Made by a program: the position numbers and the translations under genes. This document shows positions 1 through 64,000 of a DNA stretch of 64,000 nt, one piece after another. A model generated the notes under the pieces. That model saw nothing but the letters and a program-made list of their open reading frames with translations, did not search any database and was not told where the DNA came from. Source of the stretch: Chloroflexota bacterium (GTDB taxonomy: Bacteria > Chloroflexota > Dehalococcoidia > JACVQG01 > JAHKAY01). The number at the start of each line of letters is the position of its first letter. Positions within the stretch are counted from its first letter, which is position 1. Location: NCBI GenBank assembly GCA_018825785.1, contig JAHKAY010000002.1, positions 1-64,000 of the forward strand, read 5' to 3'.

Positions 1-1322
1 AGTTCTCCCCCGTGGTCATCAGCTATCCATCGGGCAATGGCCAGGCCCAGGCCGGTGCCCCCCGGGTCCATCTCTCGGGCCCGCTCCGAGCGGTAAAAGC
101 GCTCAAAGAGGCGAGGCCGGTCCGCTGGGTCAATCCCTATGCCGGTATCGGCCACAGCAAAAATAGCCCGGGTTCCTTTGGAGCGCAGGGAGAGGGTGAC
201 ACTGCCGCCGGCCGGCGTGTAGCGGATGGCATTATCCACGAGGATTAGCACCAGCTGCTTCAACCGGTCGCGGTCCCCCAAGACCCGGAGGGGTCCCAGG
301 CGGGACAGGCTGAGCCTGACATGAGGGGAGTTGGCCAGTAGATGCTGATAGACTTCCAGGATCACCGAGTCCAGCTCAACCTCAGCCGTTTGCAGGCGCG
401 TCCCTGAATCAGCCCGGGCAAGGGAGAGGAGGTCTGCCACCAGACGGGACATCCTTTCCACCTCCGCCCGGGCAGCCCCGAGAATCTCTGCCTGCTCCAG
501 GGGAGGCCTGTCCCTGGCCCGCTCCAGGAGGTCCAGATTGCCCCTGATGACCGTAAGGGGGGCCCTCAGCTCATGGGAGGCATCGGCAACGAACCGTTGC
601 TGCGCCGCCTGGGCTTCCTCCAGGCTCTTCAACATCTCATTGAAGGCTGTGACCATCTGCCCCAGCTCATCAAGGGAGTGCCTGGGCGTCAGTTTCCGGC
701 CAAAGCTTCCGGAAAGGGCGATGGCCCGCGCTGTCTCAATGGTCTCCCGGATAGGCTTCAAAGCCGTCCTGGCTGTGAGCCAGCTCATCAGCCAGGCCAC
801 GGCTATGCTGGCCGCTCCCCCAATGATGAGGGCGAGGAGCAGTTGGGAAAGGGTCTGGGCGCGTATCCTTTCACTCCTCGCCACCTGCACATAGCCCCTC
901 GGCTCACCTGAAGCCCGGATCGCGAAGGGGAGGATGCCAACCTGGTAGCTTGTTCCCTCTATCGTGGTCCGGTAGAAGGTCAGGGTGCTCTGGGAGGCCG
1001 TTTCCAGGACACTGGGAGGCACAGGTATCTCGTTCAGGCCCAGGCGGGGGGACGGGGCCAGCACATGGCCGTATTCACCAAGGACCTGGACTATCGTCTC
1101 CTCGTCTTCAAGCGTCTCAAGAGGGGGCATCGGGAAGGGGAATTGCCTGTAGATGAGGTAGTCCTGGTTCAGCACGGCGACTAGAAGCTGTCCCCTTCCA
1201 GAGATGCGGGATTTTACGACGTTCTCAGTGTATCTGGCCATGGTCACGTAAACGTAAATCCCCAGGGCAATCACGACGACGCCGATGATTGCTGAGGATA
1301 GGAGGGCCAGGCGAGTCCTCAG
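1..1322 (-). CDS. Sensor histidine kinase, C-terminus cut by window edge
   Basis: Membrane sensor kinase, presumed partner of the OmpR-type regulator just upstream in the same transcript. About 440 residues are visible: a first membrane helix (about 4-24), an extracytoplasmic domain (about 25-135), a second helix, a HAMP linker, a HisKA dimerisation domain with the phospho-accepting His near residue 250 in ASHELRAPL, and a HATPase domain with N-box VDNAIRYT, DTGIG and GTGLGLAI. The frame runs off position 1, so only the last few dozen residues are missing. No ATG, GTG or TTG lies in frame ahead of the first helix. The likeliest start is a CTG at 1320-1322, about 10 nt after an AGGAG sequence that overlaps the regulator's 3' end; this start is unusual and uncertain. 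The signal sensed is unknown. Confidence 0.9.
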   Translation of the reverse strand, partial: MRTRLALLSSAIIGVVVIALGIYVYVTMARYTENVVKSRISGRGQLLVAVLNQDYLIYRQFPFPMPPLETLEDEETIVQVLGEYGHVLAPSPRLGLNEIPVPPSVLETASQSTLTFYRTTIEGTSYQVGILPFAIRASGEPRGYVQVARSERIRAQTLSQLLLALIIGGAASIAVAWLMSWLTARTALKPIRETIETARAIALSGSFGRKLTPRHSLDELGQMVTAFNEMLKSLEEAQAAQQRFVADASHELRAPLTVIRGNLDLLERARDRPPLEQAEILGAARAEVERMSRLVADLLSLARADSGTRLQTAEVELDSVILEVYQHLLANSPHVRLSLSRLGPLRVLGDRDRLKQLVLILVDNAIRYTPAGGSVTLSLRSKGTRAIFAVADTGIGIDPADRPRLFERFYRSERAREMDPGGTGLGLAIARWIADDHGGE

Positions 1323-1329
1323 GGGAGGA

Positions 1330-2004
1330 CTACTCCTGCCGCAGGACGTAGCCGGAGCCGCGCATGGTGTGGATAAGCCGGCTCCCTCCTGCCGCCTCCA
1401 GTTTATTCCTGAGGTAGCGGATATATACCTCAAGCACGTTGGAATCGCCGCCGAAGTCGTAGCCCCAGACCCTTTCCAGGAGCATTTCCTTGGGGAGCAC
1501 CTGGTGGGGGTGACGCAGAAACAGCTCCAGGAGCCTGTATTCGGTGGTGGTCAGCTTGACTTCCTGTCCCTGGCGAAGGGCCCTTCTGCTCCCGGTATCC
1601 AGGAGAAGGTCTCCATACTCCAGTTTCTCTGGCAAGGGGACTTGTCCGCGGCGCAGCAGTGCCCGGACCCGCGCCAGGAGTTCTTCAAAAGCAAAGGGCT
1701 TTACCAGGTAGTCGTCAGCCCCCGCGTTGAGACCGACGACCCTGTCAGCTACGCCATCTCTGGCTGTAAGCATCAGGACGGGCACATTCCCTTCTGCCCG
1801 AAACCTGCGGCAGACCTCCAGCCCGTCCATGCCCGGCATCATAATGTCCAGGACTACCAGGTCTGGGCTATGTTCACGGGCCAACTGCAGGCCCTCCTGT
1901 CCGCCGTGGGCTGTGTCCACAGTGTAACCCTCATACCCCAGCCCCCGCCGTAACATCACGGTTACCTTGGGGTCGTCATCAATAACCAGAATGCGTGCGG
2001 GCAC
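1330..2004 (-). CDS. OmpR/PhoB-family response regulator
   Basis: DNA-binding response regulator of 224 residues. The receiver domain (1-120) has the acidic DDD near residue 10, phospho-acceptor Asp53 in VVLDIMMPG, Thr80 and Lys102 in VKPF, so it looks fully phosphorylatable. A winged helix (about 130-222) of OmpR/PhoB type ends in TMRGSGYVL. It precedes the sensor kinase with about 7 nt between stop and the presumed kinase start, so the two form one two-component system. A TATAAT on the minus strand (2040-2045) lies about 35 nt upstream, but no good -35 box accompanies it. Target genes cannot be told from the sequence. Confidence 0.95.
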
Positions 2005-2196
2005 CTTTAACCTCCGCCACTCTCCTCTTCTTCGCTGTTATTATAACACCTGAAGAGCGGATAGAGCATCTTCCCCGGCCCCCTCTTTAGTTGAAGGCTA
2101 TGTCCCGCCCGAGATTACATCAGGTTGCTGTTTGCACCGCGCTGTTCAAGAATAGCGCTCGGAGGAAGGGGAGACAAAGGGCTGGAGGGTGGTGCA

Positions 2197-2230
2197 AGGG
2201 CAGGCAAGCTATCCCTATCTTGCCTGCCCT
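2197..2230 (-). terminator. 12-bp perfect hairpin, possible terminator without U-tract
   Basis: AGGGCAGGCAAG (2197-2208) and CTTGCCTGCCCT (2219-2230) are perfectly complementary with a 10-nt loop. It lies about 60 nt past the stop of the leftward lipoprotein gene and before the regulator promoter. No T-run follows on either strand, so it may end or stabilise the lipoprotein mRNA rather than act as a classical intrinsic terminator. The 2005-2291 gap shows no gene. Confidence 0.5.
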
Positions 2231-2291
2231 GCGAGAGAAAGAAGGACTGGCGCGCTAGTTCCGGGCTTTCCCGATATTCTATTTCCTGTCG

Positions 2292-2804
2292 CTAGCGGAA
2301 GATGTCGATCTTGACGGTGGCCGTGCCACCTGTCACCGCCACGTTGCGCTGCCAGACGTTGAGAGTGTAGTTCCCATCAAATTTGGCCAGGAACGAGAGT
2401 TTCCTTGTTTCACCATCATCAACGCCTGTGCCCATCATGGCCACTCTGTCCTCGGGGGCGGCATTCACGCCGAGGGGGGGGGCATCCACGTCTACACCGA
2501 TGGCTGTTCCCCCTTCAAAGGCCACCGTCAAGACCACTAAATCTCCTGTCTTGAGGGCAAGAGTCTCACTGGTGCTTCGGAAGGTGATAGCGTAGGTCTT
2601 GGTAACAGAGGAGATAGGACTAGCACCAGGGCGAGGAGTAGGCATGGGAGGGGTGGGGGGAGGGACATAAGGGGCAATGGTAGGAGCAGGGGTAGCCGTA
2701 GTAGCAGGGGCAGCCACAGGAGCCAGACAGGCAAGAAGTCCCACCCCTAAGGTGGCAACCAGACACACCAGAACAGTTAGCCCAAGAATCGGCCGATTTC
2801 TCAT
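2292..2804 (-). CDS. Secreted lipoprotein with Pro/Thr stalk
   Basis: Protein of 170 residues and unknown function. An N-terminal hydrophobic segment (about 7-25) ends in a lipobox LLAC, predicting lipid attachment at Cys26. A Pro/Thr/Ala-rich linker (about 27-65) follows, then a compact beta-rich domain (about 68-170) with alternating hydrophobics. The fold resembles generic extracellular beta-sandwich domains but I recognise no family. It is one of four exported proteins in this window with such a stalk, suggesting display on the outside of the membrane. A weak promoter may lie at 2838-2865 on the minus strand (TTGACT, 16 bp, TATCTA). Confidence 0.8.
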   Translation of the reverse strand: MRNRPILGLTVLVCLVATLGVGLLACLAPVAAPATTATPAPTIAPYVPPPTPPMPTPRPGASPISSVTKTYAITFRSTSETLALKTGDLVVLTVAFEGGTAIGVDVDAPPLGVNAAPEDRVAMMGTGVDDGETRKLSFLAKFDGNYTLNVWQRNVAVTGGTATVKIDIFR

Positions 2805-3052
2805 ATTTCCTCCCTTTCTACGGTTGTTGATGGGGTTTAGATACCCTAGCTACGCTGAAAGTCAACACCCTACAACGGACAGAGTATCAAAGATGGAAGG
2901 CAAGCACATCACCTGTTAGGATAGAGTTAATGCGACAAGTGGTGTAATCTTTCTCAGGATATTGTCAGGATGAGTTACCCAGGAGCGATGCTCCGATGTG
3001 GAACAAGAGGTATTTGGAAGTTATCCCTTTGGTTGAACTAAATGAGTATGGA

Positions 3053-3745
3053 CTACGAGCTGTCTTCGGACTTGACGTCCTTCACCAAGCGTTGCTGCAT
3101 GGCGTAGGCGGCAGCCTGCTGCCGGTTCCGCAGATTGAGTTTATTCAGGATATTGCGCACGTGGACCTTGGCTGTATGTTGCGAGACCGTGAGCCACTCA
3201 GCGATTTCGCGGTTCGTCGCACCTCTGCATATCAGTACCAGCACTTCTCGCTCCCGATTGCTCAACCTGTCTAGAGGCTTCGGCTCGGCCGTGGCTAGCC
3301 CTTGTTGCATACCGTCCATCATGTCTCTAGAGATAACAACATCTCCCTTGGTGAGCATACGCAGAGACTCCACAAACTCTCCGGTCGAAAGATTCACGGA
3401 GAGATAGCCTTTGACTCTTTCTCTGATGGCTAGCGTGAGAAGCTCGGACGGCTGTGGCCGGGTAAGGACTACCACAATAGCATTCGGAACATACTCAGTA
3501 AGTCCACGCACAGCGGCCACACGGTCTTCCGAAACCTCCCAGTCTAGCACTACGATGTGGGGTTTGTGCTGCTCAACCAACCGTCGAAGGGTGAGCTCAT
3601 CCCCTGTCTGCCCCACGACAAGAAAGCCAGCTTGCTCCAAAGCCGAAGCAAGCAACTCCCGGATGAGCATATTGGGATGCGCCAAAACCACAGAGTTATC
3701 GTTATGCAAAGAATCAGAGTCTTTTTGCCCCATGGAAATAATCAT
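3053..3745 (-). CDS. LuxR/NarL-family response regulator
   Basis: Response regulator of about 230 residues if started at the ATG at 3745 (a second ATG at 3733 also fits; upstream in-frame codons run into the methyltransferase and lack receiver character). The receiver domain (about 15-135) keeps the phospho-acceptor Asp in VVLDWEV, while the loop after it (SEDR) is unusual. The C-terminal helix-turn-helix (about 160-215) reads LSNREREVLVLICRGATNREIAEWL, a textbook LuxR-type HTH, here quoted in two parts: LSNREREVLVLIC and GATNREIAEWL. No kinase gene is adjacent, so it is an orphan regulator; it follows the Flx-Hdr/methyltransferase operon after 70 bp. Confidence 0.88.
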   Translation of the reverse strand: MIISMGQKDSDSLHNDNSVVLAHPNMLIRELLASALEQAGFLVVGQTGDELTLRRLVEQHKPHIVVLDWEVSEDRVAAVRGLTEYVPNAIVVVLTRPQPSELLTLAIRERVKGYLSVNLSTGEFVESLRMLTKGDVVISRDMMDGMQQGLATAEPKPLDRLSNREREVLVLICRGATNREIAEWLTVSQHTAKVHVRNILNKLNLRNRQQAAAYAMQQRLVKDVKSEDSS

Positions 3746-3815
3746 ACCACATATGCCGTGTGGGACGCATTGTTGGCCCGGAGTATAGATTATGTCAAGA
3801 GCGGCTAACCCGCTG

Positions 3816-4520
3816 TCACTTGATGGCGGTGTGGATGGCGATAGCGCCCCTGAGCAAGCGACGGAAGGTGACACTCTGGAAGCCTGTCTTCAGGAGCATC
3901 CGGGAGACTTCCTCCGCAGGGAAGAAGCCCAGGGCGGACCCGGCCAGGTAGCGGTAGGCCCCCCGGTTGCCTGAGATGAGGCCCCCCAGACTGGGCACCA
4001 GGTAGCGAAGGTAGCTGTGAAAGGCCCATCTGACCAGCGCCCCTGGAGGCTGGCTGGTCTCCACCATCACCCACCGCCCGCCGGGCCGGAGGGCTTTATG
4101 CGCCTGGGATAGATACTGGCCCGCCCCCGGGTTCCTGTAGGTGAGGTTGCGGAGGGTGAAAGAGGAGCCGATGGCATCCAGCCAGCCGGGGCAGAGGGGG
4201 AGGTGGGCGGCGTCTGCCCGGATAAAGGCGATTTCCACCTTTGCCCGGCGGGCCTTGGCCCGGGCGGCCTCCAGCATGGGGAGAGAGAAGTCCAGTGCCA
4301 GGACCCTGGTCCCCGGCCCCCCGAGGCGGGCGAGCTGAAGGGCCAGGTCCCCCGTCCCGCAGCCCAGGTCCAGGGCCCACCGGGGCCGGTCTTTCAGGCA
4401 CTCTACCACGGCTTTCCTGCGCCAGCCCTGGTCCTGGCCCCAGGTAAGGAGGCGGTTCAGAAGGTCGTAGCGTCGGGGCAGGGAGGAGAACATTTTGTGG
4501 AGAAGGCCCGAAGGGGGCAA
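3816..4520 (-). CDS. UbiE/MenG-like SAM methyltransferase
   Basis: Class I methyltransferase of about 234 residues, most like the UbiE/COQ5/MenG family that C-methylates demethylmenaquinone or a related quinol. The SAM-binding loop LDLGCGTGDLALQLA lies near residue 50-65, the family segment SSFTLRNLTY near 120, LRPGGRWVMVE near 145, and the family-specific GAYRYLAGS near 195. The start chosen is the TTG at 4518-4520, 4 nt after the flxA stop; it gives the normal family length. A longer frame exists up to 4598 but lies entirely over flxA. As last gene of the Flx-Hdr transcript it may tie that complex to quinone metabolism, which is inference. Confidence 0.82.
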   Translation of the reverse strand: MPPSGLLHKMFSSLPRRYDLLNRLLTWGQDQGWRRKAVVECLKDRPRWALDLGCGTGDLALQLARLGGPGTRVLALDFSLPMLEAARAKARRAKVEIAFIRADAAHLPLCPGWLDAIGSSFTLRNLTYRNPGAGQYLSQAHKALRPGGRWVMVETSQPPGALVRWAFHSYLRYLVPSLGGLISGNRGAYRYLAGSALGFFPAEEVSRMLLKTGFQSVTFRRLLRGAIAIHTAIK

Positions 4521-4524
4521 CGAG

Positions 4525-5364
4525 CTAGCCCTGCTCCAGGAAACGAGATATCTCGCTGAAGGAGAAGACGGGGCCGTCCTGGCAGACGTACTTCTCACCG
4601 ATGTTGCACCGGGCGCACTTGCCCATGCCGCACTTCATCTTGGACTCCAGGGTGGTAACTATCTGCATGGGGGCGAAGTTCAGGGCCTTGAGCTCCGCCA
4701 GGACAAAGCGGATCATGATGGGGGGTCCGCAGGTGATAGTTATAGTGTTCTCGGGAGAGGGCTTTAGCTCCTTTATCACGGTGGGGACGAGGGCTACCCT
4801 CCCCTGCCAGCCCCCGTTCCCCCGGTCAACGGTGAGCTCCACCCTGGTGCGGGGGGCCTCCGCCCAGGAGGGGAACTCGTGGGCAAAGACCAGGTCGGCG
4901 GGGGTGCGGGCGCCGTAGATGACCAGTAGCTCCCCATACTCCTCCCGGTGGTTCAGGACGGCCTGGATGACGGGGCGGAGCGGGGCCAGGCCAATGCCGC
5001 CGCCGATGATGATGATGTTCTTCCCCCGGTACTCATCCATGGGGAAGGCATTGCCGAAGGGCCCTCTTATACCCACCGCCTCCTCCGGCTCCAGCTCATG
5101 AAGGGCCGAGCTCACCGTCCCCACCCGGCGGATGGCAAACTCCAGCACCCCATCGGGGGAGGGGTAGCTGGCGAAGGTGAAGGGGGACTCCCCCATACCA
5201 AAAGCCGATACAAAGGCGAACTGCCCCGGCCTGTGGCGGAAGTTCTCTCTTGCCCGCGGGTCCTCTATCTCCACCCGGAAGAGCTTCACATCGGGGGTGA
5301 GGTCCTGGACCGCCAGGATGCGGGCAGGGAGGGGGAGGAAGGGACTATCAGGTAGCACGGGCAA
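4525..5364 (-). CDS. flxA: FlxA-like FAD/NAD(P)H-binding subunit
   Basis: NAD(P)H dehydrogenase subunit of the ferredoxin-NADP reductase/PyrK superfamily, 279 residues. An FAD-binding barrel (about 8-105, with HRPGQFAFVS) is followed by a Rossmann NAD(P) domain (IIIIGGGIGLAPLRP near 115-130) and a C-terminal [2Fe-2S] motif with Cys245, Cys250, Cys253 and Cys261. This architecture is shared by FlxA, sulfhydrogenase gamma (HydG) and AsrB; the Hdr genes in the same operon favour FlxA. It should bring electrons in from NADH to the Flx-Hdr complex in the cytoplasm. It overlaps flxB by 17 bp. Confidence 0.85.
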   Translation of the reverse strand: MPVLPDSPFLPLPARILAVQDLTPDVKLFRVEIEDPRARENFRHRPGQFAFVSAFGMGESPFTFASYPSPDGVLEFAIRRVGTVSSALHELEPEEAVGIRGPFGNAFPMDEYRGKNIIIIGGGIGLAPLRPVIQAVLNHREEYGELLVIYGARTPADLVFAHEFPSWAEAPRTRVELTVDRGNGGWQGRVALVPTVIKELKPSPENTITITCGPPIMIRFVLAELKALNFAPMQIVTTLESKMKCGMGKCARCNIGEKYVCQDGPVFSFSEISRFLEQG

Positions 5365-6355
5365 CCTTGGCTTCTATTTTCTGCATATCAGAGACTATCT
5401 CCCGGATGTCTATGTTCACGGGACAGGCTCGCACGCAGCGGCCGCAGCCAGTGCACTTCACCTGGCCCTTGAACTGGGTGGGATAGTAGAGGAACTTGTG
5501 GTAGAAGCGCTGGCGGAGCCTGGCCCCCGTGGAGGGGCGGGGGTCATAGCCGCCTGCCAGGCGGGCAAAGCCGGAGGCCTGACAGCTTTCCCAGCTCCTT
5601 ACCCTCTCCACCATGCCCTTCAGCGGATAGTCCCGGATATCAAAACAGTAGCAGCAGGGGCAGACATAGGCACAGAGGTTGCAGTGGATGCACCTATCTG
5701 CCAGGCGCTCCCAGTAGCCATCGTTGAAGATTCTCTTGGCCACATCAGTGATGCCGGCAACGGGGACGGGGGTGGTGGCTGGGGGTGGGGGGTTGTCTAT
5801 CTCCAGCTCCTCCATATTGAAGCCGGTGAAGAGGGCGGCCCCCCGGGCGGTCCGCACCTGGAGGATGTAGCCCTGAGGGGTGGGGATGAGCAGGACATCC
5901 AGGTGGGAGACATCCTGTGGTCCGGAGCCCGCGCTCTCGCAGAAGCACTCCGGCCGGGCCCGGGCGCAGGCCAGGCCCACCAGAATGGTCGCATCCCGCC
6001 GCCTCTGATAATGGGGGTCGCCGGGCTGGGAGAGGAAAGCGGCATCCATGAGGGATATGCCGTGGGCATCGCAGGGGTGCAGGCCAAAGAGGACCTGTTT
6101 TTTGACCTCAGGCAGGGGCCGGGCCTCCCAGCGCCCGTTCTTGCGCTCAAAGATGAAGAGGGTCTCCGAGGGCGGGAAAATGACATCCTTGGGGGAAAGG
6201 GTGGAGACATCATAGCTCAATACTATTTCCTCCACCCTCTTCACCGGCTGGAAGAGGACGGTGTCCCAGGCCTGGACGGGGGCGATAACGGTGTACTCCT
6301 GGATGAGCCTCTTCAGCCAGAGGAGGAGGTTGTCCCGGGAGAGGAAGGGCTTCAT
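5348..6355 (-). CDS. flxB: FlxB-like iron-sulfur subunit (HydB/AsrA family)
   Basis: Iron-sulfur protein of 335 residues in the sulfhydrogenase-beta/AsrA/FlxB family. The N-terminal two thirds match the family in general layout, with a conserved LFGLHPCDAHGISLMD stretch near 105-120 and extra cysteines near 150-160. The C-terminal part holds two ferredoxin-type [4Fe-4S] motifs: HCNLCAYVCPCCY near 230 and CTGCGRCVRACPV near 305. It would pass electrons between the FlxA flavin and the rest of the complex. It overlaps flxC by 4 bp and flxA by 17 bp, implying translational coupling. Confidence 0.82.
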   Translation of the reverse strand: MKPFLSRDNLLLWLKRLIQEYTVIAPVQAWDTVLFQPVKRVEEIVLSYDVSTLSPKDVIFPPSETLFIFERKNGRWEARPLPEVKKQVLFGLHPCDAHGISLMDAAFLSQPGDPHYQRRRDATILVGLACARARPECFCESAGSGPQDVSHLDVLLIPTPQGYILQVRTARGAALFTGFNMEELEIDNPPPPATTPVPVAGITDVAKRIFNDGYWERLADRCIHCNLCAYVCPCCYCFDIRDYPLKGMVERVRSWESCQASGFARLAGGYDPRPSTGARLRQRFYHKFLYYPTQFKGQVKCTGCGRCVRACPVNIDIREIVSDMQKIEAKVARAT

Positions 6356-7197
6356 ATCCCCAGGTCCTCATCGGGCTTGAAGGTGGCGAGGGGGGGAGGG
6401 GTCTCGGGGGAGAGGCCCGGCTGGAAGCTGAACTTGCTCTCCACCTCCCTCAGGAGGTGGCGGTTGAGGAGCATCATGGGTATTTTCACCGGGCATACCC
6501 GCTGGCACTCCCCGCACTCAATACACCGGCCCATGAGGTGGAAGGCGCGGACGGTGTTCCACTGGTGGTTCTCCTGGGGGGCTATCCTTATCCCCACCCA
6601 TTGGGGGTCCAGCTGGTCAACAAAGCACTGCTGGCAGTAGCAACCGGGGCACGCCTGCCGGCAGGCGTAGCAGCGGATACAGCGGTTGAAGTGCTCCTGC
6701 CAGAAGGCCTCCCTCTCCTGGTGAGTCCTGGCATCTATCTCTGCCAGGTCCTCATAGCTTCGGACGGCCTCCTCAGCCACCGGTTCCCCCACAAGGAAGT
6801 CGTAGACGACGGGGTTGTGCTGGGGGCAGAGCAGGCACTTGGCCTGGAGCTTCTCCCCCATATAGCCAAAGGAGACCTCCCGCATCCCGGCGCAGGTCAC
6901 CCCTATGATATAGACCCTCTCCCGCTTTATCTGCTTCTCCAGGAGGAGCAGGTTGATGGCCCTGGTATCACAGGGCTTGGCCACAATGGCCGTGTTCTTG
7001 TTCCTCTTGTCCACCAGGAACTTAGCCAGGCTGTTGACGCAGGTCTGGTCGTAAATTAACCTGTCGGCCTCCTCCGGGGTATAGGCGAAGAAGGGGCGGG
7101 AGGTGAGGCCATCACTGGCCCTCTCCCAGCCGATGACGCACTCCAGCTGCCGGGTGCTGAGGAGTTCTCGGGCCTTCTGCCGGACTAGCTCTTCCAT
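6352..7197 (-). CDS. flxC: FlxC-like iron-sulfur subunit (FrhB-like N-terminus)
   Basis: Iron-sulfur protein of 281 residues. The N-terminal region (about 30-125), including VAKPCDTRAINLLL and IIGVTCAGM, resembles the FrhB/FdhB-type flavin/iron-sulfur proteins. The C-terminal half has two [4Fe-4S] motifs: CIRCYACRQACPGCYCQQC near 175-195 and CIECGECQRVCPVKIP near 228-243. By position between Hdr/FlxD genes and FlxB it is assigned as FlxC. Its start abuts the stop of mscS, with no gap, so translation of the two is probably linked. The subunit naming is by context and architecture. Confidence 0.75.
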   Translation of the reverse strand: MEELVRQKARELLSTRQLECVIGWERASDGLTSRPFFAYTPEEADRLIYDQTCVNSLAKFLVDKRNKNTAIVAKPCDTRAINLLLLEKQIKRERVYIIGVTCAGMREVSFGYMGEKLQAKCLLCPQHNPVVYDFLVGEPVAEEAVRSYEDLAEIDARTHQEREAFWQEHFNRCIRCYACRQACPGCYCQQCFVDQLDPQWVGIRIAPQENHQWNTVRAFHLMGRCIECGECQRVCPVKIPMMLLNRHLLREVESKFSFQPGLSPETPPPLATFKPDEDLGI

Positions 7198-7917
7198 CTA
7201 CGCCAGCTGGATATCGGGGCTATTGCCCGCCTCTTTCAGGAAGTGGAGATATATCCTGGTCCTGAGCTCGTTTCTGGTCCTGACCGGGGTGACAAACTTC
7301 CCCTTTATCCAGATGCGCTGGGGCTCAATATGCACCAGCACCCTGGGGCCGTTCATCGCCTCCTTCATAAAGTCCGGATAGCCATTGCGGAAGGCCAGCC
7401 GGGCCTGGGCCAGGATTTCCCCGTCCTCGGCCTTCAAAATCTCCTCCAGGAGGGCGGAGGCCTTCTCCACATCGCTCTTGGTGGTGAGGGGGATGCGTAT
7501 CTCGTCAAAGATATAGTCGGAGTGGATCTGGCCGTGGCGGGCGGAATAGTCCTTAGAGTAGTTAAGCACCGGCTGGTCCAGGACCAGGAGGTTGGGGATA
7601 TGGAGGAGCCGGCCGGTGAGCTCCCCGCCCATCTTCTCATCCTCCCCCACCTCCTCCAGGGTGAAGTGGAAGAGGCCCGCATTCTTCACATCCCCCTTGA
7701 TATTGCCCATCCGTATCCGGTCCCCGACCTCAAAGAGGCGGGAGACACGGATGAGGAAGAAGCCGAAGAAGCTGGCAATATACTTCTGGAGGGCCAGGGC
7801 CATGCTCACCGCCACCACCGTGACATAGATAGCGGTGTTGGGGGAGGAGAGGAGCCACGCCACTAGGACACCCCCCAGGACAAGGAGGAGGATGGCGATG
7901 ATAGAGGTAGCTCTCAT
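7198..7917 (-). CDS. Small MscS-family mechanosensitive channel, embedded in flx-hdr operon
   Basis: Membrane protein of 239 residues. Two hydrophobic helices occupy about 4-22 and 27-43, with a Gly/Ala-rich stretch running into ASFFGFFLIRVSRLFEVGDRIRMG, the signature junction of the MscS pore helix and beta domain (quoted parts: ASFFGFFLIRVSRLF, EVGDRIRMG). A soluble C-terminal domain follows. The ATG at 7915-7917 overlaps the flxD stop (ATGA) and the stop abuts the flxC start, so it is tightly coupled within the redox operon. A longer frame up to 8229 is not coding. The reason for a channel gene here is unknown. Confidence 0.85.
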   Translation of the reverse strand: MRATSIIAILLLVLGGVLVAWLLSSPNTAIYVTVVAVSMALALQKYIASFFGFFLIRVSRLFEVGDRIRMGNIKGDVKNAGLFHFTLEEVGEDEKMGGELTGRLLHIPNLLVLDQPVLNYSKDYSARHGQIHSDYIFDEIRIPLTTKSDVEKASALLEEILKAEDGEILAQARLAFRNGYPDFMKEAMNGPRVLVHIEPQRIWIKGKFVTPVRTRNELRTRIYLHFLKEAGNSPDIQLA

Positions 7918-8330
7918 CCCGCCCCCCTCAGTTGGAGGAGCTGGTCCCGAAAATCGGCCACCACCTGGGCGAAGCGCTGGCCCTCGGTGGCGGAGACCCA
8001 CTCCAGCCTGAGCCTTTCCTTCTCTATCCCCAGGAAGTCCAGCAGGGAGCGGAGGACGGCGAAGCGGCGCCGTGTGAAGTAGTTCCCCTGGACATAGTGG
8101 CAGTCCCCCGGGTGGCAGCCGGAGATGAGCACCCCGTCCGCCCCCATGGCAAAGGCCTTGGCCACCAGGATGGGGTCCACCCGGCCCGAGCAGGGGACCC
8201 GGATGATGCGGATGCTGGCGGGGTAGCATATCCGGCTGGTGCCCGCCATGTCCGCCCCGGCATAGCTACACCAGTTGCAAAGAAAGCCCACGATGCGGGG
8301 CTCCTGGCTAAGGGGAGATTTCTGGCTCAT
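7914..8330 (-). CDS. flxD: FlxD/MvhD-family electron-transfer subunit
   Basis: Small iron-sulfur protein of 138 residues, matching the MvhD (methyl-viologen-reducing hydrogenase delta) family that docks input modules onto HdrA. The conserved cysteines are in NWCSYAGADMAG (about 19-30), RICYP, RVPCSGRV and GADGVLISGCHPGDCHY (about 75-92, quoted within 20 residues). The start is the ATG at 8328-8330, overlapping the hdrA stop (ATGA). Upstream in-frame sequence lies over hdrA and is not coding. It should pass electrons from FlxABC into HdrA. Confidence 0.92.
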   Translation of the reverse strand: MSQKSPLSQEPRIVGFLCNWCSYAGADMAGTSRICYPASIRIIRVPCSGRVDPILVAKAFAMGADGVLISGCHPGDCHYVQGNYFTRRRFAVLRSLLDFLGIEKERLRLEWVSATEGQRFAQVVADFRDQLLQLRGAG

Positions 8331-10324
8331 GAGAGTAGAGCGATGACCTCCGAGAGGAGCTGCTGATGGGTGGCCCCCCTGAGATTCACCGCCGTGGGGC
8401 GGCAGGCGGCCACGCAGAGGCCACACCCCTTGCACAGCCCCTCGTTTACCTGGGCGATAAGCTTCCCATCCCGGGTCTCCTGGGGCGTGATGGCGGAGAA
8501 GGGGCAGACCTGCTGGCAGAGCATACAGCCGATGCACCTGGCGGCGTCCACCACCGCTGTCGTGGGCTCGGTGACAAGGGTATCCCGGCTGAGGAGGCCG
8601 ATGGCCTTGGCCGCCGCCGCGGAGCCCATGGCCACCGCATCGGGGATATCCACAGGGGCCACGCAGGCCCCGGCCAGGAAGACGCCATCGGTATGGGTCT
8701 CCACCGGGCGCAGCTTGGGGTGGGCCATGACATAGAAGCGGTCCCGGTCGTAGCTGATGCCCAGCATCTGGGCCGTCTCCATGGCGCCAGTGGCGGGCTC
8801 TACGGCGGTGGCCAGCACCACCAGGTCAGCCTCTATCTCCACCGGCCGGCCCATGAGGGAGTCCTCCCCCTGGACCACCAGCTTCTTCCCCCGGGGATAG
8901 ACCTTGGCTATCCTCCCCCGGAGGTATGTGGCCCCCGCCTGCTCCTGGGCGCGGCGGGAGAACTCCTCGTAGCCCTTGCCCGTGGCCCGGATATCTATGT
9001 AGAAGATGTAGTTCTGGACATCGTGGTCATGCTCGTGGAGCATGATGGCGTGCTTGGCCATGTACATACAGCATATCTTGGAGCAGTAGGCCTTGCCCCT
9101 CAACTCGTCCCGGGAGCCCACACAGCTTATATGGACGACCGTCTTGGGGTGGGTGCCGTCGGAGGGGCGGAGGAGCTGGCCCCCGGTGGGACCGCTGGCG
9201 TTCATCATCCTCTCCAGCTGGAGCCCGGTGATAACATCGGGATAGACCCCCCAGCCATACTCCCCATAGACGGTGGCGTCAAAGGTCTTGTACCCCGTGG
9301 CGGCCACGATAGCGCCGAACTTCTCCGTGATGACCTGGTCCTCCTGGGCCCAGTCTATGGCCTGTGGCGGACAGAGCTTCTCACAGATGCGGCACTGGGG
9401 GGGCTTCTTGCCCTGGGGGTCCTTCTCCCACTCCAGGTACTTGATGTAGCGGCAGTTGACCTGGTCAATGACAGGCTTGCTGGGCACCGCCTGGGGGAAG
9501 GGGATATAGATGGCGGAACGCTTCCCCAGGCCCATATCAAACTCTGCGGTCACCTTCTCCGGGCACTTCTGCCAACAGATGGCGCAGCTTGTGCACTTGT
9601 TGAAGTCCACCTTGGCGGCCCTTCTCCTTATCTGGACCTCAAAGTTGCCCACAAACCCTTTCACCTTCTCCACCTGGGAGTAGGTCATGAGCCGGACCTT
9701 GGGGTTCTGGGACACCTCCACCATCTTGGGGGTGAGGATACAGGCGGAGCAGTCCAGGGTGGGGAAGGTCTTGTCCAGCTGGGCCATCCTGCCGCCGATG
9801 GTTGGCTCCCTCTCCACCAGCACCACCTCGTGGCCTGCGCCGGCGATATCCAGGGCCGCCTGGATGCCGGCTATCCCCCCGCCGATGACCAGAGCCCTCT
9901 TGGTCATGCCCACTGGCTTGGGGAAGAGGGCCTCGTTCCTTGCCGCCTTGGCAACAGCCATGGCCACCAGCTCAATGGCCTTCTCGGTGGATACCGGCCG
10001 GTCCCCACCATGGACCCAGGCGCAGTGCTCCCGGATGTTGGCTATCTCCAGGAGATAGGGGTTGAGGCCCGCCTCCACCATGGCCCGGCGGAAGGTGAGC
10101 TCATGCATCCGGGGGGAGCAGGCCCCGATGACCACCCGGTTGAGGCGGTGCTTCTTGATGGCCTCCCTTACCGAGGCCTGGCCTGGCTCGCTACAGGTAT
10201 ACTGGTTGTCGTCCACATGGACCACCCCCGGCATCACCCTGGCCGCCTCCATTACCCGGGGGATGTCCACCGGCTCAGCGATGTTCCGCCCGCAGTGGCA
10301 GATAAAGACTCCTATCCTGGCCAT
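8327..10324 (-). CDS. hdrA: Heterodisulfide reductase subunit A-like flavoprotein
   Basis: HdrA-family flavin/iron-sulfur protein of 665 residues, the usual place of flavin-based electron bifurcation. Visible elements are an N-terminal Cys region (CHCGRNI, residues 10-16), an FAD-binding motif GGGIAGIQAALDIAG near 148, the HdrA signature DCSACILTPKM near 190, ferredoxin motifs CTSCAICWQKCPE near 245 and CRICEKLCPPQAI near 315, a YCSKICCMYMAKHA cluster region near 420, and two C-terminal [4Fe-4S] motifs CIGCMLCQQVCPF near 602 and CKGCGLCVAACRP near 635. Length fits the family. It overlaps hdrB by 13 bp and flxD by 4 bp. Confidence 0.95.
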   Translation of the reverse strand: MARIGVFICHCGRNIAEPVDIPRVMEAARVMPGVVHVDDNQYTCSEPGQASVREAIKKHRLNRVVIGACSPRMHELTFRRAMVEAGLNPYLLEIANIREHCAWVHGGDRPVSTEKAIELVAMAVAKAARNEALFPKPVGMTKRALVIGGGIAGIQAALDIAGAGHEVVLVEREPTIGGRMAQLDKTFPTLDCSACILTPKMVEVSQNPKVRLMTYSQVEKVKGFVGNFEVQIRRRAAKVDFNKCTSCAICWQKCPEKVTAEFDMGLGKRSAIYIPFPQAVPSKPVIDQVNCRYIKYLEWEKDPQGKKPPQCRICEKLCPPQAIDWAQEDQVITEKFGAIVAATGYKTFDATVYGEYGWGVYPDVITGLQLERMMNASGPTGGQLLRPSDGTHPKTVVHISCVGSRDELRGKAYCSKICCMYMAKHAIMLHEHDHDVQNYIFYIDIRATGKGYEEFSRRAQEQAGATYLRGRIAKVYPRGKKLVVQGEDSLMGRPVEIEADLVVLATAVEPATGAMETAQMLGISYDRDRFYVMAHPKLRPVETHTDGVFLAGACVAPVDIPDAVAMGSAAAAKAIGLLSRDTLVTEPTTAVVDAARCIGCMLCQQVCPFSAITPQETRDGKLIAQVNEGLCKGCGLCVAACRPTAVNLRGATHQQLLSEVIALLS

Positions 10325-11154
10325 ATTCCTTTCCCTTTCAGCACCGGCAGGGGGCTGATGAAGTGCCTTTTCAGCATGAGGTCGCTGGGGGGAAGGCCAA
10401 GGGCCAGGCCCACCGCCTGGGTGAGGTAGAGGACGGGGAGGGGATGTTCAGTCCCCCTCTGGGCCAGGTCCAGGTTGAAATGGCACATGGGACAGCCCAC
10501 CACCAGGGCCTCGGCCCCTGCCTCCTGGGCCTGGAACACGATACGGCGGGAGAGCCGGAGGAGCAGGTCCTTCTTGGCCAGGAACATGGAGGCCCCACAG
10601 CATTCGTTCTTGAAGGGCCAGGGGACGGGCTGGGCCCCCAGCCGGGCCATAATGCGGTCCATCCCCTGGGGGTTCTCCAGGTCCTCCCCAGGGACCACCC
10701 CCTGGGGGCGGGCCAGGAGACAGCCATAGTAGCAGGCCACCTTCAACCCCCCCAGCGGCCTCTTCACCGGTATCTCCTCTTCCCTCAGCGCCTCCATGGG
10801 ATGGAGGACGGCAGGCATCTTCCCCAGGGGCTTGCCCAGGGCTTTTCCCACCTCCTCCTTTTTGCCCGGCCTTTCCAGCTCAAGGAGAGTGAGCTTGAGG
10901 CGGGAGTAGCACATGGCGCAGGGGACCAGCACGGGCCTCTCCATCTCCGAGGCCGCCTGAAGCTCATGGGCGGGGAGGACGAGGGCCAGGAGGTGGTCGG
11001 TGGAGTGGGCGGAGGATGCCCCACAGCAGACCCAGCCCTCTATCTCCTTCACATCCATCCCCAGCGCGGAGAAGACCGCCCTGGTGGAGACATCGTATTC
11101 GCGGGCGGTGGCGTGGAGGGAGCAGCCGGGGTAATAGGCGAAGGCCTTAGCCAC
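10312..11154 (-). CDS. hdrB: Heterodisulfide reductase subunit B-like
   Basis: HdrB-family protein of about 280 residues, expected to carry noncubane iron-sulfur clusters that reduce a disulfide-type substrate. Two CCG domains are visible: YYPGCSLHA (about 8-16), WVCCGASSA (about 42) and PCAMCYSRL; then YYGCLLARP, NECCGASMF (about 195) and GCPMCHFNLD (about 235). The GTG at 11152-11154 gives a start typical of the family and overlaps hdrC by 8 bp; an ATG at 11175 would add seven residues. In methanogens the substrate is CoM-S-S-CoB and in sulfate reducers probably DsrC; the natural partner here is unknown. Confidence 0.92.
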   Translation of the reverse strand: MAKAFAYYPGCSLHATAREYDVSTRAVFSALGMDVKEIEGWVCCGASSAHSTDHLLALVLPAHELQAASEMERPVLVPCAMCYSRLKLTLLELERPGKKEEVGKALGKPLGKMPAVLHPMEALREEEIPVKRPLGGLKVACYYGCLLARPQGVVPGEDLENPQGMDRIMARLGAQPVPWPFKNECCGASMFLAKKDLLLRLSRRIVFQAQEAGAEALVVGCPMCHFNLDLAQRGTEHPLPVLYLTQAVGLALGLPPSDLMLKRHFISPLPVLKGKGIWPG

Positions 11155-11692
11155 CGGCCTTCCTCGCCTTCTCAAAGAGGGGACCGCTCCCCGCCGCCCT
11201 CTCCGGGATGAAAGGCACCTTCCCCCGGCGGAGCATAGCGCCGAACTCCCTCAGGTTGGTCCAGGGCCTGAGGGTCAGGAGGCCGTAGGCCCCGCCCAGG
11301 CCCAGCTCATAGGCCCTGCCCAGGGCCTCTATCTCGGCCAGGAAAAGGCGGTGGAAGAGGGCAATCTCCCTGTCCGCCGGCCTTACCCCTTCTTTGATTG
11401 CCCGGTGTCTAAGGGTCTCAATAACCCGGGCCACGTCTATCTTCATCGGGCAGCGGGAGGAGCAGGTCATGCAGAAGAGGCAGAGCCAGAGGGTGTTGCT
11501 CCCCAGGGCCTCTTCCCTCAGGCCGAGCTGCACCGCCCTCATGAGGCGGCGGGGCCCCAGGTCCATAATAGCAAACACAGGGCAACTACCGCTGCACTTG
11601 CCACACTGGATACATGAAGAAACCCTCTCACCGCTTTCGGTCTCCAACTCCCGCCGGAAATCGGGAGAGGGGATAATGACCAGGCTCTTCAT
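11147..11692 (-). CDS. hdrC: Heterodisulfide reductase subunit C-like
   Basis: HdrC-family iron-sulfur protein of 181 residues and first gene of the leftward operon. Two [4Fe-4S] motifs, CIQCGKCSGSCPV near 27-39 and CLFCMTCSSRCPMKIDV near 70-86, would wire HdrA to HdrB. The start chosen is the ATG at 11690-11692 (MKSLVIIPS); an ATG 42 nt further up would fall close to or over the promoter boxes. Upstream at 11706-11734 is a good sigma-70-like promoter on this strand. Confidence 0.9.
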   Translation of the reverse strand: MKSLVIIPSPDFRRELETESGERVSSCIQCGKCSGSCPVFAIMDLGPRRLMRAVQLGLREEALGSNTLWLCLFCMTCSSRCPMKIDVARVIETLRHRAIKEGVRPADREIALFHRLFLAEIEALGRAYELGLGGAYGLLTLRPWTNLREFGAMLRRGKVPFIPERAAGSGPLFEKARKAGG

Positions 11693-11705
11693 ATTAACCT
11701 TTGAT

Positions 11706-11734
11706 ATTCTATCATGCCCTGCCCCGATTTTCAA
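11706..11734 (-). promoter_or_regulatory. Promoter of the hdrCBA-flx operon
   Basis: On the minus strand a TTGAAA (11729-11734) and TAGAAT (11706-11711) are separated by exactly 17 bp, each one mismatch from the sigma-70 consensus. The -10 box ends 14 nt before the hdrC start codon. It lies back to back with the extended -10 of the rightward nitrogen regulator gene, so the two promoters share one 75-bp gap. Confidence 0.65.
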
Positions 11735-11737
11735 ACC

Positions 11738-11746
11738 TGATATAAT
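11738..11746 (+). promoter_or_regulatory. Extended -10 promoter of the GlnR-like gene
   Basis: TGATATAAT at 11738-11746 is a perfect extended -10 (TGnTATAAT). There is no convincing -35, which extended -10 promoters can do without. It lies 21 nt upstream of the TTG start of the regulator and only 3 nt from the -35 box of the divergent hdr promoter, so RNA polymerase occupancy at one should hinder the other. Confidence 0.5.
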
Positions 11747-11767
11747 GGCGGTGAATTGGAGGCCAGC

Positions 11768-12415
11768 TTGGCCCGGTTACTGGTCCTGGCGGAAGCCAAA
11801 GAGGCGGAGAGGATGGGGGCCCTCCTTACCCCCCAGGGGCACCTGTTGACCTTCGCCTCTTCTCCTGCTGAGGCGGCGGAGAAGGCAAAACAGCGGCCCC
11901 CCGACCTCCTTATTGTGGACCTGGGCCAGGTAGGGCCGGGGTGGCTGGAGAAGGTAAGGCAGGGGCGGAAATTCCCCGTTTTGGCCCTGGTGGCCCGGGA
12001 GAAGCTTGGGGCCTTCCCTCCAGGGGTGGACGAGTTCGTGCTATCACCCTGGGCCGAGGGGGAGCTGTTGCTCCGCCTGGAACGCCAGCTGGGCCCTGCC
12101 CCCAGCCCCGATGTCATCCGTTTCGGGGACCTGAGTATGGACCTGGCCCGCTATGAGGTAACCCTGGCGGGAAAGCGTGTGGAGCTTACCTTCAAGGAAT
12201 ACCAGCTTCTGAAGTTCCTGGCCAGCCACCCCGGGAGGGTCTTCACCCGGGAGGCTCTCCTCACCCAGCTCTGGGACTATGACTACTTCGGCGGGGAGAG
12301 GACGGTGGATGTCCACATCCGCCGCCTGAGGAGCAAGATAGAAGACCAGGCCCACACCTTTATCGAGACGGTAAGAGGGGTGGGCTACCGCTTCCAGCCG
12401 GGAAGACAACTGTAA
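11768..12415 (+). CDS. GlnR-like OmpR-family regulator with atypical receiver
   Basis: Regulator of 215 residues: a degenerate receiver (1-110) and a PhoB/OmpR-type winged helix (about 120-212, with LTFKEYQLLKFLA and TVRGVGYRFQP). The N-terminal acidic pair is missing (LVLAEAKE), one Asp remains in LIVDLG, the switch Thr is absent and the conserved Lys is Ser (VLSPW), so normal phosphorylation is unlikely. Actinobacterial GlnR has the same traits and controls amt-gln genes; this gene sits directly ahead of such an operon and of repeats in GlnR-site arrangement. TTG at 11768 is preferred because GGAGG lies 5 nt upstream; a TTG at 11756 is possible. Calling it GlnR is inference. Confidence 0.8.
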   Translation: MARLLVLAEAKEAERMGALLTPQGHLLTFASSPAEAAEKAKQRPPDLLIVDLGQVGPGWLEKVRQGRKFPVLALVAREKLGAFPPGVDEFVLSPWAEGELLLRLERQLGPAPSPDVIRFGDLSMDLARYEVTLAGKRVELTFKEYQLLKFLASHPGRVFTREALLTQLWDYDYFGGERTVDVHIRRLRSKIEDQAHTFIETVRGVGYRFQPGRQL

Positions 12416-12422
12416 CTCAAGA

Positions 12423-12465
12423 TTAACCCACCCTTAACACAACGGTAACATTCCCCCTGTATTCT
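12423..12465 (+). promoter_or_regulatory. amt promoter with three 11-bp-period GlnR-type repeats
   Basis: TTAAC (12423-12427), TTAAC (12434-12438) and GTAAC (12445-12449) are each separated by 6 nt, giving an exact 11-bp period. A -10-like TATTCT lies at 12460-12465, 10 nt beyond the last repeat, and the amt start is at 12497. The spacing equals that of known GlnR sites (xTnAC-n6-xnAAC) and also of PhoB/PhoP-type direct repeats. No consensus -35 exists, as expected for an activated promoter. Confidence 0.65.
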
Positions 12466-12496
12466 GATTCTTAAAATCTTCCTCTTGGAGGCTTTG

Positions 12497-13726
12497 ATGC
12501 CAGAGGTGAATTCGGGGGATACTGCCTGGGTCCTGGCCTCGGCGGCCCTGGTGCTCCTGATGACCCCGGGGCTGGCCCTCTTCTATGGGGGGATGGTGAG
12601 GAAGAAGAATGTGGTGGGCACCCTCATGCAGAGCTTCATCGTCATTGCCCTTATCAGCGTCCAGTGGGTGCTCTGGGGCTACAGCCTGGCCTTTGGCCCG
12701 GGGAGGGCTGGTCTTATCGGGGGGCTGTCGTGGGTGGGGCTCGGGGGGGTGGGGTTGGAGCCCAATCCCGCTTATGCCCCCACCATCCCTCACCAGGCCT
12801 TCATGGTCTTCCAGGCCATGTTCGCTGTCATCACCCCCGCCCTGATTACCGGGGCCTTTGCCGAGAGGATGAAGTTCAAGAGCTTCCTGGTCTTCATCCT
12901 CCTCTGGGCCACCCTGGTCTATGACCCCGTAGCCTTCTGGGTATGGAACCCGGAGGGCTGGCTGCGCAAGCTGGGGGCCCTGGACTTCGCCGGGGGGACG
13001 GTGGTCCATATCAGCTCCGGGGTCTCCGCCCTGGCAGCAGCGGTGGTGCTGGGGAGGAGGTTGGGCTATGGCCGGGAGCCTATGGAAGCACACAATATCA
13101 GCATGTCAGTGCTGGGGGCCGGCCGTCTCTGGCTTGGCTGGTTTGGCTTCAACGCCGGCAGCGCCCTGGGGGCAGGGGCACTGGCCACCAGCGCCTTTGT
13201 GGTCACCAATACCGCCGCCGCCGCCGCCACCCTGGCCTGGCTCTTCACCAGCTGGGCCATGACGGGCAAGGCCAGCCTCCTGGGGGCGGCATCGGGGGCG
13301 GTGGTGGGGCTGGTGGCTATCACCCCGGCCTCGGGCTATGTGGGCCCCCTGGCGGCCATCGCTATCGGCGCGGGGGCGGGGGTCCTGTGCTACCTGGCGG
13401 TCCGCTTGAGGAACCGGCGCAATGTGGATGATTCTCTGGATGTCTGGGCCTGCCACGGCATCGGCGGCACCTGGGGGGCCCTGGCCACCGGGCTCTTTGC
13501 CACCACCGCCATCAACTCAGCGGGGGCCAACGGCCTCTTCTATGGCAACCCCGGGCAGCTAGGTATCCAGGCCCTGGCGGTGGCCATCGTCTGGGCCTAC
13601 GCCTTCGTCATGACCTGGGTCATCCTCAAGGTCCTGGACACCATCATGGGGGTGAGGGTGAGCCCGGTGGAGGAGCTGATAGGGCTGGACCTCTCACAGC
13701 ACAGTGAGGCAGGCTACCGGCTGTAG
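12497..13726 (+). CDS. amt: Ammonium transporter (Amt/AmtB family)
   Basis: Membrane ammonium channel of 409 residues with about eleven helices. Recognisable segments are GLALFYGGMVRKKN near residue 27, the AmtB-typical MFAVITPALITGAFAERM near 115, FAGGTVVHISSGVSALAAA near 165 (contains the pore His in VVHISSG), WFGFNAGSA near 215, and CHGIGGTWGALATG near 320 with the second pore His. The ATG at 12497 has GGAGG 5 nt upstream; a TTG at 12485 is less likely. P-II follows 7 bp downstream, the usual partner that plugs the channel. Confidence 0.95.
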   Translation: MPEVNSGDTAWVLASAALVLLMTPGLALFYGGMVRKKNVVGTLMQSFIVIALISVQWVLWGYSLAFGPGRAGLIGGLSWVGLGGVGLEPNPAYAPTIPHQAFMVFQAMFAVITPALITGAFAERMKFKSFLVFILLWATLVYDPVAFWVWNPEGWLRKLGALDFAGGTVVHISSGVSALAAAVVLGRRLGYGREPMEAHNISMSVLGAGRLWLGWFGFNAGSALGAGALATSAFVVTNTAAAAATLAWLFTSWAMTGKASLLGAASGAVVGLVAITPASGYVGPLAAIAIGAGAGVLCYLAVRLRNRRNVDDSLDVWACHGIGGTWGALATGLFATTAINSAGANGLFYGNPGQLGIQALAVAIVWAYAFVMTWVILKVLDTIMGVRVSPVEELIGLDLSQHSEAGYRL

Positions 13727-13733
13727 GAGAGAG

Positions 13734-14072
13734 ATGAAAAAGATAGAGGCCATCATCCGCAGCGAGAAGTTCGGCGAGGTGAAAAGCGCCCTGGAGAGGG
13801 CGGGGGTTATTGGCATGAACATGGTGGAGGTGCAGGGGCGGGGGAGGCAGAAGGGCCTCGTCCGCATGTGGCGGGGCGTCGCCCAGGGGGTGGACCTGCT
13901 CCCAAAGATGAAAGTGGAGTTGGTGGTGAATGATGAGGAGGTGGAGAAGGTGGTCCAGGCCATCCTCAAGGCCGCCTGGACAGGGAACATTGGCGACGGG
14001 AAAATCTTCGTCCTCCCGGTGGAAGAGGTTATCCGGGTGAGGACGGGTGAAAGGGGGAAAGATGCCATTTGA
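13734..14072 (+). CDS. glnK: Nitrogen regulatory P-II protein with altered T-loop
   Basis: P-II trimer protein of 112 residues (normal length), next to amt and therefore GlnK-like by context. Conserved parts are MKKIEAIIR at the start, GRGRQKG before the T-loop, LPKMKVELVV after it, and TGNIGDGKIFVLPVEEVIR at the ATP site. In the T-loop the Tyr that is uridylylated in enteric P-II (Tyr51) is Gln, and Tyr46 is Trp (RMWRGVAQGVDLLPK). Uridylylation at the usual site is therefore ruled out; control may rest on ATP/ADP and 2-oxoglutarate alone. SD GAGAG lies just before the ATG. It overlaps the next gene by 11 bp. Confidence 0.93.
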   Translation: MKKIEAIIRSEKFGEVKSALERAGVIGMNMVEVQGRGRQKGLVRMWRGVAQGVDLLPKMKVELVVNDEEVEKVVQAILKAAWTGNIGDGKIFVLPVEEVIRVRTGERGKDAI

Positions 14073-15018
14073 ACTCAGGCTGAGGAGAAACCTGGACTAT
14101 CACGAAGGTACCCCGGAACCCAAGTATTTCTTTGTCTTTGAGCTGGAACTGGGGGAGGTCATTGGCCGGCCCGTCTCCAGCCGCCTTCCGGTCTTCTGGC
14201 GGCCCAATGATACCCCCCATCCCCTTCTCAAGGAAATATACTGGGTGGATGTAGCCGGGGTGAGGGTGGAGAAAGGTAACCTGGCCGCCCTGGAAAAGGC
14301 TGTTCCCCAGGCGGTGCAGGGGCTTCTGGACTTCGGCACCATCCCCTACTATTATATCTCACTCCCCGGGGGGGAACGCCTGCCTGTTTTCCTCAAGGAG
14401 GGAAAGCTGCGCCTCCGCGAGCCCTCCCTTGAAGGGCAGGACATCGGCCAGCTCTGGCACCGCCTCGGAGACCGCCTCCTCCAGCAGAAAAAGGTCCGGG
14501 CCAAAGAGGAGGTGGAGGTGAGCCTCCTCCTGTGGAAGGAGCTGAAGGTCTTCACCACGGCCTTCGTCTTTGTTGATGGCGGGGCCTTTGTCCCCCTCTT
14601 CTGGCACGGCAAGGAGGAGCTGAACTATGACATCATCGGGCAGCCCCCACGCTTTCTCTCCCTGGAGAGGGCCTTTCAGCTACGCCGGGAGGTGGCGCAG
14701 GACCTGGTGGCAAAGCACCAGCTCTCTTCTATCTATGAGCTAAAGATGGAGCAGGTGCCGGACGAGGTGTGGGAGGTGCTCAGGAAGAAGGCCCGGCCCA
14801 CCGACCGGGTCCTGAGCTACGAGGACGAGGGGGGCCGGAAGGAGATACCCATCTATGAGGTAGAAGGGGAGGTCTTTGCTGCCCGCAGGATGAGCCGCCT
14901 GGGCGTCCTCTTCGCTCCTAATATAGATGAGCTGGCCCAGCGGGTCAGCGCCGACCTGGCCCGCCGGGGCAACATCCCCAGCGCCTCCCTCCTTAGCGTG
15001 GACAGGTCTAAGAAGTAA
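14062..15018 (+). CDS. Unknown protein inside the nitrogen operon
   Basis: Protein of 318 residues that I do not recognise. It has no signal peptide and no membrane helix; composition is mixed, with many charged residues and short Leu-rich stretches, consistent with a cytosolic globular protein. Two regions with beta-rich character (about 10-110 and 160-215, the latter with [20 protein letters not shown]) are followed by a helical region (about 215-318). It overlaps P-II by 11 bp and ends 11 bp before glnA, so it is certainly co-expressed with nitrogen genes. Its role may be in P-II or glutamine synthetase control, but nothing in the sequence proves that. Confidence 0.85.
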
Positions 15019-15029
15019 AGGAGAAAGAG

Positions 15030-16463
15030 ATGGTTCTGAAGACAATTAAGACGTCTGCTGAGGTCCTGGATCTCGTCCGGGAGAAGAAGCTGGAGATAGT
15101 GGACCTGAAGTTCACTGACCTCCCGGGTACCCTCCAGCACTTTTCCATCCCTGCGGGGGAGCTGGACGAGAGTATTTTCCGGGATGGTATCGGCTTTGAC
15201 GGCTCCAGCATCCGGGGTTTCCAGGCAATCCACGAGAGCGATATGCTGCTGGTGCCGGACCCCACCACCGCCCATGTGGATGCCATCTGCCGGGTGCCCA
15301 CCCTCTCCCTTGTCTGCGATGTCCGCGACCCCATTACGCGGGAGAAGTACTGGCGGGACCCCAGGTATATCGCCCAGAAGGCCGAGGCCCACCTCCTTTC
15401 CACCGGCCTGGCCGACACTGCCTATTTTGGCCCCGAGGCGGAGTTCTTCATCTTTGATAGTGTCCGCTTTGACCAGAACCAGCACTCGGGCTACTACTTC
15501 ATCGACTCCGAGGAGGGCATCTGGAACTCGGGCAAAGAAGACCGGGCCAACCTGGGCTACCGCCCCCGCTATAAGGAGGGCTACTTCCCCACCGCCCCGA
15601 CCGACAGCCTCCAGGACCTCCGCTCCGAAGCCGTGCTGAAGATGATTCAGGCGGGTATTGACATTGAGGTCCACCATCACGAGGTGGCTACGGCGGGGCA
15701 GGGGGAGATAGACATGCGCTTCCAGAGCCTCACCAGGATGGCGGACCAGGTCCTGCTCTACAAGTATATCCTGAAGAATGTGGCCCGGGCCCACAACAAG
15801 ACAGTGACCTTCATGCCCAAGCCCCTTTTCGGGGACAATGGCTCGGGGATGCACGTCCATATAAGCCTGTGGAAGGGTGGGACCAACCTCTTCTTCGACC
15901 CCGAAGGCTATGCCCAGCTCAGCATTACCGGCATGCACTTCATCGGGGGGCTTCTGGCCCACTCCCCTGCCCTCCTGGCCTTCTGTGCCCCCACCACCAA
16001 CTCCTACCGCCGGCTGGTGCCCGGCTATGAGGCCCCGGTGAACCTGGTCTACTCCCAGCGTAATCGCTCGGCGGCTGTGCGCATCCCGGTCTACTCCCTC
16101 AGCCCCCGGACCAAGAGGGTTGAATTCCGTCCCCCCGACCCCTCCTGCAACCCCTACCTGGCCTTCCCCGCCCTCCTCATGGCGGGGCTGGATGGCATAA
16201 AAAAGGAGATGGACCCGGGCTTCCCCATGGATGTGGATATCTACGAGCTGGAGCCGGAGAAGGCCAAGAAGATAAAGACCGTTCCCGGGAGCCTGGAGGA
16301 AACACTGGAGGCCCTCGAAAAGGACCACGAGTTTCTCCTCCAGGGCGGGGTCTTCACCACAGACCTGATAGAGACCTGGATAAAATACAAGAGAGAGAAG
16401 GAGCTGGACCCCGTCCGCCTCCGCCCCCATCCCTACGAGTTCTGCCTCTACTTTGACGTCTAG
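15030..16463 (+). CDS. glnA: Glutamine synthetase type I (beta-like, long form)
   Basis: Glutamate-ammonia ligase of 477 residues, the longer GSI-beta-like size. Motifs in order: [10 protein letters not shown] near 52 (catalytic Asp loop), [10 protein letters not shown] near 132, [14 protein letters not shown] near 212, [13 protein letters not shown] near 270, [18 protein letters not shown] near 322, and [18 protein letters not shown]-type substrate loop near 365 ([17 protein letters not shown]). The Tyr at the enteric adenylylation position is kept ([10 protein letters not shown] near 410), but no adenylyltransferase gene is in the window. It closes the amt-glnK operon and is followed by a strong terminator. 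Confidence 0.96.
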
Positions 16464-16483
16464 GCCCCGCTGAAGGACTTCCA

Positions 16484-16518
16484 CCCCCGCCCCCTCAAAG
16501 GGGGGCGGGGGTCTTTCT
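16484..16518 (+). terminator. Strong intrinsic terminator after glnA
   Basis: CCCCCGCCCCC (16484-16494) pairs perfectly with GGGGGCGGGGG (16501-16511) around a 6-nt loop, followed by a T-rich TCTTTCT tail. It lies 21 nt past the glnA stop and separates the nitrogen operon from the next promoter. Confidence 0.85.
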
Positions 16519-16526
16519 GCTATAAT
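16518..16526 (+). promoter_or_regulatory. Extended -10 promoter of the acyl-CoA synthetase gene
   Basis: TGCTATAAT is a perfect extended -10 directly after the glnA terminator, 27 nt before the ATG at 16554. The usual -35 position falls inside the terminator stem and has no match. An SD-like CGGAGG lies between. Confidence 0.5.
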
Positions 16527-16553
16527 CCCCCCCGGAGGTCAGAAAGAATAGCT

Positions 16554-19265
16554 ATGGTCCGTGAGCTGGAAGTCGCATACCCGTCCCAGTATGAATCCGA
16601 AGCCCTTTTGAAGGACGGCTCAATAATCAGGCTCAGGCCCATCAGGAGGGATGACTGCGAGCGATGGCTGGCCCTTGTGTCCAGGCTCAGCCTCCGCGCC
16701 AGGTACTTGCGGTTCAGCCGCGGGCCCAAGGAGATGACCCCTGACGATGCCCTCCGCTTCTGCACCGTGGACTACAAGAGCACCTTTGCCATCGTGGCCG
16801 AGGTGCGCAGGGAGCAGGGCGAGGAGATAGTAGGGCTCGGTCGCTACTACCGCCTGCCCGACAAGCCCTCCGCCGAGGTGGCCTTTGCCGTCGAGGAGGA
16901 CTACCAGGGAAGGGGCATTGGCACCCGCCTCATGGAGGCGCTGGTCAAGGCGGCCCTGGAAAACGGCATTACCACGTTTGAAGCCGAAGTGCTGGTGGAA
17001 AACCAGGAGATGATGACGATTTTCCAGAGCTACGGCTTCCATGTTACCAGCGAGCTTGAAGCCGGTGTCTATCACGTGGCTTTCCCCATAGCTCCGACCA
17101 GGAGGGCTATGAAGAAAGAGGAGGAAAGGGAGCGCATGGCAACACTGGCCTCCCTTCGCCCTATCCTTCTCCCCCGCTCAGTGGCGGTGATAGGGGCTTC
17201 CCGGCAGCCGGGCACCATCGGGTATCTGCTTCTGCAGTGCCTCATTGAGAATCGCTTTTCCGGGGTCGTTTACCCGGTGAACCCCAACGCCGAAGCCGTA
17301 ATGTCCGTGAAGGCCTACCCCTCCGTCCTTGAAGTGCCCGGAGATGTGGACCTAGCGGTTATCGCTGTGCCCGCCCCCATCGTGGCCAGGGTGGCGGGCG
17401 AATGCGGGCGCAAGGGGGTGCGCGCCATGGTTGTTATCTCCGACGGGTTCAAGGAACGGGGGCCCGAAGGGGCGGCCCGGGAGGAGGAGCTGCGGGATAT
17501 CGCCCTGGGCTACGGCATGCGGCTGGTTGGCCCCAACTGTATGGGGGTCTTGAACACCGACCCAGCAATAGGGCTAAACGCCACCTTTTCTCAGGTCTAT
17601 CCGCCCCAGGGCAATGTGGCCTTTCTCACTCAGAGCGGCGCCCTGGGGCTGGCCATCCTGGAATATGCAAGGAACCTTAACATAGGCATCTCCAGCTTTA
17701 TCAGTGTGGGTAACCGCGCCGATGTCTCCTCCAACGACCTCCTTCAATACTGGGAGCAGGACCCGGCCACAAGGGTTGTCCTGCTCTATCTGGAGTCCTT
17801 TGGAAACCCGCGCAAGTTTGGCCGTATTGCCAGGAGGGTGTCTGCCGCCAAGCCGATAGTGGCCGTGAAGGGGGGAAGCACCCCGGCAGGCTCTCGTGCG
17901 GCCATGTCCCATACGGGGGCCCTGGCTACCTCAGATGTAGCCTCAGATGCCCTCTTCCGCCAGAGCGGCCTCATCAGGGTGAACACATTGGAACAGCTCT
18001 TTGACGTGGCCACCCTCCTCTCAACACAGCCGGTACCCAGAGGCAGAAAGGTGGTCATAGTGACCAACGGAGGAGGCCCGGGCATACTGGCCGCTGACGC
18101 CTGCGACAACCGCGGCCTACTGCTGCCCGAGTTTTCCCCTGAAACCGTTGGGAGATTGAAATCGGTTATCAAGCGGGATATCACGGTTCACAACCCCCTG
18201 GACCTGACTGCGGGTGCCAGCGAAGAAGAGTTCGCGGAGACCTTGAAGGTCCTGGCCGCTGACCCGGGAAACGATGCTGTCATCCTGATATTTGTGCCGC
18301 CTGTAATCGTGTCTCTGGAAGCTATAGAGACGGCTGTAGGGCCGGTGGCCACCGTCTTCCAGCGGCACCAGAAGCCCCTCCTGGCCTGCTTCATGGGCCA
18401 GCGGGGCTTCAGCAGGAAGCTGGGGTATAAGGACAAATTCGTCCCCTGCTATCCATTCCCCGAGGATGCCGTCTCGGCCCTGGCTGAGACCGCGGAGTAC
18501 GGCGAATGGCGTAGGAAGCCGAAGGGAAGCATCCCCAAAATCCGCGGCATCAAGCGGGAAAGGGCTCGCCGGATAATAGAAGGGGCGATGACCCGGACTG
18601 CGGAGAGGCCCTTATGGCTGGGACCGCAGGAAATGGCCGAGCTCCTCCATTGCTACGGCATCCACCTGGCTGAGACGCTTGTGGCCAGGATGGACGCTGA
18701 GGCCGCTGCCCTCGCCTCCCGTACAGGCTTCCCCGTCGCTGTCAAGCTGGTCTCATCCACCATTACGCACAAGACCGATGTGGGCGGTGTGGTCCTGGGG
18801 CTCAAATCAGAAAAAGAAGTGGAGAAAGCGTTTAACGATATCAGGGACAGTCTGGCCCGGCTGGGCCGTGAGCGTGAGATGGAAGGGGTCGCTGTCCAGC
18901 GTATGGTGGAAGGGGGAATAGAGACCATTGTCGGTGTAACGCAGGACCCCTCCTTCGGGCCTCTGGTGATGCTTGGCCTGGGGGGAGTGTATACAGAACT
19001 GTTCAAAGATGTGGTTTTCAGGCTCCACCCCCTCACTGACCTGGATGCCGGGGAGCTGGTGGGCTCCATCAGAATGGCGAAGCTGTTTGAAGGTTTCAGG
19101 GGTGCCCCGCCGGCTGATACCCCGGCGCTGGAGGACCTCTTGCTCCGGCTCTCGGCCCTCATTGAAGATGTGCCCCAGATTGCTGAGTTGGACTTCAATC
19201 CGGTGAAAGTGATGCCGAAAGGGGAAGGCTACTGGGTGATAGACGCCAGGGTCATGGTGAAGTAA
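16554..19265 (+). CDS. GNAT acetyltransferase fused to ADP-forming acyl-CoA synthetase
   Basis: Protein of 903 residues. An N-terminal GNAT domain (about 10-175, with VEEDYQGRGIGTRLMEALV) precedes a CoA-binding Rossmann domain (about 200-320, SVAVIGASRQPGTIGY), a succinyl-CoA-ligase-like domain (about 330-640) and an ATP-grasp domain (about 675-900, with HKTDVGGVVLGLKS). In the Salmonella Pat lysine acetyltransferase the GNAT is C-terminal; here it is N-terminal, as in some other bacterial forms. The His of the catalytic ADP-forming enzymes is kept in AAMSHTGALATS near 450, so ATP formation from acyl-CoA is plausible as well as, or instead of, protein acetylation. Which activity dominates is open. 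Confidence 0.9.
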   Translation: MVRELEVAYPSQYESEALLKDGSIIRLRPIRRDDCERWLALVSRLSLRARYLRFSRGPKEMTPDDALRFCTVDYKSTFAIVAEVRREQGEEIVGLGRYYRLPDKPSAEVAFAVEEDYQGRGIGTRLMEALVKAALENGITTFEAEVLVENQEMMTIFQSYGFHVTSELEAGVYHVAFPIAPTRRAMKKEEERERMATLASLRPILLPRSVAVIGASRQPGTIGYLLLQCLIENRFSGVVYPVNPNAEAVMSVKAYPSVLEVPGDVDLAVIAVPAPIVARVAGECGRKGVRAMVVISDGFKERGPEGAAREEELRDIALGYGMRLVGPNCMGVLNTDPAIGLNATFSQVYPPQGNVAFLTQSGALGLAILEYARNLNIGISSFISVGNRADVSSNDLLQYWEQDPATRVVLLYLESFGNPRKFGRIARRVSAAKPIVAVKGGSTPAGSRAAMSHTGALATSDVASDALFRQSGLIRVNTLEQLFDVATLLSTQPVPRGRKVVIVTNGGGPGILAADACDNRGLLLPEFSPETVGRLKSVIKRDITVHNPLDLTAGASEEEFAETLKVLAADPGNDAVILIFVPPVIVSLEAIETAVGPVATVFQRHQKPLLACFMGQRGFSRKLGYKDKFVPCYPFPEDAVSALAETAEYGEWRRKPKGSIPKIRGIKRERARRIIEGAMTRTAERPLWLGPQEMAELLHCYGIHLAETLVARMDAEAAALASRTGFPVAVKLVSSTITHKTDVGGVVLGLKSEKEVEKAFNDIRDSLARLGREREMEGVAVQRMVEGGIETIVGVTQDPSFGPLVMLGLGGVYTELFKDVVFRLHPLTDLDAGELVGSIRMAKLFEGFRGAPPADTPALEDLLLRLSALIEDVPQIAELDFNPVKVMPKGEGYWVIDARVMVK

Positions 19266-19325
19266 AGAGCGGGCCACGGCGACCCCTTGGCCGAATTCGT
19301 TCACAAAACTGTGACGCTCCATTCG

Positions 19326-19354
19326 TTGACAGATTGGCCAATCTGGGTTATAAT
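19326..19354 (+). promoter_or_regulatory. Consensus promoter with palindromic spacer
   Basis: TTGACA (19326-19331) and TATAAT (19349-19354) are perfect and separated by 17 bp, the only fully consensus promoter in the window. The spacer begins with a perfect 12-bp palindrome GATTGGCCAATC (19332-19343), a likely operator for a dimeric repressor. It drives the lipoprotein gene starting at 19404. Confidence 0.8.
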
Positions 19355-19403
19355 AGAGTATATTCGGGTATAAGAATTTTGTTTCATTGGAAGGTGGGCT
19401 GGA

Positions 19404-20042
19404 ATGCTGAAGGGTAGGAAGAGCAAAATCGTGCCCGCCCGGGTTGTCTGGCTTCTTGTGAGCGGACTTATTCTACTTGTTTTGCTGACGGGCTGTCTCG
19501 TGCCTGTGACCAATACCCCGACGCCGCTTCCCCCGCCGGTTACTGTGGACCTCTCAAGCAAGACTGATAGCCAGGGAGTCCTACTGGAAACCGTCCGAAT
19601 AACCTCCTCTGACGGCCGGTTGACGTCAACGCTGCCGAAAGGTTCGAGGCTCCTGGACGGCAAAGGCCGGCCCGTCAAATCTCTGACCCTTACCCCCTAC
19701 CGGCCACCGGAGTCGAATTACGGTGTGGTGGCCGGCCTGGCCTACAAGTGGGATGACGTGGCCCTCTGGGGAAGCGTGTACCCCACCGGCAATGTTACCA
19801 TTAGCTATGACCCGCCACCTGCTAACCCCAGAATCAACGCCAATAAGCCCGACATTGCAGTTTGGTGGGACGAGAAGAACCTGTGGGCCATGCGCACGCG
19901 CCCCTCCACTGCTGACCCCGCCACTCAGACCATTTCGGGGCCTCACGTGAGGTTCCATCCCTGGGTCGTCATCTACTGGTACGCGGACATTACCCCTCCC
20001 GTCATCGTGCCGCCTCCCGCCCCGACGCCGCAAGCCGGTTAG
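19404..20042 (+). CDS. Secreted lipoprotein of unknown function
   Basis: Protein of 212 residues. A basic N-terminus and hydrophobic segment (about 13-30) end in the lipobox LLTGC, so lipid attachment is expected at Cys31. A short Pro/Thr linker (about 34-46) leads to a domain with SNYGVVAGLAYKWDD and FHPWVVIYWYADI, aromatic-rich and probably all-beta. The C-terminus ends in a second Pro-rich tail. I recognise no family. It sits behind the strongest promoter seen here and 18 bp before another exported protein, so the two probably form a surface-protein operon. Confidence 0.82.
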   Translation: MLKGRKSKIVPARVVWLLVSGLILLVLLTGCLVPVTNTPTPLPPPVTVDLSSKTDSQGVLLETVRITSSDGRLTSTLPKGSRLLDGKGRPVKSLTLTPYRPPESNYGVVAGLAYKWDDVALWGSVYPTGNVTISYDPPPANPRINANKPDIAVWWDEKNLWAMRTRPSTADPATQTISGPHVRFHPWVVIYWYADITPPVIVPPPAPTPQAG

Positions 20043-20060
20043 CCATTTGAAGGAGGGAAG

Positions 20061-20786
20061 ATGAAAACTAGACATCCACAGCTCATCAAACTGATGGTGG
20101 CCGTGGCGCTGGTAGCGGCGCTGGCCCCTGTCATGGCCGCCCCAGTCCTGGCATGCAGCGAGCCGATCATCGAATTCTACCCGCAGTCAGGTCCGGTGGG
20201 CACTGAGGTCTCCGTCTACTACTGGAGTGGCCAGGGCCATGTCGCTGAATACGGCATTCCCGGCATATGGGAGAACAGCACCATTTTTGGGGGCATTCGT
20301 GTCTCCCACATTAGGGGGGAGATGCCAGACGGCGAGTTTAGTTTCACCGTCCCCGACGTGCCGCCTGGGGATTATGCGTTCCAAGTCCACGACCCTTATG
20401 GCCATATAGCCCTAGTCATTGAGGGCGACGGCGTTTCACGCTTCACCGTGACGGAGGGCCCGGTAATCCATAACCCTTCCACGATTGTCGGCCATACTCT
20501 GGAGAGGCTTAACGGCAAGTATTCTCGCGTATGGGGCTATGACACCGCCGACCAGACCTGGAAAGTCTATGACTCGTCAAAACCCGCCCAGCGCACCAAC
20601 GATCTTCGGGTCCTGGAGAGATGGCAGACTATCTGGATTGAGACCACAGAGGATGATGTCGTCCTTAACTGGCGGGGTACCCTCTACTTCCTGGGAAAGG
20701 GGTGGAACCTCATCACCGCCCTGGGGGACACTTATGGCATCGGCGATGTCATGACGGTCTCACCGGGGAACGAAGACAACAGGTAG
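20061..20786 (+). CDS. Exported protein with IPT/TIG-like domain
   Basis: Protein of 241 residues with a classical signal peptide (about 1-30, AAPVLACSEP; cleavage near 30). The first mature domain (about 33-130, IIEFYPQSGPVGTEVSVYYW) has the look of an IPT/TIG immunoglobulin-like fold, common in surface proteins. The rest (about 140-240), with RVWGYDTADQTWKVYD and LYFLGKGWNLITALGD, resembles repeats found in uncharacterised archaeal and bacterial surface proteins. No enzyme motif is seen. SD GGAGGG lies 7 nt before the ATG. It probably shares the 19326 promoter. Confidence 0.8.
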   Translation: MKTRHPQLIKLMVAVALVAALAPVMAAPVLACSEPIIEFYPQSGPVGTEVSVYYWSGQGHVAEYGIPGIWENSTIFGGIRVSHIRGEMPDGEFSFTVPDVPPGDYAFQVHDPYGHIALVIEGDGVSRFTVTEGPVIHNPSTIVGHTLERLNGKYSRVWGYDTADQTWKVYDSSKPAQRTNDLRVLERWQTIWIETTEDDVVLNWRGTLYFLGKGWNLITALGDTYGIGDVMTVSPGNEDNR

Positions 20787-20971
20787 CGGTTACTAGGACC
20801 CGGACGGGTGGCGGCAATGGTATGAAAGGCACCACCCCAGGGCAAGCTATTTAAGTGATGAGGAATTCAAGACTAGGTGGACTATCTCATTGCCAACTTC
20901 ACTCCCAACAGGCCCATTCCGCAAGTCCCAGCGGAGCTAATCCAATGATGAGACCGTTCAAGGAGGTGTCA

Positions 20972-21997
20972 ATGCTACGGCGATGGCTTCGCACCCTAGT
21001 GCTCGCCAGCGTGCTTCTGCTAGCAGCTTGTACCTCTGGCCGAGAGGCCAAGACCACAACCCCCGCACCAACCCGGACTTCAACTCTCACCCTGGTGCCG
21101 ACTGCCACTCCTACCAGGACACCAACACCTACTCCTATGCCCACACCAACATCCACACCTATGCCGACACCCACCCAGGCTGGTAAGGGGCACTTCGCCT
21201 TCGACTCTGACCGTGATGGGAACTTTGAAATCTACGTGATGAACGCCGATGGCACCGGGCAGACCCGCCTGACCAACAACCCCGCCAATGATGGGTCCCC
21301 GGCGTGGTCGCCTGATGGCACCAAGATAGCCTTCGCTTCCAACAGGGATGACAACTGGGACATCTATGTGATGAACGCTGATGGCTCCGGTGAGACGAGG
21401 CTGACCGATAATCCCGCCAATGATGGGTCCCCGGCGTGGTCGCCTGATGGCACGAAGATAGCCTTCGAGTCCAAACGGGACTCTAACTATGAAATCTATG
21501 TGATGAACGCTGATGGCTCCGGGGAGACGAGGCTGACCGATAATCCCGCTATTGAGGGATCCCCGGCGTGGTCACCAGATGGCACCAGAATAGCGTTTCA
21601 GTTCGACGAACGCTTCGGCGCCGCGTTCGTAGGTAACGTTGAAATCTATGTGATGAACGCTGATGGCTCCGGGGAGACGAGGCTGACCGGCAGTTTCGCC
21701 AATGAGGGCTCCCCGGCTTGGTCACCAGATGGCACCAGGATTGCCTTCGAGTCCGAGCGGGACGGGAACTTTGAAATCTATGTGATGAATGCAGATGGCA
21801 CCGGGCAGACCCGCCTGACCAGCAATCCTGCTGGGGATTGGTCCCCGGCGTGGTCACCAGATGGCACCAGGATTGCCTTCACCTCCTACAGGGACGGGAA
21901 CCTTGAAATCTATGTGATGAATGCCGATGGCACCGGGCAGACCCGTCTGACCAGCAACCCTGGCCGTGACGAATACCCGGCGTGGGCGCCGTCGTGA
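20972..21997 (+). CDS. Lipoprotein with six-blade TolB-like beta-propeller
   Basis: Protein of 341 residues. Signal segment and lipobox LLAAC place the lipid Cys near residue 20; a Thr/Pro stalk (about 28-70) follows. The rest is six repeats of about 43 residues built on EIYVMNADGTGQTRLT and SPAWSPDGTKIAF, the PD40/TolB-like signature, forming a six-bladed propeller. Blade 4 carries a 6-residue insertion. The start at 20972 has AAGGAGGTG just upstream; an in-frame ATG at 20855 is not used in my view. No Tol-Pal partners are nearby, so it is a stand-alone surface propeller, perhaps binding peptides or glycans. Confidence 0.9.
   Translation: MLRRWLRTLVLASVLLLAACTSGREAKTTTPAPTRTSTLTLVPTATPTRTPTPTPMPTPTSTPMPTPTQAGKGHFAFDSDRDGNFEIYVMNADGTGQTRLTNNPANDGSPAWSPDGTKIAFASNRDDNWDIYVMNADGSGETRLTDNPANDGSPAWSPDGTKIAFESKRDSNYEIYVMNADGSGETRLTDNPAIEGSPAWSPDGTRIAFQFDERFGAAFVGNVEIYVMNADGSGETRLTGSFANEGSPAWSPDGTRIAFESERDGNFEIYVMNADGTGQTRLTSNPAGDWSPAWSPDGTRIAFTSYRDGNLEIYVMNADGTGQTRLTSNPGRDEYPAWAPS
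21187..21994 (+). repeat. Six tandem propeller-blade repeats
   Basis: Coding repeats of about 129 nt, one per blade, with near-identical blocks such as TCTATGTGATGAACGCTGAT recurring at 21364, 21496 and 21648. The DNA likeness is higher than protein constraint alone needs, suggesting recent expansion or gene conversion. Confidence 0.85.
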
Positions 21998-22156
21998 GCC
22001 AGCGGCCTAGCCGTTGAGACCCCGTACGAGGTAGTTCCCGCGGTGATAAGGCTTTCAGACCTCATGCTGGTGCAGGCCTGCAATAAATCCGTCTCCTTCG
22101 TGATGTCAGGCTCACTCTCAGCAACCTATGGCCTGTTTGCCCTGCCAGAACCCGGC

Positions 22157-22504
22157 TTATCCGGGAAGTTCAGTTATCTCGAACCAGCCAAGGAAGCTTG
22201 TGGCATTAATGGCGATTGACTTATTGGAGGTGGCGGTGGGTGCGTCCCATGCCCGGACACGCTTGACGTTTCTTGCTCCGAGTATGGAGATTCCGGACAC
22301 GCTGATGGGGACGCCCTTGGGAGCAATAATCTTGTTGGTTCCGAATATTGAGACCGCTACAACTCGCGTGACGCCTTCCTCAAGCACGACCTGGGTGAAA
22401 TCGATTTCACAACCGCCGAGAATGGCAATTGACCAGACCTTCTTACCGGGACGCCAGGGGCCCTGACCAAGCTTTGAGACGCCCAAGAACGCGAAGTTAT
22501 TCAT
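22157..22504 (-). CDS. LiaF-like C-terminal domain protein
   Basis: Protein of 115 residues made almost wholly of the domain found at the C-terminus of LiaF/YvqF cell-envelope stress proteins. It shows the repeated pattern SIAILGGCEIDFTQ, AVSIFGTNKIIAPKG, GISILGARNVKRV, which forms a short beta-helix. No membrane helices are present, unlike full LiaF. SD GGAGGG lies 8 nt before the ATG. It lies 129 bp downstream of prmC on the same strand. In its family the domain modulates envelope-stress sensing; here the partner is unknown. Confidence 0.65.
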   Translation of the reverse strand: MNNFAFLGVSKLGQGPWRPGKKVWSIAILGGCEIDFTQVVLEEGVTRVVAVSIFGTNKIIAPKGVPISVSGISILGARNVKRVRAWDAPTATSNKSIAINATSFLGWFEITELPG

Positions 22505-22633
22505 CGTTGCACCCTCCTCGCAGATTTCCCGGTTGAGCTACTCCCTTCCCCATGAGGAATCCTGCTCAGTATGTTAGACCCCGGCTCTCCGGCTGTCAAT
22601 AACAGGCACCCAGCCGAAACCAGACCCCATCCT

Positions 22634-23482
22634 CTAGGTCCCTCCCATTGGGATGACCCCTACCACCCGGGGGATTCCCCCCAGGTCGGGGAAAAAGGAG
22701 ACCCTGGCCCCCGGGAAGCGGGCTAAGACCAGTCTCCTCACCTCCCCTTCCTGGCCGGCCCCTATTTCCAGGAGAAAGGAGCCCCCATCCAGAAGCCTGG
22801 GGCCCACCTGGAGGAGGAAGGCCCGGGGGGCATCCAGGCCATCGGGTCCACCCCTGAGGGCCAGGGCGGGCTCATAGAGAAGTTCCGGGGGGAGCTGGGC
22901 CCTGTCCGGGACATAGGGTAAATTGGCCACAACTATATGGACAGGCCCGGGGAGGGGGGAAAGCATATCCCCCTGGATAAGCCTCACCTGTCCATCCACG
23001 CCATACTTCCGGCTGTTCATGCCGGCCACCTCCAGGGCTTCCGGGGAGATATCCAGGGCGAAGAGGCGGGCCCGGGGCAGTTCCAGGGCCAGGGAGATGG
23101 CCACCGCCCCGCTCCCCGTCCCCACTTCGGCTATCATCACTTCCCCCCCCAGGCCCCTGGCCACGTCCAGGGCTCTCTCCACCAGGAGCTCGGTTTCGGG
23201 GCGTGGGATGAGGACCCGGCGGTCCACATAGAAATCGCGGCCATAGAATTCCTTTCTATTCAGAATGTAGGCCGTGGGCTCCCGCTTGAGGCGGCGGTCC
23301 AGTATGCCCTTGACCCCTTCCAGTTCGGCGGGGGACAGGGACCTCTCTGGCCAGGCCAGAAGCTGGGCGCGGGAGAGGCCCAGGGCATGGGCCAGCAGAA
23401 TCTGGGCTTCCAGGGAGGGGTCGGGAATACCCCCAGTCTTTAGGGCTTGGCAGGCCTCCCGGAGCTTTTCCCCAAGGGTCAA
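22634..23482 (-). CDS. prmC: Release factor glutamine methyltransferase
   Basis: PrmC/HemK enzyme of 282 residues that N5-methylates the Gln of the GGQ motif in release factors. An N-terminal helical domain (about 1-75) precedes a SAM methyltransferase fold with EVGTGSGAVAISLALELP near 118 and RPETELLVERA near 92. The catalytic NPPY motif reads NLPY (near 185), a variation at the second position. The ATG overlaps the prfA stop by 4 bp, and prfA is its substrate gene; prfA-prmC is a classic pair. Confidence 0.93.
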   Translation of the reverse strand: MTLGEKLREACQALKTGGIPDPSLEAQILLAHALGLSRAQLLAWPERSLSPAELEGVKGILDRRLKREPTAYILNRKEFYGRDFYVDRRVLIPRPETELLVERALDVARGLGGEVMIAEVGTGSGAVAISLALELPRARLFALDISPEALEVAGMNSRKYGVDGQVRLIQGDMLSPLPGPVHIVVANLPYVPDRAQLPPELLYEPALALRGGPDGLDAPRAFLLQVGPRLLDGGSFLLEIGAGQEGEVRRLVLARFPGARVSFFPDLGGIPRVVGVIPMGGT

Positions 23483-24555
23483 CCCTTACCCTCCGGGGCG
23501 CTGGCCAGGGCATCAATAAGGCTGTCCAGGTCCCCTTCCAGAATGCGGGGAAGGTTATGGAGAGCGAGGTTTATCCTGTGGTCGGTGACCCGGCTCTGGG
23601 GGAAGTTGTAGGTGCGGACCTTCTCCGCCCTTTCCCCTGTCCCCACCTGGGAGCGGCGCTCCCGGGCGGTCTCCTCCTGCTGTTGACGGCGCTCCCGGTC
23701 CAACAGGCGGGCGCGGAGGACAGCCATAGCCCTTTGCCGGTTGCGTAGCTGAGAGCGCTCGTCCTGACAGATGGCGACAATGCCGGTGGGGAGGTGGGTG
23801 ATACGGACGGCGGTAGCCACCTTGTTCACATTCTGGCCGCCAGCGCCCCCGGAGCAGTAGATGTCCACCTTGAGGTGCTCGGGGCGGATATTGACCTCCA
23901 CCTCTTCCGCCTCAGGGAGGACGGCGACGGTAGCGGTGGAGGTGTGGATGCGCCCGGAGGCCTCGGTAGCCGGCACCCGCTGCACCCGGTGCACCCCGCT
24001 CTCATACTTCAGGCGGCTAAAGGCCCCCTTGCCCTTTACGCCAAAGACAATCTCCCTGAGCCCCCCCCTTTCGTTGGGGCTGGTATTAATAACCTCCGCC
24101 TGCCAGCCCTTTGCCTGGGCATAGCGGACATACATGCGGTAGAGGTCGGCGGCGAAGAGTGCAGCCTCCTCCCCCCCCGTCCCTGCCCGGACCTCCATGA
24201 TGACATCCTTTTCATCCCTGGGGTCGGGGGGAAAGAGGGCCTTTTTCAGCACCTCAAGGAGCCTGTCCTGGCGCTCCTGGAGCTGGGCCAGCTCCTCCTT
24301 GACCAGAGCCGCCATCTCCGGCTCCAGGCCCTCCTTCTGAAGGGCCCAGGTCTTCTCCAGGGCGCTGAGGGTGGCCTTATACTCCCGGTAGCGCACCACG
24401 GGGGTCTCCAGAGAGGCCCGTTCCCTGGCCAGGGCCAGGAGGCGGCTGGAGTCCTGGACCGTCTCGGGCTGCGAGAGGAGCGCCTCAACCTCCTCATAGC
24501 GCCGCTCCAGGGTCTCCAGCTTCTCTTTCAGCAAAGAATCGGTGGCAATGACCAT
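23479..24555 (-). CDS. prfA: Peptide chain release factor 1
   Basis: RF1 of 358 residues, full length. It shows VRAGTGGEEAALFAADLYRMY near 115-135, the GGAGGQNVNK catalytic loop near 237 that is methylated by PrmC, and the RNRQRAMAVLRARL segment near 265. It terminates translation at UAA and UAG. The anticodon-mimic region near 190 (RVPATEASGRIHTS) has a PAT-type motif, which sets RF1 apart from RF2 (SPF). A minus-strand TATAAT at 24578-24583 lies about 23 nt upstream as a probable -10. Confidence 0.96.
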   Translation of the reverse strand: MVIATDSLLKEKLETLERRYEEVEALLSQPETVQDSSRLLALARERASLETPVVRYREYKATLSALEKTWALQKEGLEPEMAALVKEELAQLQERQDRLLEVLKKALFPPDPRDEKDVIMEVRAGTGGEEAALFAADLYRMYVRYAQAKGWQAEVINTSPNERGGLREIVFGVKGKGAFSRLKYESGVHRVQRVPATEASGRIHTSTATVAVLPEAEEVEVNIRPEHLKVDIYCSGGAGGQNVNKVATAVRITHLPTGIVAICQDERSQLRNRQRAMAVLRARLLDRERRQQQEETARERRSQVGTGERAEKVRTYNFPQSRVTDHRINLALHNLPRILEGDLDSLIDALASAPEGKG

Positions 24556-24640
24556 TTTCCCACTCCTAAGCCCTAATATTATAGCACAGGGGTCTTGACT
24601 TGCTTGCTCAATGAGATAACACTAGAATGTCAGGATTGGG

Positions 24641-25045
24641 ATGGATATGGAAGAGATAGAGGGCATCCTGAAAGAGGGCCGGACAGTAGCGGTGGTGGGG
24701 CTCTCCCCCAAACCCGACCGTCCCAGCTACGTAGTGGCCCGGTACCTGCAGGCCCAGGGATATCGCATTATCCCGGTCAACCCCAACACCCAGGAGATAC
24801 TGGGGGAAAAGGCCTATCCTACTCTCTTGTCAATCCCGGAAAGGGTGGATATAGTTGATATCTTCCGCCGCCCGGAAGAGGTGCCCCCCGTAGTGGAGGA
24901 GGCCATAAGTATAGGGGCTAGGGTGGTCTGGATGCAGGAGGGCATAGTCAATGAGGCGGCGGCCCAGAGGGCTAAGGAGGCAGGCCTGAAAGTGGTTATG
25001 GACCGATGTCTGAAGAAAGAACATCAGCGGCTTCATTCAGAGTAG
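24641..25045 (+). CDS. CoA-binding domain protein (YccU-like)
   Basis: Single Rossmann-fold CoA-binding domain protein of 134 residues. The motif TVAVVGLSPKPDRPSYVVA near 14-32 and the loop VNPNTQEILGEKAYPTL near 46 match the YccU/CoA_binding_2 family. Its biological role in other bacteria is not settled; it resembles the CoA-binding part of succinyl-CoA synthetases but has no catalytic domain. A second ATG lies two codons on. Its end overlaps the cation-efflux gene start by 40 bp. Confidence 0.85.
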   Translation: MDMEEIEGILKEGRTVAVVGLSPKPDRPSYVVARYLQAQGYRIIPVNPNTQEILGEKAYPTLLSIPERVDIVDIFRRPEEVPPVVEEAISIGARVVWMQEGIVNEAAAQRAKEAGLKVVMDRCLKKEHQRLHSE

Positions 25046-25956
25046 ATAGAAGGCTGGGCCAGGTAATCCTTCTCACCGGCCTTATCCTTATCGTTGAGGT
25101 GGTGGGGGGGTTCCTTTCCAACAGCCTGGCCCTCCTTTCCGATGCGGGCCATGTCTTCACGGATTTTCTGGCCCTGGGCCTGGCCTGGTGGGCCGCCCGG
25201 CAGGCCCTGAGGCCGGCTACCTCCCAGATGACCTACGGCTACCACCGCTGGGGGGTGCTGGCGGCTCTCATCAACAGCCTTTCCCTCTTAGGCATCTCCG
25301 GGGCCATCTTCTATGAGGCCTTTCAGCGCCTCGGCAGCCCGGAGCCGGTGGAGGGGCCTCTGATGCTGGCCGTAGCAGTGGTGGGTCTCCTGGTCAACCT
25401 CTATGTGGTCCTTCGCCTGCGGGGCCTGGGCACCGAGAGCATCAATCTCCGCGCAGCCCTCTGGCATGTCGGGGGGGATGCCCTCGCCTCGGTGGGGGTC
25501 ATCGTCGGGGGTATCCTTATCCTGCTTACCGGGAAATACTGGATTGACCCGGCTATCAGCTTCGCAATCGGGGTCATCATCCTCCTGGGGGCCTGGCGGC
25601 TCCTGAGGGAGGGGCTAAATGTTATCCTGGAGGCCCCCCCCTCCCAGCTAGACTCGCGGGAGGTGATGCGGGCCATAGAGGGCATAACAGGGATAAAGGG
25701 CGTCCACGACCTGCATATCTGGAGCATCGCCCCGGGCTTCTCTGCCCTGAGCTGTCACCTCTGGGTGGATGATCTGCCCCTCTCCAGGGGAAGCCGCATA
25801 ACGAGCCAGGTGAGGGAGATGCTGGAGAAGAAATTCCGTATCCGCCATGCCACATTGCAGTTGGAATGCCCCAGTTGCTCCCTGGGCGAGGGCAACTACT
25901 GTTTGGAATGTGGTGTCCCCGGAGAGGGAGGTCTGAAATTGCAGGGGGAGCCATGA
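25006..25956 (+). CDS. Cation diffusion facilitator with Cys-rich tail
   Basis: CDF-family metal/proton antiporter of 316 residues. Six membrane helices (about 15-215) include the first metal site SDAGHVFTDF near 45 and the second WHVGGDALASVGV near 160. A cytoplasmic ferredoxin-like domain (about 220-295) has the family's GVHDLHIWSIAPG. The tail CPSCSLGEGNYCLECG (about 288-303) adds four cysteines in two CxxC-like pairs, a possible extra Zn site not found in most CDF proteins. Substrate is probably Zn2+ or Co2+. It overlaps the next gene by 4 bp (ATGA). Confidence 0.92.
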   Translation: MSEERTSAASFRVDRRLGQVILLTGLILIVEVVGGFLSNSLALLSDAGHVFTDFLALGLAWWAARQALRPATSQMTYGYHRWGVLAALINSLSLLGISGAIFYEAFQRLGSPEPVEGPLMLAVAVVGLLVNLYVVLRLRGLGTESINLRAALWHVGGDALASVGVIVGGILILLTGKYWIDPAISFAIGVIILLGAWRLLREGLNVILEAPPSQLDSREVMRAIEGITGIKGVHDLHIWSIAPGFSALSCHLWVDDLPLSRGSRITSQVREMLEKKFRIRHATLQLECPSCSLGEGNYCLECGVPGEGGLKLQGEP

Positions 25957-26750
25957 ACTATCTTCAGGAAGATGAGACCAGATTAAGGAGGCTCCGGGCC
26001 AGGGAGGCCATTGCCCTGGCTATGCAGAGCCGCTGGGAGGAAGCGGTGGAGGCCAATCGGGCTATCATAGAGGCCTTCCCCACCGATAAGGATGCCTATA
26101 ACCGGCTGGGACGTGCTTGTATGGAGTTGGGCCGCTACCCGGAGGCCAGGGAAGCCTATGAGAAGGCCCTGGAGCTTGACTCCCATAACAAAATAGCCAG
26201 GAAGAACCTCGCCCGCCTGTCCCTCCTCAAAGAGGCGAAGGCCACTAATGAGCGCCACCGGGTGGCCCTCCATCTCTTCCTTCAAGATACCGGGAAGGCC
26301 GCAATAGTGAACCTGGTCCATCTGGCCCTCCCCAAGGTGTTGGCCCATATGGTCGCGGGGGACCAGGTCTTCTTACGGCCCGAGGGGCAGCGCCTGTGGG
26401 TGGCGGATAGGGGGGGGACCCCACTCGGAGAGGTGGAGCCCCGCTATGCTGTGCGTCTTCTGGAGCTCATCCGTGGTGGCAACCAGTATTCCGCCGGCAT
26501 CGCTACCCTTGAGGAGGGAGGAGTCCAAATCATTATCAAGGAGACCTATCAACACCCGGATCTGGCGGGGAGACTTTCCTTCCCGGTGAAGGAGGCTGAG
26601 TCTTTCCGGCCCTATATGCGGGATACCTTCTCCAGACATGAGGCGGAGGAGGAAGAGCCCCTCAGCGCCGAGGCGGAGTACCAGGAAGAGGCTCTTCCCG
26701 AGGAACCAGCGGCTGAGCCCATCTTTGTGGAGAACATGGAGGAGGAGTAG
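25953..26750 (+). CDS. TPR-repeat protein of unknown function
   Basis: Protein of 265 residues. The N-terminal third has two or three tetratricopeptide repeats (about 10-85, with AYNRLGRACMELGRYPEAREAY quoted in part: LGRYPEAREAYEKALELD). The middle domain (about 95-215) is soluble and contains a segment GDQVFLRPEGQRLWV like a short beta-barrel. The acidic C-terminus (about 230-265) is Glu-rich and probably disordered. The ATG at 25953 overlaps the CDF stop; longer upstream frames are not coding. It ends exactly before gyrA, so it is co-transcribed with it. Confidence 0.82.
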   Translation: MNYLQEDETRLRRLRAREAIALAMQSRWEEAVEANRAIIEAFPTDKDAYNRLGRACMELGRYPEAREAYEKALELDSHNKIARKNLARLSLLKEAKATNERHRVALHLFLQDTGKAAIVNLVHLALPKVLAHMVAGDQVFLRPEGQRLWVADRGGTPLGEVEPRYAVRLLELIRGGNQYSAGIATLEEGGVQIIIKETYQHPDLAGRLSFPVKEAESFRPYMRDTFSRHEAEEEEPLSAEAEYQEEALPEEPAAEPIFVENMEEE

Positions 26751-29186
26751 ATGGAAATAGGAACGGTTCGCCCCGTAGCCATAGAGGAGGAGATGAAAAG
26801 CTCCTACCTGGACTATGCCATGAGTGTCATCATCTCCCGGGCCATCCCCGATGTCCGGGATGGCCTCAAGCCCGTCCAGCGTCGCATCCTTTACGCCATG
26901 GACCAGCTGGGCCTGGGGGCCAACAGCCCCTATAAAAAGAGCGCCCGCCTTGTGGGGGAAGTGCTGGGCAAATACCACCCCCACGGCGATGTCCCGGTTT
27001 ACGAGGCCATGGTCCGTTTGGCCCAGGACTTTTCCATGCGCTACCGCCTCGTGGACGGTCAGGGGAACTTTGGCAGCATTGACGACGACCCCCCTGCCGC
27101 CATGAGATACACCGAAGCCCGCCTGGCGACCATCGCCACAGAGATGCTGGCTGACCTGGACAAGGACACCGTTGATTTCGTCCCCAACTTTGATGGCTCC
27201 CTTAAGGAGCCCGTCGTCCTCCCCTCGGCCCTGCCCAATCTGGCGGTGAATGGGGCCTCGGGCATTGCCGTAGGCTATGCCACCAATATCCCCCCCCACA
27301 ACCTGGGGGAGATCTGCGATGCCATCATCTTCCTTATTGACAGTCCCGAGGCCACCCCCGACGAGCTCCTCCGCATTGTCCCCGGCCCCGATTTCCCCAC
27401 CGGGGGCATAATCCAGGGCCGCAAGGGCGTCCGGGATGCCCACATCACCGGGCAGGGCCACATTATCATCAGGGCGCGGGCCCAGGTGGAGGAGACGGCC
27501 CGCGGCCGACGCGCCATCGTGGTCACCGAGCTACCCTACCAGACCAACAAAGCTACTCTGGTGAAGAAAATTGCCGAGCTGGCCAGGGGGAAGAAGCTGG
27601 AGGGGATAGCCGAGGTCCGGGATGAATCGGGCCGGGAAGGCATCCGGGTGGTCATTGAGCTCAAAAGGGATGCCCAGCCCCAGCTCCTCTTGAACAACCT
27701 CTACAAGCACACGCCCCTCCAGTCCAGCTTTGCGGTCAACACCCTTGCCCTGGTGGAGGGCCAGCCCCGCCCCAATCTCACCCTTCAGGAGCTTCTCCAG
27801 TTCCATATTGATTTCCGCCGAGAGGTCATCGCCCGTCGCAGCCGCTTTGAGCTAAAGCAGGCCAAGGACAGGGCCCATATCCTGGAGGGCCTCCGCACGG
27901 CCCTGGACCACCTGGAGGAGATAATCCAGCTTATCCGCCGCGCCAAGGACACGGAGGCTGCCAGGAAGGCGCTGGAGGCCCGGTTCTCCCTCTCATCCAT
28001 CCAAGCCCAGGCCATCCTGGATATGCCCCTCAAGAGGCTGGCTGCCCTGGAGAGGCAAAAGGTCCTGGATGAATACGCTGAAGTAGTGCAGAACATAGCC
28101 CGCCTGGAGGACCTGCTTGCAAATCCCAGGAAGATTGACTTCCTCATCCAGCAGGAGGTCCGGGAGCTCAAGGCCAAGGCCGGTGATAGCCGCCGCACCG
28201 AGATTGTGGAGGAGGAAGCGGAGGAGTTTGAGGTAGAGGACCTCATCCCCCATGAGCCCACCGTTATCTTCCTCAGCCAGCAGGGCTATATCAAGCGACT
28301 GGGCCTGGAAAGCTTCCGCAGCCAGCACCGCCCGGGGCACGGGATAAGCGGCGGCGACGGCGCCCGCTCCCTGCTCGTGGCCGATACCCATGACCGTATC
28401 CTCTTCTTTACCCAGGCCGGCAAGGTCTTCCGCCTCAAGGCCTATCAGATCCGCGCCGAGACCCGCACCTCACGGGGCACCCCCCTCATGGCCCTTCTTC
28501 CCCTGGAAGCCCAGGACCGGGTGACCGCTATACTGGCCGTGAGCGATTTCCGCCCCGGCAGTTACCTCGTCCTGGCCACCGCCCTGGGGGAGATCAAGCG
28601 GATGGGCCTGGAGGCCTTCAACAGCCGTGCCTCTTCCCTGCTGGCCATGGACCTGGCACAGGGGGACGAGGTCGTGGCGGCCCGCGTTGCCCCCGGAGAG
28701 GCGGAGGTCCTCATGGCGAGCCGGCAGGGAAGGGCCATCCGCTTTGGCGCCGATTGCCTCCGCCCCCGCTCCCGCACCGCCGGGGGATTCTGCGGCATGA
28801 AACTGGATGAAGGGGACCGGGTGGTGGGGATGGACATTGTTGTTCCGGACGGCTACCTCCTGCAGCTCACCGCCAAGGGCTTTGGCAAGCTCACCCCCCT
28901 GAGGAACTTCCCCGTAGAGAAGTATTTCCGCCCCCGGATAAAACACGGCTACAAAGGGATTATCTCCTTCAGGGCTGGGGATAAGACAGGGCCAGTGGTA
29001 GCGGCGGCCGCTGTCTCCCCTTCCCAGGACTTCCTCTTCCTCTCGGCCCAGGGGAATGTGGTACGCATCCCCGGAAAGGAGGTCTCGGCCCAGGGCAGGA
29101 GCACCCGGGGGGTCCAGATCATGGCCCTGGAGGCCGGGGACAGCGCCGCCACCTTCGCTGCCCTGCCACCAAAGGAAAAGTCCTGA
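26751..29186 (+). CDS. gyrA: DNA gyrase subunit A
   Basis: Type IIA topoisomerase A subunit of 811 residues, with the breakage-reunion domain (about 5-490, active Tyr in [10 protein letters not shown] near 118) and a C-terminal beta-pinwheel (about 500-805). In the quinolone region the usual Ser83/Asp87 positions are Val and Glu ([10 protein letters not shown] near 80). The GyrA box expected as QRRGGKG-like reads SQHRPGHG near 523, so it is degenerate, and topoisomerase IV (parC) cannot be fully excluded. ATG directly follows the TPR gene's stop. It is followed after 2 bp by an MFS gene. Confidence 0.92.
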
Positions 29187-29188
29187 GG

Positions 29189-30388
29189 GTGGCGGTAACC
29201 CGTTATGTAAAATACGGCCTATTCAGTTCAGCCCTGGCCCTTCTCTGGACCAGTGTCCACACGCTATATTTGCCCTTCCGCCTCCTCTCTCTGGCCCCTG
29301 AGGAGTTGAAGAACACCTACCTGGGGCTCCTCACTTTTGCTGGCCTCATCCTGGCCATGCTCGTCCAGCCCCTGGCGGGGGCCTGGTCCGACCGCACCCG
29401 CTCCGCCTGGGGGAGAAGGCACCCCTTTATTCTGGCGGGCACCTTCCTGGCCCTTCTCTTCCTCCCGGGCCTGGGCTTCTCCCCCACCTTCCTGCTCCTC
29501 GCTCTGTTCTATGGCCTCCTTCAGGTGGCCACGAACATTGCCCAGGGGCCATTCCAGGCCTTCATCCCCGACATGGTGGCTAATGGGGAGAGGGGCAGGG
29601 CCTCCGGGGTGAAGAGCCTGATGGAAGGGCTGGTTGCCCTGGCCTTCCTGCGCCTGGTGGCCTGGTTTATTGAGGCGAGGGGTGGGGGGCCTGTCCCGGC
29701 CTTTCTGGGGGCCATCCTCCTTCTGGCAACTCTGGTCACCTTCCGACTGATAAAGGAGCCCCGAAAGGAGCGGGGCACCACGCCTTTCCCTGGCCGGCCC
29801 TTTCACATTGACAGCAGGAAAAGCCCTTACTTTGCCTGGTTCATCCTTTCCCGCCTCCTCTTTGCCATGGCCTGGGCCAGTCTGCAGGCCTTTGCCTTCT
29901 ATATCCTCAGGGACATGATGAGGGTCCCCGACCCCGTTTCTCAAGCAGGCAATTTTATGCTGGCGGTGGGTGGGGGGGTGCTCCTGGCGGTCTATCCCTC
30001 GGGGCTTATCTCGGATAAAGTGGGGAGGAAGCCCCTGCTTTTCCTCTCTGGTCTATTGGGGGCGGTGGGGGTGGCGGGCCTGGGCGTGGTGCGGGGGGAG
30101 GTGGGGCTTCTTGCCCTGGCCGGGCTCCTGGGGCTGGCAGTGGGGGCATTCCTCAGCACCAGCTGGGCCCTGGCCACCGACCTGGTGCCGCCGGGGGAGG
30201 AGGCCCGCTATCTGGGCCTGGCCAACCTGGCTACCGCCGGGGCCGCGGCTCTCTCCCGCCTGGCTGGCCCCCTAATTGACCTGCTGAACCGGTACGGTCC
30301 GGCCCTGGGCTACTTCGCCCTCCTCGCCCTCTGCGCCCTCTACTTCCTGGGGGGCTCGCTTCTTCTCCTCAAGGTCAAGGCGAGATGA
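29189..30388 (+). CDS. MFS/GPH-type sugar transporter
   Basis: Membrane transporter of 399 residues with twelve predicted helices. The loop between helices 2 and 3 reads GAWSDRTRSAWGRRHPFI (about 65-82), typical of the GPH and sucrose-transporter branch of the major facilitator superfamily. The start is GTG, 2 nt after gyrA stop. Its end overlaps the GH63-like hydrolase by 4 bp, so the pair probably takes up and breaks down one glycoside, perhaps glucosyl- or mannosylglycerate (inference from the hydrolase). Confidence 0.87.
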   Translation: MAVTRYVKYGLFSSALALLWTSVHTLYLPFRLLSLAPEELKNTYLGLLTFAGLILAMLVQPLAGAWSDRTRSAWGRRHPFILAGTFLALLFLPGLGFSPTFLLLALFYGLLQVATNIAQGPFQAFIPDMVANGERGRASGVKSLMEGLVALAFLRLVAWFIEARGGGPVPAFLGAILLLATLVTFRLIKEPRKERGTTPFPGRPFHIDSRKSPYFAWFILSRLLFAMAWASLQAFAFYILRDMMRVPDPVSQAGNFMLAVGGGVLLAVYPSGLISDKVGRKPLLFLSGLLGAVGVAGLGVVRGEVGLLALAGLLGLAVGAFLSTSWALATDLVPPGEEARYLGLANLATAGAAALSRLAGPLIDLLNRYGPALGYFALLALCALYFLGGSLLLLKVKAR

Positions 30389-31713
30389 TAGACCTGGCCT
30401 GGCTTGAGGCAGAGACCAGCCGTGTCCTGGAAAGGAACCGCGTCCAGCAGACCAGGACCTGGAATGGCAGGCGCCAGGTGACTTACCATGCCCCCTCCCT
30501 CCGCCCCATCCCCCCATGGCCCTGGCGGCTGGTGTGGTATATCCTCCAGCCCTGGCAGGCAGGCTACCCCCACCAGTGGTTCTGGGACTCGGTGGCCCAT
30601 GCCATAGCCCTCTCCCACCTGGACCCGTCCCTGGCCAGGGAGGAAATCCGGAGCCTTCTCTATGCCCAGACCGAGGAGGGGTTCATCCCCCACCTCATCT
30701 GGAACCCCTCCTGCTGCCACTGGGTTGACCGGCTCCTGCAGCGTTTCATCCTATTCCCCCACTACTCCCCCTACCTCCAGGCCCCCTGCCTGGCGGAAGG
30801 GGTGGAAGCCATCTACCAGAAGACGGGGGATACAGGGTTCCTGAAGGAGGTCCTGCCTTCCTTGAGGAAATACTACGACTACCTGGAAAGGGAACGCAGC
30901 CCTTTGGGAGATGGGCTGCTGGTCATCATCTCTTCCTATGAATCTGGGAAGGACCGGAGCCGGGAGTATGACCCGGTCTACGGCTTCCCCCGGGGAAACA
31001 CGCCCTGGGGACCCCTTGCCCGGCTCACGTTTCACCACCGGCGGCTGAGCTGGGACCTCCCCCGTATCATCAGCAAGGGCCGTTTCCTGGTCCAGGACCT
31101 CCTGTTCAACTGCGTCTATGCCCGGAACCTGGATGTCATGGCCGGACTGTGCCATGCGGCAGGGGAAAAGGAAGAGGCCCATGCCTATGCCCTGAGGACC
31201 CAAAGCACAGAGAAGGCCATCCTGGGGAAGCTGAGAGACCCAATCACAGGGCTTTTCTTCAGCCGGGATGCCCGAAATAGCGCCCTGCTCCAGGTCCCCA
31301 CCATCTCCTCCCTCTTCCCCCTCCTGCTGGAGACCATCCCCAGGGAGATGGTGGAGGGGCTGGTGGAGTATCTGCTCCAGGCCTTTTGGCCTGCCTTCCC
31401 CGTGCCTGCCGACCCCCTGGACGACCAGGGGGAAGACTTCTTGTGGCGTGGGCCACAGACCTGGGTTGTAGGCAACTGGTATATCGTCCAGGGCCTGCGC
31501 CTCCAGGCCCGCCGCTTTGGGGAAAAACGCTACCGGGAGATAGCCGACACCTTGGTCCACCGCACCTATGAACTGGTGAGAAGCGAGGGTTTCCGGGAGT
31601 TCTATCACTCCCGCACCGGCCGGGGGCTGAGGGCCCGCAACTTCGGCATGTCCGCCCTGGTGCTAGATATGGCCGCCACTTCGGGCGAAAGACCAGCCTC
31701 AGCACCAGGCTGA
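30385..31713 (+). CDS. GH63-like glycoside hydrolase (mannosyl/glucosylglycerate hydrolase type)
   Basis: Cytoplasmic enzyme of 442 residues with no signal peptide, predicted as an (alpha/alpha)6 barrel. Family motifs are HQWFWDSVAHAIAL (about 63-76, with the general-acid Asp) and WRGPQTWVVGNWYIVQGL (about 352-369), plus NFGMSALVLDM at the end, where GH63 enzymes carry the second acid. Bacterial GH63 enzymes include mannosylglycerate and glucosylglycerate hydrolases, which release hexose from these compatible solutes. It overlaps the transporter gene by 4 bp. Substrate is inferred, not shown. Confidence 0.78.
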   Translation: MIDLAWLEAETSRVLERNRVQQTRTWNGRRQVTYHAPSLRPIPPWPWRLVWYILQPWQAGYPHQWFWDSVAHAIALSHLDPSLAREEIRSLLYAQTEEGFIPHLIWNPSCCHWVDRLLQRFILFPHYSPYLQAPCLAEGVEAIYQKTGDTGFLKEVLPSLRKYYDYLERERSPLGDGLLVIISSYESGKDRSREYDPVYGFPRGNTPWGPLARLTFHHRRLSWDLPRIISKGRFLVQDLLFNCVYARNLDVMAGLCHAAGEKEEAHAYALRTQSTEKAILGKLRDPITGLFFSRDARNSALLQVPTISSLFPLLLETIPREMVEGLVEYLLQAFWPAFPVPADPLDDQGEDFLWRGPQTWVVGNWYIVQGLRLQARRFGEKRYREIADTLVHRTYELVRSEGFREFYHSRTGRGLRARNFGMSALVLDMAATSGERPASAPG

Positions 31714-31825
31714 CTAGACATAGACTTGTCTGTCTGTCTGGCAGCATTCATTAAGGCCGAGCGTCAGCAACGAGCCAGCAGGACCGCGGGAGTGTCTTCT
31801 CAGAAGTTCTGCCTTCTGAACGGAA

Positions 31826-31901
31826 TGGTGGAGCTGATGGGATTCGAACCCACTACCTCCTCAATGCCATTGAGGCGCTCTCCCTACTGAGCTACAGCCC
31901 C
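31826..31901 (-). tRNA. tRNA-Ala (anticodon GGC), CCA encoded
   Basis: Clover-leaf on the minus strand: acceptor GGGGCTG with CAGCTCC, D-arm with GTAGCTCAGTAGGGAGAGC, anticodon stem CCTCA/TGAGG around loop ATGGCAT (anticodon GGC), T-arm with GTTCGAATC. The acceptor has the G3:U70 wobble pair that defines alanine tRNA. Discriminator A is at 31829 and the gene-encoded CCA at 31826-31828. Confidence 0.97.
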
Positions 31902-31975
31902 ACGCCAGGAAGTCTAGCAGAAAAGCGGCCGGGGGGGAAGGGCCCAAGAACAAGCCGAGGTTGACGAGGTTGACA

Positions 31976-32117
31976 GGGAGGCCATTACAGGCTAGCATAG
32001 GGACCAGCGCTCCGAGCTGGCTGGCCTAAAGGTCATCCAAGGCAGCCAGCCGAGGGACGGAGGTCCCGAGGGTGCCGGGGGAAACGCCGGCGCCTCCCGA
32101 ATTTGGAAAGGAGAACC
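31976..32117 (+). promoter_or_regulatory. Moco-type riboswitch ahead of the tungstate/molybdate transporter
   Basis: Leader with nested helices: GGGAGGC (31976-31982) with GCCTCCC (32092-32098), GGGACC (32000-32005) with GGTCCC (32062-32067), GCTGGCTG (32016-32023) with CAGCCAGC (32043-32050), and GGTGCCGG (32071-32078) with CCGGCGCC (32087-32094). The outer pair shares bases with the last, so one of them rearranges. The 3' block GCCTCCCGAATTTGGAAAGG closely resembles the end of the E. coli moaA Moco leader as I recall it, and CTAAAGG fits the core. It ends at the SD (AGGAG) for GTG 32123, suggesting translational control by Mo or W cofactor. A TTGACA at 31970-31975 hints at a promoter, but its expected start would cut the outer helix. 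Confidence 0.75.
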
Positions 32118-32122
32118 GCTAA

Positions 32123-32950
32123 GTGTCGTCGCTGTCTGAGAAGGTCCGTTTGCTGGCTTGCCTGCCTCTCCTTATGCTGCTGGTTTTCCCTTCCATCTAC
32201 GCTTGCAGCAAGACCCCAGCCTCCATCACCCTGGCTACCACCACCAGCACCTACGATTCAGGCCTCCTGGGAGAGCTCATCCCCCCCTTTGAAAAGGAAC
32301 AGGGAGTCACGGTAAAGGTCGTAGCCGTGGGCTCGGGGCAGGCTCTGGCCCTGGGGGAGAGGGGGGATGCCGATGTCCTCCTGGTCCACGACCCCCAGGC
32401 GGAGGAGGACTTTATGGCCAAAGGCCTGGGGGAAGTAAGGCGGCGGGTGATGTACAACGACTTCATCATCGTGGGGCCGCCCCAGGACCCCGCCGGCATC
32501 CGGGGCCTGAAGGACGCCGCCCAGGCCCTTTCCGGTATCGCCCGGGCAGGGGTGCCTTTCGTCTCCCGGGGTGATAATTCAGGGACCTACAGCAAGGAGA
32601 AGGCACTCTGGACGAAGGCAGGCATTACGCCAGAAGGGGCCTGGTACCTCTCGGCGGGGCAGGGGATGGGGGAGACCCTGAACCTGGCCCGGGAGAAGGC
32701 TGCCTATACCCTTTCCGACCGGGCTACCTTCCTGAGCCAGAATAAGCCCGAGCTGGAGGTCCTCGTGGAGGGGGATGCCGCCCTGCAGAACATCTACCAC
32801 GTCATCATGGTGAAGGGGCTTTCTGGGAAGGAAGCCGAGCTTGCCCGGAAGCTTATGGACTACTTCACCTCTGCACAGACCCAGGAGAGAATAGCCTCCT
32901 TCGGTGTGGAAAAGTACGGCCAGCGCCTCTTTTTCCCCTACCCAGAATAG
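32123..32950 (+). CDS. tupA: Tungstate/molybdate-binding lipoprotein TupA-like
   Basis: Periplasmic-type binding protein of 275 residues for an oxyanion ABC importer. The signal segment ends in IYACS, giving a lipid Cys near residue 28. The mature start LATTTSTYDSGLL carries the TTTST motif of TupA tungstate binders, and VPFVSRGDNSGTYSKEKALW near 146 (quoted: SRGDNSGTYSKE) is the second ligand loop. The GTG start sits 6 nt after AGGAG, in the riboswitch expression platform. TupA prefers tungstate over molybdate; the exact preference here is not visible. Confidence 0.92.
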   Translation: MSSLSEKVRLLACLPLLMLLVFPSIYACSKTPASITLATTTSTYDSGLLGELIPPFEKEQGVTVKVVAVGSGQALALGERGDADVLLVHDPQAEEDFMAKGLGEVRRRVMYNDFIIVGPPQDPAGIRGLKDAAQALSGIARAGVPFVSRGDNSGTYSKEKALWTKAGITPEGAWYLSAGQGMGETLNLAREKAAYTLSDRATFLSQNKPELEVLVEGDAALQNIYHVIMVKGLSGKEAELARKLMDYFTSAQTQERIASFGVEKYGQRLFFPYPE

Positions 32951-32964
32951 GCGTAATTGGAGAG

Positions 32965-33657
32965 ATGGAAGCTATAGCCCGGGGCTTCGTGGAGGCCCTT
33001 GGCCTTCTTTTCCGTGGGGACCCAGGGGTGAGGGAGGTGTTGCTCCTTTCCCTGAAGGTATCGGGGACGGCCCTCCTTTTTGCCACCCTTATCGGCATCC
33101 CCCTGGGGGCCTGGCTGGGCTTCGCCCGTTTTCCAGGCCGGCGCCTGGTTATAGCTCTTATCTATACCGGGATGGGCTTTCCCCCCGTGGTCATCGGCCT
33201 CCTGGTCTACCTCTTCCTCTCCCGGAGTGGCCCTCTGGGTTTCCTGGGCTGGCTCTTCAACCCCCCGGCCATGGTGCTGGCCCAGACCATCATCGCCTTC
33301 CCCCTGGTGGCGGGCTTCACCATGGCGGCGGTGATAGGGGTGAACCCGGGACTGCGACAGCAGCTCCTGAGCCTGGGGGCCACCTCCTGGCAGGCCACCC
33401 TGGCCCTCCTGCGGGAGGCGCGGGTGGGGGTGGTGGTCTCCCTGGTGGCTGGCTTCGGGGCCATCATCTCCGAGGTGGGGGCAGTGATGATGGTGGGGGG
33501 GAACATTGAGGGCCATACCCGGGTCCTGACGACGGCCATTGTCCAGCTCACGCGCATGGGGGCCTTTGCTGCGGCTATTGCCCTGGGCCTCATACTTCTG
33601 GCCCTTTCCTTCCTTGTCAACCTGGGGATGCTGCGTCTCCAGGGGAGGATGGAGTAA
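32965..33657 (+). CDS. tupB: Tungstate ABC transporter permease TupB-like
   Basis: Membrane permease of 230 residues with five to six helices. The EAA-loop region near 130-155 (LGATSWQATLALLREAR) contacts the ATPase. It follows tupA after 14 bp and its stop overlaps the start of tupC by 1 bp. As part of a TupABC importer it takes up tungstate or molybdate for pterin-cofactor enzymes. Length and topology agree with the family. Confidence 0.92.
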   Translation: MEAIARGFVEALGLLFRGDPGVREVLLLSLKVSGTALLFATLIGIPLGAWLGFARFPGRRLVIALIYTGMGFPPVVIGLLVYLFLSRSGPLGFLGWLFNPPAMVLAQTIIAFPLVAGFTMAAVIGVNPGLRQQLLSLGATSWQATLALLREARVGVVVSLVAGFGAIISEVGAVMMVGGNIEGHTRVLTTAIVQLTRMGAFAAAIALGLILLALSFLVNLGMLRLQGRME

Positions 33658-34382
33658 TGCCAGAGACCATCTACCGGCTGGAGAAGCTGACCAAGAGCTA
33701 TGAGGGGAAGCTGGTCTGTCAGATTGACGGCCTGGAGGTCCGGCGGGGGGAGGTCTTCTGTATTATGGGCCCCAGCGGGGCAGGCAAGAGCACCCTTCTG
33801 CGCCTGCTCCATTTTCTTGAGCCCCCCACCTCGGGCCGCATCTATTTCCTGGGCCAGGCCATAGATTCCTACCCCCCGCCCCTGGAGATGAGGCGGCGCA
33901 TCACCATGGTCTTCCAGGAGCCCCTGTTGCTTTCCACTACTGTGGAAGGGAATGTGGCCTATGGCCTCAGGGTGCGGCGCAACGGCCCTGTCCCCACCCG
34001 GGTCCGCCAGGCCCTGGAGCTGGTGGGGCTGGGACATCTCTCCCGGGCCAGGGCACCTACCCTCTCCGGCGGGGAAAGGCAGCGGGTGGCCCTGGCCCGG
34101 GCCCTGGTGGTGGGGCCGGATGTCCTCCTCCTGGATGAGCCCACCGCCAACCTGGACCCCTATAATGTGGCGGTGATAGAGCAGCTCATCGCCCGGGTGA
34201 ACCGGGAGGGCGCCACCGTTGTCATGGTGACCCACAATGTCTTCCAGGCCCGCCGCCTCTGCCACCGCGCTGCCCTGATGCTGGAGGGGAAGCTGGTGGA
34301 AATAGGAGAAAAGGAGGAAATCTTCACCCGCCCCAGGGACCCCCGCACAGCCGCCTTTGTCCGGGGCGAGATGGTCTATTGA
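33657..34382 (+). CDS. tupC: Tungstate ABC transporter ATPase TupC-like
   Basis: ABC ATPase of 241 residues: Walker A GPSGAGKST near 39, Q-loop VFQEP near 87, signature LSGGERQRVALARAL near 139, Walker B VLLLDEPTANLD near 159, switch His in MVTHNVFQA near 193. It powers the TupB permease. It ends 3 bp before the convergent prenyltransferase-fusion gene, with no visible terminator between them. Confidence 0.93.
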   Translation: MPETIYRLEKLTKSYEGKLVCQIDGLEVRRGEVFCIMGPSGAGKSTLLRLLHFLEPPTSGRIYFLGQAIDSYPPPLEMRRRITMVFQEPLLLSTTVEGNVAYGLRVRRNGPVPTRVRQALELVGLGHLSRARAPTLSGGERQRVALARALVVGPDVLLLDEPTANLDPYNVAVIEQLIARVNREGATVVMVTHNVFQARRLCHRAALMLEGKLVEIGEKEEIFTRPRDPRTAAFVRGEMVY

Positions 34383-34385
34383 GGG

Positions 34386-35945
34386 CTATTTGCCACCGAC
34401 GACACCCTTTACCCCCAGGAAGATGTGCGTCTGCCGTTCCACATTCAGGTACATGTAGAGGACGAAGCCAAGGAATGCCAGCCCAAGCGCCACCGGGCCT
34501 GGCCCCACCCCACCCATCCCCTGCCAAAGATAGCCCAGGGTGAGGCCCAGCCCCACAGTCAGGTGCCCTATGATGGTCAGAGCGTTGGCGGGGGCAAGGT
34601 CAAAGGAGCGGCCATAGTGGACAAAGGCGAGACGGACGGCCTTGTAGCTCAAGGGGGCCGCTAGAAGGGCGAGAAGGGCTGGCCAGGGCAACCACCCCAG
34701 AACGACCCAGGCAATCACCATCAGGTTGACCAGGGCCATGGTCAGGGCGTAGGGCAACACCGCCCGGCGCTGCCCCAAGCGCACCACCCAGGTCCTCTTG
34801 CCCACCATTTTATCGGCGGCGTAGTCGGGGAATTCATTGATAAACAGGACGGCGGCAATGAGCAGGCCAACGGGCAGGGCGGCCAGCACCGGCAGCCAGC
34901 TCAGGCTGTTGGTCTGGACGTAGTAGGCCCCTAGAGCCATCAAGGGGCCGAAGTTGAGCCCCACCAGTAACTCTCCCAGGCCCCGTTTGGCCCAGTAGAA
35001 GGGCCTGCCCGTGTAAAAGAAACCAGAGAGCACCCCAAAAGCCCCCAGCGCCAGCACCAGGGGCCTTCCAGAGAGGGCAAGGTACACCCCCAGGGCGGAG
35101 GAGGCCAGGAAGCAGAAGAGGGCCACCCCCAGCACCTCCGTCGGGCTCAGCAAGCCGAGCTGGATAAGCCGGCTGCCCCCGCTGAAGGGGCGGACAAACT
35201 CCCGGTTGGCGGCGTCGTTGCCGCTCTTGTGGTCAAAATAGTCGTTGATGGCATTGACCCCGCCCTGGAGAAGAAGGCCCGCCAGCAGGGTGACCAGGAA
35301 GTAGCCCCAGAGCATCCCGCCCGTCACTGAATAGGCAATGCTGCTACCCAGGATGACCGGCACCAGGGCGGCGGTGAGGAAGGGGGCCCGTAGCTCCCGC
35401 CACCAGTTCACCGACTTCTTCCAGAGCAAACTGAATTCGTTCACCACCTCCGCGCTTTGGGGGAACTCAACCACCGCAGGAGGTATCCCCTGAACGATTT
35501 CCTTGAAGACCCGCATCTTGACCACCCGGGGCTCCACCCGGATACAGTCCAGGACATCGGAGCTGCCCGCTTCCACCAGGTATTTCACCACCGGCGACTT
35601 CTTGGCCACCAGTTCCAGGGCCTTTTGGCGCTCAGCAGCGTCCCGGACAAAAACGGGGATGCCCGTGAGCTCCACCTCCCGGGAGTCGTTGAATTCAGGG
35701 GCGGGGAAATAGGCCAGAAGGGAAATGGAGGGGTGGTGGGCCATCTGGAGGGTCTTGGGGTCCCCCTTCATCGTGACCACATAGACCCGGAAGTCATCAT
35801 CGCAGGCGAAGTGCATCATACGGGTGCGCATCTGGTCTCCGGCGGCCGTAGCTACGGCGGCTACCTCCGCCTGCTGAAGCAGCGAAAGGACCTCTTCTCG
35901 ACTGTGGCCCACCTTTCCTCCTTGTTCCTGTTCTTCAGCCATCAA
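34386..35945 (-). CDS. Split-barrel flavin domain fused to UbiA/MenA-like prenyltransferase
   Basis: Protein of 519 residues joining two parts. Residues about 15-150 resemble the pyridoxamine-phosphate-oxidase-like FMN/F420-binding split barrel (VAAVATAAGDQMRTRMMHFA; quoted: RTRMMHFACDDDFRVYVV). Residues about 205-519 form an eight- to nine-helix UbiA-type membrane prenyltransferase, with the metal-binding NAINDYFDHKSGND near 240 and NEFPDYAADK near 375. The closest functional relative is MenA, which prenylates 1,4-dihydroxy-2-naphthoate. The fusion suggests redox chemistry linked to quinone tail addition, which is inference. It overlaps the HIT gene by 11 bp. Confidence 0.85.
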   Translation of the reverse strand: MMAEEQEQGGKVGHSREEVLSLLQQAEVAAVATAAGDQMRTRMMHFACDDDFRVYVVTMKGDPKTLQMAHHPSISLLAYFPAPEFNDSREVELTGIPVFVRDAAERQKALELVAKKSPVVKYLVEAGSSDVLDCIRVEPRVVKMRVFKEIVQGIPPAVVEFPQSAEVVNEFSLLWKKSVNWWRELRAPFLTAALVPVILGSSIAYSVTGGMLWGYFLVTLLAGLLLQGGVNAINDYFDHKSGNDAANREFVRPFSGGSRLIQLGLLSPTEVLGVALFCFLASSALGVYLALSGRPLVLALGAFGVLSGFFYTGRPFYWAKRGLGELLVGLNFGPLMALGAYYVQTNSLSWLPVLAALPVGLLIAAVLFINEFPDYAADKMVGKRTWVVRLGQRRAVLPYALTMALVNLMVIAWVVLGWLPWPALLALLAAPLSYKAVRLAFVHYGRSFDLAPANALTIIGHLTVGLGLTLGYLWQGMGGVGPGPVALGLAFLGFVLYMYLNVERQTHIFLGVKGVVGGK

Positions 35946-36453
35946 TTATGAGCCCCTCTGTCTCAGGAGGCCAGTCCGAGGAGAGCTTCTCCTTCAGCCT
36001 CTCGTAGGTAGCGGCCACCCCTTCTGGAATGACCTTAGTCCCGGCGGTGACGGGCATGTAGTTGGTGTCCCCCAGCCAGCGGGGGACAATATGGGTGTGG
36101 AGGTGCTCGGCCACCCCTGCCCCCGCCACCTCCTCCAGGTTAAGCCCGATGTTGAACCCCTGGGGCCCCATGCTTTTCTTGAGCAGGGAGACCATGCGGC
36201 GGACCAGATCAAAGTGTTCCAGCAGCTCCTTCTGGGTCAGGTCCTCCAGCTCCGAGGTGTGGCGGTGAGGGGCCACCATCAGGTGGCCCGGGTTATAGGG
36301 GAAAAGGTTCATCATGACAAAGTTGGCCCTACCCCTGAAAAGGATGAAATTGGCTTCATCCTTGCCCTCCTCCAGCTTCTGGCAGAAAATACAGCCCTCG
36401 GGTTTCTCCATCAGGATATATTCCATCCGCCAGGGTGCCCAGAGATGTTCCAT
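35935..36453 (-). CDS. HIT-family nucleotide hydrolase/transferase
   Basis: Histidine-triad protein of 172 residues. The N-terminus WAPWRMEYI and the Cys pair in GCIFC (about 22) match the long Ap4A-phosphorylase-like HIT branch that is frequent in Chloroflexota and actinobacteria. The triad reads HLHTHIVPRW near 113, and NLFPYNPGHLMVAPHRH near 65 is the upstream His site. It probably cleaves dinucleoside polyphosphates or AMP conjugates. The ATG at 36453 is preferred; an in-frame ATG 45 nt upstream adds a non-conserved leader. It precedes the prenyltransferase fusion with overlapping ends. Confidence 0.9.
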   Translation of the reverse strand: MEHLWAPWRMEYILMEKPEGCIFCQKLEEGKDEANFILFRGRANFVMMNLFPYNPGHLMVAPHRHTSELEDLTQKELLEHFDLVRRMVSLLKKSMGPQGFNIGLNLEEVAGAGVAEHLHTHIVPRWLGDTNYMPVTAGTKVIPEGVAATYERLKEKLSSDWPPETEGLIIDG

Positions 36454-36571
36454 TTCCCCTCCCCACCTATTATGGCCTCCCCAGAGGGGGTGGGGCAAGG
36501 CCCCGGAGAAGCCCGCGGGGGTCGGTTGCCCTATCGCGGCCCTGAGCTAGCTGGTGGCAGGCGTGTCTCTT

Positions 36572-36721
36572 CTAAACGCCCTTTTCCTTGGCTATTGCCT
36601 TTGCCCGCTTGCTTGTTTCATCGGCTTTTGCCAGCAGCCAGATGAAGGTGCCCAGGCCGGCAAAGAAAACGCCAAGCCCAATAGGCCCAGACCAGAACAG
36701 GACCAGCCACAGGTTTTCCAT
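36572..36721 (-). CDS. Small single-span membrane protein
   Basis: Micro-protein of 49 residues: MENLWLVLFW, then a hydrophobic helix (about 4-30, ending WLLAKADE) and a Lys-rich cytoplasmic tail. AAGGAGGAAGAA lies immediately before the ATG at 36719-36721, a strong SD, which supports a real gene. An in-frame ATG 39 nt upstream is less likely because the SD would be internal. It stands alone between the HIT and metalloprotease-like genes. I recognise no family; many small proteins of this type bind larger membrane partners. Confidence 0.6.
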   Translation of the reverse strand: MENLWLVLFWSGPIGLGVFFAGLGTFIWLLAKADETSKRAKAIAKEKGV

Positions 36722-36820
36722 TTCTTCCTCCTTCGGTCGGACCTTGCCACCTTCAAGCACATCATATCGTGTATTTCAGCGCAGTCAAGATGAATCCACT
36801 CTTGGCCCTGGCTTTCTCTG

Positions 36821-37855
36821 TCAATGGCCGGAGGAGATAAGGGCCTTCAGCTCCTCGTAGCTTTTGAGGGCGCTTACCCGGCGCAGGAATTCGCCTAGAG
36901 AAGAGGACCTCTGGCGCAGGAGGCGCAACTCGTCGCCGATAGGGCTGGTAGAGGCGGGGGCATCGGCATAGGTGCCGTGGAAGGCAAAATAGGCCTGGTT
37001 CAGCTTTCTGATGTCGTAGTCCTCTCCGGCCAGGGCCTGTCTCTCTTCCTCCATATAGGCCTCGGCCCGGTCCACCTCCCCCCGGGCCAGGAGTTCGTCA
37101 ACCTTCAACCTTATCTCCCTCAGCCTCCGGTCCAGGGGGCTGGGCTCCCCCTTCTCCAGCTTCAGCTCCCGCCCGTAGAGGCGGAGGACGCGGGCGGCCA
37201 GCTCCTTTCCCCCTATATTTGCAGCTGTCTCGTTGAGGGTGGTCATCTCGTAGCTTTCGCTATAGGCCTGGCCCAGGGGGCGGAAGAAGAAATAGTGATG
37301 GAGCCACTCATGGGCCATGTTCTCCACGGTGTTCTCCAGCCCTGTCCCCCGCATGATGAAGCTGGGGTAGGTGGCCATCCCGCCTATCCCCTCCACCAGG
37401 CCGGAATAGCCCAGGCCCTTTATCCCGGCCTCCAGGGCCTCCATCTCCTGGGGCTCCATCCTCTGGCGCAGGGTGATGCTCTCTATCATCTCTATCCTTT
37501 CCCGGGGGGAGACGACTAGGATATAGGGGGGGCGGTCCATATCGGCCAGGGGAGGGGGGAAGGAGCTTATCCCTTCCTCCTGGAGGGCCCGGCGGAGCTG
37601 GGACTCCAGGATGGCCTCCACTTTTCTCTCTTCCCTTCTGTCACCGGCAAAATAGGCCTCCACCAGCTCTATGTCTTCGGGAGGCCGGCGGACCAGGAAA
37701 GCCGCCTTCCGCGCCAGGCTCCCCGCCTCCCAGCGGGCCAGGGAGAAAAGGTAGGGCTGGGCCAGGCCGTAGAAGCTGTCTGCCGGATAGGGGGCCGAGG
37801 AGGTAAGGAAAAGAAAGAGAATAGCCAGGAGAAAGACTGGCCTCTTCAGAGTCAC
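36821..37855 (-). CDS. Putative exported HExxH metallopeptidase-like protein
   Basis: Protein of about 344 residues with an N-terminal signal anchor (TLKRPVFLLAILFLFLTSS). In the middle, MAHEWLHHYFFF near 208 holds a HExxH motif, and LNETAANIGGKELA about 25 residues later offers a downstream Glu as in gluzincin peptidases. The C-terminal third is helical and highly charged (about 240-320). The catalytic call is motif-based only. GTG 37855 is chosen: GAGGAT precedes it and a TATAAT on this strand (37862-37867) would start the transcript almost at this codon. An ATG at 37912 adds 19 residues. Confidence 0.68.
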   Translation of the reverse strand: MTLKRPVFLLAILFLFLTSSAPYPADSFYGLAQPYLFSLARWEAGSLARKAAFLVRRPPEDIELVEAYFAGDRREERKVEAILESQLRRALQEEGISSFPPPLADMDRPPYILVVSPRERIEMIESITLRQRMEPQEMEALEAGIKGLGYSGLVEGIGGMATYPSFIMRGTGLENTVENMAHEWLHHYFFFRPLGQAYSESYEMTTLNETAANIGGKELAARVLRLYGRELKLEKGEPSPLDRRLREIRLKVDELLARGEVDRAEAYMEEERQALAGEDYDIRKLNQAYFAFHGTYADAPASTSPIGDELRLLRQRSSSLGEFLRRVSALKSYEELKALISSGH

Positions 37856-37961
37856 ATCCTCATTATACGGTTTTTTCTTCTCTGGCCTAAAAGTGCCCCA
37901 GAATTCTTGCAATTTGTTGAGAAAAGTCTAAAATAGGTGCCCAAAGGCAATGGTGAAATAG

Positions 37962-39056
37962 TTGCTGCTCAAGGAATATCCCGGCTGTTCCATCCCATTC
38001 CGCTGGAAGGGACAGGCGAAGGAAGTCCAGTTTGTCACCAGGGTGGACCCCCTTTCCGGCAATGTGAGCAAGATATCAGTAGAAAGGGCCAACAGAGGCA
38101 TCGGCATTTCCACCAACCTGGATATCCTCCCCATGAAGAAATGCCAGTTCTGCCGCTATCAGGAGTTCACTCCTGAGGACCGCCTGGAGCACGAGTGCGG
38201 TGCGGTGTCCATCCCCAACCTCTACCCCTGGGAGAGATACGACTGGATTACCATCTATCCCCCCTTCGGCCAGCATAAGGTGCTCCTTTCTGAGCTGTGG
38301 TTTGATGACCTGGAGATGATGATAGAGTCATCCTATGAGCTAGCTTCCATCTGTGCCCGGGACCCTGGGGTGCTCGCCTTTATGGACTTCACCAACTGGG
38401 GGGCCTTTGCCGGGGCCTCCCAACAGCACCCCCACTCCCAGCGCCGCAGCATCACCGGGGTCATGGACCCCCAGCAGGAGCGGGAACTGCGGCGGTGTAA
38501 GCAAATAGCCGATTGGCTTGGGAAAAACCCCTTTGACCTCCTGGCCGAGGAGGAGAGGCAGGACGGGCGGCGGGTCATCTATGACGACCATCTTCTCATT
38601 TTGGCCGCCTTTGCCCCCCACTGCCCCAACGAGGTCCTGGTCTTCCCCAAAGAGCCCCTGGCCCATATCCTGGATACCGACCAGGGAGCCAGGAAGTGGC
38701 TGGTGAACCCCATCCTGGGCATCTTTCCCGCCCTCTTCTTCTATGCCGGGGTTACCGATTTGAACGTCGCCATCCACATGGCCCCCTTTGCCGAAAGGGA
38801 GGCAGCCAGGAAATACTACCGCTGGCACATGCATATCTATCCCCGCCGCCCCACCCTCCCCGTGGACCGGGCCGGGGCAGAAATAGGTTTTGACACTAAT
38901 GTGATAGACGCCCTCCCGGAAAGGTGCGCCGAGGTCCTCCGCCTGTGGTATAAGGACGGCCCCAGGGAGGAGCACCTGGCGCGGACCCCTCAGGGGGAAA
39001 CCAGTCCGCGCCTTGTGGAGCTCTTCCGCCGTATGACCGCTGCCCCCACGGGGTAG
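37962..39056 (+). CDS. GalT-like nucleotidyltransferase (HIT superfamily)
   Basis: Protein of 364 residues in the galactose-1-phosphate uridylyltransferase branch of the HIT superfamily. It has a zinc-type pair KKCQFC near 60, NWGAFAGASQQHPHSQ near 145-160 in place of the GalT HPHGQ (His kept, Gly changed to Ser), and YRWHMHIYPRRP near 288. A true GalT would transfer UMP; the altered active-site triplet suggests a related phosphorylase or other nucleotidyltransferase. The TTG at 37962 is the first usable start. No galactose genes are near. Confidence 0.8.
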   Translation: MLLKEYPGCSIPFRWKGQAKEVQFVTRVDPLSGNVSKISVERANRGIGISTNLDILPMKKCQFCRYQEFTPEDRLEHECGAVSIPNLYPWERYDWITIYPPFGQHKVLLSELWFDDLEMMIESSYELASICARDPGVLAFMDFTNWGAFAGASQQHPHSQRRSITGVMDPQQERELRRCKQIADWLGKNPFDLLAEEERQDGRRVIYDDHLLILAAFAPHCPNEVLVFPKEPLAHILDTDQGARKWLVNPILGIFPALFFYAGVTDLNVAIHMAPFAEREAARKYYRWHMHIYPRRPTLPVDRAGAEIGFDTNVIDALPERCAEVLRLWYKDGPREEHLARTPQGETSPRLVELFRRMTAAPTG

Positions 39057-39102
39057 GGTGGTCTTGCGGGGCCGAACAGAGATGGGCTAAAATGGCCCTG
39101 TT

Positions 39103-41136
39103 ATGGCCCTGACCACTGACAAGATACGCAATGTGGTCCTCCTCTCTCACTCGGGGGCGGGGAAGACCTCCCTCACCGAGGCCATTCTCTATTCCCTTGG
39201 TCTAGTCTCCCGTCTGGGCCGGGTGGAAGATGGGACCACCACCTCCGACTATGACCCCGATGAAGCAAGAAGGAAGATATCCCTCAATCTGTCCATCCTT
39301 CCCGTGCCCTGGAAAGAGCACAAGATAAACTTCCTGGATATCCCAGGCTACGCCGACTTCGTGGGGGAGGTGAAGGCTGCCCTCCTGGTAGCCGAGGGGT
39401 CGGTGATAGTGGTGGATGCCACCTCGGGGGTGCAGGTGGGCACAGAGCAGGCCTGGTCCTATGCGGAAGAGGCTGGACTGCCCCGCCTCATCTTCATAAA
39501 CAAGATGGACCGGGAGAACGCCGACTTCCTCCGCACCCTGGAGGACATCAGGAGAAAGCTGGGGCCCCGGGCCTTTGCCCTGCAGCTCCCCATCGGGTCC
39601 CACACCGCGTTCAAGGGCATTCTTGACATACTCTCGGGGAAAGCCTATCTGGGGCCGAAAGGGGAAGCCGGCTCTGTTCCCCAGGAGCTTGAGGCGCAGC
39701 TAGCCACCCTCCGGGAGAAACTGGTGGAAGCGGTGGTGGAAACGGAGGAGGAGCTCCTGGCCAGATACCTGGAGGGGGAGGAGTTGGGGGAAGAGGCCCT
39801 GAGGGCGTCCCTCATCCGGGCGGTTAGGAAGGGGCAGATTGTCCCGGTGCTGGCTGGCTCCGCCTTTCAGCTTACGGGCACAGGCCCCCTGCTTGACAGT
39901 ATAGTGGCCCTCCTCCCCTCGCCGCAGGAAGTCCCGGGGCCCGTTTCCCCCGACCCCGCCGGGCCGCTGGCCGCCCTGGTCTTCAAGACCAGTGCCGACC
40001 CCTATGTGGGCCGCCTCACCTACCTCCGGGTCTACTCCGGCACCCTCTTTTCAAACTCCCAGGCCTGGAATGCCAACAAGGGGCAGGTTGAGAGGATAGG
40101 CCAGCTCTTTTTCCTCCGCGGCAAGAACCAGGAGACCACCACACAGATAATCGCCGGGGATATAGGGGCCATAGCCAAGCTGTCTGTGACCGGCACAAAC
40201 GATACCCTCACCACCAGGGAGCATCCCCAGGTGATGCCCCCCATCGCCTTTCCCTCCCCACTCCTCAGCCTGGCCGTCCACCCCAAGACCAAGGCTGACC
40301 TGGACAAGATGGGCACAGTCCTCCCGAAGCTCCTGGAAGAGGACCCCACCCTGAAGCTCCGCAAGGAACCGGGTACGGGGGAGACCCTTCTCATGGGCCT
40401 GGGGGAGACCCACCTCGGGGTAGCCGTGGAAAGGGCGCAGAGGAAGTTCGGCGTGGAGCTTGTACTTTCCCTTCCCATCGTACCCTACAAGGAGACCATC
40501 TCCACCCCGGTAAGGGCCGACTACCGCCACAAGAAGCAGACCGGGGGCCACGGGCAATTCGCCCACGTCTATCTGGAGCTGGAGCCCCTGCCTCGGGGCA
40601 CCGGAGTCCAGTTTGAGGAAAGACTCGTTGGCCAGGCCATATCCCGTAACTACGTGCCGTCAGTAGAAAAGGGGGTCCATGAGGCTGCCCTGGAAGGCGT
40701 CCTGGCCCACTTTCCCGTCATCGATGTCAGGGCCATCTTCTACGACGGCAAGGAGCACCCGGTTGACTCCTCTGATATCTGCTTCAAGATAGCCGGGGCC
40801 GGCGCGTTCAAGAAGGGCCTCGAGGATGGCAAGCCTCTCATCGTGGAGCCGATCATGAAGATGGAGGTGACTGTCCCCGAGGCCTATACTGGTGACGTAA
40901 TAGCGGACCTGAATGGCAAACGGGCCCGTGTGCTGGGAGTGAGCCGGGAGGCTGAGAAGGGCATCGTGGAGGTCCAGGTCCCCCTGGCCGAGGTTCAGCG
41001 CTATGCCATAGACCTGAGGAGCATAACCCAGGGACGGGGCCAGTTCAGTATGTCCTTCAGCCACTACGAAGAGCTCCCTCCCCATGTGGCCCAGAAGATC
41101 ATCGCCCAGCGCCAGGCGGAAAAGGCCGGTGGCTGA
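39103..41136 (+). CDS. Elongation factor G-like GTPase
   Basis: Translational GTPase of 677 residues, in the size range of EF-G. G1 is HSGAGKTS near 15, G3 is DIPGYADF near 74 instead of the usual DTPGHVDF, and G4 is INKMD near 130. Domains II to V can be followed to the C-terminus, with GRGQFSMSFSHYEELPPHVAQ at the end (quoted: GRGQFSMSFSHYEELP). The missing His after DTPG, replaced by Tyr, removes the catalytic His of GTP hydrolysis in canonical EF-G. It belongs with the EF-G-2 type paralogues; its special role is unknown. Confidence 0.9.
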   Translation: MALTTDKIRNVVLLSHSGAGKTSLTEAILYSLGLVSRLGRVEDGTTTSDYDPDEARRKISLNLSILPVPWKEHKINFLDIPGYADFVGEVKAALLVAEGSVIVVDATSGVQVGTEQAWSYAEEAGLPRLIFINKMDRENADFLRTLEDIRRKLGPRAFALQLPIGSHTAFKGILDILSGKAYLGPKGEAGSVPQELEAQLATLREKLVEAVVETEEELLARYLEGEELGEEALRASLIRAVRKGQIVPVLAGSAFQLTGTGPLLDSIVALLPSPQEVPGPVSPDPAGPLAALVFKTSADPYVGRLTYLRVYSGTLFSNSQAWNANKGQVERIGQLFFLRGKNQETTTQIIAGDIGAIAKLSVTGTNDTLTTREHPQVMPPIAFPSPLLSLAVHPKTKADLDKMGTVLPKLLEEDPTLKLRKEPGTGETLLMGLGETHLGVAVERAQRKFGVELVLSLPIVPYKETISTPVRADYRHKKQTGGHGQFAHVYLELEPLPRGTGVQFEERLVGQAISRNYVPSVEKGVHEAALEGVLAHFPVIDVRAIFYDGKEHPVDSSDICFKIAGAGAFKKGLEDGKPLIVEPIMKMEVTVPEAYTGDVIADLNGKRARVLGVSREAEKGIVEVQVPLAEVQRYAIDLRSITQGRGQFSMSFSHYEELPPHVAQKIIAQRQAEKAGG

Positions 41137-41202
41137 GCCGTTTCCTTGCTTTCGTTACCAGCGTCATGGTTTGATGCCGCAGTTAGCAACTAAGGAGGTC
41201 TC

Positions 41203-42546
41203 TTGACTGAAGCAAAGGACCGGGAACAGGCAAAAGAGTACGTGCTGCGCACCGCCAAGGAGCAGGGGGTAAGATTCATCCGCCTGTGGTTCACCGATAT
41301 CGTGGGTTCTCTCAAGAGCTTCTCCATCACTATTGAGGAGCTGGAAGGGGCCCTGGAGGAGGGGATGGGCTTTGACGGCTCCTCCATTGAAGGCTTCGCC
41401 CGGGTGGACGAGAGCGACATGATGGCCCTCCCTGACCCCGCCACCTTCCAGATTCTCCCCTGGCGGCCCCAGGAGAACGCAGTGGCCCGGATGTTCTGCG
41501 ATGTACACTGGCCGGGGGGCCAGCCCTTTGAAGGTGACCCCCGCCATGTGCTGAAGCGAAACCTGAAGCGGGCCGCGGACCTGGGTTTCACGTACTATGT
41601 CGGTCCAGAGCTGGAATACTTCTACTTCAAGGACAGCGAGGCAACCGTCCCCCTGGACCACGGGGGCTACTTTGACGCCACCCCCCCCGATTTCGCCTCG
41701 GACCTGCGCCGGGACACGGTGCTCATGTTGGAAGGGATGGGCATCGGCGTGGAGTACAGCCACCACGAGGTGGCCTTCAGCCAGCACGAGATAGACCTGC
41801 GCTACACAGATGCCCTCACCATGGCCGATAATGTCATGACATACCGCTTGGCCGTGAAGCAGGTGGCACAGCAGCATGGGGTCTATGCCACGTTCATGCC
41901 CAAGCCGGTCTTCGGCATCAACGGCTCGGGGATGCACGTGCACATGTCCCTCTTCAAGGGCAACCGCAACGCGTTCTTTGCCGCCAAGGGCGGCTACTAT
42001 CTCTCCAAGATGGCGCGGTCCTTTATAGCCGGACTGCTCAGACATGCCCCGGAGCTGACCGCAGTCACGTGTCAGTGGGTCAATTCATACAAGAGGCTGA
42101 CGCCGGGCTACGAGGCCCCCTGCTACATCACCTGGGCCCGTCGCAACCGCTCTGACCTCATCCGGGTGCCGGAATACAAACCCGGAAAAGAGAACAGCAC
42201 CCGCATTGAATACCGCGCCCCTGACCCGGCATGCAATCCCTATCTGGCCTTCAGCGTCATGCTGGCCGCCGGGCTGGACGGGGTGGAGAAGGGGTGGGAG
42301 CCCCCCGAACCGGTGGAGGAGAATGTCTACGAGATGACGGAGGAGGTGAGGCAGAAGCGGGGCATAGGGACCCTTCCCGGAAGCCTCTCGGAGGCAATCC
42401 TGCTCATGGAGAAGAGCCCACTGATGCGGGAGGCACTGGGCGACCATGTGTTCTTCACGTTCCTTCAGAACAAGAAGATTGAGTGGGACGGATACCGCAC
42501 CCAGGTGACCGACTACGAGCTCAAGCGGTATCTGCCCATCCTTTAG
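41203..42546 (+). CDS. glnA: Second glutamine synthetase (GSI-alpha-like, short form)
   Basis: Glutamine synthetase of 447 residues, shorter than the one at 15030 and resembling the GSI-alpha type. Motifs: GFDGSSIEGFARVDESDM near 57, GPELEYFYF near 132, HHEVAFSQHEID near 188, [14 protein letters not shown] near 243, WVNSYKRLTPGYEAP near 291, RIEYRAPDPACNPYLAF near 330. The TTG start has AAGGAGG 6 nt upstream. No GlnR-type repeats are visible ahead of it. The two paralogues likely differ in regulation, and the alpha type is often under feedback control without adenylylation. Confidence 0.95.
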   Translation: MTEAKDREQAKEYVLRTAKEQGVRFIRLWFTDIVGSLKSFSITIEELEGALEEGMGFDGSSIEGFARVDESDMMALPDPATFQILPWRPQENAVARMFCDVHWPGGQPFEGDPRHVLKRNLKRAADLGFTYYVGPELEYFYFKDSEATVPLDHGGYFDATPPDFASDLRRDTVLMLEGMGIGVEYSHHEVAFSQHEIDLRYTDALTMADNVMTYRLAVKQVAQQHGVYATFMPKPVFGINGSGMHVHMSLFKGNRNAFFAAKGGYYLSKMARSFIAGLLRHAPELTAVTCQWVNSYKRLTPGYEAPCYITWARRNRSDLIRVPEYKPGKENSTRIEYRAPDPACNPYLAFSVMLAAGLDGVEKGWEPPEPVEENVYEMTEEVRQKRGIGTLPGSLSEAILLMEKSPLMREALGDHVFFTFLQNKKIEWDGYRTQVTDYELKRYLPIL

Positions 42547-42550
42547 CTTA

Positions 42551-44281
42551 ATGCGTACCCTCCGCCTGGGCCTTGGCCAGATAAACGCCACTGTTGGTGA
42601 CCTGGGCGGCAATACAGCCAGGATAAAGGAATACATAGACCGGGCCAGGGAACTGGGGGTGGACCTCATCGCCTTCCCCGAGCTGGCCCTCACCGGTTAC
42701 CCGCCGGAAGACCTGCTCCTGAAGCCTCACTTCATCCAGGACAACCTGCGCCACCTCCAGGAGATTGTGGCCCACTCCCAGGGCATAGCTTGTGTGGTGG
42801 GGTTCGTGGATGCCAAAGAGGACCTCTACAACGCCGCTGCCGTTATCCATGATGGCCAGATGGTAGGGGTCTACCACAAGAATTACCTGCCCAACTACGG
42901 CGTCTTTGACGAGAACCGCTATTTCCAGGCAGGGAGGGAGAGCCCCATATACACCATTGGGGGGGTCCATATCGGGGTCAATATCTGCGAGGACATCTGG
43001 TATCCCACTGGCCCCACCACCTACCAGGTCCAGGGTGGGGCGGAGGTGGTGGTCAATATCTCCTCCTCCCCCTACTACGCCGGGAAAAGCCAGCTGCGGG
43101 AGAAGATGCTCGTCACCCGGGCCTCGGACGAGGCCGTCTTCGTCGCCTATATCAACATGGTGGGCGGACAGGATGAGCTCCTGTTTGATGGCCAGAGCAT
43201 TATCGTGGATGAGAGGGGAGTGCTCCTGGCACGGGGCAGGGCCTTTCAAGAAGACCTCGTGGTGGCCGAGTTGGACATTGACCGGGTATTCCACAGCCGC
43301 CTCCACGACCCCCGCCGCCGCAGGGAGAGGCTGGAAGGGAGAAGGCCCCCCCGGATTGTGGTCTCCACCTCTCGCCCTGATACCCCCCGCCCCCCCATTG
43401 CCAACACCATCCACCCCCTGATGGACCCGGTGGAGGAGGTCTACCATGCCCTGGTCCTGGGCACAGGGGACTATGTGAGGAAGAATGGCTTCAAGAGGGT
43501 GGTTATCGGCCTTTCGGGCGGGATAGACTCCAGCCTGGTGGCCGCCATAGCCTCGGATGCCCTGGGGCCGGAGAATGTTACTGGCGTGGCTATGCCCTCC
43601 CCCTACTCCTCCCCCAGGAGCCGGGCCGATGCCAAGGCCCTGGCGGAGAACCTGGGGATAGAGCTCAAGACCATCCCCATCACCCCCCTATACAAACAGT
43701 ATCTCAAGACCCTGGAGCCCCCCTTCAGGGGCACCAAACCGGGGGTGGCCGAGGAGAACATCCAGGCCCGCATCCGGGGCAATCTCCTCATGGCCCTTTC
43801 CAACAAGTTCGGCTGGCTGGTCCTGACCACCGGGAATAAGAGCGAATTGGCTACAGGCTACGCCACCCTCTACGGTGACATGGCGGGGGGCTTCGCTGTC
43901 CTCAAGGATGTGCCCAAGACCCTGGTCTATAAGCTGGCCCAGTTCCGCAACGGAGGGAAAGGGAAATGGAAGCCCATACCCCGGGCCATCTTCCTCAAGC
44001 CCCCCTCGGCCGAGCTTCGCCCCGACCAGAGGGACAGCGATTCCCTGCCCCCATATGAGACCCTGGACCCCATCCTTCAGGCCTATGTGGAGGAGGACCG
44101 GAGCCAGGAAGAGATAGTCACCCAGGGTTTTGACAGGAGGACAGTGGAGCGGGTGGTGGAAATGGTGGACCGCAACGAGTATAAGCGCCGACAGGCCCCC
44201 CCGGGGATAAAGATAACCCCCCGGGCCTTCGGTAAGGACCGCCGCCTCCCCATCACCTCCCGCTACCGCGAGAGCCGGTGA
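42551..44281 (+). CDS. nadE: Glutamine-dependent NAD+ synthetase
   Basis: NadE of 576 residues. The N-terminal nitrilase-type glutaminase domain (about 1-270) has Glu in FPELALTGYPPEDL near 43, Lys in YHKNYLPNYGVFDE near 110 and Cys in NICEDIWYP near 145. The C-terminal synthetase domain (about 290-570) has the pyrophosphatase loop GLSGGIDSSLVAA near 320. It converts deamido-NAD to NAD+ with glutamine as donor. It follows the second glutamine synthetase after 4 bp, a link between glutamine supply and its use. Its end overlaps the amidohydrolase by 4 bp. Confidence 0.96.
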   Translation: MRTLRLGLGQINATVGDLGGNTARIKEYIDRARELGVDLIAFPELALTGYPPEDLLLKPHFIQDNLRHLQEIVAHSQGIACVVGFVDAKEDLYNAAAVIHDGQMVGVYHKNYLPNYGVFDENRYFQAGRESPIYTIGGVHIGVNICEDIWYPTGPTTYQVQGGAEVVVNISSSPYYAGKSQLREKMLVTRASDEAVFVAYINMVGGQDELLFDGQSIIVDERGVLLARGRAFQEDLVVAELDIDRVFHSRLHDPRRRRERLEGRRPPRIVVSTSRPDTPRPPIANTIHPLMDPVEEVYHALVLGTGDYVRKNGFKRVVIGLSGGIDSSLVAAIASDALGPENVTGVAMPSPYSSPRSRADAKALAENLGIELKTIPITPLYKQYLKTLEPPFRGTKPGVAEENIQARIRGNLLMALSNKFGWLVLTTGNKSELATGYATLYGDMAGGFAVLKDVPKTLVYKLAQFRNGGKGKWKPIPRAIFLKPPSAELRPDQRDSDSLPPYETLDPILQAYVEEDRSQEEIVTQGFDRRTVERVVEMVDRNEYKRRQAPPGIKITPRAFGKDRRLPITSRYRESR

Positions 44282-45096
44282 TAGTAGACTTCCATACCCA
44301 CATCGTCTCCCCTGGCATCAGAGAGAAGCGGGAGCTCTACCTGGGCCGGGACCCTTACTTCAGGATGCTCTACTCGGGCGACGCCCGCCTGTCCACGGCG
44401 GAGGACCTGGTAGCCAGTATGGATGAAGCCGGTGTTGATGTCTCGGTGGCCCTGAACCTGCCCTGGGAGGACCGTCGCCTGTTGCAGGAGACCAACGACT
44501 ATATCCTGGATGCCATGGCCCGGTACCCTGCCCGGATAGTGGGCTTTGGTGTCCTGCCTCCGGGCGAGGGGGCATTCAGGGAGCTGGAGAGGCTGCTGCA
44601 GGGGGGGGTAAAGGGGCTAGGAGAGCTGAGCACGGGCCCAGGCTTTGGTCTTGAGGACCTGAAGGGCCTGGCTCCGGTGCTGAAAAGGCACGGCCTACCC
44701 CTGCTCTTCCATACCTCGGAGCCTGTGGGGCACGAATATCCCGGCAAGGGGACCATCACGCCGGGGGTTATCTACCCCTTTCTAACCGCCTTCCCGGGCC
44801 TCACTTTTGTCCTGGCCCACTGGGGGGGAGGGCTACCCTTCTACTCCCTCATGCCTGAGGTGGGAGTGGCCCTGAAGAATACCTATGTGGACACCGCTGC
44901 CACCCGGCTGCTCTACCAGCCGGCCATCTATCCCATGGTTGGCCATCTCCTGGGCTGGGACAAGGTCCTCTTCGGCAGCGATTTCCCTCTCCTGTCTCAG
45001 GCCCGCTCGCTTGAGGAGGTCGCAGCCCTCCGCCTGGGGCAGGAGAAGAAAAAGGCCATCCTGGGTGGGAACGCCCGCCGTCTACTGAAGCTCTAG
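44278..45096 (+). CDS. Amidohydrolase-2 family metal-dependent hydrolase
   Basis: TIM-barrel hydrolase/decarboxylase-type protein of 272 residues. Metal ligands are visible in VDFHTHIVSPG near 3-13 (HxH), LLFHTSEPVGHEYP near 145, AHWGGGLPFY near 178 and FGSDFPLL near 235. This is the layout of the amidohydrolase-2 family, which includes decarboxylases such as 4-oxalomesaconate and aminocarboxymuconate types. Substrate is unknown. GTG start overlaps nadE stop (GTGA), and thpR begins right after its stop. Confidence 0.88.
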   Translation: MIVDFHTHIVSPGIREKRELYLGRDPYFRMLYSGDARLSTAEDLVASMDEAGVDVSVALNLPWEDRRLLQETNDYILDAMARYPARIVGFGVLPPGEGAFRELERLLQGGVKGLGELSTGPGFGLEDLKGLAPVLKRHGLPLLFHTSEPVGHEYPGKGTITPGVIYPFLTAFPGLTFVLAHWGGGLPFYSLMPEVGVALKNTYVDTAATRLLYQPAIYPMVGHLLGWDKVLFGSDFPLLSQARSLEEVAALRLGQEKKKAILGGNARRLLKL

Positions 45097-45678
45097 ATGG
45101 CCGCCATCCGCTCCTTTGTAGCCGTAGAGTTGCCGGAGGCAGTGAAAGCGGCCCTGACAAGACTTCAGGAAGAAGTAAAGACAGGGGGAGGGGGGGTGAA
45201 ATGGGTGGAGCCCAGGGGCATTCACCTCACCCTCAAGTTCCTGGGATATGTGGATGAGGCGAAAGTCCCCGCCCTGGTCCAGGCCCTCACCCGGGCCTGT
45301 GAGGGCTTTGGCCCCTTGGAGGTGGCGCTCAGCGGGCTGGGCGTCTTTCCCAGCCCCTCCCGGCCCCGGGTGGCCTGGGTGGGACTGAGCGGGGGGGTGG
45401 AAACACTCCTCCGCCTCCAGGAGGGGGTAGAGAAGGTCCTCTCCCCCTTCGGTTTCCCCCGGGAGGAAAGGGCCTTCACCCCCCACCTCACTATCGCCCG
45501 CCTGAGGGAGGGTGTCGCCCCCGACGAGGCCAGGGCCTTCGGCCAGGCTTTCCTCAGAGCCTCCCCCGAGTCCGTGAGCTTCAAGGTGGAGGGGATAAGC
45601 CTGATGAAGAGCCAGCTTACCCCTTCCGGGGCCATCTATACCCGCCTGGCCTTCATTCCCTTCCGTGGCCCCTTGTAA
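45097..45678 (+). CDS. thpR: RNA 2',3'-cyclic phosphodiesterase (2H family)
   Basis: ThpR/LigT-type enzyme of 193 residues with the two HxTx motifs of the 2H phosphoesterase family: IHLTLKFLG near 46 and PHLTIARLRE near 128. It opens 2',3'-cyclic phosphate ends of RNA to 2'-phosphate. Length is normal. It starts directly after the amidohydrolase stop, and its last codons hold the -35 box of the next promoter. Confidence 0.93.
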   Translation: MAAIRSFVAVELPEAVKAALTRLQEEVKTGGGGVKWVEPRGIHLTLKFLGYVDEAKVPALVQALTRACEGFGPLEVALSGLGVFPSPSRPRVAWVGLSGGVETLLRLQEGVEKVLSPFGFPREERAFTPHLTIARLREGVAPDEARAFGQAFLRASPESVSFKVEGISLMKSQLTPSGAIYTRLAFIPFRGPL

Positions 45679-45701
45679 AGCCCGGCCTTTTGGGGTATAA
45701 T
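45673..45701 (+). promoter_or_regulatory. Promoter of the zinc-ribbon/comF/hpf run
   Basis: TTGTAA (45673-45678) and TATAAT (45696-45701) with a 17-bp spacer. The -35 box overlaps the thpR stop codon. The next gene begins at 45732 with GGGAGG about 10 nt ahead. Confidence 0.65.
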
Positions 45702-45731
45702 CTCCCCCGATTTTGGTTGGGAGGTGGTCTT

Positions 45732-45944
45732 GTGGAGCAGTTTGTTTTCCCCCGGTGCATAAAGTGCAAGACGGGAGACCTGGTGCCCCTTTCCGACTTC
45801 GGTGGCCAGGGGGCAGCCGTCCATTATAAGGCCTGGGTATGCACCAACCCCGATTGCGGGTTCAATATCAAGATACGTAACGGAGACGTCTATATAAACG
45901 AGCCCATTATGAGCGGGACTGTCCACACCGCCCGCCCCCGATAG
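45732..45944 (+). CDS. Small zinc-ribbon protein
   Basis: Protein of 70 residues with two Cys pairs, FPRCIKCKTG near 5-14 and WVCTNPDCGFNIKIRNG near 33-49, spaced as a zinc ribbon. The rest is beta-rich and short. It resembles small RNA- or DNA-binding zinc ribbons, but its partner is not visible. The GTG at 45732 is chosen because GGGAGGTGG precedes it; an in-frame ATG at 45690 falls within the promoter. Expression probably starts from the promoter at 45673. Confidence 0.7.
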   Translation: MEQFVFPRCIKCKTGDLVPLSDFGGQGAAVHYKAWVCTNPDCGFNIKIRNGDVYINEPIMSGTVHTARPR

Positions 45945-45976
45945 ACCCGTAACAGAAATGCCCATCCTCTAGGGCC

Positions 45977-46681
45977 GTGAGCCTGTCTTTGCTTTGGGCC
46001 CAGTCCCCCGGAAGGGTGTTGGACTTCTTTTTTCCTCGCTGGTGTCTTGGCTGCCGGCAGGAGGGGGCCTTCCTCTGCCCTTCCTGCCTGGCTTGCCTGC
46101 CCCATCTTCTCCCTCCCCTCTGCCCTCGCTGCGGCCAGCCCCAGGCCCTGGAGACCTGCCCCTTCTGCCGGGAGTGGCGGCTGAGTATTGACACCATCCG
46201 CTCCCCTTACTGCTTTGAGGGCCTGGTGCACCAGGCCGTTGTGCTCTTCAAATACCAGAACCTGCGGGCCCTGGCCCCCACCCTGGGCCGCCTGCTCAAA
46301 AACTACCTGGACTCCCACCCTCTGCCCTTTGACGCCATCATCCCCGTCCCCCTCCACCCCCGCAGGCAGAGGCAGCGGGGCTACAACCAGGCCGGGCTGC
46401 TGGCCCGGGAACTGGGCAAACTCGTGGGGATGCCGGTAGCGCAGGGAGCCATCAGGAGGGTGAAGGCCACCCCGCCCCAGGCCCGGTCCCAAAGGCGGGA
46501 GGAGAGACGGGCCAACGTGACCAGGGCTTTCCTCTGCCAGGAAAGGGGCCTGGAGGGCAGGAACTTCCTCCTGGTGGACGATGTCTGCACCACTGGGGCT
46601 ACCCTTGATGCCTGTGCGCAGGCCCTGAAGAAGGCCGGGGCCAAAGCCGTTTTCGGCCTTACTCTGGCCAGGGAGGTGTAA
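45977..46681 (+). CDS. comF: ComF-family phosphoribosyltransferase-like protein
   Basis: Protein of 234 residues. An N-terminal Cys4 zinc finger (WCLGCRQEGAFLCPSC near 22-37 and LCPRCGQP, CPFCREW) precedes a phosphoribosyltransferase fold with the PRPP loop FLLVDDVCTTGATLDA near 194. ComF is needed for DNA uptake in competent bacteria; homologues without competence genes are common, and no other com genes are seen here. GTG start with no strong SD. hpf follows after 3 bp. Confidence 0.9.
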   Translation: MSLSLLWAQSPGRVLDFFFPRWCLGCRQEGAFLCPSCLACLPHLLPPLCPRCGQPQALETCPFCREWRLSIDTIRSPYCFEGLVHQAVVLFKYQNLRALAPTLGRLLKNYLDSHPLPFDAIIPVPLHPRRQRQRGYNQAGLLARELGKLVGMPVAQGAIRRVKATPPQARSQRREERRANVTRAFLCQERGLEGRNFLLVDDVCTTGATLDACAQALKKAGAKAVFGLTLAREV

Positions 46682-46684
46682 ATC

Positions 46685-47218
46685 GTGGAGTTTCACATCA
46701 CCGCTAGAAACCTGGAAGTCACTTCAGAGGTGACGGAATACCTTCAGAAACGCCTTGAGAAGGTCTTCCGCCGCTGGCCAAGGCTCACCCAGGTCAATGC
46801 AGAATTGGCACAGGAGGCCACCCGCAGCGCCCAGGACCGCTTTGTGGCCCAGATAACCCTCAATACCACCAGGGGCACCCTCCTCCGGGGGCAGGTGCGG
46901 GCCCCTGACCTCTTTACTGCCATTGACCAGGTGGCCGACCTTCTGAAACGGCGGGTGGAGCGCTACAAGGGACGGATTGTGGAGAGGAAGGGGGAGGCCG
47001 CTGGAATAGCCCCGGAAGAGGAGGAAGCCCCTCCCACCCCGATAGTAAAGGTCAAGCGTTTCCGCATCAAGCCCATGGACCCGGAAGAGGCCGTGCACCA
47101 GATGGAACTCCTGGGCCATGACTTCTTCCTCTTCTTCAACGAAGCCACCCAGCAGTTCAACGTGGTCTACCGCCGTCGTGGTGGCGGCTACGGCCTTATT
47201 GAACCGGAGATAGGTTGA
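46685..47218 (+). CDS. hpf: Long-form ribosome hibernation promoting factor
   Basis: HPF of 177 residues: an N-terminal RaiA domain (about 1-100, FHITARNLEVTSEVTEYLQKRLEK, quoted part: EFHITARNLEVTSEV) and a C-terminal dimerisation domain (about 115-177, VKRFRIKPMDPEEAVHQME and NVVYRRRGGGYGLIEPE). The long form pairs two 70S ribosomes into inactive 100S dimers during slow growth. GTG start. glyA follows after 34 bp. Confidence 0.94.
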   Translation: MEFHITARNLEVTSEVTEYLQKRLEKVFRRWPRLTQVNAELAQEATRSAQDRFVAQITLNTTRGTLLRGQVRAPDLFTAIDQVADLLKRRVERYKGRIVERKGEAAGIAPEEEEAPPTPIVKVKRFRIKPMDPEEAVHQMELLGHDFFLFFNEATQQFNVVYRRRGGGYGLIEPEIG

Positions 47219-47252
47219 CGCCCCATGGGGTCTGAGATAGACTAGGGTGAAT

Positions 47253-48515
47253 ATGTCTCAGACCAGAGAATGGGCCCGGGAACTCCTGGGGGAAAAGGAC
47301 CCTGAGGCCTTCCACCTCCTCCAGCAGGAGTTGGAGAGACAGAAGAGGACCATAGACCTCATCGCCGCCGAGAACTATGCCTCCCGGGCGGTGCTGGAAG
47401 CCCAGGGCTCTATCTTCACCAATAAGTATGCCGAGGGTTACCCCCGCCAGCGCTACTATGCGGGCTGCGGGGTGGTTGACGAGGCGGAAACCCTGGCCGT
47501 AGAGCGGGCCAAGAAGCTCTTCGGTGCCGAGCACGCCAACGTCCAGCCCCATTCCGGGGCCCAGGCCAATATGGCCGCCTATTTTGCCTGCCTCAATCCG
47601 GGGGATACAGTCCTGGGGATGGGCCTGGCACATGGGGGCCACCTCACCCACGGCTCCCCGGTGAACTTTTCAGGAAGGCTCTATAACTTTATCCCCTATG
47701 GGGTAAGCCGGGAAACGGAGGTTCTGGACTACGCGGAGATAGAGGCCCTCGCCCGCAAACACCGTCCCAGGCTCATCCTGGCCGGGGCCAGCGCCTACCC
47801 CCGCCGCCTGGACTTCGCCCGCTTCCGGGCCATCGCCGACGAGGTGGAGGCCCTTCTCCTCGTGGACATGGCCCACCTGGCAGGGCTGGTGGCGGGGGGT
47901 GTTCACCCCACACCCACACCCCACGCCCAGATGGTAACCTCCACCACCCACAAGACGCTCCGGGGCCCCAGGGGGGGCTTCGTGTTATGTAAAGAAGAGT
48001 TTGCCCGGAAGATAGATGCGGCTGTGTTCCCTGGTATTCAGGGAGGACCGCTGGTGCATGTCATCCTGGCCAAGGCGGTGGCCTTCGCCGAGGCCATGAA
48101 GCCGGAGTTCGCTCGCTACCAGGCCAAGGTGGTTGAAAACGCCCGGTCGTTGGCGAGTGAGCTTCAGGGCCTGGGACTGAGGCCGGTCTCGGGGGGCACC
48201 GACAACCACCTTCTCCTGGTGGACCTCACCCCGGCGGGGATAACCGGTAGAGAGGCAGAAGAGGCCCTGGAGAGGGCAGGGGTAATGGTGAACCGGAACA
48301 TGATTCCCTTTGACCCCCGCCCCCCCCAGCAGACTTCCGGCCTCAGGCTCGGCACCCCTGCCATCACCACCCGGGGGATGGGTCTCCCGGAGATGAAGCT
48401 CCTGGCCCATCTCATCGCCCGGGTCCTGGCCCAGCCAAAGGACAGACAGGTGGAGGCCCAGGTACGCCAGGAGGTGGAAGGGCTCTGCTCCCGTTTTCCC
48501 ATCCCGGGCTGGTAG
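47253..48515 (+). CDS. glyA: Serine hydroxymethyltransferase
   Basis: GlyA of 420 residues. PLP Lys lies in [13 protein letters not shown] near 230; other motifs are [11 protein letters not shown] near 32, [12 protein letters not shown] near 62 and [13 protein letters not shown] near 127. It interconverts serine and glycine, feeding one-carbon units to tetrahydrofolate. ATG 47253 is preferred with AGGGTG upstream; GTG 47247 adds two residues. An Asp/His-type PLP pocket ([15 protein letters not shown] near 205) is intact. Confidence 0.96.
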
Positions 48516-48519
48516 GCGC

Positions 48520-48547
48520 TTGCCACCCACAAAACCTGTGATATAAT
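48520..48547 (+). promoter_or_regulatory. Promoter of rpsF-ssb-rpsR
   Basis: TTGCCA (48520-48525), 16-bp spacer and TATAAT (48542-48547), the latter preceded by TGA to make an extended -10. The rpsF start is 18 nt past the -10, giving a very short leader. Confidence 0.7.
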
Positions 48548-48564
48548 GAGGGACGATATCTGAG

Positions 48565-48849
48565 ATGAGAAACTATGAACTGGTGCTGGTGCTAAAGCCT
48601 GAGCTCACTGACGAAGCTCAGGAAGGCTTCCTTCAGAAGGTAGCCCGCTGGGTAACGGAAAAGGGCGGAAGCGTTTCCCAGACCGATAAATGGGGCAGAA
48701 GGAAACTGGCCTATCCCCTCAAGCAGTTCAAGGAAGGAATATATGTCCTCAGCCGGTTCAGCGCTGAGCCCCCGCTCGTCCGAGAGGTGGAGAAGAGCCT
48801 CAGGCTCTCAGAAGAGGTCATGAGGCATCTTGTGGTAAAAGTAGAATAG
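48565..48849 (+). CDS. rpsF: 30S ribosomal protein S6
   Basis: S6 of 94 residues with the family start MRNYELVLVLKPELTDE and core KWGRRKLAYPLKQFKEGIYVL near 46-66 (quoted: WGRRKLAYPLKQFKEGIYV). It binds 16S rRNA together with S18. It heads the standard rpsF-ssb-rpsR cluster. Length is normal, without the acidic C-terminal tail of some species. Confidence 0.96.
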   Translation: MRNYELVLVLKPELTDEAQEGFLQKVARWVTEKGGSVSQTDKWGRRKLAYPLKQFKEGIYVLSRFSAEPPLVREVEKSLRLSEEVMRHLVVKVE

Positions 48850-48868
48850 CGGGGAAATACGGGCAAAG

Positions 48869-49264
48869 ATGGCCAGCTTGAACAAGGTGATTCTTATCGG
48901 CAATGTGGGCAATGACCCCGAGATGCGCTACACACCCGATGGGAAACCCGTTACCTCCTTCAACCTCGCCGTCAGCCGCCGTTACACCACCCGGGAAGGG
49001 GAGCGGCGGGAGGAGACGGAGTGGTTTACGGTAGTCACCTGGAACCGCCTGGCGGAGACCTGCAACCAGTTCCTGGCCAAGGGAAGGCGGGCCTATGTGG
49101 AGGGCCGCCTACGCAGCCGGGTCTGGGAGGGGCAGGACGGCCAGAAGCGCTTCCGCAACGAGGTTATCGCCAACAAGGTGGTCTTCCTGGACCGCCAGCC
49201 CGTCGCCCCAGCGTCTGAGGAGGGTGCCCAGGAGGAAGAGACCGAGGAACTCCCTCAAACCTGA
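48869..49264 (+). CDS. ssb: Single-stranded DNA-binding protein
   Basis: SSB of 131 residues. The OB fold (about 1-108) starts NKVILIGNVGNDPEMRYTPDG and has TEWFTVVTWNRLAETCNQFL and KGRRAYVEGRLRSR. The C-terminus is short and acidic (EEETEELPQT) and lacks the final DDDxPF-like Phe of the protein-interaction tip, which is unusual. It binds ssDNA in replication and repair. It sits between S6 and S18 genes as in most bacteria. Confidence 0.95.
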   Translation: MASLNKVILIGNVGNDPEMRYTPDGKPVTSFNLAVSRRYTTREGERREETEWFTVVTWNRLAETCNQFLAKGRRAYVEGRLRSRVWEGQDGQKRFRNEVIANKVVFLDRQPVAPASEEGAQEEETEELPQT

Positions 49265-49284
49265 AGGGATAGGAAGGAAAGACT

Positions 49285-49581
49285 TTGCAGAGCCGGAGAC
49301 CGAGACCAGGCAGGCCCAGGAGGGAAAAGAAATACACCCCCAAGAAGAGGGCCTGTCCCTTTTGTGCCAACAAGGACTTGGCCATAGACTATAAGGACGC
49401 GGCCATGCTGCGTCGCTACGTCTCCGATAGGGGCAAGATAGAGCCCCGGCGCAGGAGCGCCGCTTGTGCCCGCCACCAGCGCGCCCTGGCGGCGGCCATC
49501 AAGCGGGCCCGTTTCCTGGCCATGTTACCTTATACCCCCGAACATATCCACGGGAGCGGGGGCGTCGGAGCCCGCACCTAG
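49285..49581 (+). CDS. rpsR: 30S ribosomal protein S18
   Basis: S18 of 98 residues from a TTG start with GGAAGGAAAG just ahead. The zinc-binding form is indicated by CPFCANK near 25 and [23 protein letters not shown] near 62-84 (quoted: [19 protein letters not shown]). Core [19 protein letters not shown] is intact. The N-terminus is rich in Arg/Pro. The last gene of the S6-SSB-S18 cluster. Confidence 0.95.
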
Positions 49582-49593
49582 CTCCCCTCGGCC

Positions 49594-50553
49594 GTGAGCG
49601 GGAAGAAAAGAGCAGCCCCAGGCATCCCGAGAGGCTTCAGCCGTCTTGAAAGGGAGAGAGAAAGCCATCGGCTTATCCTTTTCCTCGGCGCTCTTACCAT
49701 CGCCTCTATCCTGGGGGTGGTGGCCTTTGGATACTATGATTCCCATATCGCCATCCGCACCGAGCCCGTGGCCAGGCTAGAACATCGGGTGCTTACCGCC
49801 GGGGAACTGGCCAGGAGGCTCGCCCTGGCCCACCAGCAGGGCCTGGCCACGAACCAGCTCGCCTATTACGCCCCCGCTATCCTGGACGAGATGGTCAATG
49901 ATGAGTTGGTCAGGGAGGAGGCCAGTCGGCGGGGCCTGGAAGCAAGCCCCGAGGATATAGACCAGGCCCTGCGGGAAAGCCTGGGCCTCAAGGAGGGGGA
50001 GGAGGCCAGCCTCCAGGAGCTCTACCTGAAGCGCCTCCAGGAGCTCAAAATGGACGATCAGGAATACAGGGGCTTTCTGGAGATTAACATTCTGCGCCAG
50101 AAGCTCACTGATGCCCTTGGCTCTGATATCCCTGAGGAAATGGAACAGGTCAATCCTCTGGTCATCCTGGCAGCGGATGAGGCCACGGCAAGGGCCATCC
50201 TGGCCCGCCTGGAGGCGGGAGAGGACTTTTCAGAGCTTGCCAGGAACGAGTCCCTGGACCAGGAAACCAAAGAGAAGGGGGGAGACCTGGGCTGGCTACC
50301 CCGGGGCCTCCGGCCCGAGCTGGAGGAGGAGGCCTTTTCGCTGGAGTTGGGAAAGGTGAGCCAGCCAATCTCCACCCCCCAGGGCTATTACCTCATCAAG
50401 GTGGTGGGCAGGGAGACCCGCCCCCTGGACCCGGATGCCCTGGAGGCCCTGAAGGCCAAGGTCATGGAAACCTGGCTAAATGAGCAAAAGCAGAAAGTGG
50501 TAGATATGCTGGATTCACGAAAGCTTGCCTGGGCGGTGGGGGAGGCCGGGTAA
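49594..50553 (+). CDS. Membrane-anchored parvulin-type peptidyl-prolyl isomerase
   Basis: Protein of 319 residues. A cytoplasmic N-terminus, one membrane helix (about 29-48) and a SurA/PrsA-like N-domain (about 58-185) precede a parvulin PPIase domain (about 188-290: EATARAILARLEAGEDFSELA, KGGDLGWLPRG, VSQPISTPQGYYLIKV). It should help fold exported proteins outside the membrane, such as the lipoproteins seen here. GTG start 12 nt after rpsR. The stop overlaps the hom start by 1 bp. Confidence 0.9.
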   Translation: MSGKKRAAPGIPRGFSRLERERESHRLILFLGALTIASILGVVAFGYYDSHIAIRTEPVARLEHRVLTAGELARRLALAHQQGLATNQLAYYAPAILDEMVNDELVREEASRRGLEASPEDIDQALRESLGLKEGEEASLQELYLKRLQELKMDDQEYRGFLEINILRQKLTDALGSDIPEEMEQVNPLVILAADEATARAILARLEAGEDFSELARNESLDQETKEKGGDLGWLPRGLRPELEEEAFSLELGKVSQPISTPQGYYLIKVVGRETRPLDPDALEALKAKVMETWLNEQKQKVVDMLDSRKLAWAVGEAG

Positions 50554-51839
50554 TGGAGATAGGTATCGGCCTTCTGGGGCTGGGGGTGGTGGGGAGCGGG
50601 GTGGCCCGGGCCCTTGCGGAGAAGTCCCAGGCGCTGGCCCAGGAGGCCGGCTTCCCCCTTGTCCTCAGACATGCCCTGGTGAGAGACCCCAACAAGCCCC
50701 GCGCCCTTTCGCTTCCTCGTGGCGTCCTTACCACCCGGGCCCAGGACATCCTGGAAGATGAGAAGGTCCACATTGTGGTGGAGCTTACTGGCGGGGAAGA
50801 GCCGGCCGTTAGGTATATGGAGGAGGCTCTCAGGCGGGGCAAGTATGTAGTCACGGCCAACAAGGAGGTCATGGCCAAGCATGGCCCCCGCCTTCTGGAC
50901 TTGGCCCGTGCCCATGGGGTGGAGGTCCGCTTTGAGGCCAGCGTGGGCGGGGGTATCCCCCTCATCTCACCTTTCCAGCAGGACCTGGCAGCCAACCGGG
51001 TCAGCGCCATTCACGCTATCATCAACGGCACCACCAACTACATCCTGACCCGCATGGCTGCCGAGGGGCTGGAATTCTCCCTGGCCCTGAAGCAGGCCCA
51101 GGCCCTGGGCTATGCCGAGCCCGACCCCACCAACGATGTGGAGGGCATTGATGCCGCCTATAAACTGGCCATCCTGGCCACCCTGGCCTTTAAGAGCCAG
51201 GTGTTGCCCCAGGAGGTGTACCGGGAGGGCATCTCCAGGCTTTCCTACAGGGACTTCCGCTATGCCCGAGAGCTGGGCTTTGCCATCAAGCTCCTGGCCA
51301 TCGCCAAGGAGCATGACGGGAAGGTAGAGGCCCGGGTCCACCCCGTTCTCCTTTCCCAGGAGGCCCTGCTGGCCAAAGTGGAAGGGGCCTTCAACGCTGT
51401 CCAGGTGGAGGGAGACCTGGTGGGCCAGGTCATCTTCTACGGCCTGGGTGCAGGGGCCTTGCCCACCTCCAGCGCCGTCCTGTCCGACATCCTGAACCTG
51501 GCCAGGAAAATCACCCAGGGGGTCAAGCCCATAGCCAGCCCACCCATCGGGAGAGAGAAGCCCGTCATCCCCATAGAGAACCTGCGCACCCGCTACTATC
51601 TCCGGATGACCGTGGCCGACAGGCCCGGGGTGCTGGCCCAGATATCAAGAGTCCTGGGGGACCTCCAGATAAGCATCGCCTCCGTCATACAAAAAGAGAC
51701 CGATGAGCGGGCGGGGGTGGCGGAGATCGTCATCATGACCCATACTTCTCTCGAGGCCTCGGTGCGCGAGGCCCTCGAGCAGATGGCCCGGCTGGGAGTG
51801 GTGAAAGAGGTCTCCAATTTCATCCGGGTGGAGATATGA
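50553..51839 (+). CDS. hom: Homoserine dehydrogenase
   Basis: Enzyme of 428 residues that reduces aspartate semialdehyde to homoserine for threonine and methionine synthesis. The Rossmann motif GLLGLGVVGSGVARAL is at 5-20, the catalytic region ASVGGGIPLISPF near 130 and KLAILATLAFKSQV near 206. A C-terminal ACT domain (about 350-428, MTVADRPGVLAQISRVLGD) suggests feedback control by threonine. It overlaps thrC by 4 bp. Confidence 0.96.
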   Translation: MEIGIGLLGLGVVGSGVARALAEKSQALAQEAGFPLVLRHALVRDPNKPRALSLPRGVLTTRAQDILEDEKVHIVVELTGGEEPAVRYMEEALRRGKYVVTANKEVMAKHGPRLLDLARAHGVEVRFEASVGGGIPLISPFQQDLAANRVSAIHAIINGTTNYILTRMAAEGLEFSLALKQAQALGYAEPDPTNDVEGIDAAYKLAILATLAFKSQVLPQEVYREGISRLSYRDFRYARELGFAIKLLAIAKEHDGKVEARVHPVLLSQEALLAKVEGAFNAVQVEGDLVGQVIFYGLGAGALPTSSAVLSDILNLARKITQGVKPIASPPIGREKPVIPIENLRTRYYLRMTVADRPGVLAQISRVLGDLQISIASVIQKETDERAGVAEIVIMTHTSLEASVREALEQMARLGVVKEVSNFIRVEI

Positions 51840-52885
51840 AGCAGGGCATCATTCTCCGCTATAAGGACCTTCTGCCCGTCATCCCCGGGACTCTCCACTT
51901 CACCCTGGGGGAGGGGGACACCCCCCTCCTGCGCTCGGGGAAGCTGGAAAAGGAGCTGGGGGTGGGAGAGCTCTATTTCAAGCTGGAGGGGTGTAACCCC
52001 ACCGGCTCCTTCAAGGACCGGGGGATGGTCATAGCTGTGGCCAAGGCGATGGAGGAGGGGAGTTCTGCCCTCGTCTGCGCCTCTACGGGCAACACCTCGG
52101 CCTCCGCCGCCGCCTATGGAAGCCGGATGGGCTTGAGGGTCATTGTCCTGGTGCCCCAGGGAAAGATAGCCCAGGGCAAGCTGGCCCAGGCCGTCGTCTA
52201 CGGGGCCCAGGTGGTGGCCATTGAGGGCAGTTTTGATGACGCCTTCTGTGTTGTCCAGGCCCTGGCCAAGAAACACCCCGTCACCCTGGTCAACTCTCTC
52301 AACCCCTACCGCCTGGAGGGGCAGAAGACCGCCGCCTTTGAGATTGTGGACCAGCTAGGGGAGGCCCCGGACTATCTCTTTATCCCGGTGGGAAACGCCG
52401 GGAACATCACCGCCTACTGGAAGGGCTTTGTGGAATACAGGAGGCTGGGAAAAGCGGGAAAGGCCCCCCGGATGATGGGCATCCAGGCGGAAGGGGCCGC
52501 CCCCATTGTGCGGGGCCATCCCATCGCCGACCCCCAGACCATAGCCTCGGCCATCAGAATAGGCAACCCCGCCCACTGGCAAAATGCTCTCAAGGCCAGG
52601 GAGGAGTCCGGTGGGGTCATAGATATGGTCAGCGATGAGGAGCTCATGGGGGCCTATCGAAAGCTGGGGAGCGAGGAGGGCATCTTCGGCGAGCCGGCCT
52701 CGGCTGCCTCGCTGGCAGGGCTCATAAAGCTCAGGGAGAGACTGGACCTGGGGGAAAAGAGGGTGGTCTGTGTTATCACCGGCCACGGCCTCAAGGACCC
52801 CCAGGCGGCCCTTTCCCTTTCCCCCACACTCCCCCATTTCCCCCCGCGCCTGGACCTGGTGGAAAGAACTCTGGGCTGGAAATAG
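51836..52885 (+). CDS. thrC: Threonine synthase
   Basis: PLP enzyme of 349 residues that converts O-phosphohomoserine to threonine. PLP Lys is in NPTGSFKDRGMV near 60, with the phosphate loop PVGNAGNITAYW near 184. Length fits the shorter threonine synthases of Gram-positive type. GTG/ATG overlap with hom (4 bp) shows coupling. A flavin reductase-like gene follows after 9 bp. Confidence 0.95.
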   Translation: MKQGIILRYKDLLPVIPGTLHFTLGEGDTPLLRSGKLEKELGVGELYFKLEGCNPTGSFKDRGMVIAVAKAMEEGSSALVCASTGNTSASAAAYGSRMGLRVIVLVPQGKIAQGKLAQAVVYGAQVVAIEGSFDDAFCVVQALAKKHPVTLVNSLNPYRLEGQKTAAFEIVDQLGEAPDYLFIPVGNAGNITAYWKGFVEYRRLGKAGKAPRMMGIQAEGAAPIVRGHPIADPQTIASAIRIGNPAHWQNALKAREESGGVIDMVSDEELMGAYRKLGSEEGIFGEPASAASLAGLIKLRERLDLGEKRVVCVITGHGLKDPQAALSLSPTLPHFPPRLDLVERTLGWK

Positions 52886-52894
52886 GAGTCTAGC

Positions 52895-53509
52895 GTGAGT
52901 AAGAAGACCAGCTTTGATGTCGGCAAGTTCTACCAGCACTATCCCCGCATAGCCGTCATCGTTACCGCCCGCTCCGGGGAAAAGGAGAACGCCATGGCCG
53001 CGTCCTGGAATAGCCCCCTCTCCATGGACCCTCCCCTCTTCGGGGTGGGTATCTCTCTCAAGCGCTTCACCTATAAGCTTATCCTGGAGAGCGGGGAGTT
53101 CGGGGTCTGCTTTGTCCCCATGGAGAAGGCCAAGCTCATCGCCGAGGTGGGGGCCACAAAGGGGGCGGAGACGGACAAGTTCAAGACCCTTAAGATTGCC
53201 CGGGAAAAGCCTGTCCGGACCTCGGTCCCCCTCCTCAAGGACGCCTATCTGTCCTACGAATGCAAGGTGGAAGCCCACTACACCATGGGCGACCACGAGT
53301 GGTTTGTAGGGAGGATTCTGGCCGTCCATCAGGAGGAGGGGAGCCTGACTGATAAAGAGCTTCTAGACCTGAAGCGGGTAAGGCCGGCCTTGTACCTGGG
53401 GGCGGAGCACTATGTTACCGCCGCCCCGGAAAGCCTGCTCTTTATTGACCGCGAGCCTATCCGGAAGAAATATGGGGGAGGACCAGGTGGTGGACGAAAG
53501 GAGAGTTGA
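52895..53509 (+). CDS. Flavin reductase-like FMN-binding protein
   Basis: Protein of 204 residues in the flavin-reductase-like split-barrel family (DIM6/NTAB). AMAASWNSPLSMDPPLFGVGI near 30-50 and GEFGVCFVPMEKAKLIAEVG near 69-88 are the FMN-contact regions. Such proteins reduce free FMN or act with monooxygenases; in anaerobes some respond to oxygen. GTG start. Its 3' end overlaps folE by 38 bp, with the Gly-rich last residues GGGPGGGRKES lying over folE codons. Confidence 0.85.
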   Translation: MSKKTSFDVGKFYQHYPRIAVIVTARSGEKENAMAASWNSPLSMDPPLFGVGISLKRFTYKLILESGEFGVCFVPMEKAKLIAEVGATKGAETDKFKTLKIAREKPVRTSVPLLKDAYLSYECKVEAHYTMGDHEWFVGRILAVHQEEGSLTDKELLDLKRVRPALYLGAEHYVTAAPESLLFIDREPIRKKYGGGPGGGRKES

Positions 53510-54050
53510 GAAGGCTGTCCGAGAGCTTATCCTCGCCATCGGCGAGGACCCCCAGAGGGAGGGGCTGAAGGACACACCCAGGCGGGTGGGGGAGATGTAT
53601 GCCGAGCTCTTCCGCGGCCTGGATGTGGACCCCAAGGAGGAGCTGACCGTTGGATTTGAGGAGGACCACCGGGAGATGGTCATCCTGCGGGATATTCCCT
53701 TCTACTCCATGTGCGAGCACCATCTCCTTCCCTTCTACGGGGTGGCCCATGTGGGCTATATCCCCAATGAGAACGGCCGGGTGGTGGGGGCCTCCAAGCT
53801 GGCCCGGGTGGTGGATACCCTGGCCCGCCGCCCCCAGCTCCAGGAGCGCTTCACCCGCCAGGTGGCAGATACCATTGTGGAGGCCCTTGTGCCCGAGGGC
53901 GCAGCCGTCATCGTGGAGGGAGAGCACCTGTGTATGGTCATGCGGGGGATAAAGAAGCCGGGTAGCTTCATCATAACCTCAGCCATGAGGGGCCTCTTCC
54001 GCCGCCGTGCCGCCACCCGCGCCGAGTTCCTGTCGCTGCTAAGACGCTAG
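53472..54050 (+). CDS. folE: GTP cyclohydrolase I
   Basis: FolE of 192 residues, first enzyme of folate synthesis (GTP to dihydroneopterin triphosphate). Zinc ligands are Cys/His in YSMCEHHLLPFYG near 76 and Cys in HLCMVMRG near 155; PRRVGEMYAELFRG near 36 and GASKLARVVDTLARR near 107 are the family blocks. ATG 53472 has GGAAG upstream; GTG 53487 with GGGGGAGG ahead is an alternative. Its last 15 codons (RAATRAEFLSLLRR and stop) recur twice downstream. Confidence 0.95.
   Translation: MGEDQVVDERRVEKAVRELILAIGEDPQREGLKDTPRRVGEMYAELFRGLDVDPKEELTVGFEEDHREMVILRDIPFYSMCEHHLLPFYGVAHVGYIPNENGRVVGASKLARVVDTLARRPQLQERFTRQVADTIVEALVPEGAAVIVEGEHLCMVMRGIKKPGSFIITSAMRGLFRRRAATRAEFLSLLRR
54006..54050 (+). 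repeat. folE 3' end, copy 1 (native)
   Basis: The last 45 nt of folE, encoding RAATRAEFLSLLRR and the stop TAG. It is the reference for two diverged copies at 54423-54464 and 55115-55159. A weak hairpin GCTGCT/AGCAGC follows at 54086-54102 and may end the folE transcript. Confidence 0.9.
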
Positions 54051-54118
54051 GCCAGCTCCAGGTAGTCTCTTGTCTGTTGGCCCCGGCTGCTGACGAAGCA
54101 GCTTGTTGCGCACCCGTA

Positions 54119-54147
54119 TTGACTCAGCCCTATCCCGGGACTACACT
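54119..54147 (+). promoter_or_regulatory. Promoter of the small membrane protein gene
   Basis: TTGACT (54119-54124), a 17-bp spacer and TACACT (54142-54147). It is 48 nt upstream of the ATG at 54195 and downstream of the folE hairpin, so the small gene has its own promoter. Confidence 0.5.
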
Positions 54148-54194
54148 TGGCTGTCGTCGGGATGAGAGTCCGAAGAACTAGAGGAGGTGTAGGT

Positions 54195-54413
54195 ATGGAG
54201 AGTCCATCCCGGTACAAGCGCTCAGCGGAGCACATACTCATTCGTGTTCTGGCGATGGCATTCCTGATTGTCGGCGTTGTCACCGCAGCTCTAGATGCAA
54301 CATTTGGCGGTTTCACTCCAATCATGTGGTTTCTCCTGGGCCTTGCTTCGCTCCTGGTCGCGACCTGCACCGAGGTACTCAGGATAGCGGACTTGCTGGA
54401 GAAAAAGAAATAG
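54195..54413 (+). CDS. Small two-span membrane protein
   Basis: Protein of 72 residues with two hydrophobic helices (about 15-33 and 40-60) and a Lys-rich end LLEKKK. AGGAGGTG lies 5-10 nt before the ATG at 54195; upstream in-frame starts lack an SD. I recognise no family. It lies between the native folE end and the first extra copy of it, in sequence unlike its neighbours, so it may be cargo of a past insertion. Function cannot be guessed. Confidence 0.6.
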   Translation: MESPSRYKRSAEHILIRVLAMAFLIVGVVTAALDATFGGFTPIMWFLLGLASLLVATCTEVLRIADLLEKKK

Positions 54414-54422
54414 ACGCTGTGC

Positions 54423-54464
54423 GCCGCCACCCGCGCTGAGTCCCTGTCCCTTTTGCGCCGATAA
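54423..54464 (+). repeat. folE 3' end, copy 2 (diverged)
   Basis: 42 nt reading AATRAESLSLLRR plus stop TAA in one frame, 10 nt after the small membrane gene. It differs from native folE by one amino acid (Phe to Ser) and by several third-position changes. No start or gene body precedes it in frame. Confidence 0.85.
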
Positions 54465-54509
54465 AGCCGCTGGGGTTACCCCGCAGAGGGTCCATCGTTC
54501 ACACACCTC

Positions 54510-54538
54510 TTTACATCCTGCGCATGTGCGCCTATGAT
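54510..54538 (+). promoter_or_regulatory. Promoter of the 54623 lipoprotein, palindromic spacer
   Basis: TTTACA (54510-54515) and TATGAT (54533-54538) with a 17-bp spacer, each one mismatch from consensus. The spacer contains GCGCA-TG-TGCGC (54520-54531), a 5-bp inverted repeat that could bind a dimeric regulator. It is 84 nt upstream of the ATG at 54623. Confidence 0.6.
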
Positions 54539-54622
54539 GTCGGTGTCAACTAGGGCGGCAGAGAGATAAGCATCCCTGTCAGTAATGACAGCGAAAGTCA
54601 CAAAGAGGAGGGAACAGATGCT

Positions 54623-55051
54623 ATGAAACGTATGCCCATGATTTCACCGGTTATCATTCTCCTTCTATTCTTCAGTCTTATCCCACTGGTAGGTTGCGCT
54701 GCCCCCCCGGGAAGCCAAACGGATAAACTCATCTCCGACCTCAAGGGAGCCGGTGCCGAAGTGCAAATGGGCGGCACACTTCAACAGTCCTTCTTCACCG
54801 TAGAGGCCAGGATTCTGAAGGTGAACGGGGAGGATGTGCAGGTTTTTGAATATCCGTATGCCAGCACGGCAGATGCGCAGGCGGCACGGGTTTCCAATAC
54901 CGGCAGTACTGTAGGTACCTCAATGATTAGCTGGGTCAACACTCCCCATTTCTTCAAGAAGAGCGGGCTGATTGTGCTGTATGTGGGGAAGAACCAGTCC
55001 ATTCTGGATACCCTGAAGAAGGTGCTTGGACAGCAGTTTGCCGGGGGCTAG
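54623..55051 (+). CDS. Small lipoprotein of unknown function
   Basis: Protein of 142 residues with a signal segment (about 8-24) and lipobox LVGC, lipid Cys near 25. The mature domain (about 32-140) has alternating strands (FTVEARILKVNGEDVQVFEYP) and ends in a helical segment. It resembles small, single-domain lipoproteins with a two-layer alpha/beta fold that I cannot name. A good promoter with a palindromic spacer lies upstream, and GAGGAGGGAACAG precedes the ATG. It lies between copies 2 and 3 of the folE tail. Confidence 0.75.
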   Translation: MKRMPMISPVIILLLFFSLIPLVGCAAPPGSQTDKLISDLKGAGAEVQMGGTLQQSFFTVEARILKVNGEDVQVFEYPYASTADAQAARVSNTGSTVGTSMISWVNTPHFFKKSGLIVLYVGKNQSILDTLKKVLGQQFAGG

Positions 55052-55114
55052 ACCGACGGACTGTGCCAATAGCTACAGATAGGCCAGGGCAGACTAATTA
55101 GCGTGCCCAGAAAA

Positions 55115-55159
55115 CGCGCCGCCACGCGCGCCGAGTTCCTCTCCCTGCTGCGAAGATAG
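55115..55159 (+). repeat. folE 3' end, copy 3 (diverged)
   Basis: 45 nt encoding exactly RAATRAEFLSLLRR plus stop TAG, with seven codons differing from the native copy only at synonymous positions. The likeness extends to Arg-Lys-Arg codons upstream (54-nt region from about 55106). No gene body precedes it. Confidence 0.88.
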
Positions 55160-55181
55160 CGAATTCTTCCCGGGGAGCTTC

Positions 55182-55583
55182 CTAACTAGAACTGGAAGGC
55201 CGTCGGCTCCAGACGAGCCACAGCACCAGAAGCAGGGGGCCCAATATGAGGATGAGCCTGGGGCTAAGCCGGAAGGCTACGGCTACAATAACTACTGCCA
55301 CTGGCAGGAGCCACCAGGGTAGCCTCCGCCCCAGGGGTGCCCCCGAGGCTGGATGTCCATGAAGGCTGCCGGCACGACGCATGTCGTAGGCTTGCCTCTT
55401 CTCCTGGTTTGACAGAACCTCGTAGGCAGCGTTCAGCAGCTTCATCCTCTCAGAGGCCCCAGGGGAGGGGGCCACGTCCGGGTGGTACTTGGCCGCCAGG
55501 CGGCGATAGGCTGCCTGGATGACCTCCCTCTCCGCCTGGGGGTCTACCTGGAGGACGGCGTAGTAGTCGGGCTCCTGCTTCAC
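55182..55583 (-). CDS. DnaJ-domain membrane protein
   Basis: Protein of 133 residues. The J-domain (about 5-68) has YYAVLQVDPQAEREVIQAAYR and the HPD tripeptide in KYHPDVAP near 35, needed to stimulate DnaK. Two hydrophobic helices (about 88-105 and 109-124) follow, then an Arg/Ser tail. There is no Gly/Phe or zinc domain, so it is a dedicated membrane J-protein. Its ATG overlaps the hflC stop by 4 bp, so it is translated with HflKC and may bring DnaK to membrane quality control (inference). Confidence 0.88.
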   Translation of the reverse strand: MKQEPDYYAVLQVDPQAEREVIQAAYRRLAAKYHPDVAPSPGASERMKLLNAAYEVLSNQEKRQAYDMRRAGSLHGHPASGAPLGRRLPWWLLPVAVVIVAVAFRLSPRLILILGPLLLVLWLVWSRRPSSSS

Positions 55584-56458
55584 TTACCTTTCTCTGCGGG
55601 CACCTGAGAACTGGCCAGGTACCTGAACAGCTCTGAATCGGAGCTGAGCACCAGGGTAGTTTGCTGGGCCAGAAAGTTCTTGTAGGCCTCCAGCGTTCTC
55701 AGGAAGCTGTAGAACTCCGCATCCTGCTCAAAGGCCTGGGCGTAGATGGCGGTGGCCTGGCCATCGCCTTCCCCCATCAGCTTTTGGCTCTCGGCATAGG
55801 CCCCGGCAGCGATGATGGTTGCCTCCTTATCGGCATCAGCCCTCACCTTGGCTGCCAGTTCGGCGCCCTCAGCCCGATACTGAAGAGCGATGCGCCCACG
55901 CTCGGCCTTCATCCTGTCGAAGACACTGGCCTGGACCTCGCTGGGGAGGTCAGCCCTCTTTATCTTGACATCCACCACCCCAATACCGAACTCGGTAGCC
56001 TTCACCCGGACCCTCTCGCTGACCTTGTCCATTATGGGCCCGCGCTGGGCGGAGACTATGTCGACAAAATTGTATTTGGCCAGCTCATCCCTCAATTCGG
56101 AAAGGACGATAGGTTCCAACCGGGCCAGGGCACCCGCTTCATTGGCCACAGTCTTGAAGAACTGGAGAGGGTCCTCAATTCGCCACCGGGAAACCGGGTC
56201 CGTCACCACCCGCTTCTTATCCAGGGTGAGATACTCGCCGGGCTTGATATCACTTGTTAGCACCCGCTTCTCGTACGTTGTTGCCTGCTGATAGAAAGGG
56301 ACCTTGAAATGCAGCCCGGGCTCCGTCACTGTCCTCACATGCCTTCCGAACTGAAGGACAAGAGCCTGCTGCGTCATATCCACGCTAAAGAGCGATTGAC
56401 GCAGCACTACCAGGGCTAGTATTACAAGGATTGCCACGATAACAGTTTTTTTTGTCAT
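55580..56458 (-). CDS. hflC: HflC, SPFH-domain membrane protein
   Basis: SPFH/band-7 protein of 292 residues with an N-terminal membrane anchor (about 5-22), SPFH domain (about 25-190, with QQALVLQFGR and EPGLHFKVPF) and a coiled-coil C-terminal region rich in Ala/Glu (ADADKEATIIAAGAYAESQKL near 210; quoted: EATIIAAGAYAESQKLM). With HflK it forms the cage around the FtsH protease in E. coli. It lies 24 bp downstream of hflK on the same strand. Confidence 0.93.
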   Translation of the reverse strand: MTKKTVIVAILVILALVVLRQSLFSVDMTQQALVLQFGRHVRTVTEPGLHFKVPFYQQATTYEKRVLTSDIKPGEYLTLDKKRVVTDPVSRWRIEDPLQFFKTVANEAGALARLEPIVLSELRDELAKYNFVDIVSAQRGPIMDKVSERVRVKATEFGIGVVDVKIKRADLPSEVQASVFDRMKAERGRIALQYRAEGAELAAKVRADADKEATIIAAGAYAESQKLMGEGDGQATAIYAQAFEQDAEFYSFLRTLEAYKNFLAQQTTLVLSSDSELFRYLASSQVPAEKGK

Positions 56459-56482
56459 GGTCCTTACCTCCCCAAACGCTCG

Positions 56483-57532
56483 CTATTTCTTCTCGCCGGC
56501 CGGGGGGGCCTGGGGCAACCCCTCTTGGGGCAACGCCTGGCCGGGGATAGCTCCTAGCGGCAAGAAGGGCAACAGGTTGGATGCTATCTCGGGGTCGATG
56601 ATAATCTTGTCTATCCCGGACAGGAGCATTTCCAGGGTTTCCAGGTAGAGGCGCTGCCTGGTTACATCCTGAGCCTTTTGATACTCGCTAAGCACCTCCA
56701 GGAATTTCTCGGCATCACCCTGGGCCCGCAGTATACGCTGCTCCTTGTAGGCTTCAGCCGCCTTCACCGTCTGTTCGAACGCCCCTCTGGCCCTGGGCAC
56801 TATATCTGCCTGGTAGCCTTCGGCCTCGCGGACGAGCCGCTCTCTGTCCTCCCTGGCCCGGACCACCTCGTGGAAGGCGTCCCTAACCTCCCTGGGGGCA
56901 TCGACCTCTTGTAGCTGGACCGCGGTTATGGCGACGCCGGACTGGTAGTCGTCCAGCAGCCTCTGCAGAAAGGATTTGGTCTGGTCCTGGACCTCAGCCC
57001 TGCGCTCAGTGAGGACATCGTCGATAGGGGTATTGCCTACCGCGCTGCGAAGGGCCACCTCGGTAGCACCCTTGACAACCCTGGGCACATCCCGCACATT
57101 GAACAGAAATTGCGAGGCATCCAGCACCCGGTACTGCACTATGACGTGCACATCAACGATGTTCTCGTCCTTGGTGAGCATCAATGCCTCACCAAGGACT
57201 TCTTGAAACTGCCCGGGCCTTACCTCCTGAAACCCGATGCTCAATCTCCTTACCTCGGCCAGGTCTACCACCGTTGCTCTTTGGATTGGCCAGGGTAGGT
57301 GATAATTCAGTCCGGCGCCGGTCTTGGCCACCTCTCGGCCAAACTGCCTCACCACGCCCTGGGAGCCTGGCCCTACCGTGTACATCCCAGAGGCCAGCCA
57401 TATCACTATCAGGATGCCTAGCCCGACCAACCACATTTTTCTGAGGCCTCGGCTACTCAGACTGCGCCAGATTTCTCCCAGGTCGGGCAATTCTCCCCCC
57501 GGTTGCCTGGGCCCCCCTTTTTGCCATGCCAT
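56483..57532 (-). CDS. hflK: HflK, SPFH-domain membrane protein
   Basis: Partner of HflC, 349 residues. A Gly/Pro-rich N-terminus precedes one membrane helix (about 33-52), the SPFH domain (about 53-245, GSQGVVRQFGREVAKTGAGLNYHLPWP; quoted: QGVVRQFGREVAKTGAG) and a coiled coil (about 245-320, ILRAQGDAEKFLEVLSEYQKA). The C-terminus is Pro-rich. AAGGAGG precedes the ATG by 10 nt. First gene of the hflK-hflC-dnaJ unit. No ftsH gene is in the window. Confidence 0.93.
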   Translation of the reverse strand: MAWQKGGPRQPGGELPDLGEIWRSLSSRGLRKMWLVGLGILIVIWLASGMYTVGPGSQGVVRQFGREVAKTGAGLNYHLPWPIQRATVVDLAEVRRLSIGFQEVRPGQFQEVLGEALMLTKDENIVDVHVIVQYRVLDASQFLFNVRDVPRVVKGATEVALRSAVGNTPIDDVLTERRAEVQDQTKSFLQRLLDDYQSGVAITAVQLQEVDAPREVRDAFHEVVRAREDRERLVREAEGYQADIVPRARGAFEQTVKAAEAYKEQRILRAQGDAEKFLEVLSEYQKAQDVTRQRLYLETLEMLLSGIDKIIIDPEIASNLLPFLPLGAIPGQALPQEGLPQAPPAGEKK

Positions 57533-57871
57533 TTTACCCAGCCTCCTTTCTACAATACTTTAAGGGCAGTTCTCCCTCTGCGTGCTTCGTGACTGGAATG
57601 GGCGTAGCCCTTTTACAGCCTCAGCCCTTCTAGCAGGGTGATGAAAAAGGGGTGAACAGCCGGAAATCAACCCCAATTTCGTATCTGGACGACGGGCTAT
57701 TCTGGGCAGAATCAGGGTTTTTCAGCACCCTGCTAGGACTCCCTTTATTCAATCGGGGCTACAATCCTCGTATAATGGTAAGGTGTTGCCCATAGACTGT
57801 CAACTCCTCTGCTGAGACAAATCCTGACCTTGTCCCAGATTGGCACCCTTTACCCCGTTAGCCCTCGGGGA
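57533..57871. other. Intergenic region between hflK and ABC permease
   Basis: 339 bp without a coding gene. It holds the hflK leader, the MITE-like element (57630-57736) and a rightward TTCAAT (57748-57753), 17 bp, TATAAT (57771-57776) promoter-like pair with no downstream gene on that strand. Whether the last makes a small RNA cannot be told. Confidence 0.6.
57630..57736. mobile_element. MITE-like element, 107 bp with 19-bp terminal inverted repeats
   Basis: CTAGCAGGGTGATGAAAAA (57630-57648) and TTTTTCAGCACCCTGCTAG (57718-57736) are inverted copies with 18 of 19 matches. The 69-bp interior has no gene. A small non-autonomous insertion is the simplest reading; the outermost CTAG may be part of the duplicated target. 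As a long near-perfect hairpin it could also act as a terminator for flanking transcripts. No transposase with these ends is in the window. Confidence 0.68.
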
Positions 57872-58705
57872 CTACTCTGCCCTGTTGAAGGACCGGATGG
57901 CCAGGGTTACCATGAGGAGGCCGAAGAGGGCCACCACCACCGCATCCTGCCAGATGGTCATGGGGTGGCCGAAGAGGGTGAGGGGGGGGATTGTCCCCCC
58001 CAGCATGTGCTGCCTCACGGAGTCCACCCCGTAGGCCACGGGGTTTATCCTCACCACCACGCCCAGCCAGGCGGGCAGCTCCCTCCCCACCGGGAAGAAG
58101 ACCCCGGAGAGGAAGACCATGGGCATCACGACCATCTGGTTGACGACAAAGAAGCCCTCCATGGTCCTCATCCGGCTGGCCAGCAGGACCCCCATCGCCC
58201 CCAGAGACGCCGCCAAAAGGAACATCAGGGGGAGGAGCCCCAGCACCAGGCCCACGGAAAGTCTCATGCCCAAAAGTGGGGCCAGGGCCAGCATCAACGC
58301 CCCCTGGGTCAACGCCAGGGTAGCCCCGCCCAGGGTCTTGCCTATGACTATGGAGGCCCGGCTCACCGGTGCCACCAGCACCTCTTTCAGGAACCCCACC
58401 TCCCTCTCCCACACCACTGAGACCCCGGAGGTGAAGGCCGAGAGGAGGACCGTCATCCCCAGGAGCCCCGGGAATAGGAACTGGGTGAAGTTGGTGCCCC
58501 CCCCAAACACCCCCATGGCCCGGGTAAGCCCAACGCCGAAGACCACCAGGAAAAGGAGGGGGGAGACCAGCTGCCCCATGAGCCGGACCCGGTCCCGCCG
58601 GAGCCGGAGCATCTCCCGGTACCAGATTACATAGACCGCCCTCAGGTCAGCCAAGCCGTGCCATCCTAGCCCCTTCGCCCCCGCCTCCGGGCACGGCGGG
58701 CCCAT
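57872..58705 (-). CDS. ABC-2 type exporter permease (DrrB-like)
   Basis: Membrane permease of 277 residues with six helices (about 45-270) and the ABC-2 signature NPVAYGVDSVRQHMLGG near 225-240. It works with the ATPase encoded just upstream as a drug/lipid exporter of the DrrAB type. ATG 58705 lies inside the ATPase gene; a TTG at 58652-58654, just after the ATPase stop, gives a shorter N-terminus that matches family length better. Either start is possible. Confidence 0.87.
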   Translation of the reverse strand: MGPPCPEAGAKGLGWHGLADLRAVYVIWYREMLRLRRDRVRLMGQLVSPLLFLVVFGVGLTRAMGVFGGGTNFTQFLFPGLLGMTVLLSAFTSGVSVVWEREVGFLKEVLVAPVSRASIVIGKTLGGATLALTQGALMLALAPLLGMRLSVGLVLGLLPLMFLLAASLGAMGVLLASRMRTMEGFFVVNQMVVMPMVFLSGVFFPVGRELPAWLGVVVRINPVAYGVDSVRQHMLGGTIPPLTLFGHPMTIWQDAVVVALFGLLMVTLAIRSFNRAE

Positions 58706-59655
58706 GTCTTCATCCCCTCGGTGGCATCCGCCTCCCTGTCCCTAAGGTCCCGCCCGGTGAGCTTGAGGAAGACGTCGTCCAGGGTGGGCCGGCGGACGGT
58801 GATGGAGAGGACAGGTGTCTTGAGGCGGGAGATGAGGGCCGGGACGAACTCGCTGCCCCGGGCCACCTCAAAGGAAAGCTCTTGCCCATCCCGCAGGGCT
58901 TGAATATGGAATTGCTCCCCTATCTCCCGGGCCGCCTTCTCGTTGGAGGCGGTGCGCAGGCGGATGATGTCCCCGCCCAGCTTGTCCTTCAAGGCCTCGG
59001 GGGTCTCCAGGGCCACCAGCTTCCCGTCGTCGATGATGGCGATGCGGCTGGCGTTCTCCGCCTCGTCCATGTAGTGGGTGGTGAGGAAGATGGTGATATT
59101 CTCCTGCTTTCTCAAGGCGTGAATATACTCCCAGAGGCGGGCGCGGGTCTGGGGGTCCAGGCCCAGGGTGGGCTCATCCAGAAAGAGGAGCCGGGGACGG
59201 TGGAGGAGGCCCCGGGCCAGCTCCAGCCGCCGCCTCATCCCGCCGGAGAACGTGCGGACGACGCTGTTCCGCCGCTCCCAGAGCTCCACCATCCGCAGCA
59301 TCTGCTCAATCCGCTGCCTCCTCACCTGGGCAGGGACCTGATAGACCTGGGCGTGGAACTCCATATTGTCCATAGCCGTCAGCCGGTCATCCAGGCTGGG
59401 GTCCTGGAAGACCAGGCCGATGCACCGGCGGACCTGGCGGGGACTTTTAACCACATCATAGCCGCAGACCGTGGCCGTCCCCGCGGTGGGGCGGAGCAGG
59501 GTGCAGAGCATATTTATGGTGGTGGTCTTCCCCGCCCCGTTGGGGCCAAGAAAGCCAAACACCTCCCCAGCTTCTACTTGAAGGTCCACCCCTTTTACAG
59601 CCCAGAAGTCGCCAAAACGCTTGCCCAGGCCCCGGGCCTCAATTACCGTTGCCAT
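58666..59655 (-). CDS. ABC exporter ATPase (DrrA family)
   Basis: ATPase of 329 residues: Walker A GPNGAGKTTTIN near 38, Q-loop VFQDPSLDD near 82, signature FSGGMRRRLELARGL near 138, Walker B LLFLDEPTLGLD near 157, and the DrrA-type C-terminal extension with VRRPTLDDVFLKLTGRDLRD near 290. The last 20 residues are Arg-rich. Substrate unknown. It overlaps or abuts the permease gene. Confidence 0.93.
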   Translation of the reverse strand: MATVIEARGLGKRFGDFWAVKGVDLQVEAGEVFGFLGPNGAGKTTTINMLCTLLRPTAGTATVCGYDVVKSPRQVRRCIGLVFQDPSLDDRLTAMDNMEFHAQVYQVPAQVRRQRIEQMLRMVELWERRNSVVRTFSGGMRRRLELARGLLHRPRLLFLDEPTLGLDPQTRARLWEYIHALRKQENITIFLTTHYMDEAENASRIAIIDDGKLVALETPEALKDKLGGDIIRLRTASNEKAAREIGEQFHIQALRDGQELSFEVARGSEFVPALISRLKTPVLSITVRRPTLDDVFLKLTGRDLRDREADATEGMKTWARRARRRGRRG

Positions 59656-59657
59656 AT

Positions 59658-60227
59658 CTAGGCCAGGTAGAGCCTCCGCCCCAGCCTCAGGAGCCAGGAG
59701 GGGAGGGGCTCCAGGATGGGGAGCAGCCGGTAGACCCCATAACTGGTGAGGATGCCGATGACCGCCCCCCCCAGGACATCCAGAGGGTAGTGGATGCCCA
59801 CATAGACCCGGGAGAAACCGTAGAGGGAGGCAATGGCCAGGGCTATCACCCCAGTTTTCCTGTTCCCCAGGAAGATGGCGGTGGCCAAGATGAAGGCCAC
59901 GGCCGTCCCATTGCTGGGAAAGGAGGAGTCAAGGGGTCGGTAGAAAATGAGCCTGACGGGGAGCTCGGTGAAAGGGCGGGGCCGGTAATAGATGAAGTTC
60001 ATCAGCTTTATGAGGCCGTCGCCCAGACCCAGTGCTCCCACCCCTGCCAGGAGGGCCAGCGGGACCCTTCTTGTGCCCGGGCTGGCGAACCAGAGCCAGA
60101 GCAAAAAGAGAGAAAGGACCACCGGCACCAGGTAGTCATTGGCCACCGCTTTGAGCGCCCAGTCCAGGGGCCCGTTTTGCCCAGCCCAGCCGTTTATGTG
60201 AAGGAAAAGGGCCCGCTCAGCTCCCAT
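59658..60227 (-). CDS. PAP2-family membrane phosphatase
   Basis: Membrane protein of 189 residues with five to six helices. Acid-phosphatase motifs are YYRPRPF near 84, PSNGTAVAF near 106 (canonical PSGH, here with Asn-Gly), and SRVYVGIHYPLDVLGG near 150, where His and Asp complete the active site. It could dephosphorylate undecaprenyl pyrophosphate or other lipid phosphates. It overlaps the next upstream gene (60217) by 11 bp and ends 2 bp before the ABC ATPase. Confidence 0.88.
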   Translation of the reverse strand: MGAERALFLHINGWAGQNGPLDWALKAVANDYLVPVVLSLFLLWLWFASPGTRRVPLALLAGVGALGLGDGLIKLMNFIYYRPRPFTELPVRLIFYRPLDSSFPSNGTAVAFILATAIFLGNRKTGVIALAIASLYGFSRVYVGIHYPLDVLGGAVIGILTSYGVYRLLPILEPLPSWLLRLGRRLYLA

Positions 60228-60603
60228 CCTTTTGCCTCCCCTCCGAGAGGGCCTGGAAGTAGGTCCTGTCCTTCAGCGCCACGAGGCCCCTTTCACCTTC
60301 TTTCCCCTGGCCGAGGCCCCGCCTCAGCCAGGAGGAGAGGGCCAGGGTGACCGCCAGGGCCGAAAGGGCCCCCGCCACAAAGAGATAGCTCTGCTGGAAG
60401 CCTTCTACGCCCCGCACATTGCGGTCCATGGGCAGGAAAAAACGGGCAAAGGCGATAAGGACCAGCAGGATAGCGCACACCCGGCCTGTGAGCGGGTTTG
60501 GGAAGAACCACAGGCCTCGCAAGCCCCCCTCCACCGCCGCCGCCTGGATTACCCCCAGAGCGGCGAGGAAGACAAGAAGCCAGTATTCAAAAGCCAGGGG
60601 CAT
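60217..60603 (-). CDS. Small integral membrane protein of unknown function
   Basis: Protein of 128 residues with three predicted helices (about 6-24, 40-57 and 74-93), followed by a charged C-terminal tail. No motif or family is recognised. It starts 15 bp after the ilvE stop and overlaps the PAP2 gene by 11 bp, so it belongs to that transcript. It may assist the phosphatase in the membrane, but this is only from position. Confidence 0.7.
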   Translation of the reverse strand: MPLAFEYWLLVFLAALGVIQAAAVEGGLRGLWFFPNPLTGRVCAILLVLIAFARFFLPMDRNVRGVEGFQQSYLFVAGALSALAVTLALSSWLRRGLGQGKEGERGLVALKDRTYFQALSEGRQKDGS

Positions 60604-60618
60604 TTTCCCTGCCTTTTA

Positions 60619-61551
60619 TCAGGTGCGGGCCAGCTTTCGGTAGCAGGGCAGACACCATTCCCTATACTTGGGAACTTTGCCCCGGATGATATCAAAGTAG
60701 ATGGTCATCAACCGGCGGGTGGTGGGGCCTATTTTCCCGGTCCCTACGGGCCGGTGGTCAATCTCCAGGACTGGTACCAGATGGGAAAGGGTGCCGGTGA
60801 GGAAGACCTCGTCGGCAATATAGAGCTCGCTCCGGTCCACCGGCCTCTCCTCTGTCTCCAGCCCCAGTTCCTCCTTGGCCAGCCGGAGGACGGTGTCACG
60901 GGTGATGCCCATGAGGATATTGTCTGTAGAGCCGGGGGTGACCACCCTGTTCCCGGAGATAAGGAGGATATTGTTCCCCGTGCCCTCGGAGACATGGCCA
61001 TCCACATTGAGCATGATGGCCTCGTCATAGCCATTTTCTACCGCCTCGGTCTTGGCCAGGGAGCTGTTGATGTAGATACCGGTGACCTTGGCCCGGGGTG
61101 GGACCATGGAATCATCAATGCGCCGCCAGCTGGAGCTGCCGGCTTTTATCCCCTTCTCCACATCCAGGTAGTGGGGAGGGGGGTTCACGGTGAGGAAAAA
61201 GTCGTCCTCCAGGCCGTGGAGCTTGGGCCCGATGGTCTCGGAGCTCTTATACGCAAAGGGGCGGATGTAAACATCCTCTTTGAGGCCGCTCCTCTCCACC
61301 AGCTCCTGGGTGAGCTCGCAGAGCTCATCCACCGAGAAGGGCAGCTTGAGTTTCATAATGCGACAGCTCTTGTGGAAGCGGTCATAGTGGTCCCTGGCCC
61401 GGAAGAGGAAGACCTGTTTCTCCTCCTCGTTCCAGTTGCCGCGGATGCCCTCAAAGCAGGCCGTGCCGTAGTGGAGGGCATGGGTCATGATGCTTATGCG
61501 GCACTCGGAAATGGGTGAGAACTGCTTCTTGAAATAAGCCAGAGGCGGCAT
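60619..61551 (-). CDS. ilvE: Branched-chain amino acid aminotransferase
   Basis: Class IV PLP aminotransferase of 310 residues for the last step of Leu/Ile/Val synthesis. The PLP Lys lies in PRAKVTGIYINSSLAKTEA near 158; EGTGNNILLI near 195 and FLTGTLSHLVPV near 255 are other active-site parts. A Cys pair REWCLPC stands near the C-terminus. The ATG at 61551 has AAAGGAGAGG ahead; longer frames up to 61692 are not coding. Promoter at 61588-61616. Confidence 0.95.
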   Translation of the reverse strand: MPPLAYFKKQFSPISECRISIMTHALHYGTACFEGIRGNWNEEEKQVFLFRARDHYDRFHKSCRIMKLKLPFSVDELCELTQELVERSGLKEDVYIRPFAYKSSETIGPKLHGLEDDFFLTVNPPPHYLDVEKGIKAGSSSWRRIDDSMVPPRAKVTGIYINSSLAKTEAVENGYDEAIMLNVDGHVSEGTGNNILLISGNRVVTPGSTDNILMGITRDTVLRLAKEELGLETEERPVDRSELYIADEVFLTGTLSHLVPVLEIDHRPVGTGKIGPTTRRLMTIYFDIIRGKVPKYREWCLPCYRKLART

Positions 61552-61587
61552 AGGCCTCTCCTTTCCCCTCCTGAAAAAATCAGACAA

Positions 61588-61616
61588 ATCATAATGGCTT
61601 GACAAGGCAAAAGCAA
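61588..61616 (-). promoter_or_regulatory. Promoter of ilvE
   Basis: Minus strand: TTGCTT (61611-61616), 17-bp spacer and TATGAT (61588-61593). It lies 37 nt ahead of the ATG. GC-rich inverted repeats (GGACC/GGTCC, CCGGCC/GGCCGG at 61623-61651) lie just upstream and may end the cytochrome transcript. The gap 61617-61835 otherwise shows no gene. Confidence 0.5.
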
Positions 61617-61835
61617 GCCCCTCGGACCGCAGGTCCGGCCTCACCGGCCGGGCCCAGGGGTGGAGAGGAGGTGGTCGCTCTTGTTTTGCCACCCGGTGTC
61701 TTTTGCGCCGGGCACAGCTCTAAACAAGGGGAACCACCTTACCGGGAAGAAGGTACCCCCGCGGCCCCCGCTATGTCCTGGCTGGCAATCGGGTGCCGAG
61801 GACTCTACCCTGTCACAGCCACCGGAACCGAGCCG

Positions 61836-62342
61836 TCAACTGGCCGCCCCCAGGGTGAGGATGTACTGGTAGACCTTGTCGAAGTCCGCATCACTTAGTT
61901 GTCCAGGTGGGATGGGGGGCATGAGGGGAGGGGGGTTCCTCATGACCCCAAGGAGGGACTCCTTTGTTCTCCCCAGCAGGGGAGGGGCACCGGTAGCCGC
62001 GATCCCCTTGCCATTGGCTCCATGGCAGGTAGCACAGGTTAGGCTATAGAGCCGCCTTCCCTCCTCCAGACTGGACGCAGGGGTAGAGGTGGGGGTAGCT
62101 GTTGGCGTAGGGGTAGGTGTTGGAGCAATGGTGGGCGTCGGACTCGGGTTGGGCGTAGAAGAAGGCGTAGGCGTTGGGGTAGGCGTGAGGTTTGCAGCAG
62201 AGGTAGGACTGGCAGTAGGTGTTGAGATAGGAGTCGGCATCCGGGTAGGCGTGGGGGTTGGGGTGGTCCCCCGGCCACAGGCAGCCCCCAGCAGCACTAT
62301 ACTGGCAACCACCCCGGACAGGACCCATCTCCGCAATGCCAT
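61836..62342 (-). CDS. Cytochrome c-type lipoprotein with long Thr/Pro stalk
   Basis: Protein of 168 residues. A signal segment ends in a lipobox GAAC near 22; a 70-residue Thr/Pro stalk (about 25-95) leads to a mono-haem cytochrome c domain (about 97-168) with haem site [11 protein letters not shown] near 109 and a Met in [10 protein letters not shown] near 140 as probable sixth ligand. It is a class I cytochrome anchored outside the membrane. The electron partner is not in the window. An in-frame ATG at 62471 adds a non-conserved leader and is rejected. Confidence 0.88.
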
Positions 62343-62551
62343 AGCCCCCCCTTTCAACCTTTTCTTAGTCTGGATATCCTCGCCTGCCAGGGAGCAAAAC
62401 GGGCGTTTCCTGGTAAGGCCCCGCAATACTCGCTTACGCCATATGCTATGGCACGGCGTACCTGCTGTCAAGTTCGTTCACACGTTCACTACATTTGGGA
62501 CGCTTTGACCCCGGGGGCGCTGGTCAAGGGCAGCCTGGTTGGCGGGTATCA

Positions 62552-63001
62552 TCAAAACTGCAGGAGCCCAGAGATTTGGGTAACCGTTGCCGCTATGTTG
62601 TACATTGCATGAAGGACTATGGCGGCGATGAAGAATTTCCAGTTTCCAGACAAAAACGGGACCTCTCCGCGGACCGATGCCAGGAGCCTCTGGTTGATAC
62701 CAAAGCCGACGATGAAGCTGGCAATGGTGTGCACGGCCAGAGGCACGGTGAAACGATAGAGCACAAACGCTCCGCTGTGTTCGGGAGAGTAGACGGTCAG
62801 GTAGATGATATTCTCAATGATAGCGAAGGAGATGCCACCCAGGGCTGCTAGATATGCCGTATAGAGCCGGTTTCTGAGGAGATGGGGCCACTTCCCCAGG
62901 AGCAGGTAGACGCCCGAGGGCTTCAGCCCCTCTTCCACTATGGGAGCAGCTACAAAGGCCACCAGGAGGCCCGCGCGGACTTCCTCAATAAAGGCCCCCA
63001 A
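62552..63001 (-). CDS. PrsW-like intramembrane protease family protein
   Basis: Membrane protein of at least 149 residues. The catalytic-type motifs of PrsW/CPBP-like proteases are present: VEEGLKP near 22, FAIIENIIYL near 59, HTIASFIVGFG near 91 and LHAMYNIAA near 130. Starting at the TTG 63001 loses part of an upstream hydrophobic helix (ALALGGGLFGILGAF) that reads in frame for another 60 nt or more; no ATG or GTG is found there. PrsW cleaves anti-sigma factors in Bacillus. It lies 64 bp after the DUF4389 gene. Confidence 0.75.
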   Translation of the reverse strand: MGAFIEEVRAGLLVAFVAAPIVEEGLKPSGVYLLLGKWPHLLRNRLYTAYLAALGGISFAIIENIIYLTVYSPEHSGAFVLYRFTVPLAVHTIASFIVGFGINQRLLASVRGEVPFLSGNWKFFIAAIVLHAMYNIAATVTQISGLLQF

Positions 63002-63065
63002 AATCCCGAAAAGGCCCCCCCCGAGCGCTAGCGCCGCGGCAAAGAGGTGCGACGCAGGGTATCGG

Positions 63066-63383
63066 CTATTGCTGTCCGCTGAAGGGAGGATATTCGTCCC
63101 GCAGCAAGCCCATGTAGGCCGTAACCCGCATGGTCCAGCGCTGGTACCCTACCACGAAGTCGAACAGGCCCCTGGGGTACTGCCCCGTGAACAGGATAAC
63201 CCAGAAGGCAATGAAGGTCACGACGCTGACCGCGATGGCATAGAGATAAAGGAGTATGCCGTGGGGAATGCCGACGTAAAGCCAACCCAGGAAGACCTTG
63301 AGGAGCAGCGTGCCACGAGACAGCCTCTGGGGGTAGGCTATGTCCAGGGTTACTGGCCTTGCCACAACTGGGGGTTGAGCCAT
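63066..63383 (-). CDS. DUF4389-family membrane protein
   Basis: Protein of 105 residues with two helices (about 27-50 and 52-68). The segment GQYPRGLFDFVVGYQRWTMRVTAYMGLL near 67-94 (quoted: YPRGLFDFVVGYQRW) is the hallmark of DUF4389, a family with no known function that is frequent in actinobacteria and Chloroflexota. It precedes the PrsW-like gene on the same strand, so they may act together. Confidence 0.85.
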   Translation of the reverse strand: MAQPPVVARPVTLDIAYPQRLSRGTLLLKVFLGWLYVGIPHGILLYLYAIAVSVVTFIAFWVILFTGQYPRGLFDFVVGYQRWTMRVTAYMGLLRDEYPPFSGQQ

Positions 63384-63488
63384 TGAGCACCTCCAAACGC
63401 GAGTGAGTGGGGGTTGCGAGCCATTGACAGGCTCGTTGCGACCAGAAAAATACTAGTCGCGGGCTTATAGGATGTCAATCCCCCAGGG

Positions 63489-63524
63489 CCTGCCCCGGGA
63501 CCTGCCCCGGGACCTGCCCCGGGA
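63489..63524 (+). repeat. Three exact 12-bp tandem repeats
   Basis: CCTGCCCCGGGA repeated three times without change (63489-63524), followed by CCTG of a fourth. Each unit contains the palindrome CCCGGG. The array ends 17 nt before the alkyltransferase ATG at 63542 and next to a TAGAAT (63530-63535). Confidence 0.9.
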
Positions 63525-63541
63525 CCTGATAGAATAGGGGC

Positions 63542-63913
63542 ATGGAGCTAAGATACGGGGTTGATCTGGAGGGGGCGACGGAGTTCCAGAGGCGGGTTTT
63601 GGGGGTGGTGGCGCAAATCCCCTATGGGGAGACCCGGAGCTACTCCTGGGTGGCGGAGAGGGCGGGGGGCTCGCCCCGGGCGGTGGGGCAGGCCCTGGCC
63701 CGGAACCCCTACCCCCTCCTCATCCCCTGCCATAGGGTGGTGAAAAAGGACGGGGGCCTGGGGGGCTACACTGGGGGGGCGGACCTGAAAAGGAAGCTCC
63801 TGGAGCTGGAAAGGGAGGCCGTGGGCCACCACCCGCTTGCAAGAATAACGCAGAATTTAGCCAGTTGCTTGCAAGGATTCCCAACTGTAATGTGTTCCAT
63901 AAGCAAAAGATGA
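63542..63913 (+). CDS. MGMT-like DNA alkyltransferase with foreign C-terminus
   Basis: Protein of 123 residues. Residues about 12-92 match the C-terminal domain of methylated-DNA cysteine S-methyltransferase: EFQRRVLGVVAQIPYGETRSY, GSPRAVGQALARNPYPLLIPCHRVV (quoted: RNPYPLLIPCHRVVKKDGG) with the acceptor Cys near 63. The N-terminal Ogt domain is absent, as in the Atl/MGMT-like short forms; the presence of Cys supports real alkyl transfer. The last 25 residues come from AT-rich DNA of a different character, so the natural end may have been replaced. Confidence 0.85.
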   Translation: MELRYGVDLEGATEFQRRVLGVVAQIPYGETRSYSWVAERAGGSPRAVGQALARNPYPLLIPCHRVVKKDGGLGGYTGGADLKRKLLELEREAVGHHPLARITQNLASCLQGFPTVMCSISKR

Positions 63914-64000
63914 TGTATCATTGCGTTAATGATTAGTACTGAAGTAGAATTTAGGACATAGCGGCGCCCACCGCTAATTAGAACACCTCTAAAATCATGA
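63835..64000. other. AT-rich right end with repeated CTTGCAAG
   Basis: From 63835 the base composition changes sharply from GC-rich to AT-rich. GCTTGCAAG occurs at 63835-63843 and again at 63867-63875, 32 bp apart, each holding the palindrome CTTGCAAG. The alkyltransferase frame runs across the change. This may be the border of an inserted segment that continues past the window. Confidence 0.5.

Follow-up and report, generated by a model that had tools for sequence, protein, structure and literature searches.

A single OmpR-type regulator adjoins the ammonium transporter gene amt in a Dehalococcoidia genome of 1.59 Mb (60 contigs, 97% complete), and the question raised by this locus is which member of that large family the protein is and what it controls. 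We consider it highly likely that it is a response-regulator transcription factor of the GlnR type that works independently of a kinase and controls nitrogen assimilation in Dehalococcoidia. This reading was built from features taken directly from sequence: the clade of the protein, its lost phosphorylation set, a lattice of boxes, their fixed distance from the -10 element and the gene context. The window is the whole 64,000-nucleotide stretch of DNA analyzed, and within it the regulator gene is described by two features:

11768-12415, plus strand: predicted GlnR-type OmpR-family regulator with a degenerate receiver (Trans_reg_C match; PDB matches to GlnR 8hih/8hig; residues; tree)
11741-11746, plus strand: TATAAT, a possible -10 element of the regulator gene itself, without GlnR-type boxes (consensus only)

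The regulator open reading frame (ORF) is listed as 11756-12415, and TTG 11768 is the likely start codon owing to a GGAGG at 11758-11762. No histidine kinase adjoins the gene, its neighbors being amt and, on the minus strand, a 4Fe-4S heterodisulfide-reductase-like set. That set (5348-11734) points away from the regulator and, judged by ORF translations alone, includes FAD/4Fe-4S proteins and CoB-CoM-type subunits.

The preliminary description of this DNA had proposed a receiver without the usual phosphorylation set, and alignment to E. coli PhoB bore this out: at the positions of E9/D10/D53/T83/K105 the window protein has A/E/D/V/S, the acidic pair, the threonine and the lysine being lost and the aspartate alone kept. 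The same five positions are mostly T/N/D/V/D in actinomycete GlnR and always E/D/D/T/K in PhoB-like rows of the alignment, and the loss of the phosphorylation residues is common to the whole group, as it is in GlnR. The Pfam receiver model gave no match to the window regulator, and a receiver-like N-terminal domain is still built in its AlphaFold model. The closest PDB sequences were the GlnR proteins of M. tuberculosis (8hih) and A. mediterranei (8hig), followed by RegX3, MtrA, PhoP and PhoB, and the GGxRTVDVHxRRLR recognition-helix region is near-identical to that of actinomycete GlnR. Foldseek did not discriminate among OmpR-family members, because domain arrangement dominates its score; M. 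tuberculosis PhoP was its top match and many family members came ahead of GlnR 8hih (rank 19, 37% identity).

No NCBIfam match of the window regulator was above cut-off and all were far below, the three best being NblR (125.3 bits, cut-off 300), PhoB (122 bits, cut-off 296) and MtrA (120 bits). As NblR heads this list, the protein might be an atypical orphan regulator nearer cyanobacterial NblR than GlnR, its 11-bp repeats having arisen by convergence. NblR is likewise an atypical, kinase-independent regulator of the OmpR type. We regard this as improbable, given that the NblR score lies far under the cut-off and is nearly tied with those of PhoB and MtrA and that the gene context, which differs from that of NblR, and the boxes are those of GlnR (the trees below were built without NblR and other atypical regulators).

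The GlnR-type assignment was examined in a maximum likelihood tree of 96 rows. A 100/99 branch, the bootstrap not being fully settled, parted the Dehalococcoidia regulators and actinobacterial GlnR from the canonical and PhoB rows, one side holding every Dehalococcoidia regulator together with 21 GlnRs from actinobacteria and 8 proteins from Acidimicrobiia, the other all 26 canonical or PhoB rows. A tree of the DNA-binding domain only gave the same split (94% SH-aLRT), and thus the separation from canonical regulators is not driven by the degenerate receivers. Placement of the window protein within the GlnR side is weak (82/82). The GlnR identity of the actinobacterial rows was checked (one row matches 8hih at 281.7 bits), and named Dehalococcoidia records nest among the class genomes, which identifies the class as Dehalococcoidia. 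The claim that the regulator is of the GlnR type was thereby upheld, and the firm grouping with PhoB that the preliminary description had set against its own claim was looked for and did not appear, the PhoB rows falling outside the GlnR clade.

The dimer of actinomycete GlnR is held by an Asp50-Arg52-Thr9 charge network (PMC10704036). This triad is complete in 21/21 actinomycete rows and 5/35 Chloroflexota rows of the alignment, and the window residues at the Thr9, Asp50 and Arg52 positions are A, D and G, the aspartate alone being kept. As the triad is mostly missing, the dimer would be held differently in most Chloroflexota members, and as it is absent from the window protein we file the latter as a GlnR-type sister variant rather than GlnR proper. 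We found no account of GlnR in Chloroflexota in the open-access literature. GlnR has so far counted as a regulator of actinomycetes, and the best reading of the Dehalococcoidia form is as a sister variant. In Acidimicrobiia-like Actinomycetota (L076, L099, L100, L113, L117, L122 and L125) a GlnR-like gene adjoins glnA, present there once or twice; a search of these loci for KTAAC/GAAAC pairs gave none, and the receiver aspartate is lost.

Occurrence within the phylum was followed through best hits to the regulator among 161 sampled Chloroflexota genomes. In 16 genomes of the class the best hit scored 222-281 bits, and all 17 loci of the class that were read proved atypical. Best hits in other classes scored at most 191 bits, and the 14 read were all canonical, most of them having a PhoR-, PhoU- or PstS-like neighbor. 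On this sample the GlnR-type family looks to be limited, within Chloroflexota, to Dehalococcoidia. There the regulator often lies beside amt or glnA, and the same regulator together with repeated sites recurs across the class, very probably in Dehalococcoides as well.

The sites themselves lie at the end of the regulator gene and in the 81-bp gap that precedes amt:

12412-12416, plus strand: half site 1, GTAAC, overlapping the regulator stop codon TAA at 12413-12415 (sequence pattern)
12423-12427, plus strand: half site 2, TTAAC (sequence pattern)
12434-12438, plus strand: half site 3, TTAAC (sequence pattern)
12445-12449, plus strand: half site 4, GTAAC, promoter-proximal (sequence pattern)
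12460-12465, plus strand: -10-like hexamer TATTCT, exactly 10 nt past half site 4 (spacing common to 11/17 promoters)

These four TAAC copies stand in one exact 11-bp register and all four are a-type. Published GlnR sites read gTnAc-n6-GaAAc or GTnAC-n6-GTnAC in 11-nt repeats (PMC5826061, PMC10704036), the GAAAC-type copy being known in actinomycetes as the b site (PMC5826061). The preliminary description had reported three TNAAC-like repeats in the GlnR site arrangement; the three are real and in register, and a fourth, the first in order, had been missed at the stop codon. The arrangement holds for the 11-nt repeats and 6-nt spacers, a strict a-b-a-b order being confined to a few relatives. 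A genome scan for 11-bp-period repeats, also proposed there, returned the amt array and no other boxed promoter: the 0-mismatch triple is unique to the amt promoter across the 1.59-Mb genome, and a wider regulon in this genome was not found (4 other box pairs vs 6 in the control).

Regulators of relatives were fetched by protein similarity alone and hence carry no bias toward boxes. Twenty of these had amt or glnA downstream on the same strand, and in the intervening gaps we counted pairs of [GT]TAAC/GAAAC/[GT]TAAT. Pair distances were 11 bp (38 times), 22 bp (22 times), 33 bp (11 times) and 44 bp (3 times), any other distance up to 45 bp occurring at most once, and shuffles gave 0.15 pairs at 11 bp. 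At least one lattice pair was present in 17/20 loci, and the loss of the repeats in relatives, which the preliminary description had named as evidence against its reading, was therefore not what these unbiased loci revealed. In 11/17 promoters a -10-like hexamer followed the last copy at a distance of exactly 10 nt, any other offset being seen at most 3 times, and the 10-nt spacing recurs in loci found by pattern. The last copy in relatives is often GAAAC or GAAAT. Among 294 class genomes the strict a-b-a-b pattern plus -10 gave 7 matches in 6 genomes and 0 in the control.

A looser search for three KTAAC copies gave 95 matches in 55/294 class genomes vs 6 for the reversed control. Short AT-rich motifs are common in intergenic DNA, and the repeats might on that ground be attributed to chance and the regulator considered unrelated to amt. 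The likelihood of this is negligible in view of the class-wide excess over the control, the excess of 11-bp pairs over expectation and the failure of 100 dinucleotide shuffles of the window to produce even once four copies with at most 2 mismatches.

Sixty-two stretches around KTAAC triples were then read for gene context within 1.5 kb. Arrays containing GTAAC had amt/glnK/glnA nearby in 22 stretches and pst/pho genes in 0, whereas TTAAC-only arrays had pst/pho genes nearby in 13 and nitrogen genes in 0; the remaining 27 had neither gene set nearby. The separation of nitrogen from phosphate arrays is complete (Fisher p = 7e-10, an approximate value as related genomes are not independent), and the window array, G,T,T,G, belongs with the nitrogen arrays. 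The GTAAC/TTAAC contrast offers a simple rule to tell nitrogen from phosphate promoters in Dehalococcoidia.

These arrays also bear on whether the protein is a PhoB/PhoP-type phosphate regulator beside which the Pho-box-like TTAAC-N6 repeats at amt are fortuitous. In low-GC bacteria the Pho boxes, too, are direct repeats with an 11-bp period, of the TTAACA type, and PhoB/PhoP proteins resemble the window regulator in being winged-helix members of the OmpR family, in having tandem half sites of 11 bp and in an activator position upstream of the -10 element. In addition, TTAAC-only arrays do lie by pst/pho genes in Dehalococcoidia, and the PhoB model of NCBIfam does match, yet far below its cut-off. 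PhoB/PhoP systems differ in having a phosphorylatable receiver, a paired PhoR kinase and, in this same class, TTAAC-only arrays by pst genes. As both trees set the window regulator outside the canonical/PhoB clade, as the PhoB-like proteins read keep the acidic pair, D, T and K that the window regulator does not, and as phosphate and nitrogen arrays differ in sequence and context, we consider a phosphate regulator very improbable.

Given a GlnR-type protein, we infer its DNA binding, an activating rather than repressing action, its oligomeric state and a nitrogen signal along the following lines. An unphosphorylated dimer or higher oligomer would sit on one face of the DNA on head-to-tail 5-bp half sites, with one half site to each 11-bp turn of the helix; these read GTAAC/TTAAC, the final one being often GAAAC in relatives. 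With 10 nt separating the last half site from the -10 element that follows it, the bound protein would take the place of the -35 element and touch RNA polymerase, and transcription of amt-glnK-orf-glnA would be switched on when nitrogen is short. A kinase is unlikely to phosphorylate the protein, and the signal may therefore be relayed by PII, by glutamine synthetase or by a metabolite. Activation of this kind and receiver oligomers are known from actinobacterial GlnR-RNA polymerase complexes (summarized in PMC10704036). The regulator could instead be of the GlnR type and mainly repress amt, or exert local control without being the output of a nitrogen sensor. Repression by GlnR has a precedent in ald of Amycolatopsis (PMC4140684), and the window genome has its array at a single promoter. 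In 11/17 promoters, however, the array stops 10 nt short of the -10 element and does not lie over the start site, and since activators that stand in for a -35 element bind just there we judge such a role unlikely and favor GlnR-type activation.

The genes placed under this promoter are as follows:

12497-13726, plus strand: amt, ammonium transporter (TIGR00836, 462 bits; ORF listed from 12485, ATG 12497 following GGAGG)
13734-14072, plus strand: glnK, P-II family nitrogen regulator (PF00543)
14062-15018, plus strand: 318-aa ORF that overlaps glnK and precedes glnA (no family match)
15030-16463, plus strand: glnA, type I glutamine synthetase (TIGR00653, 648 bits)

Neither Pfam nor NCBIfam matched the intervening ORF, and tblastn against the loci searched in relatives gave no hit to it; glnA starts 11 bp past it, and the gene order amt-glnK-orf-glnA looks like one operon and supports a nitrogen-responsive control of these genes. 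A second glutamine synthetase gene (41203-42546), followed by an NAD-synthetase-like ORF, has no GlnR-type boxes upstream. Of the complete local nitrogen switch originally proposed, the downstream amt, glnK and glnA genes and their interpretation are supported, and the second glutamine synthetase gene stands outside it as unboxed.

Three complete genomes of one Dehalococcoides-like genus (1.36-1.52 Mb) carry the regulator gene followed by boxes, amt and glnK, and then boxes again ahead of the glutamine synthetase gene, and every such promoter has its -10 element at 10 nt. In one of them a second GlnR-type regulator heads a mod-nif cluster (L296:13642-14361). Its residues are fully degenerate (G/C/C/V/T), the tree places it with the GlnR side, on a long branch, and box arrays precede both its gene and nifB (L296:1885-1985). 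The nif operon and the ammonium transporter and PII genes are nitrogen-status markers in D. mccartyi 195 (review, PMC3462421), which fits a nitrogen role and does not thereby identify the regulator of these markers. We offer only tentatively, at somewhat less than even confidence, the joint reading that GlnR-type control predates Actinomycetota and has one origin with actinobacterial GlnR, Acidimicrobiia included, that it serves Dehalococcoidia as their general nitrogen regulator, with a nif-dedicated duplicate in a Dehalococcoides-like genome, and that it drives small RNAs in other genera.

In comparison with the GlnR of Streptomyces, Mycobacterium and Amycolatopsis, the window regulator shares the clade, the status of an OmpR-family orphan, the loss of the acidic pair, Thr and Lys, the 11-nt tandem half sites with 6-nt spacers and the presumed targets amt-glnK and glnA. 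It differs in its Chloroflexota host, in a regulator gene that adjoins its target operon, in copies that are mostly a-type GTAAC, with GAAAC/GAAAT promoter-proximal in relatives, in the triad that is not kept and in the single boxed promoter of its genome. Bacillota GlnR/TnrA, of the MerR family, have the name and nitrogen role alone in common with it, the protein family being unrelated. If the reading holds class-wide, Dehalococcoidia, which include organohalide-respiring bioremediation bacteria for which nitrogen supply matters, gain a named nitrogen regulator with predicted sites. As the Asp-centered network is mostly missing, the Dehalococcoidia regulator could also serve as an outgroup for asking which parts of GlnR are essential.

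Boxes were also seen before other genes and in non-coding DNA. In genome G044 (L202:3044-5033) a boxed glnK-like gene is followed by a gene of the nitrite/sulfite reductase family, which suggests that the regulon can reach beyond amt and glnA. Rfam searches at the boxed non-coding loci gave nothing but one unrelated tRNA. One such element occurs in five genomes of one Dehalococcoidia genus, g135 (L206, L207, L209; L288-L292; box at L207:2991-3017), where a GTAAC/TTAAC/GTAAC array and a correctly phased -10 element are followed by some 130 conserved nt ending in a terminator-like GGCGGGGAGACCCGCC and a T-rich stretch. No conserved ORF was seen in this boxed region and no Rfam match was obtained, and the element is a candidate nitrogen-controlled small RNA. 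A different boxed non-coding candidate RNA is present in three genomes of another genus, g125 (L223, L224 and L225; box at L225, minus strand, 3007) and is conserved up to a GC hairpin.
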